DNA from: Methanosarcinales archaeon
GTDB lineage: Archaea; Halobacteriota; Methanosarcinia; Methanosarcinales; Methanoperedenaceae
DNA: 64,000 nt
Reading direction: 5' to 3'
Assembly (NCBI GenBank): GCA_905339155.1
Contig: CAJPFJ010000015.1
Location: 1-64,000, forward strand
The notes beneath the pieces are model-generated. The model was given only the letters and a program-made list of their open reading frames with translations, was not told the origin of the DNA and ran no database searches. Of this stretch, positions 1 through 64,000 are shown piece by piece (the first letter of the stretch is position 1; each line of letters begins with the position of its first letter). Both the position numbers and the translations under genes were made by a program.

Positions 1-1941
1 GGAATTGATGCCAACAACAGGATCATACATTTGGTCTTCAACATTCCAGTTCCAGATGCTGTAATAGCTGTCATCGATCGCATTAAGCATCGTTTCAGCA
101 GCAATCGAATTTTCACCGGAGGTTCCGATCAGGTTCCATCCCTTGGTTACACCAAGAGAAGGAGGTATAAATGCTCCAGTCTTCTTTTCCAGTGCTGGCA
201 TAGTCTTTGAAGTGTCTATTTTTATCAAGTAGCCATTCAAAGGCGTGAAATTCGTCACAGGTGACATCCATTGCTTCCCAACCGGATCCCATGCGTAAAG
301 CTCCGTGTAATCCGTGCCTTTCACAAGGCCCCGTAATACATAATCAACGCTTGCGTTGTTCAGCATGTAAGGTACTGATATGAATTTCCAATTGAGTTCG
401 GGTGTTCCTGATACGTTCACTTGTCCATCGATCACCTGGGAATTGTTTATCTGGCTTGTAGTGCTATTCATTAAGACCGCATTTGCCAGATCAAGAACAT
501 AAATTCCTGATGCGCTGCCCCTGGCTTTGAATTGCACGGTTATAAATGTGCCATTTACAGGTGCTGCCGCGCCGGATGTTCTGGCAAGTCCGAATTTTAC
601 CTGCCCCGGGCTGATTCCGTTTCCAGGCTCAGCCAGTGCATCCGCACCCAGCAGGTTTCCTGAGGTAATTGTATTGGCGGTCAGGTTTGTCTTATCGTAG
701 TTCAGTTCAACATGTGCAAACTGCAAATTTTCGCTCCCCGAATCGATGTTCACGCTAAAAGTGAACGTCGCACCGGGTGCAACTACCAGAGTTTGAGTAG
801 GGAACCCATATACTTTTACTCCGCCAGTACCCGGTGGGGGGGTAGGCGTTGGTGTTACCGTTGGTGTCGAAACCGGGGTTCCTGATATGTTCACCTCTCC
901 ATCATTGATCGTAACATTGGATATAGTTGATGTAATATTATCCATTAATTTTACATTATCCAGATCAAGTTTAGGCTTCCCCGATGCATTGCTGTTGGCT
1001 GTGAATTGCAGGGTGATAAATGTGCCATTTACAGGAGCTGCACTGGAATTCCTGGCAAGCCCGTATTTCACCTTCCCCGGACTGATTCCACTTCCAGGCT
1101 CTGTCAATGCATCCGCACCCAAAAGGTTTCCTGAGGTAATTGTATTGGCTGTCAGGTTTGTCGTATCATAGTTCAGTTCAACATGCGCAAACTGCACATC
1201 AGTGGTTCTTGAATCGATTTTCACTGTAAAAGTGAAAGTCGCACCGGGTGCCACATCCTGTGTCTGAGGCGACACGCTAACTGTGACCGCTGTTGGTGAA
1301 GGCGTTGCCGTTGCAGTTGGCGTTGCCGTTGCAGTTGCTGTCGGTGTTGCCGTTTCAGTTGCCGTTGCAGTTGGTGTTGCAGTTGGTGTTGTAGATGGTA
1401 CCACCATCACCTCTCCAAGCATTTCCGGATGGATTGAACAATGATACTTGAAAATACCAGTTTCATTGAATGTAAATTCAAAGGTTTGTCCCGGACTAAC
1501 ATCGCCTGAATTAAAGATATTTGTGTCACTTATTACAGTATGTGCAACACTATCATTGTTCGTCCAGATCACAGTCGTTCCCTCAGAAATATTTATTTGA
1601 GCCGGATTGAACGCAAGATTCTTGATTTCAACTCCAACTACGGGTTCAGGTGTTGCCGTTGGTGTTGCCGTTGCAGTTGGCGTTGCTGTTGCAGTGGGTG
1701 TTGCCGTTACAGTTGGCGTTGCCGTTGCAGTTGGTGTTGCCGTTGTTGTCGGTGGAAGTTGTCCATTCGCTTTATAGTACTCCCCAGCAGAAGTTAATGT
1801 TCCTCCGCCACTTGTACTGACATGACATACTCCACAACTTGGAGCCACTGAAGGAACATATGAAGGAAATGCCGATGCTCCTTGCACAATTACCAGGGCC
1901 AATATCAGCATCACTCCTATTCCTAAGATCTTCTTATTCAT
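1..1941 (-). CDS. Secreted cohesin protein with c-heme and cupredoxin domains (3' end cut by window edge)
   Basis: Open reading frame of 647 codons that begins at 1941 and runs off the window without a stop. A Shine-Dalgarno GAGGTGA lies six bases before the ATG. Residues 1-24 are a signal peptide ending ASA. Residues 36-40 are CGVCH, a c-type heme motif. A Thr/Ala/Pro linker (about 63-98) leads to a plastocyanin/amicyanin-like domain (about 101-182) with type 1 copper ligands His134, Cys168, His171 and Met174 (motif CSIHPEM). A second Thr/Ala/Pro linker is followed by two near-identical cohesin-like domains (about 224-362 and 380-505), then a Trp-rich C-terminal region (WKFISVP, GWNLIG) typical of archaeal surface proteins. 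It should sit outside the membrane, carry heme and copper, and bind dockerins. Its upstream neighbour on the same strand ends in a dockerin. Domain calls are from motif reading; cohesin is the least certain in detail. Confidence 0.85.
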   Translation of the reverse strand, partial: MNKKILGIGVMLILALVIVQGASAFPSYVPSVAPSCGVCHVSTSGGGTLTSAGEYYKANGQLPPTTTATPTATATPTVTATPTATATPTATATPTATPEPVVGVEIKNLAFNPAQINISEGTTVIWTNNDSVAHTVISDTNIFNSGDVSPGQTFEFTFNETGIFKYHCSIHPEMLGEVMVVPSTTPTATPTATATETATPTATATATPTATATPSPTAVTVSVSPQTQDVAPGATFTFTVKIDSRTTDVQFAHVELNYDTTNLTANTITSGNLLGADALTEPGSGISPGKVKYGLARNSSAAPVNGTFITLQFTANSNASGKPKLDLDNVKLMDNITSTISNVTINDGEVNISGTPVSTPTVTPTPTPPPGTGGVKVYGFPTQTLVVAPGATFTFSVNIDSGSENLQFAHVELNYDKTNLTANTITSGNLLGADALAEPGNGISPGQVKFGLARTSGAAAPVNGTFITVQFKARGSASGIYVLDLANAVLMNSTTSQINNSQVIDGQVNVSGTPELNWKFISVPYMLNNASVDYVLRGLVKGTDYTELYAWDPVGKQWMSPVTNFTPLNGYLIKIDTSKTMPALEKKTGAFIPPSLGVTKGWNLIGTSGENSIAAETMLNAIDDSYYSIWNWNVEDQMYDPVVGINS

Positions 1942-1979
1942 ATTTAGTCACCTCTCACTGCAATCGCTTAATATTAAAA

Positions 1980-2026
1980 AAAAGGAAAGAGAATAGACCA
2001 TTGCTGGTCTATTTTGATTTTCCTTT
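1980..2026 (-). terminator. Stem-loop between dockerin and cohesin genes
   Basis: AATAGACCA (1992-2000) pairs perfectly with TGGTCTATT (2005-2013) around a TTGC loop, and outer A/G- and T/C-rich arms (AAAAGGAAA, TTTCCTTTT) can extend it. It lies directly after the stop of the 1681-residue dockerin gene and before the ribosome binding site of the cohesin gene, so it is probably a terminator or attenuator that uncouples the two. Confidence 0.6.
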
Positions 2027-2056
2027 TCACTTTTTGTATTCATAGTCTATCCCTCT

Positions 2057-5000
2057 TTAGCTTGCATTGCAGCTTGTTCCATATTTGGACGCGAACAACA
2101 CGAAGTCAGCGCTGTCTATACTACCGTTATTATTCAAATCGGCTTTGACATTGAACCTCGGATCTCCGCTAGCTGAATTGTATGCACTGGCGAATATTAC
2201 GAAGTCGGCGCTATTTATGGCGCCATCGCCGGTTATGTCGCCCTGGCATGTTGTTCCTCCTGGTGTTGCTGTGGCTGTTGCTGTAGCTGTTCCCGTGGCT
2301 GTTGCTGTAGCTGTTCCCGTGGCTGTTGACGTGGCTGTTGCTGTTGGTGTTGCTGTTGTTGATAATGCATTAGCAATGGCCTGTATCTCTGCCTGGGTAA
2401 GGAACGAGAGTGAGCTCATAGCCGGGATTCCATTGATAGCATTCTGAATATTCGCTGCTGTGCGATCGCGCTTGCTTGAAGTGGCCAGAGGGCCGTGGCA
2501 GCTTGCACTTGCGCAGTTGCTGGCGTAGAGCGCGGCTCCGTCGATTGTCGGTCCTGGTGTCTGTGTTGGTGTCGGTGTTGTTGGTGTCGGTGTTGTCGGT
2601 TCTGGTGTTATTGAAGTATTATTCTGCGCGTAGATTTCCTTCAGTTGGCCCTGGAACCTTGGCTCCTTGGCTTCCAATACATAGGTTATTTCCAATGGAT
2701 TCGCTGAAATCTTCTTGCCTATCTTATCCTGCATATTCGCAGGTAAAGTTTGATTTCTCAATACATCCACAATTATCTCATGGTTCATATTGAAAGGCGG
2801 CAATTCCGGTAAGATTTCTTCAGGTGACCAGAATCCCAGATGCTTGCCGTAAAGCTTGATCTCTTCTTTTGGCAGCTTCTGTCTTATCACTATGTACTTG
2901 AACTGTTCGATTCCATTGACAACTTTGGTCTTTATTGCGACAACATTATAGAATACTTCGTCCACGATGAAAGCCTTCTGGTTCCATCTGGGGTTAGCTC
3001 CTATATTTGCGAGGGTCTGTCCGAACATCCTTCCTACCTCGATTACTGCTTGATTATTGTTTTGGTCAACAGCAATCAGTTTGATATAGAAGGGTCCTTT
3101 GACGTCGTTCATTCCTCTCTGGTACTTCGCAGCATCTCCAACTTTCAATACCTGGTCCCTGGCGCAATTCTGTGAACCTCCGCCTTCATTGTCACATATG
3201 TCATATGCGATGCTCGCTGGCGTAGTCATTACATCTTTTAGTGTCACAACATTATCAAAGAACTGCAATTTGTCATTCTTTGAAAGTTTCTTGTTGTCAA
3301 GCACAAATACAATGCTCTCGTCACCGCTTACATCTGTTCCATCGGTGTCCAATGATGACATTATTCCATCGCCGTCTATGTCCATGTTCAGGGTCTTTTC
3401 GCTTTCTACCTTTACCGCGTCTTTAACTCCCTTATTCGCGGCATCAAAGCTGTTAATTCCTCTGTATGAATTAGTTGCCTGGTGCGCCATTGGTATCAGG
3501 ATATGACTGCCGCTCTTTACCTCTATCGGCATTCTGATATCATTCAATGTCATGTAGGCAAATTCCTGCTCAATCGCCGGGGCATATGTATCGCCAAGGC
3601 TGGGGTCATTATTATGCTCCCTGATCCTATTGCCCGCCTCTAACTGATCCTGGATGGCTTGTTCGTCATCAAGTTGAACAGTTGTAACATATCGGCAAGT
3701 CTTTCTCGGGTCTAATGGTTTACAGGCTTCTATAACAACATCCCAGCGTCCATTGGCTTGCGCCTGGTAATCGTCTTTAAACAATGCTTTTTCATACCAC
3801 ATGCGCTTAAAGACTTTTTCCTGGGGTCTCTGGACTGTATTGCCATTTGATGGATCAAGGAATATCAATTCCGGATAGCCCTGGTTATGATCCATTATAG
3901 CTGGATTGAATGTTACAAAGTCCTTTCTCGGCGACTGCCCGGACTGCGGATAGAATGGCGCTTCAGGATCTGTGTAGGGCGCCTGTTCTGGTTTCTTATT
4001 TGTTACTGGATCTATCACAGTAAGATCTCCTGGCCCTTCATCAAAGTAGCCATAAAGTCTCAATGTTCCATCATTGATGTACAGACCTTGGGCGATTGAT
4101 GCATTATGCCAGAATTTCAGGCGGTCTCCTTTAATGACGATTGGCGTCTCATTTCCGGCAACATCTCCGTCCCAGACACTGATAACTGATTCCGGCGCCC
4201 TGAATCCAGTTGTTACCAGATATTTCTGTCCACTTGGCAGCACGAATTCTGTGTACTGGAAAGGCATTGTGTTGAACCATTCTACTACCCAGGCTTCTTT
4301 ATTTCCGGTCTGGTTGTAGATTTCCTTGAGTTCGCCCACAAATCTCTTCTCTTTGGCTTCTTTTACATATGTTATTGCCAGTGGTCGTGCTTGAACCTTA
4401 TTTCCGATCTTTGCCCTGTCCTGCGTCTCCAATATGTCCACAATTATCTCATGTTGCATATTGAAAGGCGGCAGTTCAGGTAATATTTGATTGATTTCCC
4501 AGACTTTGAGATGCTTGCCGTAAAGTTTGATCTCTTCTTTGGGAAGCTTCTGCCTGATCACTATGTATTTGAACTGTTCTACTCCGTTGACCACTTTAGC
4601 CTTTATTCCTGCCACATTATAGAATACTTCGTCCACGATGAAAGATTTCTGGTTCCATCTGGCGTTAGCTCCTATATTTGCAAGGGTCTGGCCGAACATC
4701 CTTCCTACCTCGATTACTGCTTGATTATTGTTTTCGTCAACAGCAATCAGTTTGATATAGAAGGGTCCTTTGTCATCTTTCATTCCTCTCTGGTACTTCG
4801 CAACCTGTCCAACGGCTAAATTCTGGTTCTTTTCGCAATTCGTTGAATCTCCGCCTTCATTATCACAGACATCGTATACAATGCTCTGCGGGGCCGTGAA
4901 AACACTCCTTAGTGTCACAACATTATCAAAGAACTGCAACTTGCTATCCTTTGATAGGTTCTTGTTGTCAAGCACTAATACAATACTCTCATCACCGCTC

Positions 5001-7102
5001 ACATCTTTACCGTCTGTGTCCATTGATGACATTATTCCATCGTTGTCTATGTCCATACCAAGAGTCTTTTCGCTTTCTACTCTTACCGCATCCTTCACAC
5101 CCTGGTTAGCTGCATCAAAGCTGTTAATTCCCCTGTATGAATTAGTTGCCTGGTGGGCCATGGGTATTAAGATGTGACTTCCATTCTTTACTAATATGGG
5201 CATTCTGAGATCATTCAGCGTCATGTAGGCAAATTCCTGCTCTATTGCAGGCGCATACGTGTCGCCAAGAGCGGGGTCATTATTATGCTCTCTGATTCTA
5301 TTACCCGCAATTAACTGGTCATTGATGGCTTTTTCATCATCAAGTGGTAGTGTTGTTACATATTGGCAAGTCTTTCTCGGGTCTAATGGCTCGCATGCTT
5401 CGATAACAACATCCCAGCGTCCGTTGGCTTGCGCCTGGTAATCATCTTTAAACCATGCTTTTTCATACCACATGCGCTTAAAGACTTTTTCCTGGGGTCT
5501 CTGGACTGTGTTGCCATTTGATGGATCAAGGAATATCAATTCCGGATAGCCCTGGTTATGATCCATTATAGCTGGATTGAATGTTACAAAGTCCTTCCTT
5601 GGTGACTGATTGGACTGAGGATAAAACGGCGCTATCGGATTAGTGTATGGCGCCTGTTCTGGTTTCTTATTTGTTACTGGATCTATAGCATTTAGATCTC
5701 CGGCTCCTTCATCAAAGTAGCCATAGAGTTTCAATGAAGCTATCAGCGTCTGAGTGTTTCCTCCATTAAGTGTCTGAGTGTTTCCTCCAATAGCGTTGAC
5801 ATAGAGATCATCAGTGATTGTTGAATTACTCCAGAACTTCAGGCGATCCCCTTCATGGACTGCCAGTGGAGTTGGTACGCTGTCAAATATTTTCGTTCTT
5901 GCTTCCGGTGCCATGAACCCGCTTGTTACCAGGTAATCCTGATCTTCGGGTAGTGTGAACTGGGTGTACTGCCATGGCATTGTATTGATCCATTCCACGT
6001 TCCAGTGTTCCTCACTAGGAGGTGGTGGCGGCGTTGGTGTCGGTGTTGGGGTTGAAATTGTTACAGTCTCTGTTGCCTGTTCACTTGGGAACTCTGGGGC
6101 AGTTATATCAGTAGAGTTTATCACCACGTCAGTATTTGTTACTGGATCGTAATACGTCGGATTGCCGTGACCAAACGCCGTATTTACGAAAGTTCCTGAT
6201 GTATTATAGGTCTTCGTACATGTAAACGTCGCTGTAGCGCCTGGCTCCAGGACATTCAATAATCCCAGTGGTTGCTGTTTTGTAAATGGTGTACCTACTA
6301 GCGTTGGTGTGCAGTTACTATCGGTCACATGCACATTGGCCAGGTTTACATTACCTGTGTTTTTTTCCGTGTATGTATATGTGGTGGTAAAAGGAAGTTC
6401 GTTTCCGAATTTGGGATTAGCGGTCTTTGTTAGGATGGTGTTTGGTATCATCTCTTTTAAAATTACGCCCACTAGCTGGTTTGAGTTCGCCCCAACATCC
6501 CCTTCAACTTGGTGGACACACTTACCACTGGGACAAGTCACTACAGCATTTGCGGTCGCTACTTCAACGCCAGGGTTAACATCCGCTTTCCATTGCATCG
6601 AAGGAACAAAGATCGCTCTTGTTCCAAAAACACTATTGTTATTGCAGAAACTAGCATTGACTTGTTCCGAGCTATAATAGCAGGTGTCTTCAGTGCCATC
6701 GTCTTTGTAGCTTCTATCAGAATCAAGAAGTATTGGTCCATCGGTAGGATTACCATTGTTGTCGGGTTTGAAGAAGTTTATTGTAACCCCATCACCTGTT
6801 CCGTCTGAAGAGAAAGCAGGGCCGACATTACATGCTCCTGGATCGCCGCCGGTTCCTGCCAGGACTCCGAAATTGAACACTGTTTGCCCATTCGTTCCTG
6901 CAGTTGGTATAACGGTTGTTGACCGAATTTTTACCGAGTTGGCAGTGCAATTAGGGGGGTCAATGGTTGCCTGAACCGGTATTGAGGCCAATAACAATAC
7001 TGCAAGTACTGCAGTAATAATTCCAATTCTTTTCATTGATTCTATTCTTGGAGAAACTGCAAGTAATGCAGTTAATATTCCTGTTCTACTTTTCTTTTTC
7101 AT
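2057..7102 (-). CDS. Large secreted protein: duplicated surface domain, CX4CH cytochrome c, dockerin
   Basis: 1681 residues. The start at 7102 has a strong GGAGGAG ribosome site; an internal Met at residue 23 begins a cleaner signal peptide (MKRIGIITAVLAVLLLA) but has no such site. After export come an N-terminal region, a DUF11-like segment (about 215-335), a Thr/Pro linker, and two homologous blocks of about 560 residues each (about 366-930 and 932-1490) that share long identical stretches and each hold a Ca-binding-like DIDxDG motif. A Thr/Pro linker precedes a small class I cytochrome c domain (about 1522-1581): CASASCH is an unusual CX4CH heme motif, and IPAM offers a distal Met. After a Thr/Ala linker, residues 1619-1681 form a type I dockerin with two Ca-binding F-hand repeats (DITGDGAINSADF, DLNNNGSIDSADF). 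I do not recognise the repeated block by name; it may be S-layer related. The downstream gene encodes cohesins. Confidence 0.85.
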   Translation of the reverse strand: MKKKSRTGILTALLAVSPRIESMKRIGIITAVLAVLLLASIPVQATIDPPNCTANSVKIRSTTVIPTAGTNGQTVFNFGVLAGTGGDPGACNVGPAFSSDGTGDGVTINFFKPDNNGNPTDGPILLDSDRSYKDDGTEDTCYYSSEQVNASFCNNNSVFGTRAIFVPSMQWKADVNPGVEVATANAVVTCPSGKCVHQVEGDVGANSNQLVGVILKEMIPNTILTKTANPKFGNELPFTTTYTYTEKNTGNVNLANVHVTDSNCTPTLVGTPFTKQQPLGLLNVLEPGATATFTCTKTYNTSGTFVNTAFGHGNPTYYDPVTNTDVVINSTDITAPEFPSEQATETVTISTPTPTPTPPPPPSEEHWNVEWINTMPWQYTQFTLPEDQDYLVTSGFMAPEARTKIFDSVPTPLAVHEGDRLKFWSNSTITDDLYVNAIGGNTQTLNGGNTQTLIASLKLYGYFDEGAGDLNAIDPVTNKKPEQAPYTNPIAPFYPQSNQSPRKDFVTFNPAIMDHNQGYPELIFLDPSNGNTVQRPQEKVFKRMWYEKAWFKDDYQAQANGRWDVVIEACEPLDPRKTCQYVTTLPLDDEKAINDQLIAGNRIREHNNDPALGDTYAPAIEQEFAYMTLNDLRMPILVKNGSHILIPMAHQATNSYRGINSFDAANQGVKDAVRVESEKTLGMDIDNDGIMSSMDTDGKDVSGDESIVLVLDNKNLSKDSKLQFFDNVVTLRSVFTAPQSIVYDVCDNEGGDSTNCEKNQNLAVGQVAKYQRGMKDDKGPFYIKLIAVDENNNQAVIEVGRMFGQTLANIGANARWNQKSFIVDEVFYNVAGIKAKVVNGVEQFKYIVIRQKLPKEEIKLYGKHLKVWEINQILPELPPFNMQHEIIVDILETQDRAKIGNKVQARPLAITYVKEAKEKRFVGELKEIYNQTGNKEAWVVEWFNTMPFQYTEFVLPSGQKYLVTTGFRAPESVISVWDGDVAGNETPIVIKGDRLKFWHNASIAQGLYINDGTLRLYGYFDEGPGDLTVIDPVTNKKPEQAPYTDPEAPFYPQSGQSPRKDFVTFNPAIMDHNQGYPELIFLDPSNGNTVQRPQEKVFKRMWYEKALFKDDYQAQANGRWDVVIEACKPLDPRKTCRYVTTVQLDDEQAIQDQLEAGNRIREHNNDPSLGDTYAPAIEQEFAYMTLNDIRMPIEVKSGSHILIPMAHQATNSYRGINSFDAANKGVKDAVKVESEKTLNMDIDGDGIMSSLDTDGTDVSGDESIVFVLDNKKLSKNDKLQFFDNVVTLKDVMTTPASIAYDICDNEGGGSQNCARDQVLKVGDAAKYQRGMNDVKGPFYIKLIAVDQNNNQAVIEVGRMFGQTLANIGANPRWNQKAFIVDEVFYNVVAIKTKVVNGIEQFKYIVIRQKLPKEEIKLYGKHLGFWSPEEILPELPPFNMNHEIIVDVLRNQTLPANMQDKIGKKISANPLEITYVLEAKEPRFQGQLKEIYAQNNTSITPEPTTPTPTTPTPTQTPGPTIDGAALYASNCASASCHGPLATSSKRDRTAANIQNAINGIPAMSSLSFLTQAEIQAIANALSTTATPTATATSTATGTATATATGTATATATATPGGTTCQGDITGDGAINSADFVIFASAYNSASGDPRFNVKADLNNNGSIDSADFVLFASKYGTSCNAS
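2626..6015 (-). repeat. Tandem ~1.7-kb intragenic duplication
   Basis: Positions about 4311-6015 and 2626-4306 encode two homologous blocks, each starting with a W-x-V-E-W-x-N-T-M-P motif and ending near LKEIYxQ. Long DNA stretches are nearly identical, for example around 3500-3970 and 5170-5640. Copy 1 also has a small tandem duplication (GGNTQTL twice, near 5745-5790) absent from copy 2. The similarity suggests a fairly recent duplication or gene conversion. Confidence 0.85.
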
Positions 7103-7426
7103 AACACTCCTCCTATATTATTTCAGTGATCACAGTCCCCACGATCGGCAACTCGAGCATGGAAGCATAGCTTAGATGGAAATTCCATATATCCACGGTG
7201 CACCCCATTACTCTTTCTATTTTTCCTGAATTACCCACTTTGATTGCTGTCACCACTTACTTCTCCCTGATTTGGGGATAGGTACATACTTATTATGACT
7301 GTTGTTATTTAATAATCAATAAGTAGTTGGAACAACTATGAAAAACATATAGTAAAAGCACATAGTATTAACATATTGATATTTCAAATGAATGTTATAA
7401 AATTTTAAAAATTATGAAATCCCTGG
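7103..7426 (-). promoter_or_regulatory. Upstream region of the 1681-residue surface protein
   Basis: No gene is visible in this 324-base stretch. It is AT-rich at 7300-7420 with several TATA-like runs. It contains a short perfect inverted repeat TAGTTG-gaa-CAACTA (7324-7338) and a palindrome ATGGAAATTCCAT near 7178-7190. These are candidates for a promoter with an operator and a long 5' leader, but the transcription start cannot be fixed from sequence. Confidence 0.35.
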
Positions 7427-7461
7427 AAATCAATAAAGCCCTTTCGAGGCATTATTGATTT
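7427..7461 (-). terminator. Strong stem-loop after the triple-repeat secreted protein gene
   Basis: AAATCAATAA-a-GCC pairs with GGC-a-TTATTGATTT around a seven-base loop (7441-7447), a 13-pair stem with one A-A mismatch. On the minus strand it follows the stop at 7510 by about 50 bases and is followed by a T-rich tract, as expected for a terminator. Confidence 0.6.
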
Positions 7462-7509
7462 CGCTACCTGCTTTCTCCTTTCTCTTTCTATCTTATGTGT
7501 TTATATGGG

Positions 7510-8613
7510 CTACCTGTTTCTTAAGAAGGGAGCAATCCCACCAGTTGCGATAGTGAATACATCACCTGGAATTGTCTTTACTGTTTGCTGTGCCTGTATG
7601 TCGTCATACCAAATACAACGGGTTGTACTTGGGTTATTACATCTTATTGATACACGCCATAAATTTCCATCGCCAGAATATATATGTACGTCCTCACTAA
7701 ATGATAATGAACTTTTCCATATATTGGGTTCGGATGCTGTTGAATATCCTTGAGGCAATGCCTGATAATCTGGAATTCTTCCGCCAATGAAATTTACGAA
7801 GTCCTGTTTTGTCTTTTGTTGTATTGGTTCAGGGGTTGGAGCAGGTGTTGGTGTAAGTGTTGGAGTAGATGTTAGAGTAGGAGTAGGTGTTGGAGTTGGT
7901 GTTGGCGTAGGGGCTATATATGTTGTTTTAAGATAAGGAGCAAGTGCGTTTGTTGCTGCAGTAAACACATCATTTGGAATTGTATCAGTTAATATGTTCG
8001 AACTATCGTCTCCATAAGTTATAATATTAGAAGCTATACCAACATTCCACAATATTCCAGCGCTATTTATATGCATATAAGCAATAGGGTAAGTTCCAGG
8101 AGTTATCCATATATCGGGAGTTTTATCAGTCCACCCTCCATGATGCATTGAGCTAAAATTTATGGTTCTTCCATTAATGAAATTTACGAAATCCTGTTTC
8201 GTCTTTTGTTGTATTGGTGAAGGGGGTATATATGTTGTTATAAGATAAGGAGCAAGTGCATTTGTTGCTGCAATAAACACATCATTTGGAATTGTATCAG
8301 TTAATGTGTTCGAACTATCGTCTCCATAAGTTATAATATTGGACGCTATACCAACATTCCACAATATTCCAGAACTATTTATATGCAGATAAGCAATAGA
8401 ATAAGTTCCCGGAGTTATCCATATATTGGGAGTTTTATCCGTCCACCCTCCGTGATACATTGCGTCAAAATTTATGGTTCTTCCGTCTATGAAATTTACG
8501 AAATCCTGTTTCGTCATTCCATTGCTATATGCTAATGTCGGGCTGGCATTGATCAGTAAAACGAGAATTCCCAATACTGCTAACAATACATGATTTGTGC
8601 ATCTTCCATTCAT
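7510..8613 (-). CDS. Secreted protein with three repeated domains
   Basis: 367 residues. A ribosome site GTGAGG precedes the ATG. Residues 1-28 form a signal peptide (MNGRCTNHVLLAVLGILVLL, cleavage near TLA). Three repeats follow, each opening with TKQDFVNFI(D/N/G)GR. Repeats 1 and 2 (about 34-130 and 139-234) are nearly identical and contain WITPGTY, ILWNVGIASN and TIPNDVF. Repeat 3 (about 267-367) is divergent but keeps the opening and the closing GDVFTIATGGIAPFL. A Thr/Pro linker (about 238-264) separates repeats 2 and 3. There is no membrane anchor or catalytic motif I can identify. It lies upstream of, and on the same strand as, the dockerin and cohesin genes and probably belongs to the same cell-surface inventory. 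Function unknown. Confidence 0.8.
   Translation of the reverse strand: MNGRCTNHVLLAVLGILVLLINASPTLAYSNGMTKQDFVNFIDGRTINFDAMYHGGWTDKTPNIWITPGTYSIAYLHINSSGILWNVGIASNIITYGDDSSNTLTDTIPNDVFIAATNALAPYLITTYIPPSPIQQKTKQDFVNFINGRTINFSSMHHGGWTDKTPDIWITPGTYPIAYMHINSAGILWNVGIASNIITYGDDSSNILTDTIPNDVFTAATNALAPYLKTTYIAPTPTPTPTPTPTLTSTPTLTPTPAPTPEPIQQKTKQDFVNFIGGRIPDYQALPQGYSTASEPNIWKSSLSFSEDVHIYSGDGNLWRVSIRCNNPSTTRCIWYDDIQAQQTVKTIPGDVFTIATGGIAPFLRNR
7915..8530 (-). repeat. Two ~300-bp near-identical direct repeats
   Basis: Positions about 7915-8215 and 8228-8528 encode the first two copies of the TKQDFVNFI domain and differ at only scattered bases. The similarity at synonymous positions indicates a recent tandem duplication. 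Confidence 0.75.
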
Positions 8614-8701
8614 ATTTTTTCCTCACATAATAATTTCATGAACATTTGTTTAACCATCATATTCACAATTATGATCATCATAGACAAAGTATTTAACAAT
8701 T

Positions 8702-8845
8702 GTGCTAATAATAATCATCATCATAGAAAAAGTACTACTCCGGGATTCTGATTGGCACAAACTTGAGGAAATAAACAAAGAAATTCCTGTCTTGACACAT
8801 CATCTGGAGGAGATTCCTTTTTTTTACAGGAACAATACTTCATAA
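8702..8845 (+). pseudogene. Possible C-terminal fragment of a lost gene
   Basis: An open frame with a possible GTG start at 8702 and stop at 8843-8845 encodes a protein-like tail (RDSDWHKLEEINKEIPVLTH, then HLEEIPFFYRNNTS). Composition is that of a real protein, but there is no promoter or ribosome site, and repeated ATCATCATAG sequence just before it suggests rearrangement. It abuts the transposase relic on the opposite strand. Family not recognised. Confidence 0.25.
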
Positions 8846-9490
8846 ATAAAGAGAATCTGAAATAAAAATAACAAGCAAAGAGCTTCGATTTTTAGAGTGC
8901 AATGTGAACTACGCAACCCTATCTTAATTAATTTTGCAGATACTTGATCTCTTTTCATGACAAAACCACATGAAGGACACGAATGTATCACCACTGATAG
9001 GTCTTTCGGAACAGAGAAACCACATATACAGGTCTGAGATGTACCTGTTGGATTAACGAATTCAACTATTTTCCCAGCATATTCTGCTTTGGTTGTTGTG
9101 AACCAGATTTCTTGATAGTTTATGAGCAAAATCCTTTCGCTGATTCCTGATTCTTCGATGTACTTTTGCTACTACGATTTTCTGCTTAGTCCTGTTCTTC
9201 GACCTGATTTTTTTCCGGCTTAACCGCTTCTGTTCCTGTGTTAGTTTATCCTCTGATTCTCTCAGGAACTTTGGCGGTTTTATCTGTTCCCCGTTGCTCA
9301 AGGTTATCAGGTCGATTAATCCAACGTCTATGCCAGTTTTGGTCTTGACCTCAACAGGAATTGAGTTATCAATTTCACATGCAAAGGAAACATACCATTG
9401 GTCAAAATCCTTCTTGATGGTGCAGGTCTTGATCTTTCCTACAATCGGTCTATGTAGAACGATCTTGAATATTCCTATTCGAGGATGCAT
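8824..9490 (-). pseudogene. IS200/IS605-type TnpB (OrfB) relic, internally deleted
   Basis: Two overlapping minus-strand frames together give a broken TnpB. The upstream frame (from about 9490) has the RuvC-like first acidic motif GIDVGLIDLITLSNG and the basic segment HRRIRNQRKDFAHKLS. The downstream frame (to 8824) has KAEYAGKIVEFVNPTGTSQT and the zinc ribbon CICG...CPSCG followed by RDQ. Between them, near 9100, the stretch that normally holds the catalytic Glu (IVVEDL region) is missing and the frame changes. The N-terminal part is also lost and replaced by unrelated sequence. It cannot encode an active RNA-guided nuclease. No TnpA partner is present. Confidence 0.8.
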
Positions 9491-9545
9491 GCGCGTCGGC
9501 GGCATTTTGAAGAGTTGTGCCCGCGCCAGTTCGTGTGCGCAGGGG

Positions 9546-9815
9546 TCAGCGGGCAGGGGATGGAACACTGATGACACGGATCGCGCGGATATTTTTCCGT
9601 TTATTATCCCCCTCCACGATCTTCTCCTTAATCTTCCCCTCAAAAAGCTCGATCAGCTTCTTATATGCAGTGATCAATTTCTGCTCCTCTTCGATTCGGG
9701 CAACGATTTCAGTCCGGGAGGGGGGCGGGATAGCATATCGAAATAGTGGCAAAAGAGATGCGATGATGTTTTTATATACTTTGTGTAATAAAACATGGGC
9801 GCAGACCCACATCAA
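9546..9815 (-). pseudogene. Fragment resembling a type I restriction subunit C-terminus
   Basis: The minus-strand frame contains IPPPSRTEIVARIEEEQKLI followed by a Lys/Glu helix (KKLIELFEGKIKEKI). This matches the conserved proline segment plus coiled coil found at the C-terminus of type I HsdS or fused methylase/specificity subunits. The rest of such a gene is absent, so this is a relic. It immediately adjoins the TnpB relic. Assignment rests on motif resemblance only. Confidence 0.45.
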
Positions 9816-9858
9816 GAAACATAGTTTTTATTTAGTAGAAAGTAGAAAGTAGATAAAT

Positions 9859-10122
9859 ATGACTGAGAACATAGGTGTTAAAATAAGTTCTGATACGAAA
9901 ATCATTCTTGATACAATGTATCAACAATTACGCAGCAGCGGGATTAAAATTACAGAAAAAAAGATCCTTGACATTCTCATCACGAATACAGATGTGGCTA
10001 CTATAAAAAAATACTTGAAAAAAGAAGATAATACCGCCCTCCAGATGTTGAAAAAACCTGTACATTGGGGAGTTGCAGATTCTTCTGAAGATATAGATCG
10101 TTATCTTTATGGAAATCCATGA
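9859..10122 (+). CDS. VapB-like antitoxin
   Basis: 87 residues, overlapping the following PIN-domain gene by four bases (ATGA at 10119-10122). This is the usual layout of a VapBC toxin-antitoxin pair. The N-terminal half is helical and Lys/Ile-rich. The C-terminal part (KPVHWGVADSSEDIDRYLYG) is the type of extended acidic/aromatic tail that antitoxins insert into a PIN active site. A clear ribbon-helix-helix or AbrB signature is not obvious, so the DNA-binding fold is uncertain. The ATG is preceded by a short tandem GTAGAAA repeat instead of a clear Shine-Dalgarno, and the pair may be autoregulated there. It sits within a debris zone rich in mobile-element relics. Confidence 0.7.
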   Translation: MTENIGVKISSDTKIILDTMYQQLRSSGIKITEKKILDILITNTDVATIKKYLKKEDNTALQMLKKPVHWGVADSSEDIDRYLYGNP

Positions 10123-10523
10123 GCCTTCTTATTGACACTTCTGCGCTTATCTGCGCCAGAAATGCTGATGATAAAAACCATAATAAAGCGCTTGATATCA
10201 TGACCAGGGCATTAAAAGGCGAATTTGGCAAATTGTATATCAGTGATTATATTTTCGATGAGGCAGTAACTATTGCTTATATCAGAACTGGTAATAAAAA
10301 TTTTGCGAATGATATAGGAATTTTCGCAAGAACAAAACCAATCATATTTCGTTTCGTTGAGCCTATCGATTTTGAAAGAGCATGGGAAATTTATCTGCAA
10401 TTTCAAGACAAGAATTTTAGTTTCACGGATTGTACAAATATCGCACTTATGGAAAGGCACGGCTTTGATACTCTTTTCACATATGATTCTGAATTTAATG
10501 GGATTGTAAGCATGATAGGCTAA
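10119..10523 (+). CDS. PIN-domain ribonuclease toxin (VapC family)
   Basis: 134 residues, the normal VapC length. PIN-domain acidic residues are visible: Asp6 in the opening IDTSAL, Glu48 in the first helical region (FDEAV), Asp104 in SFTDCTN and Asp117/Asp123 near FDTLFTYDSEF. This set binds the divalent metal used for RNA cleavage. Translation is coupled to the antitoxin through an ATGA overlap. In the family, the toxin cleaves tRNA or rRNA when the labile antitoxin is lost; the exact target cannot be read from sequence. The gene appears intact despite broken neighbours on both sides. Confidence 0.85.
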   Translation: MSLLIDTSALICARNADDKNHNKALDIMTRALKGEFGKLYISDYIFDEAVTIAYIRTGNKNFANDIGIFARTKPIIFRFVEPIDFERAWEIYLQFQDKNFSFTDCTNIALMERHGFDTLFTYDSEFNGIVSMIG

Positions 10524-10560
10524 AAATTCTCAAATACAGGTATTTATTCACATCCAACAG

Positions 10561-10601
10561 TTATTGCTCTCTTCGATTCGGGTAATGATTTCCGTGATGG
10601 C
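10561..10601 (-). pseudogene. Second short restriction-subunit-like fragment
   Basis: On the minus strand this stretch reads AITEIITRIEESNN, closely matching TEIVARIEEEQK in the fragment at 9546-9815, in the same orientation. It is a second relic of the same kind of gene, cut off just where group II intron-like sequence begins. Confidence 0.4.
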
Positions 10602-10711
10602 ACTAACAAACATAGCAAAGAACATGTGGGATAAAGCAAAGGATATCTGCAAACCTGAAACTATGACCATGACAAATAACTGCTGCCCGAATAAAGGGAT
10701 ATTGGAGGCTT

Positions 10712-10781
10712 GAGCCGTATGAAGGGAAACTTTCAAGTACAGTTCTTAGAAGAGGAAGGGTGGGCAACTGCTCTTCTTTAT
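10712..10781 (+). ncRNA. Group II intron 3' end (domains V and VI), relic
   Basis: GAGCCGTATG...GGGAAAC...AAGTACAGTTC (10712-10745) fits group II intron domain V, including the AGC triad with a G-U pair and a GAAA tetraloop. It is followed by a domain VI-like hairpin, AGAAGAG (10748-10754) paired with CTCTTCT (10771-10777), and an intron-type end at about 10781. No intron-encoded reverse transcriptase is present, so only the 3' end survives. Confidence 0.7.
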
Positions 10782-10975
10782 TCGGCGATTGCGCGGATAC
10801 CCACGGATTTTTTATGATCTTTCATTCGGTTAATATTTCGGCAATCGTAATATATTTTCATATTGGTCGTTTTCATATGGTAAAAATGGGAATCTGGGAG
10901 ATTTCGAAAACATTCAATATGAAAAAGCAAATTTTAAATATTACGTAGAACAATGAATAGTATGGAGTGGTTTTA

Positions 10976-11119
10976 ATGACAGATTCGCAAATTCTAGATA
11001 GTTCTTACAAGATGGGAACTGAGTCGACTAACCGCAAAGGTTCAACCAAAGTCAGCATTATAATGAAGCCGTCAATGGAGAGTGATTGGATAAGTGCTTC
11101 AGAGGCATTGTTGGAGTAA
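10976..11119 (+). CDS. Small hypothetical protein
   Basis: 47 codons from ATG 10976 to TAA 11117-11119. A GGAG-type ribosome site lies nine bases upstream, and an AT-rich TATA-like element (AAATTTTAAATATTA) lies about 40-50 bases upstream. The peptide (opening MTDSQILDSSYKMG, later STKVSIIMKPSMESDW) has no recognisable domain. It could be a small gene with its own promoter or the surviving N-terminus of a lost one, because the surrounding 3 kb is mobile-element debris. Confidence 0.35.
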   Translation: MTDSQILDSSYKMGTESTNRKGSTKVSIIMKPSMESDWISASEALLE

Positions 11120-11616
11120 CGATGGTGCCATCATAGCAGGAGAAGAAGAGACATGAAAAGGGGAAACATTTATTAACTTTTTTTTCTAACAAGTTTTGTT
11201 AGAGTGACCTCTAACACAAAGTATTTATAACAACGCCAAAAGACCAGAACGGCAACACGATAGTTGAATTCATAGAATGGGTTTACGGGGCCCCAGGATG
11301 CAGAAGCGTCGCTATTACCATGTTTGTCAGACCGGGGGAGCTTTTTCTGTCTTTTTCAAATTCTTTATTGATCATCTTCTGGTAAGTCATATCAATAATT
11401 GTCTTAAGATTTTCCACGTCTTGAGGGGAGAGTACAGGAATGCTTTTGACAGTCTCATGAATAAAGCTAGACAACATACATCATCATGCACGGTTGCGCC
11501 TCTACTTGATCCGATGGATGCTGTTTTTTTATCGATACTGGTGGAACAGCAGAAAGAGATCAATTCACTGCTAGAAACGCTATCTAACGAAGGGAGGACA
11601 ATTATTTAATATGCTT
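11120..11616. other. Gene-poor stretch with a perfect hairpin
   Basis: No gene is convincing here. A perfect stem-loop CTAACAA-gtt-TTGTTAG lies at 11186-11202, right after a run of eight T's. Weak open frames exist on both strands over 11277-11609, for example a plus-strand tail DAVFLSILVEQQKEINSLLE and a minus-strand SPQDVENLKTIIDMTYQKM. Neither has a promoter, ribosome site or recognisable family. Degraded genes are the likeliest content. Confidence 0.4.
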
Positions 11617-11782
11617 CAAAAACGGCAATGAAAAAACAACCGGATACCTATCGGTCAAGCCAAATCGTCCGTTTTGTGATCCCCCATTTTTACAGCACTT
11701 TTAACTCCAAAAATCGGGGAAGCTGAAAAGAGGTAATAACACGGATTAGGCTACAGCATGACTTTTTTTATTGCCGTTTTTG
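11617..11782. mobile_element. MITE-like element with 20-bp terminal inverted repeats
   Basis: CAAAAACGGCAATGAAAAAA at 11617-11636 is mirrored by TTTTTTATTGCCGTTTTTG at 11764-11782, a single-mismatch inverted repeat bounding 166 bases without coding capacity. A second, internal inverted repeat (CCCCATTTTT near 11684 and AAAAATCGGGG near 11710) would give a folded-back structure. No clear target duplication was found. A structured RNA is the alternative. Confidence 0.5.
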
Positions 11783-11833
11783 TACCTTTGCGGAGTTATA
11801 CCCATTATTGCTATGCCATAGACGTGCGCAACT

Positions 11834-12640
11834 TTATTTTTCTTCCTTCTTAGTCGCAGGCCATGAGACATTTCCCGGGCCCATGTCCTTCATCATATAT
11901 ATATAGATTCCAACGATGGCCTTTGCCGCAGCAGCCTTGATCGGATTTACTTTCATATCAAAATAGTAGACCTTACCATTATAAAACGTATAATCCGCTG
12001 GCATATATTGCCTGCATTCGAGGCTGAACTTTTGCATCACGAGAAAGTCCATATAGCTATTAAAAGTCGGAGATGGTAGAGATGTGTCCAGACAACTCAG
12101 GTAGAACTTTTTTGCGGCAACATTGATGGCCTGTTCCTTCTCGGCGACCGCGCGTTCTGTTTGCGACCACGGGGGTGTCGCTATCGCAAGCTCATGGACG
12201 ATCCGGGTGCCTCGATCGTGTCCCAGTGCGATCTTAAGAGTCGATAGAGTCCCCTTCTTACCAGTGATTGACGTGTTCACCACTGCCAACATTTTCTGAC
12301 GGTGGAATCGAGGCCGATGGCTCAAGTAAGCGAACCGGTCGATAAAATTTTTCATGAGCCCGCTGACGCTGCCCATGTACACGGGCGATGAAAGAATGAA
12401 GCCGTCCGACGCCAGCAGTTTTTGCTCTATAGCGGCACGATCATCCTTGAGCGGGCATTTGTCCTCACCCCTTGCCATGCAATTATAGCAGCCGATGCAC
12501 GGCTTGAGGTTCGCATCCTTCAGGAAGATGTATTCGAATTCCACGCTGCCCATCGCTATCATCCGATCTTCGATCATTTTCACGATCTTATACCCAGAGC
12601 CCTTTCCCTTGGGGCTCCCCATTATAGCTATTATTTTCAT
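11834..12640 (-). CDS. Iron-sulfur flavoprotein / NAD(P)H-dependent FMN reductase family
   Basis: 268 residues. The flavodoxin-like N-terminus MKIIAIMGSPKGKGSG is the FMN phosphate loop, and SSPVYMGSVSGLMKNFIDR is the second flavin motif. Four clustered cysteines (48, 51, 54 and 62; CIGCYNC plus KCP) match the compact [4Fe-4S] site of archaeal iron-sulfur flavoproteins (Isf). These homodimers pass electrons between ferredoxin and acceptors, including oxygen or peroxide in methanogens. The C-terminal ~80 residues are longer than in the shortest family members. A TATA-like element (CTATATATAATTC) and AAGGTT before the ATG mark a single-gene promoter. The gene follows the debris zone and precedes polC on the same strand. 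The exact electron partner is unknown. Confidence 0.8.
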   Translation of the reverse strand: MKIIAIMGSPKGKGSGYKIVKMIEDRMIAMGSVEFEYIFLKDANLKPCIGCYNCMARGEDKCPLKDDRAAIEQKLLASDGFILSSPVYMGSVSGLMKNFIDRFAYLSHRPRFHRQKMLAVVNTSITGKKGTLSTLKIALGHDRGTRIVHELAIATPPWSQTERAVAEKEQAINVAAKKFYLSCLDTSLPSPTFNSYMDFLVMQKFSLECRQYMPADYTFYNGKVYYFDMKVNPIKAAAAKAIVGIYIYMMKDMGPGNVSWPATKKEEK

Positions 12641-12752
12641 GAACCTTACAAACGGAGTTTTTAATTACTTTGTAATTTAAAAATTAAGAAATCCGAATTA
12701 TATATAGATTACGATGATTGATTTCTGGTTCAAGATATTCTTATGGACATAT

Positions 12753-15700
12753 TCACATAAAATCCGCAAGCCCCTTCTGCTTCACCTTATCGCTCTCAAA
12801 CAGCGACCTCATCTCTATCTCAAGCAGCTCAAGCCTCTGCTTCGTGTAAGGCTGCACATTATACTCATCCGCAATACGCAAAGAAGTCTCAAGATACTTC
12901 CTCACCGAACCTTCATGCACGGTAAGCACGATATTCCCCCCGCACCTGGGACATGTCCCCTGCAGGGGCGGGCGCCTGTATTTGGCACCGCATTTCGTGC
13001 ATCTTACCTTCTGTTTCGAGAATGAGCGCAGGTTCCCGATAAGGTCGGGCAGGAAATGAGAATTTATAACTCTTTCTGCGACATCAGTTGGGTCCACAGC
13101 TTTTATTTTCCTTGCAAGTCCGAGCTGCGCCTCCATTTTTTCTATCATCGTCCCCAGGGTCTTGTAAGCGCTGTTCCTTGGACCGGCGGCTATATTTGCA
13201 GTATCATGGGTAAACCCGAAGCCCTCATACTGCGCCGGAGTGCCAAGCCGTCCGCTAACAGTATCCATGATCCTGACAAGGTCTTTGGCATTTGCGTATT
13301 TGAGCGTTGCTTCATAGAACGCGAGTGGATACTGGAAAAGCACATCTACATTATGCGCCTCCTTATCTACTTCATTCGGATCAATGCGCGAAGTCAGAAC
13401 AAGAGGCGCATCCATCTGCCCGCCGCGCCTGTCGGGAAGATATGAACGGGAGAAGTTCAGGAGGCCATCCATTAGCAGCATCACGCAGTCCTCGTCGCCG
13501 TCGCACTGGAATGTGGTAATTCCTGAGCAAATGAGGTTGTGATGGTTATCGACTGTCAGATTATACACATATTTATCTTCAGAGCTTATCTCTTTTTTTT
13601 CTACAACTTTATCAATGAACACATCTTCATCAAAATTGGTTCTAGTCCGGCCATCTTTAGCCAGCCATTTTTTAAGCAAATCTTGCGCATGCTTCTGCTT
13701 CTCACCAAGGAAGCCTATGTCTTCTATGAATTTTCTTGCTTCGCTGCCATATATCCTTATTTTATAAGAATTGATTAATTCCTCGTAGATAGAGTGCTTA
13801 ATTCCAAAAAACATCAGAAGGAAGGACACACCGTCTATCAGCCATTTATTTACAGAAGTTGCATTGACCTCTAAAGTGCTCTGCGAAGAGCAAGATCCAT
13901 CTCCAGTGAAATAACCTCTCAAAAATGTACTTATCTTTGCCTTTGGGAGGGCATAAACAAAGTTGGGAACCCTTTTTGTTTTCATTTCAAGATCGTTGCT
14001 TATCTTTGAAAGATGTACTCCTTCTTCGAAAACATCACTTTCTGTCCTTATCATTACGTTCTGCGCGTCTGTTATTGAAAGCAGATCAATATTCTTTTTA
14101 GGCTCGATAGGTGGTCTTTTGATGTTCCAGGGGATCAATAATTCATCTGCATCCTGCGCCCTCACCTTTTCTCCTGATCTATCCGGGAAAGTATGATCTT
14201 TTGTCACCACTATCTTTCTTCCGCTTTTGGTTCTTATTTCGACCAGCTTTTCAGGAGCAATATGTTTTGAAACATGGGTTATATCCGCCAATTCGAATGT
14301 TTTAGTTTTTATGTTGAACGCAAAAGTTCTCAGGCCGTTTATTTTCTTGATTTCAGTCCCAAAATCATCTTTTTCGGTATTTTCGATAAGGTTGCTATCA
14401 ACAAGCTCGCAGATCGTCAAAAGTTCAAAGCCCTCTCCTCTTTGAATTAATAATTTTTCATCCCCCTGGAAGCAGTTTCGTCTCTTAGCTGCATGGAAGA
14501 ACGGATGTCCATAACCAACAGACGCTGTGGTAAAGCCCGCAAGGCGGGCAAGCACTCCAGCCGAGGTGTGAGGAGCAAGCCCTATCACTAATTTTCCGAT
14601 CAGATCATCGATCTTATCGATATTATAATAAGGTTCAACTTTATAATATCTCGTTAAAAGGTCATCTATGAATCGTGCGGTTTTCAAAAGGTATTCAGCG
14701 CAATCCTTTGAAACAACAATATCCTGCACTTTGAGTTCAAGGATCTGGCTCTCATCAACCAGAGGATTTCCAAATGTGTCATTCACATAACCAAGTTCCT
14801 TAAATTTCAAAACCGAAACACCGAGTTCTCCGGGTCTTATATGCGTAAGAGGCATATCCGAGAGGTCATATCTCACAGTCCCGTCCTTGAACATCACAAC
14901 ATCATGCTTTGCCCTGAGCACCCCTTTTTCCAGTGGTTCAGGCGTCTTATTTTTTGAAGTAAGGCCAAGAACCCCTTTGGGTTTGTAAACATCGCGTTCG
15001 CCAACATTATCAAGAGCTATCTGGTATTCTGATAAGAAATCAATATTCATTTCAGTGACAGATGTAGTTTCTTTTTTGCATTTCGGGCATATCGGGTTAG
15101 TCCCGGTAAACGGGGTATTTACTTCAATTCCACATGACTCACATTTAAAAAGCGGATAAGTGAATTTTCCGCATGTGCACCTGTTCTTAAAAGTCCTATT
15201 CTTACATGCCGGACATATGCGGCTTCCAATCTGGACGTTTATTGTCCCGACTTTTCCTTTCTGGTATGTAAGTCCTGTCTGGAACTCACTACTCTTGAAT
15301 TCATTCTTTTTCTCTTTGTCAATATCGTCATCATCCACAAAATCTTTTACATCTACAAGCGACCGCCGCTTGCCTCCAGCTCCACCGATAGGGAAAAGCA
15401 CATGCGGAGCTGGTTTCATTTCACGCTTATCTGATTTCTCGGGCCGTCCCATCCGTGCGCCGATCCTGATAGGGGCGCGGGCCCTGATGGTTATCCCGCT
15501 TACTTTTGAGACCCTATCCATGATATTGGATTCCGTATTCGTCCGGTTTTTTTTAAGACTTGCATCAAGCCCAAGACATCTTATCAGGGGAAGAGGTTCA
15601 TCAATGAGAACCTGCTTCTCACGAACTATATGAGGGACAAGCAGGACTTCAAGAATGGACTTTATTTTGTTATTGATCGGGAATGAAAGTTTGTGAGAAT

Positions 15701-17180
15701 ATTTTCCATTTATCCGGATGTATTCAGACAATTGGAAAAACTCATCAATTGAAATATCATGCCAGAGGTATGTATATTCAGGATGCAGGGGCACTTTATA
15801 AGTATCTGATAAATAGAGAGCTTTTTCCCCGTTAGGATTTTTCAGGTCGCCCAGTTCCTTTATCGATGTTTTTGCAGCAAGCTCCTGGAGCCACCATTCA
15901 TAGCAATAGGATGAGGGTACAAGAGGATGGTTATTCTCAAGAAAATCCCCGAAATTTATCAGTATCTCGCCAATATCAAGGATCTGCTGCACTGCCGGTC
16001 GAATTTTTTTTGCTTCCTCTTCTGTCTTTATCCTTAGAACATCCCCATTGAACAGGCGCACAGTAGGACCATCAATTGTATCTACAGGGGCTATGCCTGC
16101 GGCTTTTCCAGGGCGCTCGACTTTTATCTGGGTGCCGGCGGCAATAAAATCATCCATCAATACCATCGTGGCTGGACTGATACCTGCGGCTGCAAAACTT
16201 GTGTTCCTGCCCCTGCCGTATCTGAGCCGGAAACCCCCTGGTCTTGAAGGGTATGAAAATACAGGTCGTCCTGCTATCAGATCCTGCAGGTACTTATCTT
16301 TGGGTTTAAGCTGGGCCGATGCATCATCGGTTTTTACAGTGACCACGAATTTATCAAGCCAGTCCCAGCCTTCAAGTTTGAGCTTATCAACGTGCTTTTT
16401 CACCTTTGGAGCCTTAAGAGCAATGCCTTCGGCAATGACAAGCGCCATGCCGCCCCTGATCCTATTCGTTTCTATGCGTGCAAGGTCGCGCCGTCCTTCC
16501 ACTTCGGCTTCCTCTGTAGGTTCACCGTCAATGCATATCGGGCAGTTCCTGACTATGAGACGTATCTCATCATCTGATGGAAGATACTGTAAATTCGCTA
16601 CGCGCCTGTATGCCGTGATCTCTTCAACGTATCTCTCAACTTCCTCAGGCCGCGGGACAAAACGTGCGATCCCCAGGTTCGCGCGCACATAATCGGCAGC
16701 CAGCACCGACAACGCCTGCGCTGTGCCCCCGGCGCTCCTTATCGGGCCTGCGTAGTAGATCCTGATATAATCGGTACCGTCATCGTTTTTTGCAAGGTCT
16801 ATCTTTGCGATACCTTCTATGGGTGCAGCCACCACGCCTTCTGTAAGTACTGCCATTGCCACCCTCACAGCAGCTTCGATGGCATCCCTGTTCGATTCAA
16901 ACTTATTTATTTCTCCTTTAGCCACAGCAATTGCCACCTGAAGCGCTGCTTCCTCACGCGACATCGTGCTTTCAAGTTCCCTGAGCTTTTTTGCGACCCC
17001 TTCGATAGAAAGGAGTTTTTCGACCCTGTCGGCAAGGTCTTTTGCAATTGGTATTTCGATTGTTGGTTTCGGGTCTGCGCCTTTTGCCCGGGCGCGGATG
17101 GCTAGCTCGATGGCACGGTTAAGCTCTGTTTCAAGAGTACTAAAATAAGAAAGCATTGCTGCGCTTGCGGCAAATTTCAT
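12753..17180 (-). CDS. polC: DNA polymerase D large subunit DP2, with intein
   Basis: 1475 codons: a host protein of 1152 residues after removing a 323-residue intein (residues 903-1225). DP2 is the catalytic subunit of the euryarchaeal replicative polymerase PolD, a double-psi beta-barrel enzyme. The polymerase site [18 protein letters not shown] is present and is the very site interrupted by the intein. Zinc-binding clusters occur at [16 protein letters not shown] and CESCGIEV...CPKC in the middle, and near the C-terminus at [12 protein letters not shown]...CPRCG. The small subunit DP1 is not in the window. A 31-residue open frame ends directly before its ATG, suggesting translational coupling. 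Identification is firm. Confidence 0.97.
13506..14474 (-). other. Intein inside polC (LAGLIDADG type, C-terminal Gln)
   Basis: 323 residues lying between host residues ...AAKRRN and CDGDED.... The first residue is Cys (CFQGDEK). Block B is VVTKDHTF with the TxxH signature. The endonuclease block [11 protein letters not shown] is a LAGLIDADG-like motif with the catalytic Asp kept, followed by FIEDIGFLG. The C-terminal blocks are [16 protein letters not shown] and ITTFQ, with a host Cys at +1. The last residue is Gln rather than Asn, as known for a Pyrococcus abyssi PolII intein at this gene, and the usual penultimate His is Phe. A second endonuclease motif is not obvious, so homing activity may be lost. 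Confidence 0.93.
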
Positions 17181-17276
17181 TTATAGTGGGGCTCCGTATA
17201 CTTTTTCAAATCCCTCGATGCTTTTCAATCTTTCAAGAGCCTTTTTTAGTGATAATTCGATTTCATCAGGTTTCAT
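17181..17276 (-). CDS. 31-residue peptide abutting polC
   Basis: ATG at 17276, TAA at 17183-17181, immediately followed by the polC ATG. The peptide (MKPDEIELSLKKALERLKSI, then EGFEKVYGAPL) is an amphipathic helix-like sequence with normal protein composition. There is no strong ribosome site before it. It may be a leader peptide for polC translation or a small conserved protein. It is not an N-terminal extension because a stop separates them. Confidence 0.4.
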   Translation of the reverse strand: MKPDEIELSLKKALERLKSIEGFEKVYGAPL

Positions 17277-17312
17277 AAAAAAATTCTCTTTCTATTTTTC
17301 TATTATTGTTTA

Positions 17313-20300
17313 TTATCTTATGGCATGGTATTCACCAAGCGATTTTATTGAGATTTCGCCCCTGTTCATTGCTTCAATAGCATCAGCAGCAGCAAGCGCG
17401 GCCTGTATAGTTGTAATGTAAGGCACATTGAAATCAACTGCCGCACGCCTGATCTGGAAACCATCTTTAACAGCTTCCTTGCTTGTTGGAGTATTTATTA
17501 TCAGGTCTACTTTCTTATTATGGATTAAGTCTACAACGTTTGGTGAGCCTTCACTGACCTTGTTTATGACCTCTATCTTGATCCCTTTATCTGCCAGAAA
17601 CTGCGCTGTTCCTTGAGTACCCAGAATATGAAGTCCTGCATCCTGCATTTTCCTTGCCACGCCGACAATTTGCGCTTTATCAGTACCGCGTATCGACAGG
17701 AAAACTGTACCGGATAAGGGAAGTTTATTGTCCGCTGCCCATTCGGCCTTGAAGAAGGCCTTTCCGAAATCGTAGTCTATACCCATCACTTCCCCTGTGC
17801 TTTTCATCTCAGGCCCAAGCAGCGGGTCAGCGCCCGGCAATTTATCAAATGGCAAAAGAACTTCTTTTACAGAAACATGTTTCGGAGTAACATCACCTGC
17901 AATCCCGAGCTCTTTCAGCGTGTGCCCTGCCATGACCCTTGCAGCAATTTTAGCAAGCGGAACTCCTGTCGCCTTGCTAACAAATGGGATTGTGCGGCTT
18001 GACCTGGGGTTAGCTTCAAGAACATAAACGATCCCGTCCTTCGTTGCCATCTGGATATTGAGAATTCCTACAACATGCAGGGCAAGAGCGATCTTTTTGA
18101 CATAATCGCGAACAATAGCGATGATTTCAGGTTTAAGGGACTGCGGAGGTATTACACAGGCGGAATCCCCGGAATGGATGCCTGCTTCTTCAATATGTTC
18201 CATTATTGCACCGATCAGCACTTCCTTGCCATCGCAAATGGCATCCACGTCGATCTCCACAGCATTATCAAGGAAATCATCGATAAGCACCGGATGCTCG
18301 TTTGAAACCTTTACAGCTTCTCTCAGGTAGCGGTCAAGGTCGCGTTCATCATACACGATTTCCATTGCCCGTCCGCCCAATACATATGATGGTCGCACAA
18401 GCACAGGATATCCGATCCTTTTAGCTTCATTGAAAGCCTGGGCATAATTAATTGCGCATCCCGCTTCAGGCTGGAATATTCCCAGTTTTTTCATCATGGC
18501 ATTAAAACGTCCCCTATCCTCCGCGATATCCATGTCATCTGGCCTGGTTCCCAGGATGAGCGTTTTAAGGTCAGTTCTCCTGTCAAGTTCCTTCTTAAGG
18601 GGTATGGCCAGGTTCACCGATGTCTGCCCCCCGAACTGAACCATTACGCCATATGGGCGTTCCCTGTCAATTACATTCATGACATCTTCCAGCGTCAGCG
18701 GCTCAAAGAACAATTTGTCTGATGTATCGTAATCTGTAGAAACTGTTTCCGGATTATTATTCAATATATGGGTCTCTATACCCTCCTCGCGAAGTGCTGT
18801 TACCGCATGAACAGTACAGTAGTCAAACTCAATACCCTGTCCGATGCGGATCGGGCCTGAGCCAATGATAAGCACTTTCTTTTTATTTGAGGGGATATCT
18901 TCGCATTGTTCTTCATAAGTCGAATAATAATAAGGCGTTGCCGCTTCAAATTCTGCTGCGCATGTATCAACCATCTTATAGGTTGGAATGATACCATTGT
19001 ACCTTCGCATATCGTTTATCTCTTCGCGGCTCTTTCCGGTTAAAATTGCTATTCTCTCATCGCTCAAGCCCATGCGTTTGGCTTTCCTGAGATTAACCGG
19101 GGCCAGATCGGCTCTTACTATGTCCTCGATATCAATGATATTCCGGATTTTCCGGATAAAGAAGGGGTCGATACTGGTTATTCGTGAAATTTCATCCGAC
19201 GGCATTCCATCACGCAATGCCTGGTAAATCACGAACAGGCGTTCATGGGTTGGATGGCGGAGAATTTCAAGCATCTCATCCTTGCTCCATTCCTTAAAGC
19301 TGAAGTCCATATCCACTTCAAGTGAGCGTACAGCTTTCTGGAGCGCCTCTTCAATAGTGCGTCCGATCGCCATTACTTCTCCTGTGCTTTTCATTGCAGT
19401 GGTAAGATGCTTGTCCGCAGTCACGAATTTGTCAAATGGCCAGCGCGGTATCTTGACGACAGTATAGTCAATCGTGGGTTCAAAGGATGCAGGCGTTTTC
19501 TTGGTAATATCGTTTGTAATTTCATCAAGTGTCATGCCGATAGCGATCTTTGCAGTTACGCGGGCTATCGGGTAACCCGTTGCTTTTGATGCAAGAGCGG
19601 ATGAGCGTGAAACACGCGGATTGACTTCCACGATCCTGACTTCATCATCGCGCACAGCGAACTGGATATTACATCCGCCTTCTATTCCCAGGGCCCTTAT
19701 GATCTTAATAGATGTGCTTCGAAGTTTCTGGTGATCGGCGTCAGATAGTGTCTGGGAAGGTGTAACTACAATTGATTCACCCGTATGTATGCCCATGGGA
19801 TCGATATTTTCCATATTGCATATGACGATGCATGTATCGTTCTTGTCACGCATGACCTCATACTCGAATTCCTTCCAGCCTATAATACTCTCTTCGATGA
19901 GCACCTGGCTTATCCGCGATCGTTTAAGGCCCCGCTCTGTTATTTCAAGAAGCTCTTCTTTTGTATATGCGATACCTCCTCCTGCGCCTCCGAGAGTATA
20001 TGCGGGGCGGATAATAAGCGGAAGACCAAGTTCCCCTATCAGCGCCTCAGCTTCCTCAAGTGTGTTCACCGCTTTTGAGCGAGGGACTTTTTCACCGATG
20101 CTTATCATTTTTCTCTTGAAGAGATCCCTGTCTTCCGAGTCCTTGATAGCCTGCAATGATGTGCCAAGAAGCTCCACGCCAAATTTTTCAAGCACTCCCA
20201 ATTCTGCAAGTTCTGTAGTAAGATTAAGACCTGTCTGCCCGCCAAGACCCGCAATAATGCCATCAGGACGTTCTTTTTCAATTATCTTTGCCGCAATCTC

Positions 20301-20513
20301 AGGTTCAAGGGGCTCGATGTAAACCGCATCTGCCATATCGGTATCTGTCATTATGGTTGCGGGATTGCTATTGACCAGAACAACTTTTATTCCCTCCTCC
20401 CGAAGAGAGCGGCATGCCTGGCTGCCTGAAAAATCAAATTCTGCCCCCTGTCCTATCATTATAGGGCCTGAACCTATAAGGAGTACTTTCTTGATATCGG
20501 ATCTTTTTGGCAT
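17313..20513 (-). CDS. carB: Carbamoyl-phosphate synthase large subunit
   Basis: 1066 residues, the full family length. It makes carbamoyl phosphate from bicarbonate, ammonia (delivered by the small subunit) and two ATP, feeding pyrimidine and arginine synthesis. Two homologous ATP-grasp halves are visible, each opening with a KKVL(L/I)IGSGPI motif (residues about 8 and 565). The ATP-grasp loops [12 protein letters not shown] and [12 protein letters not shown] are both present. The C-terminal MGS-like allosteric domain (from about 940, [20 protein letters not shown]) binds regulators. No carA lies within the window. The gene stands upstream of polC on the same strand. Confidence 0.97.
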
Positions 20514-20639
20514 ATTTCAAGCCTAAATGTCATGACCTGTTATTAATTCTATCCATGAAGCAAGCTGTACAGGAACTATTTTATCAGTATTGCAGAGTCC
20601 GGATATTTTTTCGTTGTAATGAGATGTTCGCTATCAGTC

Positions 20640-21032
20640 TTAATCATAAAGAGACAATCCCTCAATCCCTTCAAAATGGTCTCTATTATTAGTGAGAAGC
20701 TTGCATCCGTTCTGCAGAGCAATTGCAGCTATGAGCAAGTCCCTGATCTCAATCATTTTTCCTTTAGCCCTTCTTTGGGCGAAAATCCTGCCGGCCGTCT
20801 CCATGCTTTCCTCCTGCGTGTGGAGCAGCATCATAGTTTTAAGGAGCCCCTTAGTTGAAGCGATATTCCTCTCTTTATCCCTGGAATTGTAGGCTCCGAA
20901 GTACAGCTCGAAGGCGTTTATATCCGTGATGGCAAGTTCTTCATTTCTCTCAAGTTCTTTTATCTTACTGACCGCATATTTCTTACCCTTAAGGAGATCG
21001 ATCAGGATATCGGTATCTATTACAATTCCCAT
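20640..21032 (-). CDS. PIN-domain toxin (VapC family), second pair
   Basis: 130 residues. Metal-binding acidic residues of the PIN fold are present: Asp6 and Asp8 in IDTDILIDLLKG, Glu42 in NAFELYFGAY, Asp98 in EIRDLLIAA, and the terminal LLTNNRDHF box with Asp118. Such toxins are ribonucleases acting on structured RNAs. The start overlaps the antitoxin gene by 13 bases, so the two are co-translated. Its sequence is unlike the PIN protein at 10.1 kb beyond the motifs, which suggests the two pairs were acquired separately. It lies upstream of carB on the same strand, separated by a short spacer. Confidence 0.87.
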   Translation of the reverse strand: MGIVIDTDILIDLLKGKKYAVSKIKELERNEELAITDINAFELYFGAYNSRDKERNIASTKGLLKTMMLLHTQEESMETAGRIFAQRRAKGKMIEIRDLLIAAIALQNGCKLLTNNRDHFEGIEGLSLYD

Positions 21033-21265
21033 CTTTTCCAGCTTTCCTTTAATTCGCTTTTTATCTTTTCAATTTCATTTTCATCCGTTTTCCAGCCGCC
21101 AGCGAACGTACTTGGCCTATTCTTCCTGCATTTGAGTAAATACCTCAATGCTTCATCTATGGATACCGGTCTTTTCAGTTCTTTCATCAAGTCACCTATT
21201 AAGATATTTATGTTTTCGTATGTTTCATCCCTGATCTTTATTGTTTTATATGGCACATTTACCAC
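21020..21265 (-). CDS. VapB-type antitoxin, second pair
   Basis: 81 residues and the first gene of the pair, ending inside the toxin gene. The N-terminus (YKTIKIRDETYENINILI) looks like an antitoxin of the archaeal DUF217/VapB type, with a beta strand followed by helices that dimerise and bind DNA. The C-terminal half (GGWKTDENEIEKIKSELKES) is charged and ends in Trp-rich sequence suited to blocking the PIN active site. In the family, the complex represses its own promoter. A short AT-rich spacer upstream (21266-21300) could be that promoter. Confidence 0.8.
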   Translation of the reverse strand: MVNVPYKTIKIRDETYENINILIGDLMKELKRPVSIDEALRYLLKCRKNRPSTFAGGWKTDENEIEKIKSELKESWKRWEL

Positions 21266-21518
21266 CTTATCTACATTGTCATATCATAATAAATAATTGT
21301 TGTTTGCAGACTGGAGCTTATGAGATTGCGAGTTCTATGCTCATCATTACGTTCTCTCAAAATAATTGTCCAATCAGTGTCTGGTACTCAAATCCTCCGT
21401 TTTATAAGGAAGATTGGCACAAAAAAGCTGTTTTTCCCGAAAAAACGGAAACAATTAAATAGCGATATTTTGAATCTAATATTAATTAATTGTTTATTGA
21501 ATGTCATTGAGGTAAATC

Positions 21519-22619
21519 ATGAAAAATTTGATGAAGATCTTATTTGTTGTTATTATGGCAATTTTTATAGCTGGATGCCTTGAAGGTAAAAAAACTCCTG
21601 AAGTCAGTGTGCCAATTAACCTTGTGAAAATGAGTGGACAGGAAATGATACAGAGATTGGGGACCGGTGAAATTGCCGGATTCATTATGTGGGAACCGTA
21701 TCCTGCAATAGCTGTTACCAAAGGGGATGGGAAATATCTGGTATTGTCAGGAAAAATCTGGAAAGACCATCCATGCTGTGTTGTAGCCTATGATGACGAC
21801 TGGTATAAGAAAACCAATAATTCTGACGAGATCCTGAAGCGAATGGCTCTTTCGCAGTTAAAGTCCGTCGAGTATATCAATAATGCCAAGCAGAGCGATT
21901 CACCCGACCATGACCAATTGATAAATTATACGATGCAATTTGGCCAGATCACCGACCCGGTCGCTGCGAACCTGAGCCTTGCTGATGTGGAATTTGTTTA
22001 CAATACAAACGTGGCGGGAACAACTACATTTATCCAGCGTATACAGGATTTTGGAATTTTTGATCCGAATAAATGGAATCTGTCAGGATACAAGAATGCT
22101 TCGGAGTATGCCAATTCACTCGTAACAAACAATTATGTCGATTGGGCGGTCAATAATAAAGATGAAAATGTTTCCAAAATTGCATTGAAAGAACCAGTAA
22201 ACATTCGATATGCTTATCTTGTAAATGATATCCATGAACTTCCATTCTATATAGGATGGCAAAAAGGATATTACAGGGATCTGGGAATAAATATTGTTAT
22301 AGCCGAAGGCGCCCCATTCCAGAACGGCGCTTTTGAAATGCAACAAGGCTTTAAGGCAAATACGGTTGATGTTGGGAGTCTTGGAATACCCCCGGTAATT
22401 ATTCACCGGATCAATAGCAATGATTTTTCCAACGATGATACCAGAGTCGGTGTTATCGCCGGGATGAACAATGAAGGATCAGTTATCGTTGTTGCCAACA
22501 ACATAACTTCATTGAAGGACCTGCAAGGAAAGACCGTTGGATTCCCCGGGCCCGGGACGATACAGCATGTTCTTTTCCTCATGGAGGCCGATAAGGAAGG
22601 ACTTAAGGTCAGTTATTAA
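21519..22619 (+). CDS. ABC importer binding lipoprotein, apparently circularly permuted
   Basis: 366 residues with a ribosome site TGAGGT before the ATG. Residues 1-19 are a signal peptide ending in the lipobox IAGC, so Cys20 is the lipid anchor. The rest resembles a nitrate/sulfonate/taurine-type (NMT1/SsuA-like) binding protein, but with its two parts in reverse order. Residues about 33-235 look like the usual second part (LVKMSGQEMIQRLGTGEIAG, MWEPYPAIAV). Residues about 236-366 look like the usual first part (IRYAYLVNDIHELPFYIGWQ, SLKDLQGKTVGFPGPGTIQH), which in the family comes at the N-terminus. The end EADKEGLKVSY would join naturally to the early VPINLVKM. The stop overlaps the permease start by one base, so it is a working operon member. 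Substrate unknown. Confidence 0.8.
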   Translation: MKNLMKILFVVIMAIFIAGCLEGKKTPEVSVPINLVKMSGQEMIQRLGTGEIAGFIMWEPYPAIAVTKGDGKYLVLSGKIWKDHPCCVVAYDDDWYKKTNNSDEILKRMALSQLKSVEYINNAKQSDSPDHDQLINYTMQFGQITDPVAANLSLADVEFVYNTNVAGTTTFIQRIQDFGIFDPNKWNLSGYKNASEYANSLVTNNYVDWAVNNKDENVSKIALKEPVNIRYAYLVNDIHELPFYIGWQKGYYRDLGINIVIAEGAPFQNGAFEMQQGFKANTVDVGSLGIPPVIIHRINSNDFSNDDTRVGVIAGMNNEGSVIVVANNITSLKDLQGKTVGFPGPGTIQHVLFLMEADKEGLKVSY

Positions 22620-23425
22620 TGAAATTCGAGACCGGGAAAAGAGGATTGTTAATAAACATCCTTTCCCTTATCGTTTTTACTATTGTCTGGCAGATACTTG
22701 TGATACTTGCAAGGAATGATATTTTTAATATTCCTTTCATTCGCCTCCGCGACATACCCACACCTGTTGAAACATGGTATGCTCTGGTTGGTTCGATGTT
22801 TACCAGAATATACGGCCCGTCCTTCACTTATGGTATAATTAACCACGTTTATGCCAGCCTGCAGCGAGTGATTCAGGGTGGGATAATTGCATTTATCATT
22901 GGAGTGCCTGTGGGTATTGGTGTAGGATATTCAAAGTTTCTCGGAAATTTATTTAATCCCATAATTGAAATAGTTCGCAATATGCCCCCCATGGCATGGA
23001 TACCGCTTTCAATATTTATTTTCGTATCCGGTGGGTCGATATTTATTGTTTTTATTGGTGTGGTTTTTCCCATAATCCTTAACACCATCCAGGGAGTAAA
23101 ATCAACAGACTCACGCCTTATCGACGCTGCAAAAACACTTGGGGCCTCAGAATCAATGATCGTCAAAAAAGTAGTTATTCCTTCTGCGTTTCCATCTATT
23201 ATTACCGGATTGAGGATTGGTATTGGTGTAGGATGGATGGCAATTGTTGCAGCTGAGATGGTTATCAGGAGTCCGGTTGGCCTTGGTTATTTTATCTGGA
23301 ACATGGGAGATCTTGGCCGCTATTCGGAAATGGTGGCAGGAATGGTAGTAATAGGCGTGATCGGATATATTATGAATATCAGCATCCTTCTTTTACAGAG
23401 GAGGTTCATAAATTGGGTAGATTAG
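22619..23425 (+). CDS. ABC importer permease (SsuC/TauC/NrtB family)
   Basis: 268 residues with about six membrane helices. The binding-protein-dependent permease signature is present at about 165-190 (DAAKTLGASESMIVKKVVIP), the EAA loop that docks on the ATPase. The family imports nitrate, alkanesulfonates, taurine or similar small anions, and related systems carry thiamine precursors. Its ATG overlaps the stop of the binding-protein gene by one base and its end overlaps the ATPase gene by 13 bases, indicating one translationally coupled operon. Substrate cannot be told from the permease alone. Confidence 0.92.
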   Translation: MKFETGKRGLLINILSLIVFTIVWQILVILARNDIFNIPFIRLRDIPTPVETWYALVGSMFTRIYGPSFTYGIINHVYASLQRVIQGGIIAFIIGVPVGIGVGYSKFLGNLFNPIIEIVRNMPPMAWIPLSIFIFVSGGSIFIVFIGVVFPIILNTIQGVKSTDSRLIDAAKTLGASESMIVKKVVIPSAFPSIITGLRIGIGVGWMAIVAAEMVIRSPVGLGYFIWNMGDLGRYSEMVAGMVVIGVIGYIMNISILLLQRRFINWVD

Positions 23426-24168
23426 TCCTGAATTCTGTTTCCAAGAAATTTAATAATTTCCAGGCGCTTCTAAACGTAAATTTTGAAGTTGCAGATGGAG
23501 AGTTTGTATGCCTTCTGGGTCCCAGCGGATGTGGAAAAACAACTGTCCTTCGCCTTGCAGCAGGGCTTGTTGCGCCAGATGATGGGAGTATATGCCTGGA
23601 TGACAAAAAAATAAATGGAGTAAATAAGGAATGTGGTTTTGTATTTCAGGAATACGCACTATTCCCATGGAGGACCGTTAAAGAGAATATCGAATTCGGT
23701 CCCCAGGTAAAAGGAATGACTAAAACGGAATGTGAAAGTATCTCAAAACACTATATCGACCTTGTAGGTTTAAGCGGGTTTGAGAACCATTACCCTAAGG
23801 AATTGTCAGGGGGAATGAAACAGAGAGTGGGGATCGCCCGGGCTTATGCAAATAACCCGAAGCTGTTATTGATGGATGAGCCTTTCGGGGCGCTTGATGC
23901 CCAAACAAGAAATCTCATGCAGGGAGAATTGCTGAGAATTTGGGAGACAGAACACATAAGCGTGCTTTTTGTCACACACAGTGTTGATGAAGCGGTTTAT
24001 CTCGCTGATAAAGTCGTAGTCATGTCAGCCCGGCCAGGCAAGGTTAAAGAGATATTCGATGTCAAATTGACGCGCCCCAGGATACGGACAAGCATGGAAG
24101 CCAATATCATCAGGGACAGCGTTTTGAAATCACTTGTTACTGAAATAAAAATGGCAGCGAACAAATGA
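23413..24168 (+). CDS. ABC importer ATPase (SsuB/TauB/NrtD family)
   Basis: 251 residues. It begins with TTG at 23413, supported by AGAGGAGG eight bases upstream. Walker A is GPSGCGKTT, the Q-loop is FQEYALFPW, the ABC signature is LSGGMKQR, Walker B is LLLMDEPFGALD, and the switch His is in VTHSVDEAVYLAD. It powers uptake through the preceding permease; the adjacent binding protein would deliver the substrate. The closing part (VVVMSARPGKVKEI) is typical of nitrate/sulfonate/taurine-type ATPases. No metabolic gene follows to hint at the substrate: the next gene is convergent. Confidence 0.94.
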   Translation: MGRLVLNSVSKKFNNFQALLNVNFEVADGEFVCLLGPSGCGKTTVLRLAAGLVAPDDGSICLDDKKINGVNKECGFVFQEYALFPWRTVKENIEFGPQVKGMTKTECESISKHYIDLVGLSGFENHYPKELSGGMKQRVGIARAYANNPKLLLMDEPFGALDAQTRNLMQGELLRIWETEHISVLFVTHSVDEAVYLADKVVVMSARPGKVKEIFDVKLTRPRIRTSMEANIIRDSVLKSLVTEIKMAANK

Positions 24169-24215
24169 TAAGCCAATCATCTAAAAAGAATGAACTCTAT
24201 CCTCTTATCATAATT

Positions 24216-24476
24216 TCACGCATACATGTAATTAAACTCACCCACTGATTTTTCTGCTTCAGTGATCTGAGGTGGGCTCATTTTATCCGCGTTGAGATTT
24301 GTAGCAACTATCTGGAGGAAATTATCCTCGATTAAAGAGACTTCTTCTTTAGTCATTCCTTTACGGTCCAGAATCAACTCGTTTTTCTCATTATAAACGA
24401 GGAGTGTTCCTTTTTCAGTATCTGAAACTACCTTCCAGATCCTATCCACAGGTTGAATCCATGCCCATATTCCCAT
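24216..24476 (-). CDS. Small conserved-looking hypothetical protein
   Basis: 86 residues from the ATG at 24476, chosen because AAAGGAGGT sits seven bases before it; a longer frame to 24572 lacks such a site. The protein starts MGIWAWIQPVDRIWKVVSDT and contains a beta-rich segment (TLLVYNEKNELILDRKGMT) then a helix (KEEVSLIEDNFLQIVA). There is no Cys cluster, signal peptide or membrane helix. It is convergent with the ABC operon and divergent from tsr3. The family is not recognised; the strong ribosome site argues it is real. Confidence 0.65.
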   Translation of the reverse strand: MGIWAWIQPVDRIWKVVSDTEKGTLLVYNEKNELILDRKGMTKEEVSLIEDNFLQIVATNLNADKMSPPQITEAEKSVGEFNYMYA

Positions 24477-24682
24477 TTTGAAACCTCCTTTTATTGTATA
24501 ATTCGTACTGTTCTTCAAGTTGTTGGATTCTTCCTTTAATTTATTCGATCTTGCGTGAATCCAACAGGTCATGAGTTTGACAGGTATATCTTAGTTTAGT
24601 TATATTCTTATTTAAATTTATCTATTAAAATTTTAATAATCATGATAATAATTATTAGACTAAACCAAAGTCAGATCAAATA

Positions 24683-25246
24683 ATGGTTGATAAATATAAT
24701 AACAAGCTGCAACATCAACTAACTATTATGCTTCCTCTTCATTTCTACCATGCCAACCAGTGCGACCCCAAGAAATGCACCGGTAAAAAGCTTGCAAGGT
24801 TCGATCTTGCAAAGCTCCATAAAAATCCCAGGACACTTCCCAGGCAAGCGGTATTCCTTGATCCTTTCGCAGAGCAGGCGCTTTCACCTGCCGATAATAC
24901 AAAGAATGGCATCGTGGTTCTTGACTGCTCATGGGTGGAAGTGGAACGCGTGTTCCCGATCCTTCAAAAACTTATGATGAGGCACCGCGCCCTTCCGTTC
25001 CTGCTTGCGGCAAATGCTGTGAATTTCGGAAAGCCTTTCAAACTCAGCACCGTAGAGGCTTTTGCTGCGGCTCTTTACATTCTCGGTGAAAAGGAACAGG
25101 CTGCGCTTATTCTTAATAAATTCAAATGGGGACCCATATTCATTGAATTGAACCTCGAACCTCTTGAGAGATATTCAGAAGCAAAGGACAGCACTGAGGT
25201 TGTGAAAATCCAGAGTGATTATTTAGTTGATGATATACAAGAATAA
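24683..25246 (+). CDS. tsr3: rRNA aminocarboxypropyltransferase Tsr3 (DUF367)
   Basis: 187 residues. The region from about residue 20 ([20 protein letters not shown]) is the signature opening of Tsr3. It is followed by [35 protein letters not shown] and [14 protein letters not shown], which form the SPOUT-like SAM site. The enzyme transfers the aminocarboxypropyl group of SAM onto a modified uridine in the small-subunit rRNA decoding centre (m1acp3psi in eukaryotes, acp3U in archaea). Translation may begin at 24683 or at an internal ATG near 24728, because neither has a clear ribosome site. It stands alone with a divergent AT-rich promoter region shared with the small gene at 24216-24476. Confidence 0.92.
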
Positions 25247-25331
25247 TTAAAGTATCAATGTTTACGGAAAAGTTTAATATGATAATTAACATAATAACCA
25301 TGACCTTGATTGTCAGGAGGCGAACAAACTC

Positions 25332-25391
25332 ATGTCCAATAAAGAAAAAAAGAAATCCAAGGATAATCCAAAACCAGCACCTAAAAAATGA
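25332..25391 (+). CDS. 19-residue basic peptide
   Basis: ATG 25332 to TGA 25389-25391, coding MSNKEKKKSKDNPKPAPKK. A CAGGAGG ribosome site lies about eleven bases upstream, rather far, and a TATA-like run is seen near 25272. The peptide is almost entirely Lys, Pro, Ser and Asn and would be disordered. It lies between tsr3 and the convergent cdc48. It may be a real microprotein, but so short a frame can arise by chance. Confidence 0.35.
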   Translation: MSNKEKKKSKDNPKPAPKK

Positions 25392-25440
25392 TGGTTTACG
25401 TTGAATTTTCTTTTTTTATTTTTTGCAGTGTCAGGATTTC

Positions 25441-25467
25441 CATATACCAGTTTTTCACTGGTATATG
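25441..25467 (-). terminator. Perfect 11-bp hairpin at the end of cdc48
   Basis: CATATACCAGT (25441-25451) and ACTGGTATATG (25457-25467) pair without mismatch around TTTTC. The hairpin overlaps the last codons and stop of cdc48 (stop at 25455-25457). A run of T/A follows on the minus strand. It is likely the terminator of the heat-shock operon. Confidence 0.65.
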
Positions 25468-27638
25468 AAATTCTCTGATATCTTTGTATACTTCTCTATT
25501 TCTTTCTTGGAATGCGGTTTCACTTTTACCATAGCATCCCTGAAATTATGATAGCCCACTTTCAATTGCTTTACGGATTCATCATCAGTTGGTTTTCCTG
25601 AAACCACATATTCCCTGATCGCCAGTATCGTTGCTTCATTGCATACTGAAGCAATGTCTGCCCCGGTGAAACCTTCTGTATCATCAGAAAGCGTTTCAAG
25701 GTCAACATCACTATCAAGTGGCGTCATGGCAGTATGGACTTTGAATATCTCAAGCCTTGAGTCCCTGTCAGGAGGCATAATATAGATCAACCGGTCGATC
25801 CTTCCAGGCCGAAGAAGCGCAGGGTCAATGATATCCGGCCTGTTGGTCGCAGCAATTACAGTAATGCTATGCATCTCTTCTAGCCCATCGATCTCAGAAA
25901 GCATCTGGCTGATAACCCTCTCCGTGACATGGGAATCCGAACCCTGTCCTCTTATTTGCGCAATTGAATCGATCTCATCAAAGAAAACGATACACGGCGC
26001 TGCCTGTTTTGCTTTCCTGAATGTTTCGCGGATGGCTTTTTCACTTTCCCCGACCCATTTGCTCATGAATTCCGGCCCTTTTACACTTATGAAATTTGCC
26101 TCGCTTTCCGTGGCAACAGCTTTTGCAAGCAGTGTCTTTCCTGTTCCTGGTGGACCATAAAGCAGTATGCCTTTTGGAGGTCTTGCCCCGGTCTGCTTGA
26201 ATAGATTCGGATATTTCATTGGCCATTCAACAGCTTCCTTTAATTCCTGTTTTGCGTCAGGAAGCCCGCCAATATCGCTCCAGTGGATATTTGGGGATTC
26301 AATGAATACTTCACGAAGCGCGGATGGCGTCATCTCCCGCAGTGCATTTGTAAAGTCCTCTCCTGTAACGATCAACCTGTTAAGGATATCTGAGGGGATG
26401 CTCTGTACTTCAAGGTCAAGCTCAGGAAGTAGGCGCCTGATAGCATTCATGGCAGCTTCCCTCGTCAGGGCGGCAAGGTCTGCGCCCACAAAACCATGCG
26501 ACATATCTGCGATCCTGTCAAGTTTCACATCATCCGCCATAGGCATTCCCCTGGTATGTATCTGCATTATCTCAAAACGGGCTTTCCTATTAGGGACACC
26601 AATCTCGATCTCGCGGTCAAATCTTCCGGGACGGCGAAGTGCCGGGTCAAGGGCATTTGGCCTGTTCGTGGCTCCAATTACAACGACTTTCCCGCGGGCC
26701 TTAAGTCCATCCATTACAGCAAGCAGCTGTGCTACTACACGCCGCTCCACTTCTCCTGTGACTTCCTCTCTCTTGGGGGCGATACTGTCTATCTCATCAA
26801 TTAATATGATACTTGGAGCATTCTCTTCAGCCTGCTGGAATATATCCCTCAGCTTCTCTTCGGATTCGCCATAAAATTTACTCATTATTTCGGGCCCGGA
26901 AAGTGTCAGGAAATTTGCATTTGTTTCCGAGGCAAGCGCTTTTGCAAGCATGGTTTTCCCGGTGCCTGGAGGCCCATGCAATAGAACCCCTTTTGGCGCT
27001 TCCACTCCGAGACGTTCAAAAAGCTCAGGATGCCGCAAAGGAAGTTCTATCATTTCCCTGACTTTCCTTACCTCATCCCCGAGTCCGCCAATATCTTCAT
27101 ACGAGACCCTGGGAATAGAAGGCATCTCTTTAGCTGGTTTATCGCTGATCTCTATTACCGTATTCCCGCTAATGATCACAGAGTCAGAAACTGGCTTTAT
27201 AGACACGACCACAAGGTCAACGCGTCGGCCCATAATATTTAATTCAACTACATCCTGGCGGGTAATTACACGTCCCTCAAGGTTATGGGCAAGATAAGCC
27301 TCACCGCCCTGGATCTTTAATGGCTGCGTGGGTGAGAAAATGATTTTTTCTGCCGGTGCAGTATGAATTTTTCGAATATGTACCCTGTCATCGATACTTA
27401 CCCCCGCATTTCTCCGTACTGTCCCGTCAATGCGTATTAATCCCGAATTGCTGTCCTCAGGATAACCCGGCCATACAAGTGCAGCAGTTCTTTTAGTTCC
27501 CTCGATACCTATGACATCGCCTGTCTGTAAACCCAGTTCATAAGCCACTTCAGGGTCAATCCTGGCAATACCGCGCCCTGCGTCGTAAGATTTTGCTTCA
27601 ATGACCTTGAGATTTACGGTTTTTTCTTTCTTATCCAT
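25455..27638 (-). CDS. cdc48: CDC48/VAT-type AAA+ unfoldase
   Basis: 727 residues, the usual length for archaeal Cdc48 (VAT). The N domain (about 5-170) has a double-psi barrel followed by a four-stranded barrel. D1 has Walker A GPPGTGKT at 222-229 and Walker [16 protein letters not shown]2 has Walker A GPPGTGKT near 495 and Walker [12 protein letters not shown]. Both have sensor and arginine-finger segments ([40 protein letters not shown]). The hexamer unfolds proteins and feeds the proteasome. It is the last gene of a three-gene unit with an HSR1-like regulator and hsp20, a content known as the heat-shock operon of Archaeoglobus. Heat-inducible control is inferred from the operator at 28886. 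Confidence 0.97.
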
Positions 27639-27681
27639 ATTTCACTTTTTATAGTCTCTTTTTCAATTATTTTTCATCCAT

Positions 27682-28176
27682 TTATTCAATTTTTATCGAC
27701 TTTACATCCGGTTTCTTCTCATCTTTGAATTTGAAAGTTACTTCAAGCACCCCGTTGTTGTACTTTGCCGCTGCGCTGTCCGGATCAACAGGCACTTGTG
27801 TTTTTATGAACTTGTAATATTTCCTTCCATTACTATCTGCTTTGATAATAACTTCTTTTTCGGTGGCATTGAGCTCGATATCTTCCTTGGCGATCCCGGG
27901 CATTTCAGCCGTAATATTTAATTCATTATTTTTTTCATTGATCAATACGCTTGTGAATGGCTCTCTGACATCCCTGTCTTTACCAACAGGCATTACATTC
28001 CCGAAACGCTCCACATGCGGTATACCGTCAGGTCCGACCTGCATGCTAAAACCATAAACTTGCGGCTCTTTTCCCATGGATTGCATCATGCGGTTGACCA
28101 GGTCATTCATCTGCTCTATCTCTTTTTCAAATTCATTGAAAAATCCCTTTCCGGTCTTTCTCCAGTCTTTTTCCAT
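27682..28176 (-). CDS. hsp20: Small heat-shock protein (Hsp20 family)
   Basis: 164 residues. The alpha-crystallin domain occupies the C-terminal part, with typical strands NNELNITAEMPGIAKEDIEL and a central NGRKYYKFIKT segment, ending with NGVLEVTFKFKDE where the usual GVL motif sits. The N-terminus (about 1-65) is Met- and Gln-rich (NRMMQSMGKEPQVYGFSM) as expected for the oligomerisation arm. It holds unfolding proteins in solution without ATP. It lies 42 bases downstream of the regulator gene and 43 bases upstream of cdc48, so the three are probably cotranscribed. Confidence 0.94.
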   Translation of the reverse strand: MEKDWRKTGKGFFNEFEKEIEQMNDLVNRMMQSMGKEPQVYGFSMQVGPDGIPHVERFGNVMPVGKDRDVREPFTSVLINEKNNELNITAEMPGIAKEDIELNATEKEVIIKADSNGRKYYKFIKTQVPVDPDSAAAKYNNGVLEVTFKFKDEKKPDVKSIKIE

Positions 28177-28217
28177 ATTTTTCCTCTTTTTTTAATTTTT
28201 TATATATTTTATATTCT

Positions 28218-28862
28218 TTAGCCTATTATATAATTATTATCCTCTCTTTTAATGATTTCTTTTCGTTCCATTTCTGCAATATAACCCTCCATCACATACT
28301 CAGGAATTCCAAGCTGAATTGATAACTGGCGCACATTCGTCGGGCCTTTTAGCAGGGCATAAAGTATTTCCGCCTCAATATCATCTTGCGCAGTATTCTC
28401 GATGGCATCCATGAAATGTCCCATCGCCTCGGTTATGTTTCCCTGTATTTGCTGGTACTCCTGCATTAATCGCTGTCTCTTTCCTATGAGTTCCTGTATC
28501 TGGCCGTAAAGTGATTTTAGGCTCATGATCACTTCCGGGTCTGCTGATGCATCCTCTTTCGGCGCCGATAGGGTGACAGTTGTAATTTCAACCTCAAATG
28601 AATATGGCGACACAAACACTTCAAGACGGAGGTTGTCTGTAATATGAAAATATTTGCGCCGTTGTTCATCTACGTTGGCTTCTATCAGACCTGCCTGCTC
28701 GAGGATTAGAAGGTGCCCCAGTATTGCCTTTGCACCCACATCAAGCCTTTCTGCTATCTCGCTCATATAGCATGGGCGGCTTGCGAGGAGGTGCAGGATA
28801 TTCCTTCGGTTCTCGTTTCCGAGTATGTCTAACAATTGTGCTGATTCCATGTTTATCTTCAC
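28218..28862 (-). CDS. ArsR-like winged-helix regulator, probably heat-shock regulator HSR1-like
   Basis: 214 residues. The N-terminal winged helix (about 8-85) has LLDILGNENRRNILHLLASR, helix-turn-helix CYMSEIAERLDVGAKAILGH and wing RKYFHI. A coiled segment (about 110-150, IQELIGKRQRLMQEYQQIQG) may dimerise it. A second winged-helix-like unit closes the protein (about 165-212). Position is telling: it is first in a unit with hsp20 and cdc48. The Archaeoglobus fulgidus regulator HSR1 heads an operon of the same content and binds CTAAC-N5-GTTAG. That palindrome occurs in the promoter here. Repression of its own operon, relieved by heat, is the inferred role. Confidence 0.88.
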   Translation of the reverse strand: MKINMESAQLLDILGNENRRNILHLLASRPCYMSEIAERLDVGAKAILGHLLILEQAGLIEANVDEQRRKYFHITDNLRLEVFVSPYSFEVEITTVTLSAPKEDASADPEVIMSLKSLYGQIQELIGKRQRLMQEYQQIQGNITEAMGHFMDAIENTAQDDIEAEILYALLKGPTNVRQLSIQLGIPEYVMEGYIAEMERKEIIKREDNNYIIG

Positions 28863-28879
28863 CCAGCGTTAGTGACTTG

Positions 28880-28920
28880 AGGTTACTAACTTTAAGTTAG
28901 TGTGTATGGTATATAAGCTT
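28880..28920 (-). promoter_or_regulatory. Heat-shock operon promoter with CTAAC-N5-GTTAG operator
   Basis: The palindrome CTAAC-tttaa-GTTAG (28886-28900, extendable to ACTAAC...GTTAGT) matches the published HSR1 site. A TATA element (28910-28916, minus strand TTATATA) lies ten bases upstream of it, so the operator would overlap the transcription start. A third half-site, GTTAGT at 28868-28873, forms a wider inverted repeat with ACTAAC. Confidence 0.8.
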
Positions 28921-28949
28921 AACGTAATACCAGAACAATTTCAAAAACC

Positions 28950-28987
28950 TTATAAACGAACCCAGCGAAATTCCGGTGTGATCAAAT
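28950..28987 (+). promoter_or_regulatory. mtd promoter and ribosome site
   Basis: TTATAAA at 28950-28956 gives a TATA box about 30 bases before the mtd ATG. The transcript would have a very short leader carrying GGTGTGAT (28975-28982) as Shine-Dalgarno. It is divergent from the heat-shock promoter, with about 35 bases between the two TATA boxes. Confidence 0.6.
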
Positions 28988-29815
28988 ATGGTCGTAAAAG
29001 TAGGTTTTATTAAACTTGGAAATCTTGGAACCTCACAGGTAATAGATCTATTACTTGATGAGATCGCAGCGAGAGAGGGAATAGCAGTCCGTGTATTTGG
29101 AACAGGCGCAAAGATGGGGAAGGAGGAAGCGGCAGAAACGGCATCCTTCAAGAATTGGGTTCCGAATTTTGTTGTCATGATCAGCCCCAACTCAAGCGCC
29201 CCAGGTCCGACAGCAGCACGAGATGTCTGGAAGGATATACCAACAATAGTGGTATCCGACGGCCCCACAAAGAAAGAGGACAGGGAAAAGCTGGAGCAGG
29301 CAGGCTTTGGTTATATGATCCTTCCTGTTGACCCGTTGATCGGGGCAAAAAGGGAATTCCTCGACCCGACTGAAATGGTAATTTTCAACACCGATGCTGC
29401 AAAGGTATTGTCGGTATGCGGCGCAATAAGGCTGGTCCAGACCGAAATTGACAAGGTCATAGACCAGGTGGCAGCAGGTACAAAACCACTTGTGCTCCCC
29501 AAGATCCTTGCAAAACCTGAGAAATGTGTGGAGAGCGCGGGGTTCAATAATCCATACGCAAAGGCAAAGGCCCTGGCGGCCCTGCACATAGCCACCAAAG
29601 TCGCAGAAATTGACTTCCCGGCATGCTTTGTTTTAAAAGAGGTAGATCAGATAGCCACAGCAGCAGCAGCAGGACATGAAGCCATGCGCGCAGCAGCAAG
29701 ACTTGCTGATGAAGCACGCGAAATGGAAAAAGCAAATGACTCAGTCCTCAGGAAGCCACATGCAAAAGATGGCAGATTGTTGACCAAGACAAAGCTCCTG
29801 GAGAAACCCCAGTAA
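28988..29815 (+). CDS. mtd: F420-dependent methylenetetrahydromethanopterin dehydrogenase
   Basis: 275 residues, the family length. Mtd reversibly converts methylene-H4MPT to methenyl-H4MPT with coenzyme F420; in methane oxidation it works toward F420H2, in methanogenesis the other way. Family segments are clear: the opening KVGFIKLGNLGTSQVIDLLL, VFGTGAKMGKEEAAE, VMISPNSSAPGPTAARD and VVSDGPTKKEDR, and the helical C-terminus AAAGHEAMRAAARLADEARE. Mtd indicates a methanogen, a methane-oxidising relative or an Archaeoglobus-type archaeon. It is transcribed alone, with its own TATA box and a hairpin terminator after the stop. Confidence 0.97.
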   Translation: MVVKVGFIKLGNLGTSQVIDLLLDEIAAREGIAVRVFGTGAKMGKEEAAETASFKNWVPNFVVMISPNSSAPGPTAARDVWKDIPTIVVSDGPTKKEDREKLEQAGFGYMILPVDPLIGAKREFLDPTEMVIFNTDAAKVLSVCGAIRLVQTEIDKVIDQVAAGTKPLVLPKILAKPEKCVESAGFNNPYAKAKALAALHIATKVAEIDFPACFVLKEVDQIATAAAAGHEAMRAAARLADEAREMEKANDSVLRKPHAKDGRLLTKTKLLEKPQ

Positions 29816-29869
29816 AGTGAACCTCTCTACAGCACATCTGTATGGGGTATGGCAATAAAACTATCATAT

Positions 29870-29912
29870 CAGGAAGTTTTTTAACTTCCTGCTGTTCTTT
29901 TTTTTAGCGTGA
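29870..29912 (+). terminator. mtd terminator
   Basis: CAGGAAGTT (29870-29878) pairs perfectly with AACTTCCTG (29883-29891) around TTTT, followed by a run of eight or more T's (29897-29907). It lies 55 bases after the mtd stop. Confidence 0.75.
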
Positions 29913-29949
29913 TAATTAAGTATCAAGCAGAAATATAAATTAAATCGAT

Positions 29950-30246
29950 TTAACTTCTATCCTCTTTGGCAAATCTTAAATAATAATAAACTGCTTTTGA
30001 AATTGCTTCCCTTACATGCGCTTCTCTTGTTTTCACTTTCAGAGCAACAATATCGTCCTGGGGAAAAATAGATTGAACATGAACCAGGTTTTTCAATTCA
30101 TTTTCTTCCTTCAATAAGCTATTTTGATTGTCTTTATTAATATTATTATTTTTCAAAAGCATTCCATTTCTTCGCATCTCTTTTTCAGTCTTTCGTTTTT
30201 GTTTTTCACGCTCTTCGATCATCTTAATGGCAGTTATAAGTTTCAT
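29950..30246 (-). CDS. Small protein with DUF5371-like C-terminus
   Basis: 98 residues from the ATG at 30246; a longer frame to 30330 adds a Cys/Leu-rich start that looks non-coding. The N-terminal half is a charged helix (IKMIEEREKQKRKTEKEMRR). The C-terminal part (HVQSIFPQDDIVALKVKTRE, then AISKAVYYYL) closely parallels the small protein at 32251-32457 (HAQTVLTEDDIEALKQKTGE, AIAKAVSHYI). The two are paralogs of a short archaeal family I associate with DUF5371. The fold may be a ribbon-helix-helix-like unit; function is unknown. It is followed, in reading direction, by the mtd terminator region. Confidence 0.6.
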   Translation of the reverse strand: MKLITAIKMIEEREKQKRKTEKEMRRNGMLLKNNNINKDNQNSLLKEENELKNLVHVQSIFPQDDIVALKVKTREAHVREAISKAVYYYLRFAKEDRS

Positions 30247-30423
30247 ATTTTTCAACCCGGTCAGTTTGTATAATAATAATAAGCATAATGATTCACAAAC
30301 ATAAAAGGATGCTTCACACAAAAAGGGCACGATATAATTTTAAAAAATATTATAAAATTAAGATACGAAAAATAAAATTCAGATTAAGAACTATGTTTTT
30401 TAACCCACCCCGCAATGAACGAT

Positions 30424-30732
30424 TTATATTTTGATCTGTTCCGGTAAAAATCCTTTCTTAATAAGAACTTCCTTCATTCTGCTTTTATGATTTCCCTGAA
30501 GTTCTATAACATTATCCTTAATAGTACCACCGCATGCGAATTTTGATTTAAGGTATGATGTTAATTCCTGCAAATTAATCTCGCTGGGATTAAGACCATC
30601 AATCACTGTTACTTCTTTTTTATATTTGCGTGTATCTACCTTAATTACTATTCTCTGTTGTTCTTTTGCTACTTCTTCGCAGATGCAAAGCTCTTTTGGC
30701 AAACCGCATACAGCACACATTTCTGAACTCAT
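30424..30732 (-). CDS. Translation initiation factor aIF1 (SUI1/eIF1 family)
   Basis: 102 residues, the usual aIF1 length. The core is present: [40 protein letters not shown] and [17 protein letters not shown], the SUI1 beta-alpha fold. The N-terminus carries [13 protein letters not shown], a Cys cluster frequent in archaeal versions that may bind zinc. The factor binds the small ribosomal subunit and helps select the correct start codon. It is divergent from the DUF192 gene, and the 56-base spacer must hold both promoters. Confidence 0.95.
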
Positions 30733-30788
30733 TTATTGGATTAATACCTCCATTCTTATATTACACAAGATTGTTATATAGCTACTTG

Positions 30789-31151
30789 ATGCTTCCCGTA
30801 TTAAAATATAATGGTGTATTGATAGCGAAAAACATTGAGTTTGCACGAACAATGCGCAAACAGCTACTGGGTTTGATGTTCCGGGAAAGTATCCCTCCGG
30901 ATTATTCAATGATATTTATCTTAAAAAAACCATCCCGGGTCAATGTTCATATGCTTTTTGTATTTTTCCCGATTGATTTAATATTCTTGAATGATGAAAA
31001 AAAAGTCATGGGCTTTTCCAGGTTAAAACCCTGGGTTGGATTTAAAGCAATGGAGGACATCAAGTATGTCCTTGAAATGAAAGCAGGAACAATCCATAAG
31101 TTCAATCTGTCTAAAGGTGGACAAATGGAATTTGATGAGAATTATAATTAA
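30789..31151 (+). CDS. DUF192 family protein
   Basis: 120 residues from ATG 30789. An in-frame upstream Met at 30666 would lie inside the divergent aIF1 gene and is unlikely. DUF192 features are visible: FARTMRKQLLGLMFRESIPP, the hydrophobic strand SMIFILKKPSRVNVHMLFVF, FFPIDLIFLNDEKKVMGFSR, and the closing YVLEMKAGTIHKFNLSKGG. The family is a compact beta-barrel-like fold of unknown function, secreted in bacteria but apparently cytoplasmic here because no signal peptide is seen. The splicing endonuclease gene follows after 35 bases on the same strand. Confidence 0.85.
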   Translation: MLPVLKYNGVLIAKNIEFARTMRKQLLGLMFRESIPPDYSMIFILKKPSRVNVHMLFVFFPIDLIFLNDEKKVMGFSRLKPWVGFKAMEDIKYVLEMKAGTIHKFNLSKGGQMEFDENYN

Positions 31152-31186
31152 TAGAATATAACAAGAATAAATGGAACATTAAGATT

Positions 31187-32242
31187 ATGACACTCAAAGG
31201 AAAATTAATCGGGGATGCAGTATTACTTGAAAAAAATGCAATTGAAGAATTGCATAATAAGAGTTATTACGGCCGCCCAAAAGGTGACAATCTCGAAGTT
31301 TCCCTAACCGAAAGCGCCTTTCTTATTTACATGGGAAAAATTGTGGTTGAATTTGAAGGGAAAGATATTGGTTTTGAAGATTTTTTCCTTAAAGCTTCAT
31401 CCATTTTAAAAAATTTTGAGTTATATTATATAGTTTATAAAGATATGAGAGAACGGGGGTATTATATCCAGCCAGGTGTAACTGGTTTTCGTGTTTATCC
31501 CCGGGGTGGACATCCAGGGAAAACGCCGGCAGAATTTTTCATATTTGTAACCTCAGAAAGGATACCCCTATTACTATCCCAATTAAGAACTCATATTGGG
31601 ACAGTCGAGAATCTTAAAAAACGCCTCGTTCTTGCTATAGTTGACGAAGAAAGTGATATTACATATTACGAGGTGAAAAAAACCACCCTGACAGGCGCTT
31701 ATGAATTAAGATTGGGTAAAAAGCTGTCAACTGCAATCCTTCTTGAAGACAGGGTGATGGTTTGGAACCCTGACGCTTCTTTAGCGCTTCAAAAAGATGG
31801 ATTTTTTGGCAAACCAATGGATGAAGGTCATCTGCAATTATCGCTTATTGAATCATGTTATCTTTTGAAAAAAGGGATACTTGACATTGAGAGCAGAAAC
31901 CACGTAGCGCTTGATTTTGAAAGCTTTTCAAAAACAGCTTCCGATATAGAATCGAATTTTATGATAAAATATTCTGTGTATGAAAAATTAAGGAACAACG
32001 GGCTTATCCCAAAGACAGGATTCAAATTCGGGACACACTTTCGGGTTTATAAGAAAATAGATGATATGAAAAAACTGCCCCATTCGGATTATCTAGTCCA
32101 TGCAATAGAACAGGATCATGTTTTTTCTCTACAGCAGCTTTCACGCGCAGTACGACTGGCCAACACCGTGAGAAAAGAAATGATCTTTGGTACAGTCGAT
32201 TCGCGTGTTGATTTTTTTATAATCGGGCGAATGCGACTGTAA
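31187..32242 (+). CDS. endA: tRNA-splicing endonuclease EndA (duplicated, homodimeric type)
   Basis: 351 residues containing two endonuclease repeats, the arrangement of the Archaeoglobus-type homodimer. The C-terminal repeat has the catalytic triad Tyr288 (GTHFRVY), His299 (HSDYLVHAIE) and Lys330 (VRKEMIF). The N-terminal repeat keeps the fold (GFRVYPRGGHPGKTPAEFFI) but lacks the His/Lys pair and is structural. The enzyme cuts bulge-helix-bulge motifs at tRNA intron ends and in pre-rRNA. It shares a strand with the DUF192 gene upstream, with 35 bases between them. It ends eight bases before the convergent small gene. Confidence 0.95.
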   Translation: MTLKGKLIGDAVLLEKNAIEELHNKSYYGRPKGDNLEVSLTESAFLIYMGKIVVEFEGKDIGFEDFFLKASSILKNFELYYIVYKDMRERGYYIQPGVTGFRVYPRGGHPGKTPAEFFIFVTSERIPLLLSQLRTHIGTVENLKKRLVLAIVDEESDITYYEVKKTTLTGAYELRLGKKLSTAILLEDRVMVWNPDASLALQKDGFFGKPMDEGHLQLSLIESCYLLKKGILDIESRNHVALDFESFSKTASDIESNFMIKYSVYEKLRNNGLIPKTGFKFGTHFRVYKKIDDMKKLPHSDYLVHAIEQDHVFSLQQLSRAVRLANTVRKEMIFGTVDSRVDFFIIGRMRL

Positions 32243-32250
32243 TCTGGAAA

Positions 32251-32457
32251 TTATTCTTCTTCTTCTTTCTGTTTTCTTTTTACAACCTTTTCAAGTTTCT
32301 TAGCCCACATATCTTCTACTTTGGTATATTCACACTCAATGTAATGAGAAACTGCTTTTGCAATTGCATCCTTTGTGCTTGTTTCTCCGGTTTTTTGCTT
32401 AAGGGCTTCGATGTCATCTTCTGTAAGAACTGTTTGTGCGTGCATTATTTTTGCCAT
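32251..32457 (-). CDS. Small DUF5371-like protein
   Basis: 68 residues from the ATG at 32457, supported by AAGGAGTT seven bases upstream; a longer frame to 32490 lacks a site. The sequence MAKIMHAQTVLTEDDIEALK continues with QKTGETSTKDAIAKAVSHYI and a charged C-terminal helix (WAKKLEKVVKRKQKEEEE). It is a paralog of the protein at 29950-30246. The strand followed by two helices is reminiscent of ribbon-helix-helix DNA-binding proteins, but this is a guess. I associate the family with DUF5371 of Methanosarcinales. Confidence 0.75.
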   Translation of the reverse strand: MAKIMHAQTVLTEDDIEALKQKTGETSTKDAIAKAVSHYIECEYTKVEDMWAKKLEKVVKRKQKEEEE

Positions 32458-32571
32458 TTTGTAACTCCTTGGAAAAAAAAGCAATGCCACAACAAATACG
32501 GCATACTTTTAATTAATACCTCATTATCATAGGAAAGTATTTAAACATTACTGATAAAAAATTAAAAAATA

Positions 32572-33582
32572 CTATTGTTTAGACCGGATTTTCCTTAAGA
32601 TCATGAAAGAACTCATAATTATGAAAATCAGGCTAACTACACCAAAACCAGGCGTTGTGTTATTTTCTTCGGTCTCATCTGGAACAACTTTTGTTTCTGT
32701 CGGTGTAGAAAGACTATTTTGCGCAAGCTTTAATTCCTCGTTCGCATATCCAACATATTCCTGTACAACTTTGAAATCATTTACCCAGAAAGATTGAAGA
32801 GCTTGATTATTATTATATTCCTCGGCATTCTTAAGGTGAGCTTCTGCCTGTGTAACATTCTGGCCCATATCCCTTGATTTTTTGATCATGTCTTTAATTT
32901 CTCTTGATTTTTCATCAGTTTCGACTATTTGTTTGAGAATATCCGAAAAGCTTCCTTTTATACTGATCTCGTCACCGATATCCAATTGGAACCAGGTGAT
33001 GACCATTTTATCGAATTGCATTAATTTTTTATATGATTTCTTTTGTTTGGAATTTATCTCGACAGACGTTACGTTGACGGCTCTCGGAAGAAATATCTGG
33101 CTTCTGATCTCAGGATCGGACGGTATTGAGAATTCAACTTCCTTCCCGGCGATAATCGCCTTTGGCGCATTTATCGGAATTTTTATGGAATAATCCATCC
33201 CTTCTTTCACGGCCCATTTTTCAGCGGCAAAGGAAACCCGTCCATTCCATTTATTTCCTGCCTCAATAGGTTTACCAAAATTGATAATTATCTTGATCCC
33301 TCCGGGGATGGTTTGTTGTTTCACCTCATTTTCCGTTGAAGGAATGCTCGTGATATTATCCAGGTTAAGTACAACTGTAGATGCCGGAACCACAAAAGAA
33401 AAACCATCAATAGAGTTTGTACCCGTATTTTCAAATTCGGTTTGTATAGTCTCTTCTACCATACCATCATCGTCTATTGTCACATTCAATACCCATTTGT
33501 TAAGCGAAACTTCCTCCGCAGAAACCGGAAAAGCCATTAACAAGACAATAATAAAACAAACAAAGATCTTTTTCATAAACAT
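32572..33582 (-). CDS. Surface protein with PGF-CTERM sorting signal
   Basis: 336 residues. A signal peptide covers about 1-22 (KKIFVCFIIVLLMAFPVSA). The body is beta-rich (VLNVTIDDDGMVEETIQTEF, PASTVVLNLDNITSI). A helical, Asn/Gln-rich stretch follows (about 222-292, including DMGQNVTQAEAHLKNAEEYN). The C-terminus has a Thr/Glu linker, then TTPGFG, a hydrophobic helix and RKIRSKQ. PGF followed by a membrane helix and basic tail is the PGF-CTERM signal processed by archaeosortase A, which attaches the protein to a lipid. It lies 12 bases downstream of the MoeA-fusion gene and may share its transcript. Role unknown. Confidence 0.8.
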   Translation of the reverse strand: MFMKKIFVCFIIVLLMAFPVSAEEVSLNKWVLNVTIDDDGMVEETIQTEFENTGTNSIDGFSFVVPASTVVLNLDNITSIPSTENEVKQQTIPGGIKIIINFGKPIEAGNKWNGRVSFAAEKWAVKEGMDYSIKIPINAPKAIIAGKEVEFSIPSDPEIRSQIFLPRAVNVTSVEINSKQKKSYKKLMQFDKMVITWFQLDIGDEISIKGSFSDILKQIVETDEKSREIKDMIKKSRDMGQNVTQAEAHLKNAEEYNNNQALQSFWVNDFKVVQEYVGYANEELKLAQNSLSTPTETKVVPDETEENNTTPGFGVVSLIFIIMSSFMILRKIRSKQ

Positions 33583-33594
33583 TGAATCTCCAAT

Positions 33595-35517
33595 CTAACC
33601 TTGAATTTTAAAACTAATAATGTTTCCTGTTCTTTCATATGCCTTGAGCCCGGGAGGTAAATTTTTCCTGAGTTCTTCTGATGTAAGCGCTTCCAGGAAT
33701 TTCTTGATCCCATCATTTTCCATAAGTCTTTCAGGGATAACAAAATCATACTCTTCATCAGCTATTCTTATGAATTTTAAACCATTCAGTTCTGCAACTG
33801 TAAGAATTCCTACCCCGACATCCGCTTTACCCAATTTTACCGCAGCAGCGACCGCACTATGGGTTTTTGCTTCAGTGTGATAACCTTTTATTGAATTGGC
33901 AAGTTCTTCGAAAGATATTTCACGCTGATTTGCGATCTCCTTTAGCTTAAGGTCGGTCAAAACCCTTGTTCCCGAACCGGTATTCCTGTTAATGAACCTT
34001 GCATTGGTCAGATCCTCAAATTTCACTATTTTGCTGTCTTTTCGTATTATCAAGCCCTGTTCTCTCAGGTATCCCTTTACAAGAACAGCCTCAGAAATCC
34101 CGAATTTTTCAAGAAAAGGGATGTTATATACACCGGATTCATCAAGGAGGTGCACTCCGGCTATATCGGCAATACCGTTTTTGATCGCGCTTATTCCGCC
34201 AGATGAACCCACGTTTATTATCCGCATTTTAAGCCCGGTTATGTCTGCAAGCGTATCAAGGCCAAGACACTGGCTGCCAACAAAGAATATGTCCGGGTTA
34301 TCAAGTTCTCCGTACAAAGTGACTTCAACATCATCACCTGCTTCTATGATCTCAACTGTTGGCGGGATTTCTATAAAACCGTCCGCTTCAGAAAGAGTTG
34401 TTATGGCTCCAGATCCTTTCTCTATAGGATAAGCGATTGCCCGGATAAGACCCACAGGAAGAAGCTGGCTTCTGCCATCGGAACGTATCCTTATAGCCAT
34501 TCTGGCATGTATTTTATTATTGATACGTTTTTTTCCGGTCATTTCACGTATCAAAGGCGCCACAAATTCATTGAAAATCGTAAGAGATGAAGCAGGATAT
34601 CCCGGAAGCCCAAAAACAGGTTTTCCAAAAATCTTCCCGATAATTGCAGGTTTTCCCGGTTTTATATCGATTCCATGGACAAAGACCACACCGTTTTCTT
34701 CAATTATCCTGTACATAACATCGCCAGAACCAGCTGACGTGCTTCCTGAAGTGAGAATGAGATCACAACTTTTTGATATTTCATTTAATGCTTTTTTGAT
34801 ATCTGTCTCATCATCCCGAACATTTTTGTAACGGATAGGAGTCCCCCCGCATTCACTGACCGCGCATGAAAGCGAAAAAGAATTCACATCATAGATCTCT
34901 CCTGCATCAAGCTGGCATCCCGGCTCTTTAAGCTCATTTCCTGTTGAGATTATGCCCACAGTAAGCCCAAAGACGCTTATTTTTGTTTTTCCGATCGCGC
35001 AAATAACCCCGATTTCCGGGGCGCCAAGATATGCGCCCCTTCTTAAAACCCTCTCTCCAGCCATTATATCTGAGCCTGCTTGCATAACATTTTCATTAAT
35101 GGAGACCGGACGGTGGATGAAAATATCTTTATCAAAATGCGTGTACTCAACCATCACTACAGAATCCGCTCCTTCCGGCATTACCGCACCAGTTGCGATC
35201 TCAGCTGCCTCACCCTTTTTAAGAAAAATGCCGGGATCTTTTCCTGCATCTATAGATCCAACAATTCTAAGCCTGATCGGCCTATCCTCACGCGCAGCGT
35301 AAGTATCAGACGCATGAACTGCATAACCATCCATCGTTGCTCTCGTAAATGGAGGGACATCCACCTGTGAAACAACATCCATTGCAAGAATATGTCCAAA
35401 AGCGTCTTCTATTTCCATTTCGAATGATCGAGGTTCAATTTCAAGGCTGTTGATGATCTTTCTTGCTTCGTCACGGGTTGCGAGTTTCCTGAATTCTTTT
35501 CTCACAGGCATTATCAC
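33595..35517 (-). CDS. moeA: MoeA-type molybdopterin enzyme fused to a PBP-like domain
   Basis: 640 residues. Residues about 1-400 are a complete MoeA: N-terminal domain (DVPPFTRATMDGYAVHASDT), MoaB/MogA-like central domain with the nucleotide loop LILTSGSTSAGSGDV and GKPVFGLPGYPASS, and the small C-terminal barrel. Residues about 412-630 are a type 2 periplasmic-binding-protein-like domain (PBP_like), with GSQCLGLDTLADI, NAGF-like NTGSGTRVLTDLKL and SHSAVAAAVKLGKADVGVG-type segments. This fusion is known in archaea and some bacteria. MoeA inserts molybdate or tungstate into adenylylated molybdopterin; the extra domain may sense the oxyanion. It serves Mo/W enzymes such as formylmethanofuran dehydrogenase or nitrate reductase, none of which are in the window. 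Confidence 0.93.
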   Translation of the reverse strand: MIMPVRKEFRKLATRDEARKIINSLEIEPRSFEMEIEDAFGHILAMDVVSQVDVPPFTRATMDGYAVHASDTYAAREDRPIRLRIVGSIDAGKDPGIFLKKGEAAEIATGAVMPEGADSVVMVEYTHFDKDIFIHRPVSINENVMQAGSDIMAGERVLRRGAYLGAPEIGVICAIGKTKISVFGLTVGIISTGNELKEPGCQLDAGEIYDVNSFSLSCAVSECGGTPIRYKNVRDDETDIKKALNEISKSCDLILTSGSTSAGSGDVMYRIIEENGVVFVHGIDIKPGKPAIIGKIFGKPVFGLPGYPASSLTIFNEFVAPLIREMTGKKRINNKIHARMAIRIRSDGRSQLLPVGLIRAIAYPIEKGSGAITTLSEADGFIEIPPTVEIIEAGDDVEVTLYGELDNPDIFFVGSQCLGLDTLADITGLKMRIINVGSSGGISAIKNGIADIAGVHLLDESGVYNIPFLEKFGISEAVLVKGYLREQGLIIRKDSKIVKFEDLTNARFINRNTGSGTRVLTDLKLKEIANQREISFEELANSIKGYHTEAKTHSAVAAAVKLGKADVGVGILTVAELNGLKFIRIADEEYDFVIPERLMENDGIKKFLEALTSEELRKNLPPGLKAYERTGNIISFKIQG

Positions 35518-35621
35518 GAATCCTATGGTTAAATCATTTTCCGGAATTTTTGATTGCCGATGCCAAATTTAACCGTTTAATATAATGTTTTAAGGCTGAT
35601 AAAGATTATAGATAATAATAT

Positions 35622-36383
35622 ATGTCAAGTGTAACCTTTCTTGGAACCGGTGGTGGGAGAATGGTTGTTCTTAACCAGTTGCGAAAAAGCGGCGGCTTCT
35701 GGCTAAAACTTGACGGCCTGAATATCCTGCATGATCCGGGACCCGGTTCCCTTGTAATGGTGCATCAGCTTGGCCTTAAACCAAGAGATCTTGATGCTAT
35801 TATTTTATCCCACAGGCATATAGATCATTCCAATGATGTGAATGTAGTAACGGAAGCAATGACGGGTGGAGGATTTACTCCAAGAGGGCGCTTGATCGCA
35901 CCTTCGGATTGCTTTAATTCTGACCCGGTTATTCTCCAATATGTGAGACCGTTTGTTGAAATAAATGAAATAAAAAAAGGAATGGAAATAACCCTGAAGG
36001 ATATCAGAATGAAGTTCCCTGTCGAAAATATGCATCCGGTTGAAACTTATGGGGTCATTTACACATTCAGATCCGGGAGCTTGGGATATATTCCCGATAC
36101 TGAATATTTTCCAGGACTGGTAAATGCGTATGCTGGCATTGATTACCTGATAATCAATGTTGTGAGGATGAAAACCGATAAAAGGATACATCACCTGAAT
36201 ATGGAGGAGGCAGGGGACTTGATCAATAAGATAAGACCGAAAAAGGCCATATTGACCCACTTTGGTTTACAGGTACTGAAATCATCCCCTGAACACCAGG
36301 CAAAGCTCCTATCAGAAAAAACAGGTGTGAAAGTCATTGCAGCCAAAGATGGCATGACAGTGAATTTTGAGGGTAATGTTTAA
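35622..36383 (+). CDS. Metallo-beta-lactamase fold hydrolase
   Basis: 253 residues. The opening SVTFLGTGGGRMVVLNQLRK and the metal motif HRHIDHSND (HxHxDH) give the beta-lactamase/RNase Z-like fold. A second ligand region lies at MHPVETYGVIYTF, an Asp at YIPDTEYF and the last His at AILTHFG. The layout resembles archaeal MBL hydrolases related to RNase Z and PhnP, without the exosite of a tRNA 3' processing enzyme. Substrate unknown; phosphodiester hydrolysis is likely. It has its own TATA-like element near 35578 and is divergent from the MoeA-fusion gene. The RecA-fold gene follows after 20 bases. Confidence 0.85.
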   Translation: MSSVTFLGTGGGRMVVLNQLRKSGGFWLKLDGLNILHDPGPGSLVMVHQLGLKPRDLDAIILSHRHIDHSNDVNVVTEAMTGGGFTPRGRLIAPSDCFNSDPVILQYVRPFVEINEIKKGMEITLKDIRMKFPVENMHPVETYGVIYTFRSGSLGYIPDTEYFPGLVNAYAGIDYLIINVVRMKTDKRIHHLNMEEAGDLINKIRPKKAILTHFGLQVLKSSPEHQAKLLSEKTGVKVIAAKDGMTVNFEGNV

Positions 36384-36403
36384 TGCTATTCATGTGCTAA
36401 AAC

Positions 36404-37153
36404 ATGGTTATTATGCCGAAGGATATTACTGCTGAATTAAGAACTGCCCTATATGGCAGGAGCAGTGTTTTTATGGGCTCTATAGAGGCACCCACTGAGC
36501 GCATTGTATACCATATCATGTATGAAACGATCCGCGATGGAAAAACCGTTATATGGATATGCCTGAGGGATACGCCAAATACAATATTTTCCAAGTTCTC
36601 CTCTTATGAGCTGGCAGTATCGATTGAGAATGTGTGGTTTGTGGATGCTACTATCACTGAAGACAAAACAAAAGCACACCAGGCCTCCCGATGCAATCCA
36701 TTGGACTATACATGCATAATCATGGAGGTGGTTAAATTGCTTAAAAAATATCCCACATCCCTGGTTATGCTTGACAACATCGGCATTCTGGCGGCGCTTG
36801 ATCGTCTGGATGCCATTGTGCGTCCTCTGAAATACCTGGATACAATAATACGGGCCGAAGGAGGGGGTTTTGTGACAATGCTGGTAAATAAAGCATTACC
36901 GGGAAGCGTTGAATCTGACCTTCTTGGACTTATCGATGTGATCATCAGGGTTGATGAAAAGAAAATCCATGCACAGGTGGGAAGCAAAGAATTGAGCATT
37001 CCGTTTTGCTTCACAGGCAGCGAGCTGATCCTCGGCAGCGTTGATGCGGATAAAGATTTACAGGAATTATTCAGTCTTACTCCTGAAGAAAAGAAAAAAC
37101 TGGAACTGGAAGTAGAGGAGAAAGCGCATCTTTACGGGGGACCAATCGGTTGA
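36404..37153 (+). CDS. RecA/KaiC-fold protein lacking a Walker A motif
   Basis: 249 residues. The pattern of strands (TVIWICLRDTPNTIF, SLVMLDNIGILAALD, GGFVTMLVNKALPG) suits the RecA/KaiC fold seen in archaeal RAD55-like proteins. The nucleotide loop is absent: where GxxGxGKT is expected there is FMGSIEAPTERIVYHI. It is therefore probably a non-catalytic relative, perhaps a signalling or regulatory partner. Its 3' end overlaps by 22 bases the end of a convergent MinD-like gene, and a winged-helix gene lies beyond, so the three may form a functional neighbourhood. Assignment to a named family is not secure. Confidence 0.6.
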   Translation: MVIMPKDITAELRTALYGRSSVFMGSIEAPTERIVYHIMYETIRDGKTVIWICLRDTPNTIFSKFSSYELAVSIENVWFVDATITEDKTKAHQASRCNPLDYTCIIMEVVKLLKKYPTSLVMLDNIGILAALDRLDAIVRPLKYLDTIIRAEGGGFVTMLVNKALPGSVESDLLGLIDVIIRVDEKKIHAQVGSKELSIPFCFTGSELILGSVDADKDLQELFSLTPEEKKKLELEVEEKAHLYGGPIG

Positions 37154-37881
37154 TTGATCCTTTCCCAGAGTTGTACGATCTGTTTACTGTATTCCGAACT
37201 GGGATAAGCATGCACCATGATCTTTCTTGACCATGCGCCAGCCATCGCTTCATCATACAGTATAACTCCGATAGGTTCAAGACCCATTTTTCTGCTTAGC
37301 TCTTCCAGTGTTTCTTTTGAAGCTTCATACTTATTTTTAGGAAGCTTGTTGAACAAGATACGTGGCCTGGATTTCAAACGCCGGGCAACCCCTGAAACAA
37401 CATAAGTTCCCCGTATATCCTGTTTATCCAGTGTACATACTACAATGCTGATTTGCGTAATACCCATGATAAGAAGGCTTGACCTGTTAAGTCCGGGACT
37501 GCAATCAAATATAATGTGGTCTGGATTATGCAAGGATTGGAAATCCCGTAGTAACGCCTGTAGCTTTTCTTTTGCCTCTGCAGGGTCTTTAGAGAAGGTG
37601 ACAATATCTTCCTCGGTGGCATAGGATGGGATGATATAAAGCTCTCTCTCCCCTCTCTTGTACACGATATCTTCAAGAGCTGCCCTGTCCTGCAGGTAAT
37701 CTACTAACGTCTTTTTGGTCTTCAGGCTAAAAAGTGCATGAATGCCGGGGCCTGAAAAATCAGTGTCTACCAGTCCGACTTTATAACCCTTACTGGCAAG
37801 ATAGCAGGCAAGGTTTCCCGATATATTTGTCTTGCCTGTTCCGCCTTTATAAGAATGAAAGCTTATCCACATTTCTTGCAC
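37132..37881 (-). CDS. MinD/ParA-like ATPase
   Basis: 249 residues. The deviant Walker A SYKGGTGKTNISGNLA, the switch segment GLVDTDFSGPGIHALF and Walker B HIIFDCSPGLNRSS are those of the ParA/MinD/MRP group. RILFNKLPKNKYEASK is the base-recognition area. There is no C-terminal amphipathic membrane helix of true MinD, so positioning or partition of a soluble cargo is more likely, or a regulatory role. It lies 29 bases after a winged-helix/coiled-coil regulator on the same strand, which may be its ParB-like or signalling partner. The 3' end overlaps the convergent RecA-fold gene. Confidence 0.88.
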   Translation of the reverse strand: MQEMWISFHSYKGGTGKTNISGNLACYLASKGYKVGLVDTDFSGPGIHALFSLKTKKTLVDYLQDRAALEDIVYKRGERELYIIPSYATEEDIVTFSKDPAEAKEKLQALLRDFQSLHNPDHIIFDCSPGLNRSSLLIMGITQISIVVCTLDKQDIRGTYVVSGVARRLKSRPRILFNKLPKNKYEASKETLEELSRKMGLEPIGVILYDEAMAGAWSRKIMVHAYPSSEYSKQIVQLWERINQPIGPP

Positions 37882-37910
37882 CTTAAATAAATAATTCTAT
37901 GCATAATATC

Positions 37911-38315
37911 TTAACCCAGTATCTCTTCAAGTTTCTTATCCAGTTCATCTATTGATCCTATAATTCCAGGTGACTCTTCCTCTTTCTTTTTTCGTGATGA
38001 ATAGTATATTTTTTTCCCGACCCTTTCTCGTTTTAACCATCCCGCCCTGACAAGTTCGTTAAGGTATTTGTTCTCAATTGACCTGTGCCGGCCTGTTCGT
38101 ACGCACACTTCGTCCGCAGTGGCTTTTGACAATTCTGATACCGCAAAAAGGGATTTTCTTAAACTGTCAGGAATTGTGAGGTATAAGGCGACCTGGTCTT
38201 CTACAACCGGGTGAAGGCGCGATTCGATCTCCCCTATCCTGCGCTCCAGCGACTGAAGCCTTTTCTCAAAGACTTTCATATTATCATTTGAGTCCGTTTC
38301 GATATTTGAATTCAT
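37911..38315 (-). CDS. Winged-helix regulator with N-terminal coiled coil
   Basis: 134 residues. A coiled coil covers about 13-40 (MKVFEKRLQSLERRIGEIES). The winged helix covers about 50-108 (SLRKSLFAVSELSKATADEV, RTGRHRSIENKYLNELVRAG, wing LKRERVGKKIYYSS). A charged tail (KKKEEESP...IDELDKKLEEI) ends the protein. It precedes the MinD-like gene by 29 bases on the same strand. Its own upstream region holds a perfect TTGCACAC-N9-GTGTGCAA palindrome just downstream of a TATA box, so autoregulation is likely. The family looks MarR/ArsR-like; the ligand is unknown. Confidence 0.8.
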   Translation of the reverse strand: MNSNIETDSNDNMKVFEKRLQSLERRIGEIESRLHPVVEDQVALYLTIPDSLRKSLFAVSELSKATADEVCVRTGRHRSIENKYLNELVRAGWLKRERVGKKIYYSSRKKKEEESPGIIGSIDELDKKLEEILG

Positions 38316-38604
38316 TTTATTTCCGGTTCACATATGCAAGTCGCAGAATTTAGAATTCAATGAGCAACCTTTGCACACTATAATAATGTGTGCAAGCACT
38401 ATATATATCTAATCAATGTGTTGCGAAAACAAATCAAAATGTATATGTAACTGTTATTTTTTTGCACAACATTTAAGTAATAGCACAGACATATTATGTA
38501 ATTGTGAGGAAGTTGCACAATAACGCCTCTTCATCCACCCTCTATGCTGCAACTTTCCTCAATTTCATTATAAAAGCTATATCCCATGAAACAAATATAA
38601 CTTC
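38316..38604 (-). promoter_or_regulatory. Regulator promoter with TTGCACAC palindrome and extra half-sites
   Basis: TTGCACAC (38371-38378) and GTGTGCAA (38388-38395) form a perfect inverted repeat with nine bases between. A TATA run (TATATATA, 38400-38407) lies just upstream of it on the minus strand. Two more TTGCACAA copies at 38462-38469 and 38513-38520 are 51 bases apart. A separate inverted repeat CCATGAA...TTCATGG (38584-38608) spans the mqnB start codon. Confidence 0.6.
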
Positions 38605-39312
38605 ATGGTAAAATTTGCTCTTATCGCACCTACTCCCATAGAATCGATAGATTTGAGATGCCAGATCAAACCTTCGCCTTATGAAGAACAGGGAGTTATT
38701 TCGAATTGTTATTTACACGGGAATCCTGTTATTTTTTCCCATTGCGGTATAGGCAAGGTGAATGCTGCGCACTCTACAACCCTTATCCTTGAAAATAATG
38801 AAATAGATTTCCTGGTACTTTTTGGTATTGCCGGCGCTTATTCGAATGCCGATGTCGGGGATGTAGTAGTTGCACAGAGTGAAAATTATGGTGAGGAAGG
38901 AGTAATGACCACTAAGGGATGGAAATCCATGGATTTCACAGGTTTTGCTCTATTGAAAACTGAGGTTGAATATTTCAATTCTTTCCCCATGGACAGGAAA
39001 TTATTGCATCTTGCAATAAATGTTTCAAAAGACATCGGATTAAACACGCATGCAGGTCATTTCATAACAGTATCGCAGTGTTCTGGCACACTCATTAGTG
39101 GTGAAATCATGCAAAAGCGTTTTACTGGTTTATGTGAAAACATGGAAGGTGCAGCTGTCGCCCATATTTGTGCCATCTACGGGGTCCCGATGATCGAGAT
39201 CAGGGGAATAAGTAATTTAATTGGGGACAGGGATATGAAAAAATGGAACATACCCCTTGCAGTATCGAATTGTAATAAGGCAGTAAGTGAACTGGTCAGG
39301 GGTCTGGAATGA
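38605..39312 (+). CDS. mqnB: Futalosine hydrolase
   Basis: 235 residues of the nucleoside phosphorylase/MTA nucleosidase fold: GNPVIFSHCGIGKVNAAHST, FLVLFGIAGAYSNADVGDVV and CENMEGAAVAHICAIYGVPM with the catalytic Glu-Met-Glu region, ending in ISNLIGDRDMKKWNI. MqnB removes the base from futalosine to give dehypoxanthine futalosine on the way to menaquinone. Assignment over an MTA/SAH nucleosidase rests on the next gene, mqnD, whose start overlaps its stop by four bases (ATGA). Menaquinone synthesis is known in Methanoperedens and Archaeoglobus but not in Methanosarcina. A short inverted repeat around the start codon may affect initiation. Confidence 0.88.
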   Translation: MVKFALIAPTPIESIDLRCQIKPSPYEEQGVISNCYLHGNPVIFSHCGIGKVNAAHSTTLILENNEIDFLVLFGIAGAYSNADVGDVVVAQSENYGEEGVMTTKGWKSMDFTGFALLKTEVEYFNSFPMDRKLLHLAINVSKDIGLNTHAGHFITVSQCSGTLISGEIMQKRFTGLCENMEGAAVAHICAIYGVPMIEIRGISNLIGDRDMKKWNIPLAVSNCNKAVSELVRGLE

Positions 39313-40133
39313 AAATCTCTATAGGTTATTCACCATGTCCCAATGATACATTTATTTTCTATGCCCTGACACATAACAAGCTAACTTCCGATATTGAATT
39401 CAAGGAAACCTTAAAGGATGTGGAAACCCTGAATCGCCTGGCTTTGCAAAAAGTTTTTGATATAACAAAAGCCTCATTCCATGGATTTGGTTTTTTAAGG
39501 GACAAATATTGTCTCCTGCATTCGGGAAGCGCGCTCGGACGAGGTTGCGGGCCGCTGATAGTCGCCAGGAACAGAATAGATCAAGAGGAACTTATTTCGA
39601 AAAAAATTGCTATTCCCGGAAAGATGACAACTGCTTATCTGCTTCTGCAAATGTTCGCGCCAGGCGCAAAAAATATTGTACATATGCCTTTTGACAGGAT
39701 CATGAATGCGGTCAGTATGGGCAGTGTTGATGCGGGTTTGATCATCCATGAGAGCCGTTTCGTCTACCCTCAATATGATCTTGTAAAGATAATAGACCTG
39801 GGTGAATGGTGGGAAAATAAAACCGGTTTACCGATCCCACTTGGAGGAATCCTTGCACGAAGAGACCTGGGTGCAACCGTAATCAGGAACGTTGATGGGC
39901 TCATCAGGCAGAGTCTGGAATATGCATCCAGGCATCCTGAAGAAACAGTGGAATATATCAAAAAGAACGCACAAGAGCTTGATGACGAAGTGATTGAACA
40001 ACACATCAAGCTATATGTAAATGATTATACGAGGGATTTAGGGGACGGCATTGCAGCAGTAGAAAAATTGCTGGAAATTGCGGAGGAATTAAACCTGATC
40101 CCGCATTCTGAAAAAATGATTTTTGTTGATTGA
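39309..40133 (+). CDS. mqnD: 1,4-dihydroxy-6-naphthoate synthase
   Basis: 274 residues of the type 2 periplasmic-binding-like fold used by MqnA/MqnD. The signature SIGYSPCPNDTFIFYALTHN opens the protein, followed by LNRLALQKVFDITKASFHGF, GRGCGPLIVARN, SVDAGLIIHESRF and NKTGLPIPLGGILARRDLG. MqnD converts cyclic dehypoxanthine futalosine to 1,4-dihydroxy-6-naphthoate, the last ring-forming step before prenylation. It is coupled to mqnB through ATGA. mqnA, mqnC and mqnE are not in the window. The CPNDTF motif distinguishes it from MqnA. Confidence 0.94.
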   Translation: MKISIGYSPCPNDTFIFYALTHNKLTSDIEFKETLKDVETLNRLALQKVFDITKASFHGFGFLRDKYCLLHSGSALGRGCGPLIVARNRIDQEELISKKIAIPGKMTTAYLLLQMFAPGAKNIVHMPFDRIMNAVSMGSVDAGLIIHESRFVYPQYDLVKIIDLGEWWENKTGLPIPLGGILARRDLGATVIRNVDGLIRQSLEYASRHPEETVEYIKKNAQELDDEVIEQHIKLYVNDYTRDLGDGIAAVEKLLEIAEELNLIPHSEKMIFVD

Positions 40134-40181
40134 GATTATAAGTTACTGTTATAAAGGCAAAAAATAATTAGATACTTTATG

Positions 40182-40499
40182 TTACAAAAAATTCTTTATC
40201 AGATCGTCACGCGACTCTCTGTTGTTGCCATCATTTATTTTAATAATTTTCTGGGCTTTTCTTTTTGCCGGAGGACAACCTGAACATTCATAAACAAAAT
40301 GGATAAAACCTGTTTCCGGGTTCTCCACTGTATTTTTGTGTTCATATTCCGTGCTGCAATCTGAACATATTCCCACTTTTGGAACTATTTCATTGCAATG
40401 ATGGCACTTGCGGACGATAACATTGATTACTTCATTCTTTGTATTGATAGCAGATAATGAATATTCGTCATCGCATTTGATTTTTGATTCTGAAGCCAT
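40182..40499 (-). CDS. Zinc-ribbon protein, hypothetical
   Basis: 105 residues from the ATG at 40499; an upstream extension to 40613 is hydrophobic and overlaps the divergent small gene, so it is less likely. Cysteines fall in pairs: KCHHCNEIVPKVGICSDCS is a classic zinc ribbon (CxxC-N9-CxxC), and ECSGCPP gives a further pair. The C-terminus is basic (KRKAQKIIKI). A role in nucleic-acid or protein binding is plausible. It is convergent with mqnD and divergent from another small Cys-containing gene. Family not recognised. Confidence 0.6.
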   Translation of the reverse strand: MASESKIKCDDEYSLSAINTKNEVINVIVRKCHHCNEIVPKVGICSDCSTEYEHKNTVENPETGFIHFVYECSGCPPAKRKAQKIIKINDGNNRESRDDLIKNFL

Positions 40500-40605
40500 A
40501 TTCCAAATCAACTTAATAATAACAGGATATATTAAAACTTTATGGGTTTTTATCGATAATCCCAAAATCATGCAAAACAGAGCATTTATTCTTACAAAAG
40601 TTGTA

Positions 40606-40788
40606 ATGAACAAAGAGGTGAATAGTTTGACCGAATTATTTAAATCTAAAATAGATTATCTAAGCGCTATTGAAAAAGGTTGCTTGCATTGTGGGGACAA
40701 ACATCAACCGGATTGCCCTGTGGGAATGGCAAAAGCGCGAATCAACTGTACTAACGATTTATTAACCGAATTTTATAAACATAAATAA
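40606..40788 (+). CDS. Small Cys-rich protein
   Basis: About 60 residues from ATG 40606. GAGGTG at 40615-40620 is a good ribosome site for a TTG start at 40627, which would give 53 residues (MTELFKSKIDYLSAIEKGCL...). Four cysteines (CLHCGDKHQPDCPVG, then INC) could bind a metal. The gene lies 40 bases before purN on the same strand and may share its promoter. No family recognised; the motif order suggests a small iron-sulfur or zinc protein. Confidence 0.5.
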   Translation: MNKEVNSLTELFKSKIDYLSAIEKGCLHCGDKHQPDCPVGMAKARINCTNDLLTEFYKHK

Positions 40789-40828
40789 ACCAAAACCTAT
40801 TATATTCCTGAAGGTATAAGGGCATCTT

Positions 40829-41434
40829 GTGATCAAAATAGCAGTGCTTGTGTCAGGAAGAGGTTCAAATCTCCAGGCTATTATAGATAGTATTGAAAAT
40901 GGCTATCTGAAAGCTCAAATCTGTGTTGTGGTAAGCGATATTGGAGATGCTTACGCACTGGAGCGCGCCAGGAAACACGGAATAAATGCTGTTAATATAG
41001 ATCCGAATGTATTTGGATCAAAGGACTCATACGAGGAAGAAGTTCTGAAAGTTTTGAAAAACCATGATGTTCAACTCGTCCTTCTTGCCGGGTATATGAA
41101 AATCCTTGGGAAAACATTACTTGCCGCATATAAGAATCGCATACTCAACATTCATCCAGCTCTCCTTCCTGCTTTTCCCGGCCTTCATGCACAGGAACAG
41201 GCATTCAGGTATGGTGTAAAAGTTGCAGGATGCACGGTTCATTTTGTGGATGAAGAACTTGATGGTGGGCCGATAATAGTGCAAAAATGCGTGGAAGTGA
41301 AAGACGAGGACACAGCCCAGACTCTTGCAGAAAAGATACTTGAACAGGAGCACAAGATTTATCCCGAAGCTGTTAAATTGTTTGTCGAAAATAGGCTGCG
41401 TCTTGAAGGACGGAAAGTGAAAATCATAAGATAA
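40829..41434 (+). CDS. purN: Phosphoribosylglycinamide formyltransferase
   Basis: 201 residues with a GTG start at 40829. The opening [20 protein letters not shown] is the GAR phosphate-binding loop. The formyl-transfer site is intact: Asn and His in [15 protein letters not shown] and Asp in [13 protein letters not shown]. PurN uses 10-formyltetrahydrofolate to formylate GAR in purine synthesis. Its company is informative: glyA follows after 11 bases and folD overlaps next, giving a self-contained folate one-carbon module in an organism that also has the methanopterin enzyme Mtd. Confidence 0.96.
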
Positions 41435-41445
41435 AAGGAATAATT

Positions 41446-42681
41446 ATGCCGTTAAAAACAATTGACCCTGAAATTTATGAAGTAATGAGACATGAAATTG
41501 AAAGGCAAAGAACCAAACTGAACCTGATAGCCTCTGAAAACTATGCAAGCCGCGCAGTTTTGGAGGCGCAGGGCTCTGTAATGACAAATAAATATGCAGA
41601 AGGTTATCCCGGAAAGAGATATTATGGGGGCTGCGAGTTTGTAGACGCAGCAGAGAACCTTGCAATAGAAAGGGCAAAGAAACTATTCAGGGCAGAACAT
41701 ATAAATGTACAGCCGCATTCAGGTTCGCAGGCGAATATGGCTGTTTATTTTGCAACGCTCAAGTACGGGGATACGATAATGAGTATGGATCTATCGCACG
41801 GGGGCCATCTTTCCCATGGCAGTCCTGTGAATTTTTCAGGGAAATTATTCAAGATAGTCCCGTATGGTGTTTCAAGGCAGACAAAAACCATAGATTACGA
41901 TGAATTATCAAAAATCGCAAAAGAACACAAACCAAAAATCATCGTTGCAGGAGCAAGCGCATATCCCCGTGAACTTGATTTCAAAAGATTCAGGGAAATT
42001 GCGGATGAGGCAGGAGCGATGTTGCTTGCTGATATCGCGCATATTGCAGGATTAGTTGTCGCAGGCGAACATTGCGACCCTGTACCATATTCGGATTTTG
42101 TAACAACAACAACGCATAAGACCCTGCGGGGACCGCGCGGCGGCATGATAATGTGCAGGGAAGAATATGCAAAAGATATCGATAAGACGGTTTTCCCCGG
42201 AATCCAGGGAGGCCCTCTTATGCATGTTATAGCTGCAAAAGCAGTGGCATTTAAAGAAGCGATGAGCAAGGAATTCAATGACTACCAGAAGCAAATAGTG
42301 AAAAATGCAAAGAAGATTGCCGGTGAACTGGTGATGCGAGGCAATGAACTTGTATCTGGCGGCACGGATAACCATCTGATGCTTGTTGACCTGACGTCGC
42401 TTGGCATAACCGGCAAGGAAGCCGAAGCAAAATTGCAGGATGCCGGTATAATCCTGAATAAAAATACAATTCCTTTTGAGACAAAAAGCCCCTTCATCAC
42501 AAGCGGCATCCGCATAGGCACGCCGGCTGCAACTACGCGGGGAATGAAGGAAAAGGAAATGATAATTATTGCTGAGGCGATCGACGAGGTCATCCGGAAC
42601 ATCAATGATGCAAATAAGATCAAGGAAGCAAGGAGAAGTATTCTTGACCTTTGCAACCAGTTCCCGATCCCATACGAGTGA
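41446..42681 (+). CDS. glyA: Serine hydroxymethyltransferase
   Basis: 411 residues. PLP enzyme of the aminotransferase fold converting serine and tetrahydrofolate to glycine and methylenetetrahydrofolate. Family signatures are [40 protein letters not shown], the PLP region [12 protein letters not shown] and the Schiff-base lysine in [14 protein letters not shown]. The length matches bacterial-type enzymes. It sits between purN (11-base gap) and folD, so the methylene unit it makes can be oxidised by FolD to the formyl donor PurN needs. Confidence 0.97.
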
Positions 42682-42689
42682 GGTCGCTG

Positions 42690-43562
42690 ATGGAACCGCT
42701 TCCCGAAGTCACAGACCCCAGAGTAATAGATGGGAGAAAAATAGCACTGGATATTGAAGCCGGAGTAAAGGAAGAAGTTGAGATTTTTGTAAAAGAGCAT
42801 GGCGTAAAGCCGGCTCTTGCTACAATTCTAGTAGGAGAACACCCCCCGTCAAAACTGTATGTAAAACTTAAACACTGGGCTGCAAAACGTGTCGGGATCA
42901 TATCCGAGGACCACAAATTTCCCCAGGAAACAAAGCAGGAAGAGATAATCTGGCTCATCGAAACTTTGAACAGGCGCCCGGAGATACACGGCATACTCGT
43001 ACAGCTGCCTTTACCCAAACATATCGATGAACGTGAAGTGATGATGAAGATATCACCAGTTAAGGATGTGGATGGTTTCAATCCGCTCAACATGGGAAAA
43101 ATGTTCATCGGGAGCGAAGGTTTTGTTCCCTGTACTCCAAAAGGGATAATAAGGGCACTTTGTGAATTCAATATCGATCCGAAAGGCATGGAGGTTGTAG
43201 TGGTCGGGCACAGCAATGTTGTGGGAAAGCCTGCTGCAATTATGCTTTTAAACCGCAATGCAACCGTGAAGATCTGTCATGTTTTTTCAAAGGATCTTAA
43301 GAGCCAGACACAAAAAGCCGATATCTTAATTGTGGCAACAGGCGTTCGGGGGCTGGTCAAAGCTGACATGGTGAAGGAAGGTGCGATCGTTTTTGATGTT
43401 GGTATAACGTGGCAGGATGAAAAGGTATACGGGGATGTGGATTTTGAAGATGTTTTGCCAAAGGTGAAATTGATCTCGCCAGTTCCGGGAGGCGTGGGTC
43501 CCATGACGATAGCCATCCTTATGGAGCATACGCTGCAGGCAGCGAAAATCCAGAGTGAATAG
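42690..43562 (+). CDS. folD: Methylene-THF dehydrogenase / methenyl-THF cyclohydrolase
   Basis: 290 residues from the ATG at 42690, nine bases after the glyA stop and preceded by GAGGTC; a longer frame from 42651 would overlap glyA. The folate site has SKLYVKLKHWAAKRVGI with the catalytic Tyr and Lys, GILVQLPLPKHI and PVKDVDGFNPLNMG. The NADP fold carries VVVGHSNVVGKPAAIMLL. The ending PVPGGVGPMTIAILMEH is diagnostic. FolD turns methylene-THF into 10-formyl-THF. It completes the purN-glyA-folD module. Confidence 0.96.
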   Translation: MEPLPEVTDPRVIDGRKIALDIEAGVKEEVEIFVKEHGVKPALATILVGEHPPSKLYVKLKHWAAKRVGIISEDHKFPQETKQEEIIWLIETLNRRPEIHGILVQLPLPKHIDEREVMMKISPVKDVDGFNPLNMGKMFIGSEGFVPCTPKGIIRALCEFNIDPKGMEVVVVGHSNVVGKPAAIMLLNRNATVKICHVFSKDLKSQTQKADILIVATGVRGLVKADMVKEGAIVFDVGITWQDEKVYGDVDFEDVLPKVKLISPVPGGVGPMTIAILMEHTLQAAKIQSE

Positions 43563-43584
43563 AATATCTATAAAAAAACAGAAG

Positions 43585-43629
43585 GGCGCAGGCACCAAGC
43601 GAGCGCCTGGCAGTCTGGATAACAGACTG
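43585..43629 (+). terminator. Two consecutive hairpins after folD
   Basis: CAGGC (43589-43593) pairs with GCCTG (43605-43609), and CAGTCTG (43611-43617) pairs perfectly with CAGACTG (43623-43629) around GATAA. They lie in the 99-base space between folD and the convergent radical SAM gene and probably end one or both transcripts. Confidence 0.5.
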
Positions 43630-43661
43630 ATATCTGGCTGATCACGTCAGGTTATCGAGGC

Positions 43662-44462
43662 TCAATCCACCAACCTGTTCATCTTACACATCACTCCCTT
43701 CTCATCACATCTCCTCCTGACCCTTTCAAAAACTGCGCTGTAATAGTCCTCACCTTTCAAAAAAATCCTCTCATAATCAGCAAGCAGCTCAGGCTTAAAT
43801 CCTTCAATAAACTCCCTCACCCTCTCCCAGACCCCCCATCTCAACCTGAGCCTGTCCATAAGCACATACTTCGGATTCACTATGGCTATGGCATCAACCA
43901 GCGCCTCAACATCAGTGATATAAGGCATCACCGGCCCCAAAAAAACCCATGTATCAATCCCATTCTTCGAAAGCTCTGAAAGTGCCATCAGTCTCTCCTC
44001 AACACTTGATGCCCCCGGTTCAAGTTTTTCCCTGACGTTCTCATCAAGCGCCGTGAGAGTCACACCCACCTCGATGTTTGAAAATCTTTTCAGCAAATCC
44101 ATATCCCTCAATACAAGTGAAGACTTTGTCTGGATACAAACCGGAAAATCATGCATTAACAATAGCTCAAGACATTGGCGCGTAATTTTATATTTCTTCT
44201 CAGCCCGCTGGTAAGGATCAGTAACCGTTCCAAGCCCCACAACGCCTTTTTTCTTTGCTCTGAGTTCTTTTGAAAGGATACGTGGCAGGTTCACTTTTGC
44301 TTCCACTAGCTCGCCCCATTTCCCTTTATCCCAGTGAATGACAGATGGGGCATAACAATAGACACAGGCATGTTCACAGCCTCTGTATGGATTAAGGGCA
44401 TAGTCAAGGCCGGGAAGTTTTGAGGTTGAAAGAGCACTTTTTATTATTTTTTCTTTTATCAT
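43662..44462 (-). CDS. Radical SAM protein, SPL-like
   Basis: 266 residues. The radical SAM cluster is CEHACVYCYAP (CxxxCxxC) at about 29-39, preceded by LPGLDYALNPYRG. The segments AKKKGVVGLGTVTDPYQRAE and ICIQTKSSLVLRD-like text match the SPL/YgbB-type Rv2578c group (COG1533), relatives of spore photoproduct lyase without proven lyase function. It has no extra iron-sulfur domain. It is transcribed alone, convergent with folD and divergent from mcm across a 340-base spacer. Substrate unknown. Confidence 0.88.
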   Translation of the reverse strand: MIKEKIIKSALSTSKLPGLDYALNPYRGCEHACVYCYAPSVIHWDKGKWGELVEAKVNLPRILSKELRAKKKGVVGLGTVTDPYQRAEKKYKITRQCLELLLMHDFPVCIQTKSSLVLRDMDLLKRFSNIEVGVTLTALDENVREKLEPGASSVEERLMALSELSKNGIDTWVFLGPVMPYITDVEALVDAIAIVNPKYVLMDRLRLRWGVWERVREFIEGFKPELLADYERIFLKGEDYYSAVFERVRRRCDEKGVMCKMNRLVD

Positions 44463-44802
44463 TTGATAACTTTGGATTTTCCATTTTATCCCTATGTTAT
44501 ATAAAATTGTTTATTTTCGCTTATAGCCGGATCGTGTATAAATCGTGTTCACAAATTTATGAACCCAAACAAATGAGCAAGGTTCGTAAACACAATAGCG
44601 CTCAATAAAATAGTTATAACCATAATCGTGTTGGCAATGATAGTAAGGAGATTGAGCGCTACATCAATATTCTTATGCTCATGTAAATAACTTGTGATAT
44701 ATTGATATATATCAGTGGTTGGCAGAAATCTTTCTTATGATGTTACATTGAAAATTTCAGTCTCGAAAGATTGAAATACCCTTCAGGCTTAAGTAGTCAA
44801 AA
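44463..44802. promoter_or_regulatory. Spacer upstream of mcm with inverted repeats
   Basis: No gene is visible. AGCGCTCAAT (44597-44606) is mirrored perfectly by ATTGAGCGCT (44651-44660) with 44 bases between. A near-palindrome GTTCACAAATTTATGAAC lies at 44543-44560. ATCGTGT occurs at 44531, 44540 and 44626. TATA-like sequence (ATATTGATATATATC) at 44699-44713 is a candidate mcm promoter. TTTCAGTC...GATTGAAA (44756-44776) is a further short inverted repeat. Confidence 0.45.
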
Positions 44803-46884
44803 ATGGTTCAATCATCTATCCAGGTATGGGAAGACTTCTTTAAACGATATTACTGGGAGAACATCCTTGAATTAGCAAAGGATTTTCCGGAAAAACGAAG
44901 TCTTGTTGTGCAATTTCCCGACATTGAACGGTTCGATATGGAACTTGCCCGGGAATTGCTTGAGCATCCCGACCATGTAATTAAACATTCAAACGAGGCT
45001 CTCAGTAGTATTGATCTTCCTGCCGACGTTGTTCTTACAGAAACGCATGTAAGGATAATCAAAATACCGGAGCGTATCCAGATAAGGGAGCTTCGAAGTG
45101 AAAACATTAACAAATTCGTAGCAGTCTCTGGCTTGATCAGGAAAGCGACAGAAGTAAGGCCAAAGATCATTAATGCGGCTTTCAAATGCCAGAAATGCGG
45201 TGAAATAACATTCATGCCCCAGGGTAATGGAAAGTTTGTTGAGCCTTTTGAGTGCGAGAATGATGTTTGCGGCCGGAAAGGTGCTTTTAAGCTTGTTCAT
45301 GACCAATCCGAATTCATCGATGCCCAAAAACTCAGGATACAGGAATCCCCTGACGATCTTCGGGGGGGTGAGCAGCCCCAGACTCTTGATGTGGATGTTG
45401 ATGACGACCTGGCTGGACTTGTGTCACCGGGTGATCGCGTTATACTATCCGGGGTATTGCGCTCATTCCAGAGGAGCAACCGTGAGGGGAAAAGCACATT
45501 TTTTGACCTGTTGCTTGACGGGATATCGATAGATATTGAAGACAAGGAATTTGAAGATATCGAGATATCAAAAGAGGATATCGAGGAAATCATAACCCTT
45601 GGGAAGGACCCGGAGATTTATAAAAAGATAATCGGCTCCATTGCTCCTTCGATCTATGGATATGAGGAAGTGAAGGAAGCCATGGCGCTTCAGCTTTTTT
45701 CCGGGATTGCAAAGTACCTGCCCGATGGGGCGCGCATTCGCGGAGATGTGCATATACTCCTTGTGGGGGATCCTGGCGTGGCCAAATCCCAGCTTTTGCG
45801 GTATGCCGTAAAACTTGCGCCACGGGGGATCTACACAAGCGGTAAAAGCTCGACATCGGCCGGTCTTACTGCCACAGCCGTCAAGGATGAGTTCGGCGAT
45901 GGCCGCTGGACACTTGAAGCCGGCGCCCTTGTGCTTGCTGATATGGGTCTTGCCTGCGTTGATGAATTGGACAAGATGGAACCCGATGACAGGAGTTCCA
46001 TGCACGAAGCAATGGAACAGCAGACCATAAGCATAGCAAAAGCCGGGATCATGGCTACATTGAAATCACGCTGCGCCCTTCTCGGAGCTGCTAACCCGAA
46101 ATTCGGAAGGTTTGACAGGTATGAACCCATTGCAAAACAAATAAACATGCCACCAGCCCTGCTTTCCCGTTTTGACCTGATCTTTATACTTACTGATGAG
46201 CCTTCGGTCAACAGGGATACTGCGATCGCAGAACATATCCTGAAAGCCCATTATGCGGGCGAACTTTCAGCCAGGAGAAAAAATATAATAAATTCGGGCA
46301 TCAGCACGGATGATATTACGAAAGCCATGGAGATCATCCAGCCGGTGTTAGAAGCAGAGAAGCTCAGGAAATATATTGCATATACAAAGAGGAATATCTT
46401 CCCTATTATCCAGGACGATGCAAGGAAACATTTGATCGACTTTTATCTTGGCCTCAGGAAACAGGGTGAGGCCCCGGATTCTCCAGTGCCTGTTACAGCC
46501 CGCCAGCTTGAAGCCCTTATACGCCTGGCTGAAGCAAGTGCGCGTGTGCGTTTGAGTAATGTCATAACAATAGATGACACAAACCGGATCATCCGAATTG
46601 TGATGGCAAGTTTAAAGCAGGTCATGACAGACCCTGAAACCGGAAGGCTTGATGCAGATATCGTTAATGTGGGGATGGGTAAAAGCCAGAGGGACAGGAT
46701 CAAGGTACTCAGGGAAATAATCAGGGATCTCCAGAAAGAAATGGGCGCTGCACCCAGGGAAGAGATTATATCAAAGGCGCAAGAATCAGGTATCAAGAAA
46801 GATACCGTTGAGGATATGATACAAAAGTTAAAGAGCGCTGGAGAGATAATTGAGTCAAGTAATGATAAGTTCAGGGTTGTTTGA
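44803..46884 (+). CDS. mcm: Replicative helicase MCM
   Basis: 693 residues. The N-terminal domain (about 1-260) carries the zinc site CQKCGE...CENDVC. The AAA+ core has Walker A GDPGVAKSQLLRY, Walker B LADMGLACVDELDKM, sensor 1 region LLGAANPKFGRF and the arginine finger SRFDLIFIL. A C-terminal winged helix follows (about 615-690). The homohexamer unwinds DNA ahead of the fork. DUF424 and two coiled-coil genes follow with overlaps or no gaps, suggesting one transcript. No orc1/cdc6 gene or clear origin boxes are in the window. Confidence 0.97.
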   Translation: MVQSSIQVWEDFFKRYYWENILELAKDFPEKRSLVVQFPDIERFDMELARELLEHPDHVIKHSNEALSSIDLPADVVLTETHVRIIKIPERIQIRELRSENINKFVAVSGLIRKATEVRPKIINAAFKCQKCGEITFMPQGNGKFVEPFECENDVCGRKGAFKLVHDQSEFIDAQKLRIQESPDDLRGGEQPQTLDVDVDDDLAGLVSPGDRVILSGVLRSFQRSNREGKSTFFDLLLDGISIDIEDKEFEDIEISKEDIEEIITLGKDPEIYKKIIGSIAPSIYGYEEVKEAMALQLFSGIAKYLPDGARIRGDVHILLVGDPGVAKSQLLRYAVKLAPRGIYTSGKSSTSAGLTATAVKDEFGDGRWTLEAGALVLADMGLACVDELDKMEPDDRSSMHEAMEQQTISIAKAGIMATLKSRCALLGAANPKFGRFDRYEPIAKQINMPPALLSRFDLIFILTDEPSVNRDTAIAEHILKAHYAGELSARRKNIINSGISTDDITKAMEIIQPVLEAEKLRKYIAYTKRNIFPIIQDDARKHLIDFYLGLRKQGEAPDSPVPVTARQLEALIRLAEASARVRLSNVITIDDTNRIIRIVMASLKQVMTDPETGRLDADIVNVGMGKSQRDRIKVLREIIRDLQKEMGAAPREEIISKAQESGIKKDTVEDMIQKLKSAGEIIESSNDKFRVV

Positions 46885-46886
46885 AC

Positions 46887-47177
46887 ATGTATATGAAAAA
46901 ATATGATACGGATGGCAAATTGATAGTTGCGGTCTGTGATAGGGAAATTCTTGGGAAAAAATTCAAAGAAGGAAAACTTGTTCTCAGACTTGAAGAAAGC
47001 TTCTACAAAGGTGAAGAAGTTTGCGAAAATGAGGTTAAGGAATCACTTTCATGCGCAAATATCGCAAATATCTCAGGGAACAGATCAATTGCATGCGCTG
47101 TTGAGTGCGGATGTATCGACCCTGATATTGTGATCTTTATTGATGGGATACCCCATGCACAGATGGTACAAATATGA
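46887..47177 (+). CDS. DUF424 family protein
   Basis: About 97 residues from ATG 46887 (an ATG at 46893 is also possible), starting two bases after the mcm stop. The text KLIVAVCDREILGKKFKEGK, then LRLEESFYKGEEV and SCANIANISGNRSIACAVEC, then GIPHAQMVQI, is that of DUF424, a short archaeal family of unknown function. Its position behind mcm, with its stop overlapping the next gene by four bases, shows it belongs to the replication-helicase transcript, which may hint at its role. Its Cys residues are not arranged as a zinc ribbon. Confidence 0.88.
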   Translation: MYMKKYDTDGKLIVAVCDREILGKKFKEGKLVLRLEESFYKGEEVCENEVKESLSCANIANISGNRSIACAVECGCIDPDIVIFIDGIPHAQMVQI

Positions 47178-47833
47178 CTGAAATAATTGACAATAATATA
47201 TTAATGGATCTTGTTATTGAAAAACATAATAAGTTCCTTGGAGCTTTTAAAGAAGAATTTTCCGGGCTTGAAAATAAGCTCATTTCTATTAAGAAGCAAA
47301 CCGATGATCTTAAAAAGGAAATAGAGATGGACGAAACAAAAATAACTGTTCTAAATGAAAAATATTTCCTCTATTTCCATCAGGCGAAAAAACAAAGGGA
47401 AGGGCTTTTTAAAGAGGTAATTGAGAGGATGCAACAGGCTAAATCACCCAATATACATGAAGTAACACGTCTTTTGGCCAGGATCGAAGAACACGAGAGA
47501 AAACTCCAGAATTCAAGAAAGATTGATGATGAAGAAAAAGCCATAGTGGAAGTTAAAAAACTCCTTTATGATTTTGAAACCGAGGCAAAGAAAGCTGGAA
47601 TATCAGTTATGTCAACAGTAATAATTGATAAATTAGAGCAAGCGCATGAATCGCATAAAGAACTTTTATCGATCCAGGATAAACCCAAACAGGATATTGG
47701 TTCTGCAAAGGATTTTGATAAACAGGCAGGAGAAATAGAGGGAAGGCATAACTGGTTAAAAAGAAGGATTGAAAGCCATACCAATGCTTTAGGTTACTGG
47801 GAAAAACAAAAAGGGGGGATCAAAGTTGAGTGA
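47174..47833 (+). CDS. Coiled-coil protein
   Basis: 219 residues, almost wholly helical and highly charged (FSGLENKLISIKKQTDDLKK, RIEEHERKLQNSRKIDDEEK). A break near 135-150 (TEAKKAGISVMSTVIIDKL) separates two coils. There is no transmembrane helix or enzyme motif. The start overlaps DUF424 by four bases and the end overlaps the next coiled-coil gene by eight bases. It is probably a structural partner of that protein (COG1340-like). No function is known. Confidence 0.8.
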   Translation: MTEIIDNNILMDLVIEKHNKFLGAFKEEFSGLENKLISIKKQTDDLKKEIEMDETKITVLNEKYFLYFHQAKKQREGLFKEVIERMQQAKSPNIHEVTRLLARIEEHERKLQNSRKIDDEEKAIVEVKKLLYDFETEAKKAGISVMSTVIIDKLEQAHESHKELLSIQDKPKQDIGSAKDFDKQAGEIEGRHNWLKRRIESHTNALGYWEKQKGGIKVE

Positions 47834-48836
47834 ACCTGAGGATATGCAAAATATGCAAACGGAAAATACTCCGATAAATGTTCCGGAAAATAAAGCGGAA
47901 AAAAATCAGATCGAAACGCCTAAAGTTTACCCTAAATTATCTGAACGTGAATTGAAAGAGAAGATCAATCTCCTGCGGCAGCGGATCGAACAGGAGGAAA
48001 GGGAATTAAAAACAATATTCAGGGATATTTCCCTTCATAACCAGGGCGGCAACGACCTCAAAGCCAAACGTGACGGCTTAAATGCAAGAGTCAAGGAACT
48101 GTCGCCAAAAGCTGCTGACCTGCGAAAAAAGCGGGATGAGACAAACGCAAAGATCGCAGAACTGAAGGCACAGCGAGACCAGATGAGGGGCAAGGGGAAA
48201 GAATTCAGTGAGAGGATAGGGGAACTTAAGAAATCACGCGATGAATTGAACCTTACAGCCAGGGGAAGATTTGAAACACTTGAAAAGGCCTATCAAGAGG
48301 AATTAAACCTCTTTTTGACGGCAGACCTTCCGCTTGAGCATGAGATAAACATTTTCGACCGTTTAAATGAGTTAAACGAGAGATTGAAAGCCACCCAGAA
48401 AGCCAATGAGATACATTCTGTGATCACTCTTGAATATACTAAGGGCAAAGAAATCTACACTGATATGGATACTTTGCATGCTAAGATCCAGACGCTTGCC
48501 CAGGAATCCCAGAAGTTCCATGAAGAAATGATAAAACTTTACAATGAAATAGATACGCTGCGTAAGGAAGCTGACTCATATCATGCCCAGTTAAATGAAA
48601 AATTCAAAGGCATCGCGCCTCTTCGAAAGAAAATAGGCGTACTGAAGACAGAAATCCCGAAGCTGCGTGATGAACTTGGGGTTTATCTTGAGCAGATGAA
48701 AGAATACCAGCTTGGCCGCGATCAGCAGAAAAATGTTGGAAAGCGTGAGCAAGCCAAAGAGAAGTTTAAGAAAGACGGACGATTGAGCCTTGATGAGTTC
48801 AGGCTGCTTGTTGAAAGCGAGGATATCAAGCTTTAG
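47826..48836 (+). CDS. Archaeal coiled-coil protein (COG1340-like)
   Basis: 336 residues with a TTG start at 47826, which overlaps the preceding gene. After a short acidic tail the protein is one long coiled coil (YPKLSERELKEKINLLRQRI, AKRDGLNARVKELSPKAADL, QRDQMRGKGKEFSERIGELK). Such proteins are conserved through euryarchaea and grouped as COG1340; their function is not established, with SMC-like or scaffold roles suggested by shape. It ends a four-gene set mcm-DUF424-coil-coil. Confidence 0.85.
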   Translation: MSEPEDMQNMQTENTPINVPENKAEKNQIETPKVYPKLSERELKEKINLLRQRIEQEERELKTIFRDISLHNQGGNDLKAKRDGLNARVKELSPKAADLRKKRDETNAKIAELKAQRDQMRGKGKEFSERIGELKKSRDELNLTARGRFETLEKAYQEELNLFLTADLPLEHEINIFDRLNELNERLKATQKANEIHSVITLEYTKGKEIYTDMDTLHAKIQTLAQESQKFHEEMIKLYNEIDTLRKEADSYHAQLNEKFKGIAPLRKKIGVLKTEIPKLRDELGVYLEQMKEYQLGRDQQKNVGKREQAKEKFKKDGRLSLDEFRLLVESEDIKL

Positions 48837-48892
48837 ACAGGATTCCGGGGCGCACGATAATGTTAGAGGGAAGAGGAAATTGAATCATTCCC

Positions 48893-50278
48893 TTATGCCT
48901 TTTCGTCTATTATTTTCTCTATATCCTTTAAATCAATACACAATGCCTGTTTTGTTCTTTTTGAAAAGCTTTTTGCAAAGATAGAATAGTGTTCCTGCCT
49001 GTTATCATTATGCCATTTGACGTATTTTGTTTTTTCTTTTAATTCTTCTAATATTTTTTGGGAATTTACATTATCCTGCCATTTACATTCTGAAAAAAGG
49101 ATTTGATTCATATCTTCGTTTAATGCAACAATGTCAATTTCAAGTTCTATTCTCTCATCATTTTTCCTATAAAAACCCCACCATTTCCCCAACTTTGATA
49201 TTGGAAACGGTGAGACTTTCCTTATTAATTCTTTTCTTACAAGATTTTCAAATTTTCTGCCAATGTAAGCATTGAACTTTTTATTCAGATTTTCTTCGAC
49301 ATTTTTCATTTCTCCTAATTCGATGTCAGAACGGTAAGGTTCAAAAAATAAGGAATAAAAATCAAAAAAATTATCATCTATTAAATATAATGTCTTTTTG
49401 CTTTTCGTCTCGGTTACTGGCATGTCTTTTTTGATTATTCCAAGTATCATAAGGACTTTCAAATACCTGTCCATGTCAGATGCCTTTATCCCGGTTGTGT
49501 CTGCTATATCCACAACTTTTGCATTACCCTGCGCTATCGCAGAAAGAATTGATTTATAAATATCAGGTTCCCTCATTTCTTCTTTTAGAAGAAAATCTAC
49601 CTCTTCATAAAGCCGGCCTTTTTTTGAGAGTATCTCCACTAATGAATTTTCAAGCGCAGATTTATCCGCTTTGAACTTTTCAAGATAGAATGGTACACCA
49701 CCCAAGATAGCATATATTTTAATATTTTCTTCTAAAGTATTTCCTGGAAAGAATTCCTTAAGATACCTGAATTTCAAGAAATCTATTTTCATATGACCTG
49801 TTTTTCGTCCATACAACGGATTCTTAATCCCTAGCAAACTCTCCATCATACTTATACTTGAACCGCAAAGTATCAACATAATATTTTTATTTTTTAAGAC
49901 TTCATCAATCACTCCCTGGAACAGTGAAGGTATAGAATCGTCCTTTTCAACAAGAAATGAAAATTCATCCAATACCACTATTACCTTCTGATTCACTTTT
50001 TTCACAAGATAAGAAAATATTTCTTCAATATTTTCTGAGGCAATCTCAGGTTCTTGAACAAATTTTGCAATCTCTTTCTTGAATTTTAAAATATTCGAAG
50101 GAGTACCGGCTTTATTGCAAAGCATATAAATATGCGGCTTGTTTGATACGAAGTTCTTTATCAACTCGGTTTTCCCGATCCTTCTTCTTCCGTAAATCAC
50201 GAAGAAATCAAAACCTGCTTGAATGTATCTATCCTCTAAGTATTGAATTTCTTCTTTTCGATCAATAAACAGGAACAT
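48893..50278 (-). CDS. Archaeal AAA ATPase with C-terminal DUF234 nuclease-like domain
   Basis: 461 residues. The archaeal STAND-like ATPase domain (Arch_ATPase) has Walker A YGRRRIGKTELIKNF at about 30 and Walker B VIVVLDEFSFL at about 100. A winged helix follows (about 265-315, GNAKVVDIADTTGIKASDMD). The C-terminal DUF234 domain contains ELEIDIVALN and FSECKW, a PD-(D/E)xK-like arrangement that suggests a nuclease fold. These genes are often multicopy in archaea and mobile; role unknown, perhaps defence or stress. It is convergent with the coiled-coil gene. AT content is higher than in the flanking mcm and RuBisCO genes, in keeping with transfer. Confidence 0.85.
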   Translation of the reverse strand: MFLFIDRKEEIQYLEDRYIQAGFDFFVIYGRRRIGKTELIKNFVSNKPHIYMLCNKAGTPSNILKFKKEIAKFVQEPEIASENIEEIFSYLVKKVNQKVIVVLDEFSFLVEKDDSIPSLFQGVIDEVLKNKNIMLILCGSSISMMESLLGIKNPLYGRKTGHMKIDFLKFRYLKEFFPGNTLEENIKIYAILGGVPFYLEKFKADKSALENSLVEILSKKGRLYEEVDFLLKEEMREPDIYKSILSAIAQGNAKVVDIADTTGIKASDMDRYLKVLMILGIIKKDMPVTETKSKKTLYLIDDNFFDFYSLFFEPYRSDIELGEMKNVEENLNKKFNAYIGRKFENLVRKELIRKVSPFPISKLGKWWGFYRKNDERIELEIDIVALNEDMNQILFSECKWQDNVNSQKILEELKEKTKYVKWHNDNRQEHYSIFAKSFSKRTKQALCIDLKDIEKIIDEKA

Positions 50279-50381
50279 AATCCTAATGTTTATGTTCCTA
50301 AAGATATAAGGGTTTCGCTTATTTTATAATATGCATGTTCTATCATTTTTAGATCTGATATTAATGATTCTACCCTGGGAA

Positions 50382-51497
50382 TTAAGACCACACGCCCGTA
50401 GTTTTTCTATTTAGCGCCAGGTCCCCCATTACCTTTTCCACCTCTTTTGATAACGGAGCAGGTGTTGAATTTTCAAACTCTGTGCCCGGAAGCGGCATGA
50501 AATAATGGGAATGGACATTTCCTCCTTTTCCTGTTAGCCATTTTATCACTTTTATAGTTTCAAGCTGGTCAGCTTCAGTTTCACCAGGAAGCCCGAATAT
50601 GAAATCAACGATTGGGTTAAAACCATGTTCCAGGCATTTCTCAGCCCCGATGATAATATCTTCCACAGTATGTTTTCGCTTTATGCTTTCAAGTATCCCC
50701 TGGCTTCCTGATTGTCCTCCCATGCTGATAGTTGAATTTCTGCAATATTTCGACACAAGCTCAAGGATACTGTCGTTTATGAATTCCGGCCTCACTTCTG
50801 AAGGAAATGTCCCGAAAAAAATCCTTCCGGGCTGCAATGCACGAAGAAGCGATTCAATTTTTTCAATGCGCGGATGTATTCCATCTGAACCGTAAGCAAA
50901 AGCATTTGGGGACGTGAATCTAATGTCTTTGAGGAACTTTGAATATTTTGAGATAACATCAATGCTCCTGTGTCTCATATTGTGGCCGAATAATTGCGGG
51001 GTTTGGCAGTAAGCGCAATTAAATGGGCAACCGCGAGTAATCTCTATAGTATTGAGCATGATCCCCGGGTCAAATGGCGGAAATTTATCTAAATCAACCT
51101 GGCTTCTCTTTTCGGTGAAAACGATATCTTCTGCCTCATTTTTATAAGAGATACCTTTAACGGATGAAATGTCCCCTTTATTTTGAATTACATCGATCAA
51201 TTCAGGCAATGTTTCTTCTCCTTCACCTATTACTACATAATCAAAAAATCGAAGCGTCTCTTCTGGCCGGGAAGACGGATGAGGTCCTCCGGCTACGAAT
51301 AAGGATTTTTTTGTTGCCTGTGACACTTCCCGGAAAATTGTTGGTGCTTGCTGCGTTGTAAAGCTGTAGATCATTATGCCGTCACAGGGCCGTTCTGCGG
51401 CATATGATCCCGGGACAAGAGGCATCAGGACGGCTATGCTTTGCATGTTCTTCTTGAAGAACCTGAAATTAATTTGATTGATTTTGTTCATACACAT
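50382..51497 (-). CDS. B12-binding domain radical SAM protein (MJ1487-like)
   Basis: 371 residues. The N-terminal part resembles a cobalamin-binding fold (IMIYSFTTQQAPTIFREVSQ, FVAGGPHPSSRPEETLRFFD, YVVIGEGEETLPELID). The radical SAM site is ITRGCPFNCAYCQTPQLFG (CxxxCxxC). SIDVISKYSKFLKDIRFTSP and VDFIFGLPGETEADQLETI follow the usual barrel. The family is known as TIGR04013/MJ1487; a methyltransferase-type reaction is suspected but unproven. It is transcribed alone, divergent from the RuBisCO gene. Confidence 0.85.
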   Translation of the reverse strand: MCMNKINQINFRFFKKNMQSIAVLMPLVPGSYAAERPCDGIMIYSFTTQQAPTIFREVSQATKKSLFVAGGPHPSSRPEETLRFFDYVVIGEGEETLPELIDVIQNKGDISSVKGISYKNEAEDIVFTEKRSQVDLDKFPPFDPGIMLNTIEITRGCPFNCAYCQTPQLFGHNMRHRSIDVISKYSKFLKDIRFTSPNAFAYGSDGIHPRIEKIESLLRALQPGRIFFGTFPSEVRPEFINDSILELVSKYCRNSTISMGGQSGSQGILESIKRKHTVEDIIIGAEKCLEHGFNPIVDFIFGLPGETEADQLETIKVIKWLTGKGGNVHSHYFMPLPGTEFENSTPAPLSKEVEKVMGDLALNRKTTGVWS

Positions 51498-51583
51498 GTT
51501 TTTAACTTAACAATAAACCCATTGGCTTAAGATTATGCGACAATCTTTTAATATCTAAATAATAGACTGTGATAGGTGATAGA

Positions 51584-52876
51584 ATGACTGGAAAAATTGA
51601 TTGGTACAATGAATTCGTAGATTTGAATTACATTCCTTCAAAAGACGATTTGATCTGTTTATACTATTTTGAACCTGCAAAAGGAATTACTCAGGAAGAA
51701 GCGATAGGAAGGATTGCTTCAGAAAGTTCAGCCGGGACATGGACGACACTTCATGATTTACCTGCACGGGTAGAAAAGATAAAAGCGCGCGCATTTGAAT
51801 TTAATGGTAAATATGTAAAGATAGCTTATCCGATAGACCTCTGGGAGCCAGGAAATGCCCCGCAGCTCCTGAGCGGGATAGCAGGTAATATCTTCGGGAT
51901 GAGGGCTCTTCGGAATTTGAGGCTCATTGACGCATCCTTTCCTCAACGATATATTAAGTCTTTCAAGGGTCCAAATCACGGCATCGAAGGAATAAGGTCT
52001 TTATTGAATATCAAAGAACGCCCAATAACGGGTGCAGTGCCAAAACCCAAGATCGGCTTTAGCGCAGCAGAACATGCCGAGGTTGCATATGAAACATGGA
52101 TGGGAGGATTTGATCTTGTTAAGGATGATGAGAACCTGACTTCCACATCTTTTAACCGTTTTGAAGACAGGCTCGCTCGAATGGCCAAACTTCGGGATAA
52201 AGCCGAAAATGAAACAGGAGAGCACAAAGATGCCCTTTTGAACATCACGGGTGAAACTAAAGAAATGATACGAAAGGCAAAATTACTTCAGGATTCGGGC
52301 TGGAGGTTTGCCATGATCGATGTTGTTACCTGTGGAACAGCGTCTGTCCAGACAATGAGGGATGAATGCGGCGACATTGGATTAGCTATACACGCTCATC
52401 GTGCGATGCATGCGGCTTTTGACAGGAACCCGAGACATGGGTTAAGCATGTATTTCCTTGCAAAACTCATGCGGTTAATAGGGGTCGATGAAATTCATTC
52501 AGGTACTGCAATAGGAAAACTTGTGGGGAGCAAAAAAGAGGTGATCCAGATCGCCAGCGTGTTGCGGGACTCAAATATTCCAGCAGGGAATATGCTTTCA
52601 CAGGAATGGGGCTCAATAAAGCCGGCCCTTCCGGTTTCTTCAGGTGGTCTTCATCCGGGATTGATACCATCGGTCATGGGTATCCTGGGAAATAACTGTA
52701 CATTGCTTGTGAGCGGCGGTATTCATGGCCACCCAAAAGGAACGCGAGCAGGCGCAAAGGCAGTGATGCAGGCAATAGAAGCCTCTATGAATGGTATTGA
52801 CCTTAATGAATTTGCGGTTAAAAACAAGGAATTGAAGCAGGCGCTTGGTAAATGGGAATATTTCAGGCCAAAATGA
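51584..52876 (+). CDS. rbcL: RuBisCO large subunit, archaeal form III
   Basis: 430 residues from ATG 51584, which has GGTGAT just before it; an upstream in-frame GTG at 51569 is less likely. Catalytic residues are intact: Lys in GAVPKPKIG, the carbamylated Lys-Asp-Glu in GGFDLVKDDENL, His in HAHRAMHAAFDR, the loop 6 Lys in HSGTAIGKLVG and the phosphate site SSGGLHPGL. Form III carboxylates ribulose-1,5-bisphosphate from nucleotide salvage to two 3-phosphoglycerates. It is common in Methanosarcinales. Neither AMP phosphorylase nor the isomerase is in the window. It runs toward the convergent roadblock gene with only two bases between. Confidence 0.96.
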   Translation: MTGKIDWYNEFVDLNYIPSKDDLICLYYFEPAKGITQEEAIGRIASESSAGTWTTLHDLPARVEKIKARAFEFNGKYVKIAYPIDLWEPGNAPQLLSGIAGNIFGMRALRNLRLIDASFPQRYIKSFKGPNHGIEGIRSLLNIKERPITGAVPKPKIGFSAAEHAEVAYETWMGGFDLVKDDENLTSTSFNRFEDRLARMAKLRDKAENETGEHKDALLNITGETKEMIRKAKLLQDSGWRFAMIDVVTCGTASVQTMRDECGDIGLAIHAHRAMHAAFDRNPRHGLSMYFLAKLMRLIGVDEIHSGTAIGKLVGSKKEVIQIASVLRDSNIPAGNMLSQEWGSIKPALPVSSGGLHPGLIPSVMGILGNNCTLLVSGGIHGHPKGTRAGAKAVMQAIEASMNGIDLNEFAVKNKELKQALGKWEYFRPK

Positions 52877-52878
52877 GG

Positions 52879-53253
52879 TTATCCAAGCGCCTGCTTTATT
52901 TTTTCGACTGCTTTTTTCATTTCAACAAGCACCAATCCAAGATTTATATCCGGTCTTGTCATAACCAGAAGCAGAGCTTTTGGTCCGGCCCCTGTTCCAA
53001 TTAATTTTCCGTTTTTGGATTCAATTACTATCCTATCAGGTAAATCTATTCCAAGCTCTGTTGCTGCTTTTTCTGCTGCGCCGAACATAGTGGCCGACAT
53101 AGCGACCAATGTTTCTGCATGTTGCTTTTCAGGTAGTGTCGAGCAGATCAATAAACCGGATCTGCTTACTATTGCCGATTCATCGATCTGTCCGGTTATA
53201 TTAATTTCTTTTAGTATTCCTTCAAGCTTTTCTATAGGACGTTTTTCACTCAT
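52879..53253 (-). CDS. Roadblock/LC7 domain protein
   Basis: 124 residues, one roadblock/longin-like domain: IDESAIVSRSGLLICSTLPE, AMSATMFGAAEKAATELGID, then RIVIESKNGKLIGTGAGPKA and LLLVMTRPDINLGLVLVEMK. Such proteins dimerise and bind small Ras-like GTPases of the MglA type or act in gliding/polarity and signalling modules; in archaea the role is open. No GTPase lies next to it. The promoter holds GTGTGCAA (53319-53326) beside a TATA run, the same half-site seen at the MinD-like operon. A short palindrome TGAGGA-ct-TCCTCA covers its ribosome site. Confidence 0.88.
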   Translation of the reverse strand: MSEKRPIEKLEGILKEINITGQIDESAIVSRSGLLICSTLPEKQHAETLVAMSATMFGAAEKAATELGIDLPDRIVIESKNGKLIGTGAGPKALLLVMTRPDINLGLVLVEMKKAVEKIKQALG

Positions 53254-53366
53254 GTTGAGGACTTCCTCAGTTTAATCTAATTCTGCAATTAACAATATGT
53301 TCTTATAACTATTTATATGTGTGCAATAAAGCAACAGTTACTCATTAAATAAATATTAAGAGTTGG

Positions 53367-53705
53367 GTGCAGGGCGCAGTAACTCCCCGGCTTTCAAGCA
53401 GGGGATACACAGGAAAAAGACCTTTTCCGGAATTAAAAGGCAAGACAGCGATAATCGTAGATGACGGGCTGGCTTCAGGTTACACCCTTCTGGCAGCCAT
53501 AAGTTCCGTAAAAAGACAATCTCCGGCAAGGATCATAGTCGCAGTTCCAACTGCTTCGAAAAATGCAATCGATCTTGTGACCCCTTATGTTGATGAAATT
53601 TTCTGCCTGAACATCCGGGAAACAAGGATATTCGCTGTGGCTGATGCATATCAGGAGTGGCACGACCTTACCGAGCAGGAAGTATTGAAATTATTAGGAA
53701 AATGA
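53367..53705 (+). pseudogene. N-terminally truncated phosphoribosyltransferase
   Basis: 112 residues with a GTG start at 53367. It matches only the C-terminal half of a type I phosphoribosyltransferase: the PRPP loop TAIIVDDGLASGYTLLAAIS and the hood-side segments RIIVAVPTASKNAIDLV, DEIFCLNIRE and EWHDLTEQEVLKLL. The first roughly 100 residues of the fold are missing, with an in-frame break before the GTG. Either a fragment of a lost gene, or a minimal protein expressed from the TATA-like sequence near 53310. It lies next to a convergent HIT gene. Confidence 0.6.
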
Positions 53706-53712
53706 GATACAC

Positions 53713-54054
53713 TTAACTTTTGGTCCATCCCCCCATGAGATGGATATGCAGATGAAATATAACCTGTCCAGCGCCGCTGCCCACGTTTATTACAAGCTTG
53801 TAACCGCTGTCTTTGATACCAAGTTCCTCTGCTATTTCATTTGACTTAAGAATCATCCTCGAAATAACTTCGACGTTGTTCTCTTTTAGTTCATTGACGC
53901 TTTCGATGTGCTTAACCGGCACCATCAGGACATGTACAGGCGCTGAAGGTTTAATATTATGGAAAACCACAAAGTTTTCATCTTTATAAATAAAATTTGC
54001 AGGCATTTCACCCTTTATAATACTACAGAATATACAATTACTGCTCATGATCAT
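53713..54054 (-). CDS. HIT-family hydrolase (HINT-like)
   Basis: 113 residues. The histidine triad HLHIHLMGG ends the domain, and CIFCSIIKGEMPANFIYKDE begins it with a CxxC zinc pair. Central text FVVFHNIKPSAPVHVLMVPV and GYKLVINVGSGAGQVIFHLH is that of HINT-type purine nucleoside phosphoramidases. They cleave AMP-lysine-like adducts and nucleotide phosphoramidates. The start may be ATG 54054 or the ATG two codons later. It is convergent with the truncated phosphoribosyltransferase, eight bases apart. Confidence 0.92.
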   Translation of the reverse strand: MIMSSNCIFCSIIKGEMPANFIYKDENFVVFHNIKPSAPVHVLMVPVKHIESVNELKENNVEVISRMILKSNEIAEELGIKDSGYKLVINVGSGAGQVIFHLHIHLMGGWTKS

Positions 54055-54103
54055 ATGTTATTATCATATTGATACATCATCTTTAACCTTTGTTTTATGC
54101 ATA

Positions 54104-54763
54104 TCAAAACGCAGAATAACCTTTCTCCTTCCATGCTGTCATGCCTCCTATAAGATTATACACCGTCTTAAAACCCCCGCGCGCCAGAATGCTCGCTCCG
54201 AGCCCTGACCTGTTTCCTGTGGAACATACAGAAACAACAGGACGGTCTGACGGAACCTCATCAAGCCTTTTCTCAAGCTCTCCCACATAGATATTAACCG
54301 CACCCGGAATGTGATCCTCGGAATATTCCTCCTTATCGCGTACATCCAGCACAAATAGATCGCCTTGCGTAAGTTTATCGTGAAGATTGTCCACAGTATA
54401 CAAACCGCTTTGCTCAAGCATCATTCCGTGATTCTGCCAGTCCTCGATACCCTCGCACAGATACCCTCTGACTTTATCAAACCCGATACGTGCCAGATAT
54501 CTTGTCGCTATCTCAATATCTTCCTGCCTCTCGGTCACAAGCATGATATCTTTTTCATAATCAACCATCCAGCCTGCAAACGCAGGCAATCCATCGAGCC
54601 AGATATTATAAGAACCTTTGATATGACCTCCGGCAAAGGAAAGAGGGGAGCGGGTATCCACCACTGTGGAGTTCACAATAATAGTTGCAAATGTGGGTGC
54701 ATCCATAGGCTCGGCCAGACTGAGTTCAAGCAATGGCGGACCATTCAGGTTATTATCTGCCAT
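54104..54763 (-). CDS. Tandem-domain rhodanese-like sulfurtransferase
   Basis: 219 residues with two rhodanese domains. The second (about 110-219) has the active-site loop VSVCSTGNRSG with the persulfide-carrying Cys. The first (about 15-100) keeps the fold (VDTRSPLSFAGGHIKGSYNI) but has no Cys in the corresponding loop and is presumably structural. It moves sulfane sulfur, for example from thiosulfate or persulfide, to an acceptor. It lies two bases after a persulfide-dioxygenase-like gene on the same strand, the usual pairing in sulfide/persulfide metabolism. Confidence 0.9.
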   Translation of the reverse strand: MADNNLNGPPLLELSLAEPMDAPTFATIIVNSTVVDTRSPLSFAGGHIKGSYNIWLDGLPAFAGWMVDYEKDIMLVTERQEDIEIATRYLARIGFDKVRGYLCEGIEDWQNHGMMLEQSGLYTVDNLHDKLTQGDLFVLDVRDKEEYSEDHIPGAVNIYVGELEKRLDEVPSDRPVVSVCSTGNRSGLGASILARGGFKTVYNLIGGMTAWKEKGYSAF

Positions 54764-54765
54764 TC

Positions 54766-55455
54766 TTAAAAAATAAGGAGGTAGCGGAATATTTTCTTTC
54801 TTTTTCTTTCAATGAATTCCTCACGCGTGAGTCCAAGCATAAGATTAGTGGCCCGTTCGTATCCGATTGTGCTTATTGCAATATCTGCCATCGCCCCGCC
54901 GCATGCTGAGCCTGCTCCATGGGCGGGATATACTATTGTTCCATTTCCCAGAGTGAGAAGCTTCCCATGCACAGAGTCGTAAAGCATAGATGCATATTCA
55001 GCGGTCTTCTCCCTGCCAATAAGATCCGTGCGCCCAACATTGCCGTAAAAAAGCGCATCTCCTGTAAAAACAGCAAAAGGGATTTTTCCAAAGGACGAAT
55101 ATAGCACAAAGCTCAAGCTTTCCGGGGAATGACCCGGGGTCTCAATAACCCTGACCCTCATGCCACCGGTATCGAAGGTATCATTCTCAGTTGATGGCTC
55201 TCCATACCCAAAATCAAGTTTATCACTGTGGATTATCCTGCAACCTGTTAGCCGCTCAAGTTCCAGCGATCCTATCAGGTAATCCTCGTTGCAGTGCGTC
55301 TCAAAAACAAACCGTATCCTGCAGCAGTTGCTTTTCGCAATTTGAATATAAGAATCCACATCTCTTTTAGGATCGACTACGAATGCATCATTATCATTGC
55401 CTACAATATAAGAGAAATGAGCAAGCCCTTCAGAAACAAACTTCTCAATGAACAT
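54766..55455 (-). CDS. MBL-fold protein, persulfide dioxygenase-like (ETHE1 group), with reduced metal motif
   Basis: 229 residues of the glyoxalase II/ETHE1-type beta-lactamase fold (FSYIVGNDNDAFVVDPKRDV). The usual HxHxDH motif reads HCNEDY, so its second and last His are lost. Three ligands remain: His of ETHCNEDY, His of IETPGHSPESL and Asp of AVFTGDALFYGN. These correspond to the three iron ligands I recall for human ETHE1 (His79, His135, Asp154), so a mononuclear iron site is still possible. The end YPAHGAGSACGGAM matches the family. It directly precedes the rhodanese gene. An oxygen-using enzyme would be notable in an anaerobe. Confidence 0.8.
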   Translation of the reverse strand: MFIEKFVSEGLAHFSYIVGNDNDAFVVDPKRDVDSYIQIAKSNCCRIRFVFETHCNEDYLIGSLELERLTGCRIIHSDKLDFGYGEPSTENDTFDTGGMRVRVIETPGHSPESLSFVLYSSFGKIPFAVFTGDALFYGNVGRTDLIGREKTAEYASMLYDSVHGKLLTLGNGTIVYPAHGAGSACGGAMADIAISTIGYERATNLMLGLTREEFIERKRKKIFRYLLIF

Positions 55456-55504
55456 CCACTCTTACCTCAAGTACAAATGAAGTGCCACGATAATGCTAAA
55501 GTCC

Positions 55505-56377
55505 CTACTCCAACCCGAAGTGTTTCGCATTCCAGTCAGCTATCGCCTGTACCTTCTTGATACTTTCATTTTTTCCATCCATGGTGAAGAGATGTTTGAA
55601 ACGCCCCTGCACTTTCAAGTATTCTTCCACAGGTTTCCTGTTCTTGATCTTCCGGACGTTTGTGACCTCGCCGTTTTCCATCTCATAAAGCGGCCACATT
55701 GCGGTCTCAACTGCCAATCTGCCAACCTCTATGGTCTTTGAGCTGTCAAATCTCCATCCCGTGCAGCAAGGCGCATGAACATGAACATAAGTGGGACCTT
55801 TTACCTGAGCTGCCTTTTTCACTTTTTTTATCATATCGGGCGCATATCCGATCGAAGCTGTAGCCACATAAGGAGACCCGTGGGCTGCTATTATTGCAGG
55901 CATATTCTTTTTATGCAAGGGATTCCCTATCGAGACTTTGCCGTGCGGGCTTGTCGTTGTGCTTGCATATAATGGTGTTGCGCCGCTTCGCTGGATACCC
56001 GTATTCATATAAGCCTCATTATCAACACAGATATAGGTTATATCGTGCCCGCGCTCAAATGCGCCCGATATTGCCTGCAAGCCAATATCAAAGGTGGCTC
56101 CATCTCCTCCGATGATCACTATTTTTGTGTTGTTTTTTTTGCCAAGCGCATTCAGCGCGGCGTCAACACCTGAAGCAACAGCTGCGGCATTCTCAAAAAG
56201 TGAATGTATCCATGGTACGCCCCATGCCGATTCAGGATATGGAGTAGTAAACACTTCAAGACATCCTGTCGGGCTGACAATTACAACATCCTCACCAAGC
56301 GCATCAAGAACGAATTTTCCTGCAAAAGCATCTCCGCAACCTGCGCATCCACGATGACCGGGTTTTAACAGGCTCAT
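55505..56377 (-). CDS. porB: Pyruvate:ferredoxin oxidoreductase, beta subunit
   Basis: 290 residues. The thiamine diphosphate/Mg site is [16 protein letters not shown] followed by [12 protein letters not shown]. Cysteines for the proximal [4Fe-4S] cluster are in [11 protein letters not shown] and [10 protein letters not shown]. The subunit joins alpha to decarboxylate pyruvate and pass electrons to ferredoxin, or to make pyruvate from acetyl-CoA and CO2 in anabolism. It is the last gene of porCDAB, starting in a four-base overlap with porA. Substrate is pyruvate by overall similarity and gene order; a 2-oxoacid variant cannot be excluded. Confidence 0.93.
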
Positions 56378-57561
56378 GCCAGATCCTCCCTCAGGTCAGC
56401 ATATTCGCTTTCTATAAATATACCTTTTTCAACTAACTTTGCCTTGTTGATAATTTTCTTGATCACATGCATGGGAATATCGCGCCCTCCATGACCAAGC
56501 ATGAAACCGATAACGGGCACTCTATTGTCTGTGTTATGGAGACAGGCTTTGACCTCAGTGCAAAGTGCCCCCTCATTCTTTCCGATAGAAATATTCTTGT
56601 CAAGAGTTATGACGACCTTTGCGTTCTTCAGGGCTTTCCTTATAGCATCTGTCGGGAATGGCCTGAAAGACCGGACCTTAAGAAGTCCGATACTTTCTCC
56701 TTCTGATCGAAGTTCGTCTATTGTATCTTTTACAGTTCCTATGACCGAACCCATTGCCATGATGACTATTTCAGCGTCATCAAGTATATAACCGTCTATA
56801 AGACCGCCGTAATATCTTCCATAGATATCTTTGAATTCATTTGCGATCTCCTCTATCTTCTCTAAGGCCACACCCATTGCTTTTTCCTGTTTGTACCGAA
56901 ACTCCGTGTATGTGCCAGGATCAGCAAAAGCGCCAAATGACATCGGATTTTTTGGGTCAAGAACGAACTCGGGATCATAAGCAGGAAGGAATTCATCGGT
57001 GAGGCTCTGCTCGAGCAAGATCACAGGTTCATATACATGGGAAAGAATAAATCCATCCATACATGCCATTGCAGGAAGCAAAACATCTTCGTCCTCAGCA
57101 AGCTTGTAAATCTGGGGGGTCATGTCTGCCGATTCCTGGACATCCTCAGCATAAAGCTGTATCCAGCCCGTATCCCTCTGTGAGATGGAGTCCTGCTGGT
57201 CATTCCATATATTGATTGGGGCCGAAAGCGCCCTGTTCACAACTGTCATGACAATGGGTAATCTCATTCCTGAGGCATTGAACAATACTTCATGCATAAG
57301 CGCCAGCCCTTGCGAAGTGGTCGAGGAATATGTCCTTGCTCCTGCTGCACTTGCTCCTATTAATGCTGATATTGCCGAGAACTCTGATTCCACATTCATA
57401 TATTCGCAATTTATTTCGCCATCGGCAACAAATTGCGCCAGGTCTTCAACAATATGCGTCTGGGGGGTGATCGGATATGCTGATATTACATTTGGCCTGC
57501 ATATCTTGACGGCATGAGCCACAGCATACGAACCTTCTACAACTACCATGTTCTTTCTCAT
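56374..57561 (-). CDS. porA: Pyruvate:ferredoxin oxidoreductase, alpha subunit
   Basis: 395 residues from the ATG at 57561, which has GGAGGG four bases before it and overlaps porD by four bases; a longer frame to 57600 is rejected. Characteristic text is [40 protein letters not shown] and [20 protein letters not shown], plus [20 protein letters not shown]. It forms the pyrimidine-binding part of the TPP site with PorB. The NIWNDQQD segment fits pyruvate-type enzymes. Operon order is porC-porD-porA-porB. Confidence 0.94.
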
Positions 57562-57818
57562 TTTCCCTCCAGCACCATTACGATGGCTTTCTTTGGACAC
57601 TCGTTAGCGCAAATGCCGCATCCTTTGCAATATTCATAATCAGGCTCAAAAAAACCATTTTCCAACTTATTGACAACTCCTTCAGGGCAATAAATCCCGC
57701 AAATCCCGCATTTGCTGCACAGTTTATGATCAAAAACCGGCATAAATGAACGCCAGGCTCCTGTCTTATTAGCTCGTGTGCTTCCTGGTTTTGTCACTGT
57801 CTTGATTACCAGTTTCAT
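57558..57818 (-). CDS. porD: Pyruvate:ferredoxin oxidoreductase, delta (ferredoxin-like) subunit
   Basis: 86 residues with two [4Fe-4S] sites, [14 protein letters not shown] and [15 protein letters not shown]. The N-terminal arm (about 1-30, [20 protein letters not shown]) is typical of PorD and packs on the other subunits. It carries electrons from the TPP-linked cluster of PorB to external ferredoxin. It overlaps porC and porA by four bases each, so the whole set is translationally coupled. Confidence 0.95.
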
Positions 57819-58360
57819 CTCTGCGCCTCCATAAGATCATATGCAGCTTGTATTGCCTGGCAATTTTTCTCACCGACTTTTCCAGGGAACCGTTCCATAA
57901 CGGCATTTTTAATGGATTCCGGATTGATAAGACCAGATACTCCTGCAAAAGCCCCGGCAAGGATCGTATTAACAATGGGTCTTCCTATTATATCCATTGC
58001 AAGTTTTGTGGCATCCAGGGTTTTTATTATCGCTTTTGTATTAAGGTTAAAAGAACCCGGGCCTTTTTCCGTGTTTATTAAAATAAATCCATCAGGCTTG
58101 GCCCCTGCAGCGATATTAACTACATCAACGAGCGTCGCATCCTGTACAACCACATAGTCTGGTTCATATATCTGGCTGCGTAATCGTATGGGTTTGTCAT
58201 TTATTCTCACAAAAGCAGTTACAGGCGCGCCTCTTCTTTCAACGCCAAACGCAGGAAAGGCCTGGCTGTATTTCCCGTCCTCAAATGCGGCAACGGCCAG
58301 TAGTTCTGCTGCGGTCACAGAACCCTGTCCACCGCGACCATGTATTCGAATTTCCTTCAT
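57815..58360 (-). CDS. porC: Pyruvate:ferredoxin oxidoreductase, gamma subunit
   Basis: 181 residues from ATG 58360, preceded by AAAGGA; a TTG start five codons upstream is possible. The signature is [40 protein letters not shown] and [20 protein letters not shown]. PorC closes over the CoA-binding region of the complex. It is the first gene of the operon, with a promoter in the spacer shared with the divergent AAA ATPase gene (58376-58554). Confidence 0.95.
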
Positions 58361-58554
58361 TTTTCCTTTCTCCAAGAATAATAGATAATGTATATATTTT
58401 TTAATTATTTAACAATCAATCGTGATGAATGCATCAAACAATTGCATTATGGTATTTATTCTTTACGGGGTGAGTGCATGGAAATCCAGAAAAAAATTTT
58501 TGAACATTTGAGTAAACTATATCATATTTCAAAGCGTAATGATGAAGTTTAAAT

Positions 58555-59826
58555 ATGACAGATGAGAAATTTTTGATAACAGAATTGGTATTGACGGCAC
58601 ATCTGTATAATCAGTCAGATAAGCTTACCGTAGATGACCTTCCCCAGAAAATAAGGAAACATTACTGGGATGAGAAAGATAAAACCGTAAAGCGTCCCAT
58701 GTATGTTACTGAAGGGGATATAAAAACCATTTATGGAATTGAAAACATAAAAAACAATACAAAATTACTTCCTTTCCTTGAATTTGAAGATTTTGGCTCC
58801 CAGATCAAACTCAACATCTTTGATCTTGCTGTAAAGTGGATATCAAAACATCCTGAAGCCGTTGAGAACATAAATAAGAATCCAGTTCTAGCGTCATTTT
58901 TTGAGAATTATGATTCACTTCCGGTGAGTTATAAGAAAGCAAGAGCTTCGATCTTACCAAAAGAAAGCGGCAGGGAATGGATAATGTCCTTGATCAAGAG
59001 CATTGAATCTGAAAAAGGTTCAGAGGATATGCTAAAACTTGCCAATATTGTAGCGCCGGAGGATATTAAACAGAATATTTCCGACCTTGTCCTTACAAAG
59101 GCCCAGGAAGATGAGATCGAAAAAATGACTAAAGCGATACAGTATCGTGATTACCTGAAGCGTATCGGCCTAAGGGAAATCGGGAAATTATTGTTCGTTG
59201 GCCCGCCAGGAACCGGAAAGACCTCTGTTGCCAGGGCTATTTCAGGACAGCTTAAGATTCCCATAGTGGAAGTAAAACTCTCACAAATTGCTGACCAGTA
59301 TCTTGGAGAGACAGCCAAGAACATCGACAGGGTATTTGAACTTGCAAAGCGCCTGAGCCCTTGCATCCTTTTTATCGATGAATTCGACTTTGTGGCAAAA
59401 GCAAGGGGAACGGATGAGCATGCGGCATTGAAGAGGGCTGTAAATACACTTCTTAAAGCCATTGATGAGATAAGTCTTGTTGAGCATGGGGTCCTGGTTA
59501 TCGGAGCCACAAACCATCCTACCATACTTGATCATGCTGCATGGAGGCGGTTTGATGAGATAGTTGAGTTTTCATTGCCTGATAAGGACATGAGGAAAAA
59601 GATACTTGATATTATTTTGAAGAATATCGAAGGCACCTTCAATACTGAGGAAATTGCAAAAATTTCAGAGGGATACTCAGGTTCGGACCTTCGCCTGATA
59701 GCAAGGGAAGCTGTACTTAATGGTCTTATTACTGAAAGGACTGTCCTGACCCAGGAGGATTTACGCCGTGGAGTTACCGAGTTCAATAAACGGACACAGT
59801 TAAAGAAGCTCGATGAAAGCTTATGA
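58555..59826 (+). CDS. AAA+ ATPase with unfamiliar N-terminal region
   Basis: 423 residues. The N-terminal 175 residues (LTVDDLPQKIRKHYWDEKDK, LAVKWISKHPEAVENINKNP) are helical and not recognised. The AAA core has Walker [16 protein letters not shown] (about 219), Walker B CILFIDEFDFVA, sensor 1 IGATNHPTILDHAAWRR and a Cdc48/FtsH-like C-terminal lid (EGYSGSDLRLIAREAVLNGL). It lacks a protease and a second AAA ring. It could be an archaeal unfoldase of the AMA-like type, but this is a guess. The next gene, a PhnP-like hydrolase, overlaps its stop by four bases, implying a shared task. Confidence 0.85.
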   Translation: MTDEKFLITELVLTAHLYNQSDKLTVDDLPQKIRKHYWDEKDKTVKRPMYVTEGDIKTIYGIENIKNNTKLLPFLEFEDFGSQIKLNIFDLAVKWISKHPEAVENINKNPVLASFFENYDSLPVSYKKARASILPKESGREWIMSLIKSIESEKGSEDMLKLANIVAPEDIKQNISDLVLTKAQEDEIEKMTKAIQYRDYLKRIGLREIGKLLFVGPPGTGKTSVARAISGQLKIPIVEVKLSQIADQYLGETAKNIDRVFELAKRLSPCILFIDEFDFVAKARGTDEHAALKRAVNTLLKAIDEISLVEHGVLVIGATNHPTILDHAAWRRFDEIVEFSLPDKDMRKKILDIILKNIEGTFNTEEIAKISEGYSGSDLRLIAREAVLNGLITERTVLTQEDLRRGVTEFNKRTQLKKLDESL

Positions 59827-60563
59827 AAATAACACTTCTTGGAACAGGCGATGCTGTAGGAACACCTAAAATAGGATGTTCCTGCCCTGCCTGCCTCGAT
59901 GCAATAGCAGGTGGAAAAAGCAGGAGGCTGCGGTTTTCAGTTCTTATAGAATCACAAGGCGGTAAAGTACTTATCGATACAAGCCCTGATTTGCGGTGGC
60001 AGCTTTTGAAAAAAGGCATAAGTCATATTGATGGGGTGATCTGGACGCACGCTCATTATGATCATTATGCTGGTTTTGGGGATTTTCACCGCATCCAGAA
60101 TGGAGTTAATGTGTATGGCCTGAAGAATACGCTGGATTATATATTGAATTATCTTTATTTCATTAACCCTGTGAGGCACGATGTAATTTTTAATGAACCT
60201 TTTTCGCTTATTGGTCTTAATTTTATGCTCCTTGAAGTGACACATCCGCCACTTGAAGAATCGGCAGCCGTAATAATAACAGACGGCAACAAAAAAGTCG
60301 TTATCACAGGAGATACTTCAAAAAATATTCCCGAAAAAACCCTCAAGGTAATGTTTGAACCTGATCTTCTGATAGCAGATGCCATAATCCCGCCGCGAGC
60401 GAGTATTATCAAACACATGAACTCAAAAGAAGCGATGGAACTTGGAAGGGAATTGAATGCAAAAAATGTTGTATTGACCCATCTTAGCCATAAATTCCCC
60501 CCTCATGAGGAATCAATAAAAGAATGGCCTCTTGGCTATGATGGCATGGAATTTGAAATTTAA
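59823..60563 (+). CDS. PhnP-like metallo-beta-lactamase phosphodiesterase
   Basis: 246 residues. The opening ITLLGTGDAVGTPKIGCSCP with CSCPAC is the PhnP-type start, where cysteines bind an extra zinc. The metal motif is HAHYDHYAG (HxHxDH), with further ligands THPPLEES, VITGDTSK and VLTHLSHKFPPH. PhnP hydrolyses cyclic phosphodiesters such as 5-phosphoribosyl 1,2-cyclic phosphate or 2',3'-cyclic nucleotides. No phosphonate genes are nearby, so RNA or nucleotide repair is more likely. It is coupled to the AAA ATPase gene by ATGA overlap. Confidence 0.9.
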   Translation: MKITLLGTGDAVGTPKIGCSCPACLDAIAGGKSRRLRFSVLIESQGGKVLIDTSPDLRWQLLKKGISHIDGVIWTHAHYDHYAGFGDFHRIQNGVNVYGLKNTLDYILNYLYFINPVRHDVIFNEPFSLIGLNFMLLEVTHPPLEESAAVIITDGNKKVVITGDTSKNIPEKTLKVMFEPDLLIADAIIPPRASIIKHMNSKEAMELGRELNAKNVVLTHLSHKFPPHEESIKEWPLGYDGMEFEI

Positions 60564-60700
60564 TTTTTTGGGAAAATGGATGTTAAAGACGGATGCTGCA
60601 TTTCAATATCCTCGCTGTGCGGGTCGTAAGATTCCCCTGCATTTTGGAGTAAACGCATCCATATTTCAAACCCAAGATCAATGAATTCATTTTTTATCAT
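60560..60700 (-). CDS. 46-residue hypothetical protein
   Basis: ATG 60700 to the stop at 60562-60560, overlapping by four bases the end of the convergent hydrolase gene. The peptide (IKNEFIDLGFEIWMRLLQNA, then GESYDPHSEDIEMQHPS) has normal protein composition and would start with an amphipathic helix. A weak GGATATG lies upstream. Nothing identifies a family. It occupies otherwise empty space between two well-defined genes. Confidence 0.4.
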   Translation of the reverse strand: MIKNEFIDLGFEIWMRLLQNAGESYDPHSEDIEMQHPSLTSIFPKN

Positions 60701-60805
60701 AACACACATATCCTGTCCATTTTTTCAAAACGTTGTGCAAGTATATTAATTTAATGAATGGTTTTTTTTGAGTTTATTTTATGGAAAATTTTACTTATTC
60801 AGATC

Positions 60806-62839
60806 TCATCCACCACTTCCCACATAAATCAAAGCAATTACAAGTGTAATAAGTATATATAACAGGTAAGTCTGGATATATCCGGTCTGTATTATCCTCA
60901 TATATCTTGATAATGTTAATATTACCCGGATCACCGGATCATAAAGATACTTCTCGAATATTGGCTCTATATCGGATTCGAAAATCACTTTCTCCTTAAA
61001 GAAGGGAGAATCTGAATACGTTGTCTGTATCTCCCTGTGAGGTCTGAAGATACCTCCTAACCACATGCGTATCGGCTTTGAAAATGCTGTTGCGGTATAT
61101 TCATTTCTTCCTGTTGAAACAGGCTGCCCGCAACCCCATGTTTCATATTTTGTTGTTGGGGTACGTCTCAATAGAAGGTAAATTATAATAGGAAGCGGCA
61201 AAACTACAAATACCAGGATCGCGATCCATATGGTCGATATGGTCGCCGGTGTCGAAGAAAGGTATGTGGATACCGTAGCTATTGAATAGTTAAAATTGAT
61301 AATAGAAATCATACTTACGCCTGTAAGTGGTGCGGATATAGAATCAATAATTTTTATGAAATAAAATGGCATTACGCCAAGGATAATGCACATAGACGAA
61401 AGAAGAAACATCCCGACCAACATGGGAACCGGTACTTCTTTTGAATGTTCGGCATGACTGCTTCTTGGAAGACCAAGGAAACTGATCCCGAAAGCTTTTA
61501 CAAAACAGGCCGCTGCGAGAGCGCTTGTAAGAGCAAGACCTGCACCGCTAAAAAGCACCAGGATCTTAGTAATATTATCTGAAAGATTAATACTTAGCAA
61601 TTGAGCCTGGAATGTCAGCCATTCACTCACAAAGCCATTAAATGGAGGAAGCGCCGAGATGGATATTGCACCTATCAGGAAAAAGAGCGCTGTCCAGGGC
61701 ATATTCTTGATAAGTCCCCCGTATTCCTCGATGTTCCTTGTGTGGGTTGAAAATAGTATGGAACCTGCCCCCATAAACAGCAAAGATTTGAATACTGCAT
61801 GGTTTATAGTATGATATAGCCCTGCTATTAATCCAAATGCTGCAAGGTCAGGATGCCCCGAAGCCATAAAGATCATTGAAACTCCAACGCCTATAAGAAT
61901 AATTCCTATATTTTCAACACTGTGATACGCAAGCAAGCGTTTCATATCATGTTCCATAAGGGCATACATTACACCAAGAAGTGCTGAAATTGAAGCTATT
62001 ATAAGCAATATAATACCCCACCAGGCAACACCTGCGCCCAGGAAATCAAAAAATACACGGATGAGCATGAAAATTGCAGTTTTGATCATCACTCCTGACA
62101 TGAGTGCGGATACATTGCTCGGGGCGGCCGGATGGGCATACGGTAGCCATATATGGAAAGGAACAATTCCTGCCTTTGTTCCAAAACCGATAAGCGCAAA
62201 AATGAAGGCCAGGTCTTTAAGGTGAGGGGGCATAGTGGCGCCAACCCCGCGGAATGTTTCAAAATTAAAGCTGCCTGTTGAACTTGCAAAGATAAGGAAC
62301 GATAAAATGATGAAACCTGTCCCAATATGGGTCATCACGATATAGATAAAACCGGCTTTTCTTGTATCCTTTTTTTCATGTTCATACATAACAAGCAAAT
62401 AGGATATTATAGACATCAATTCCCAGACGATCAGGAACATGACTGCATTATTTGCGCAAACTACGAGAACCATTGAAAGGATGAATATATTATACAGGAA
62501 TCCCAGGTAACCGATATTCTTTTTCCCGAAATATTCAGTAACATATCCTGTTGAATAGATCGAAACCGCAAATCCTGTAATTGATATTATAAGAATAAAA
62601 AATGCCGATAATTTATCAACGTAAAAACCATAACTCAGCAGGGTTGAACCTTGCGAAACGTAATTGAAGGTGTTACCAAATAGCACAGAAAATGAAAAAA
62701 TAATTCCCAGGATCGATGCGATGGATGCGCTTAAAAATGAGGCATATATACATAAGCGATTTTTTTTTTTGAATATCAGGGCAGATATAGCCCCGATCAA
62801 GTATACTGCAATACTTCCAAAAAACAAATAGGAGTTCAT
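60806..62839 (-). CDS. HyfB/NuoL-like proton-translocating membrane subunit
   Basis: 677 residues with about sixteen membrane helices. The antiporter core has the channel Glu in LIVWELMSIISYLLV, Lys in GFGTKAGIVPFHIWLPYAHP and the segment AYHSVENIGIILIG, the set used for proton transfer in complex I-type subunits. The C-terminal extension with TKYETWGCGQPVSTGRNEYT and the long terminal helix match hydrogenase-4 component B (HyfB) rather than NuoL. No partner hydrogenase or complex subunit is in the window upstream on the minus strand, so it belongs to a partial set or works as a stand-alone antiporter unit. Confidence 0.9.
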   Translation of the reverse strand: MNSYLFFGSIAVYLIGAISALIFKKKNRLCIYASFLSASIASILGIIFSFSVLFGNTFNYVSQGSTLLSYGFYVDKLSAFFILIISITGFAVSIYSTGYVTEYFGKKNIGYLGFLYNIFILSMVLVVCANNAVMFLIVWELMSIISYLLVMYEHEKKDTRKAGFIYIVMTHIGTGFIILSFLIFASSTGSFNFETFRGVGATMPPHLKDLAFIFALIGFGTKAGIVPFHIWLPYAHPAAPSNVSALMSGVMIKTAIFMLIRVFFDFLGAGVAWWGIILLIIASISALLGVMYALMEHDMKRLLAYHSVENIGIILIGVGVSMIFMASGHPDLAAFGLIAGLYHTINHAVFKSLLFMGAGSILFSTHTRNIEEYGGLIKNMPWTALFFLIGAISISALPPFNGFVSEWLTFQAQLLSINLSDNITKILVLFSGAGLALTSALAAACFVKAFGISFLGLPRSSHAEHSKEVPVPMLVGMFLLSSMCIILGVMPFYFIKIIDSISAPLTGVSMISIINFNYSIATVSTYLSSTPATISTIWIAILVFVVLPLPIIIYLLLRRTPTTKYETWGCGQPVSTGRNEYTATAFSKPIRMWLGGIFRPHREIQTTYSDSPFFKEKVIFESDIEPIFEKYLYDPVIRVILTLSRYMRIIQTGYIQTYLLYILITLVIALIYVGSGG

Positions 62840-62884
62840 ATTGGCCGCCTGGGATAGCTCTTACAGTGAACCGTGATCAAAGTC

Positions 62885-63463
62885 TTACTTCCTGTATGCA
62901 AGAGCAAAAATAACAAAAACTGCAAGAATGACTTCAAACCCGGAAATCTTTGGCGGCTCTGTGGGTGCAGGTGTTACTACAGACACTTTCAAATTAATAT
63001 CCACCTGGTCAAGAGGGGACCCTCCTCCATCTGGCACATCCGTATTATCGATAACAAGATAATAATCCCCATTTTCTTTGAATCTATAACTGTTTTTCTG
63101 GGATGTTATCCCTTTTATAGATGCCTCTTCAATATAATTGAACGTTCCACGCTTTGCAATGGCATTCAAATATCCTGGATAATCAGATGATTTCATCAAT
63201 AAGACATCAATTGGACCTCCGGATGTAACCTGAATATCCAGACTCAGGACATCTCCTGCTTTTACTTCAGTCATCGGTATTTCATAAAACTTATTCAAAT
63301 CTATTGTTCTTGTCTGGTCGATATTAATGTTTGCATAAGTCGTACCGGCTGACACTACCATTAAAATCAAAGTCATCATAGTTACAAACACATAATATCG
63401 TTTGAACATACAGATCATGCTTTTCTTTTTTATTATTGAAAAACTTATCGATTGGTATTTCAT
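62885..63463 (-). CDS. Secreted protein with PGF-CTERM-like tail
   Basis: 192 residues from 63463, or about 175 from internal ATGs at 63418/63409, whose following text (MFKRYYVFVTMMTLILMVVS) is a clean signal peptide. The mature part (DQTRTIDLNKFYEIPMTEVK, RFKENGDYYLVIDNTDVPDG) resembles GOLD/emp24-like or pre-peptidase beta domains. It ends with KISGFEVILAVFVIFALAYRK, whose first SGFE plus hydrophobic helix plus basic end is like the PGF-CTERM archaeosortase signal with Ser instead of Pro. A promoter-like TATTTAATCG...TATA lies at 63505-63525. Function unknown. Confidence 0.7.
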   Translation of the reverse strand: MKYQSISFSIIKKKSMICMFKRYYVFVTMMTLILMVVSAGTTYANINIDQTRTIDLNKFYEIPMTEVKAGDVLSLDIQVTSGGPIDVLLMKSSDYPGYLNAIAKRGTFNYIEEASIKGITSQKNSYRFKENGDYYLVIDNTDVPDGGGSPLDQVDINLKVSVVTPAPTEPPKISGFEVILAVFVIFALAYRK

Positions 63464-63574
63464 AAATCAAGAAACGGATAATTTTTATGGGGGTAGAGAA
63501 GACCATATACGATTAAATACCAATAAAACCTATGATCGAAATGTCCCCTATAAGGCTCATATAGAGATGAAAAA

Positions 63575-64000
63575 ATGTCATTTAAGATCTTAAAGAAACA
63601 GGAACTTGTTCCTACGATCCATTTGATGGATATAAGCGCTCCCCGTATTGCCAGGAAAGCACAACCCGGCCAATTCGTCATCCTCAGGATAGATGAAACA
63701 GGGGAAAGGATACCCCTCACTATAGCTGATTTTGACCGGGAAAAAGGAACTATTACGATGATCTTCCAGGCAATGGGAAAGACAACCACTCAATTGTCAA
63801 CGTGCAAAGAAAGTGATGAACTCCTTGATTTCATAGGACCTCTTGGGAATCCAGCGCATATTGAAAATGAAGGGACCGTAATTCTTGTGGGCGGAGGCGT
63901 AGGTGTGGCGCCTGTTTTTCCGCAGGCCAGGGCTTTTAAGGAAGCCGGGAATAAAGTCATCTCCATCATCGGCGCGCGAAGTGAAAATCTCCTATTATGG
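63575..64000 (+). CDS. NfnA/SudB-like ferredoxin-NADP reductase alpha subunit (3' end beyond window)
   Basis: 142 codons from ATG 63575 to the window edge, with ribosome site GAGATGA. The FAD-binding part has AQPGQFVILRIDETGERIPL and TIADFDREKGTITMIFQAMG. The NAD-binding part starts with VILVGGGVGVAPVFPQARAF and SIIGARSENLLLW. Together with a glutamate-synthase-like partner (GltA/NfnB type), such subunits bifurcate electrons or reduce NADP with ferredoxin. The partner would be downstream, outside the window. Divergent from the PGF-CTERM-like gene. Confidence 0.9.
   Translation, partial: MSFKILKKQELVPTIHLMDISAPRIARKAQPGQFVILRIDETGERIPLTIADFDREKGTITMIFQAMGKTTTQLSTCKESDELLDFIGPLGNPAHIENEGTVILVGGGVGVAPVFPQARAFKEAGNKVISIIGARSENLLLW

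Follow-up and report, generated by a model that had tools for sequence, protein, structure and literature searches.

A conserved cohesin-dockerin operon, predicted to build an S-layer-like surface assembly, carries recently added heme and copper modules in Methanoperedens

The window analysed here, a stretch of 64,000 nucleotides, begins with the first base of C15, a 138.5-kb contig in a 3.34-Mb genome from the genus of Candidatus Methanoperedens. It opens with two genes on the minus strand, in different reading frames, gene A (protein p2, 7102-2057) and, after a gap of 115 bp, gene B (protein p1, 1941-1), and this arrangement bears out an earlier reading made from the sequence only, which had placed a cohesin and a dockerin gene side by side. 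The features of the two genes are as follows.

2057..7102, minus strand: gene A (p2, 1681 aa), a tandem-repeat, S-layer-like protein with a cytochrome c module and a terminal dockerin
6968..7036, minus strand: p2 signal peptide, likely start Met23 (hydropathy)
6134..6445, minus strand: p2 DUF7507 domain (PF24346, 1.8e-8)
4310..6016, minus strand: p2 repeat R1, about 570 aa
2603..4315, minus strand: p2 repeat R2, about 570 aa (AF2 pTM 0.82)
2363..2542, minus strand: p2 cytochrome c (cbb3-like) module (PF13442, 1.7e-7), heme motif CASASCH at 2495-2515
2066..2248, minus strand: p2 type I dockerin (PF00404, 3.3e-9), calcium loops DITGDGAINSAD and DLNNNGSIDSAD
1..1941, minus strand: gene B (p1, 647 aa in the window), a twin-cohesin protein with an N-terminal heme motif and a cupredoxin
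1870..1941, minus strand: p1 signal peptide, aa 1-24 (hydropathy)
1750..1869, minus strand: p1 small N-terminal c-type heme region, CGVCH at 1822-1836 (aa 36-40)
1393..1641, minus strand: p1 cupredoxin (type 1 copper), aa 101-183 (Pfam/NCBIfam; PF13473, 1.1e-10; PF00127, 1.3e-10)
886..1275, minus strand: cohesin 1, aa 223-352 (PF00963, 5.1e-14; fold match)
412..801, minus strand: cohesin 2, aa 381-510, 70% identical to cohesin 1 (PF00963, 2.1e-12)
1..396, minus strand: C-terminal domain (FISVPY...GWNLIGT), conserved in gene B of all relatives and truncated here at the contig end
1..847, minus strand: repeat shared with contig C51, where it forms the 3' end of a cupredoxin-GSDH-CHRD-cohesin gene (98.1% identity)

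Gene B is truncated by the contig end, with about 36 aa (...TDAFIMQPGISYWVWATKDTSLPALGP) missing from a full length of about 683 aa. The first 28 bp of C15 recur without a mismatch at the starts of contigs C20 and C17 and at the end of C51. Beyond the end of p1, C20 carries gene C, whose 211-aa protein has a signal peptide and, at its C terminus, a transmembrane segment; it is followed by DUF2298-like, glycosyltransferase and FAA-hydrolase genes (names taken from reading the translations, not from a database). As the gene order on C20 from gene C onward is that of the related genome LFW-24, p1 probably continues on C20; the choice between C20 and C17 rests on synteny because positions 1-847 of the window are repeated in C51. 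An assembly artefact as the source of this repeat was rejected, since the copies differ at 15 positions and by one gap in 847 bp and there are two continuations (C20 and C17). We read the p1 and C51 copies as two real loci, with the last ~140 bp not assignable between them.

Most of p2 consists of R1 and R2, which are 80% identical to each other and went unmentioned in the sequence-only reading. Neither repeat matches a Pfam family. The AF2 model of the repeat (pLDDT 76.6, pTM 0.82) has its best PDB match in 3U2G, the DUF1608 domain of the M. acetivorans S-layer protein MA0829 (probability 0.77, E 3.9e-3), and none of the other PDB matches listed exceeds a probability of 0.21. Aligning the repeat to the PF07752/DUF1608 profile gave an hhalign probability of 0.5%, the PDB profile search was also empty, and a single-sequence PDB search returned only noise. 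Membership in the Methanosarcina S-layer domain family was rejected, given that no PF07752, hhalign or PDB profile match was found. With the Methanosarcina S-layer proteins (DUF1608, PF07752, MA0829), which come from the same archaeal order, the repeats share tandemly duplicated, beta-rich surface domains, but they differ in having neither a PF07752 match nor profile similarity. The model weakly suggests that the repeats are S-layer-like in architecture and possibly in fold, without belonging to the S-layer family; separate PF07752 S-layer genes are present in 12 of the 12 genomes tested. We consider it somewhat probable that gene A encodes a surface-lattice or coat protein.

The C-terminal module of p2 is classed as a type I dockerin by its profile match and two DxNxDG-type loops, and its closest solved sequence is the GH48 dockerin 2Y3N (E 2.6e-13 over 61 aa). 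The cytochrome c domain that had been proposed beside it is likewise matched by a profile, with the reservation that its heme motif is irregular: CASASCH is a CX4CH motif, whereas the closest orthologue, in LFW-24, has CANCH (CXXCH), the difference being a 6-nt tandem duplication. In other genomes of the genus the same type of module occurs in several copies per protein, with the motif CXXCH, and the irregular motif of p2 counts against an electron relay. The dN/dS of the module is ~0.6, from two sequences only, pointing to weak constraint.

The small putative c-type heme region of p1 belongs to no named family by profile scan and has no evident distal ligand; several other Methanoperedens proteins also have this CGVCH region, likewise at the N terminus and straight after the signal peptide. 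The cupredoxin contains the His/Cys/His/Met ligand set (AH...YHCSIHPEM, amicyanin-like), so that profile and ligands together identify a type 1 copper protein with predicted copper loading, and its dN/dS of ~0.22 (p1 versus the C51 copy) indicates clear constraint by purifying selection. Both the heme motif and the cupredoxin are N-terminal to the cohesins, behind Thr/Pro/Ala linkers. The two cohesins score in Pfam only if they are cut out and scanned separately, a scan of the complete protein missing both, and a single-sequence PDB search with the pair gave only noise. The fold is nevertheless recognisable in an AF2 model of this region (mean pLDDT 70, both cohesins mostly 75-92), for which the top Foldseek matches are solved cohesins (probability 1.00, target TM ~0.79, rmsd ~2.7) and the matches include the archaeal A. 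fulgidus cohesin 2XDH. With profile scores above the cut-off and a modelled jelly-roll fold, the twin domains classify as true cohesins. The earlier description of p1 as a protein with a heme motif, a type 1 copper site and two cohesin-like domains of 130 residues is thus upheld in all its parts (CGVCH; PF13473/PF00127; PF00963 on both domains), including the agreement of the predicted structures with the cohesin jelly-roll.

The likeness to a clostridial cellulosome lies in the type I dockerin-cohesin chemistry and in the p2 dockerin, which is closest to a cellulosomal GH48 dockerin; in contrast to a cellulosome, p1 and p2 carry no GH or CBM domains and there are two cohesins, not a long scaffoldin. 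Cellulosome-like degradation was rejected, as no GH or CBM families were found in p1, p2 or the C51 protein. The idea of a cellulosome whose cargo has been replaced by electron carriers is not supported, given the same lack of glycoside hydrolases, the conserved cargo being instead a large S-layer-like repeat protein that methylotrophic methanogens and Chloroflexi also have.

The repeat protein is present in 4 of 31 genomes of the genus, namely BLZ2 (loci L152/L075), STD1_19 (L148/L074), LFW-24 (L076/L077) and the window genome, and at all four loci the cohesin gene lies immediately downstream of the repeat-protein gene, with gene C after it. Searching GTDB genomes with the repeat alignment added the Methanosarcinaceae genome STCSWMC_2, GoM-Arc1 GB37, one ANME-1 genome and Methanolobus species, and also Anaerolineae and one Thermodesulfobacteriota genome; to score these distant loci, we used cohesin and dockerin profiles made from sequences of the genus. 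The repeat protein has a terminal dockerin, and its neighbour has two or three cohesins, in STCSWMC_2 and at nearly all Methanolobus/SBSPR1A loci; the dockerin of M. vulcani B1d was seen by eye and has no profile score. In Anaerolineae the cohesins and the dockerin lie within one protein or in adjacent proteins. The GB37 dockerin is supported by Pfam (1.1e-6), with cohesin-like twin repeats in the neighbour that have no profile score, and the ANME-1 locus shows a degenerate pattern. The A-B(-C) order holds in BLZ2, STD1_19, LFW-24, STCSWMC_2, GB37 and five Methanolobus/Methanosarcinaceae genomes, so the gene pair expected in related genomes was found in the genus and beyond it, and gene C is alignable across Methanoperedens, Methanolobus and GB37. 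The gene B proteins of these loci have no transmembrane segment except the signal peptide, and the C proteins have one, at the C terminus. Searches for the repeats or cohesins in viral contigs found nothing. Taken together, the comparisons indicate that the core is an operon of a dockerin gene, a cohesin gene and a membrane-stalk gene, and that the cohesin-dockerin joint is conserved from methanogens to methanotrophs.

Within the genus, the binding modules have a different history from the genes that carry them. The R repeats of the window are 89% identical to those of LFW-24, 80% to STD1_19 and 49% to BLZ2, but the window dockerin is 78% identical to that of BLZ2 and 27% to that of STD1_19, and the window cohesins are 71-73% identical to those of BLZ2 and 27-35% to those of STD1_19/LFW-24. 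Between BLZ2 and STD1_19/LFW-24, similarly, the C-terminal domain of B is 81-83% identical and the cohesins 29-35%. In a tree of 39 cohesins the window, BLZ2 and C51 sequences group with Methanolobus cohesins (96/90), and STD1_19 and LFW-24 form a separate clade (98/96). The partial Spearman correlation of dockerin and cohesin identity, given R identity, is 0.75 (permutation p 0.0016), a statistic over nine loci that reflects essentially one deep switch and is not to be over-read. Dockerin and cohesin thus appear to switch type together, and the rest of both genes does not, for which the most economical account is a single deep exchange of both lock-and-key halves inside otherwise orthologous genes. 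Such a matched change is what one would look for in proteins that bind each other. The two types co-vary independently of the remaining gene parts, which strongly indicates that A and B are cognate partners; we consider this very probable, and the two are predicted to bind each other. Another cohesin/dockerin cluster lies on contig C30 of this genome, and the adjacency of p1 and p2 might in principle be non-functional, with the p2 dockerin pairing with the C30 cohesins and the p1 cohesins with other dockerins. The matched switch of type, the conservation of the p1-p2 neighbourhood across families and the position of the C30 cohesins in a distant clade all make this very improbable. In LFW-24 only half of the p2 dockerin is left, and the case that the heme-bearing protein must dock is weaker in that genome.

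From the computed domains, operon and co-variation, assembly by A and B is well supported. Gene A would encode an exported rod of two S-layer-like repeats with a type I dockerin at its end, and gene B an exported clip whose two cohesins bind the dockerin of A. We infer from the twin cohesins that one B could hold two A molecules, or one A and another dockerin protein. Gene C would supply a stalk that is anchored in the membrane; no anchor other than its transmembrane end was seen, and so the stalk probably fastens the assembly to the cell. To this assembly, redox modules would have been added at the docking ends, a c-type heme beside the dockerin of A and a heme motif with type 1 copper on B. 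Since the heme module adjoins the dockerin and the cofactors of B are N-terminal to the cohesins, docking would place the cofactors of the two proteins near each other, provided that they are loaded. The whole explanation, a conserved S-layer-like surface assembly with twin-cohesin clips onto which redox modules were recently grafted, is the one that we favour, with moderate confidence.

The restriction of the redox modules to one lineage emerges from a survey of 81 cohesin/dockerin ORFs, mostly of this genus and 17 of them open-ended, for CXXCH, CX4CH and cupredoxins. A heme motif or cupredoxin occurs in five: p1, p2 and the C51 protein of the window genome, and in LFW-24 p2 and the C97 protein, the latter a second cytochrome c-dockerin fusion with the motif CANCH. 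All five belong to two closely related Methanoperedens genomes, and the heme module adjoins the dockerin in 3 of 3 cases (p2, LFW-24 p2 and C97). At the conserved-core loci of the relatives CXXCH is absent from ORFs of at least 150 aa, the LFW-24 locus excepted. The redox modules are patchy, and they are best read as recent additions in two related genomes.

The C51 gene is a 1376-aa open frame that reads cupredoxin-GSDH-CHRD-SdrD_B-cohesin (GSDH 6e-39, CHRD 2e-30), with a cohesin nearly identical to cohesin 2 of p1. Its homologues in the genomes G005 and G013 have the N terminus in common and lack the cohesin, which is why we regard the cohesin tail of C51 as recently captured, consistent with its 98% DNA identity and with a dN/dS of ~0.14 in the part common to p1 and C51. 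Via this shared tail, p2 might collect the GSDH-like C51 enzyme along with electron acceptors (cupredoxin, heme) into a docked oxidative complex. The combination of GSDH, CHRD, cupredoxin and a nearly p1-like cohesin in one protein speaks for such a complex, as do the cohesin-free homologues in G005 and G013, the former with CXXCH motifs. It is known from one genome only, however, and p2 with its single dockerin would hold one cohesin protein at a time; GSDH-fold proteins, moreover, are often not sugar dehydrogenases. We consider this reading improbable, though less so than a chance adjacency of p1 and p2.

A more serious alternative is that A and B make up a coat on the cell surface or a cell-cell adhesion lattice, and that the redox domains are incidental passengers which contribute little or nothing to electron flow, a reading to which we give slightly less than even weight. 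The core is kept without redox domains in methanogens and Chloroflexi, module shuffling is evident from the 98% identical cohesin tail on C51, and domain shuffling is common among Methanoperedens surface proteins; the heme module of p2, with CX4CH and a dN/dS of ~0.6, fits a passenger as well. Adhesion is also the guess put forward for ANME/SRB cohesin-dockerin proteins (PMC5244752, PMC10553843). Against passengers, the five redox ORFs are limited to two related genomes and fall largely within this system, on both of its partners, a pattern more suggestive of selection than of noise; in addition, purifying selection acts on the cupredoxin, and the heme module stands beside the dockerin in all three cases.

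If the modules are functional, the surface assembly could pass electrons along, one heme or copper centre at a time. No multiheme cytochrome was found in the 64-kb window, where ORFs of at least 100 aa contain one CXXCH in total, and no electron conduit of stacked-heme multiheme cytochromes was found there. The absence of redox domains from the core of every relative but LFW-24 speaks against an electron relay, and one or two single hemes with one copper would be insufficient alone to span an S-layer. A structural role with passenger redox domains and a role in electron transfer are about as likely as each other. That the redox modules serve electron transfer is possible, if somewhat doubtful; the fuller picture of a plug-in electron-handling surface layer, with S-layer-like rods, cohesin-dockerin clips and single-heme or type 1 copper carriers at the joints, such that docking would connect adjacent subunits electrically, is an unlikely one that we advance tentatively.

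Calcium-dependent dockerin-cohesin binding is established, archaeal modules included, according to PMC9012536, and a non-cellulosomal cohesin/dockerin pair is on record from Archaeoglobus fulgidus (Bayer 1999, Peer 2009 and Haimovitz 2008, as cited in PMC9012536). Like that pair, the window system combines an archaeal cohesin and dockerin outside cellulose degradation, and the p1 cohesin fold matches 2XDH; unlike it, the dockerin sits on a tandem-repeat S-layer-like protein, the operon includes a stalk gene as its third member, and both partners have redox modules (heme, copper) fused to them. Cohesins and dockerins have also been listed for ANME, including S-layer proteins with dockerins in ANME-2c (PMC9012536 and PMC5244752), with adhesion as the usual suggestion for them and for partner bacteria (PMC10553843). 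The ANME scaffoldin-like proteins (PMC9012536) and SRB complexes (PMC10553843) resemble our system in their several cohesins per protein and, for ANME, in coming from related archaea, but the consulted passages give domain lists and speak of adhesion and partnering, with no A-B-C operon, no spread to Methanolobus and Anaerolineae and no cytochrome or cupredoxin fusions. A precedent for the redox fusion is an extracellular EBDH-like protein of the Lilac Borg with heme-binding and cohesin domains, mentioned in one sentence of PMC9605863, which likewise joins heme and cohesin in one protein linked to Methanoperedens. It differs in being EBDH-gamma-like and in having no adjacent dockerin partner described in that passage, whereas the window pair has c-type motifs and type 1 copper on a conserved cohesin/dockerin pair. 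Geobacter genes that combine a dockerin with a cupredoxin are mentioned in a single sentence of PMC6199725. In the open-access literature we found only domain inventories and single sentences on archaeal cohesins and dockerins with cytochromes or cupredoxins, and no paper on the operon or its occurrence in Methanolobus and Anaerolineae, on the matched exchange, or on cytochrome-dockerin and cupredoxin-cohesin partners. The earlier suggestion that such a redox cohesin-dockerin system had not been described in detail accordingly needs restricting, since ANME cohesins and dockerins and one Borg heme-cohesin protein are published; within the open-access literature it stands for this operon and its pair of fusions.

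The locus offers a concrete and testable answer to what archaeal cohesins and dockerins do outside cellulosomes. ANME have no pure culture, and the presence of the three-gene operon in culturable Methanolobus makes surface localisation and genetics more feasible there than in ANME. The two cohesin/dockerin types provide a ready test of specificity and possible orthogonal parts for protein assembly. The Methanoperedens version, in turn, suggests a testable route for electrons across an archaeal surface layer without giant multiheme cytochromes, and if this is true, the extracellular electron path of Methanoperedens would be built from exchangeable parts and not from one large multiheme cytochrome.

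The second cohesin of the twin-cohesin surface protein p1, encoded at the start of the window, has a close copy elsewhere in the same genome:
Contig C51, 1-4104 (locus L146:1-4104), minus strand: protein with cupredoxin, GSDH, CHRD, SdrD_B and cohesin domains.
The final 847 bp of this gene are 98% identical to window positions 1-847, and the homologues of the protein in two compared genomes (G005 and G013) are without the cohesin. The C51 protein is an oxidoreductase-like surface protein that recently acquired its cohesin by capture.

The same genome carries a second cohesin/dockerin cluster:
Contig C30, 80025-82129 (locus L007:11792-15546): one dual-module protein (cohesin plus dockerin), two single-cohesin proteins, both with a hydrophobic segment at the C terminus, and one dockerin protein.
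The cohesins of this cluster fall in a distant clade. Within the related Methanoperedens genome LFW-24, the orthologue of the dockerin protein p2 (L076:7003-7743) has a half-dockerin with a single loop left, while the second cytochrome c-dockerin fusion of that genome, on C97, has both loops.

The window has these further features, the first of them upstream of p2:
7510-8613, minus strand: exported protein of 367 aa, with a ~110-aa repeat (KQDFVNFI.GR...) present three times and matching no known family.
8824-9815, minus strand: broken OrfB_IS605/TnpB transposase remnant (PF01385, 1.4e-22).
9859-10523: PIN-domain toxin-antitoxin-like pair, adjoining the transposase remnant.
12753-17180, minus strand: DNA polymerase II large subunit (DP2)-like protein, read by eye.
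51569-52876, plus strand: RuBisCO large subunit (PF00016, 6e-81).
On the same reading by eye the DP2-like protein appears to contain a putative intein, an insertion that runs from [10 protein letters not shown]... to ...[13 protein letters not shown]. As the window encodes MCM, CDC48, a tRNA-splicing endonuclease and a proton-pumping antiporter subunit in addition to RuBisCO, its gene content indicates that it is chromosomal.

In G005 a 1773-aa protein (L081:6886-12204) ends in a C-terminal dockerin after several DUF1608-like S-layer domains, again read by eye; it looks like a canonical S-layer protein that bears a dockerin. The cohesin gene of Methanolobus KhS (L165:9477-10568) has between its cohesins an apparent fasciclin (FAS1)-type domain, seen by eye only, which suggests adhesion. 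Distant relatives of the ~570-aa repeat of p2 (about 26-35% identity) are found in Anaerolineae MAGs (Chloroflexi, L154-L159) with cohesins and a dockerin, on one protein or on adjacent ones, and transfer between archaea and Chloroflexi is possible.

The small cytochrome c module of p2 also recurs as strings in surface proteins of three genomes (G030, G020 and G018; L177-L179), with from 4 to at least 9 CXXCH motifs per protein and, in G030 and G020, an adjoining NapC/NirT-like multiheme gene; these proteins are polymers of monoheme modules. At a further locus (L145, G022 contig C69), consecutive genes encode a dockerin protein, a membrane-anchored twin-cohesin protein and a cytochrome c7-like protein with six hemes, and here a cohesin/dockerin pair is independently associated with a multiheme cytochrome.
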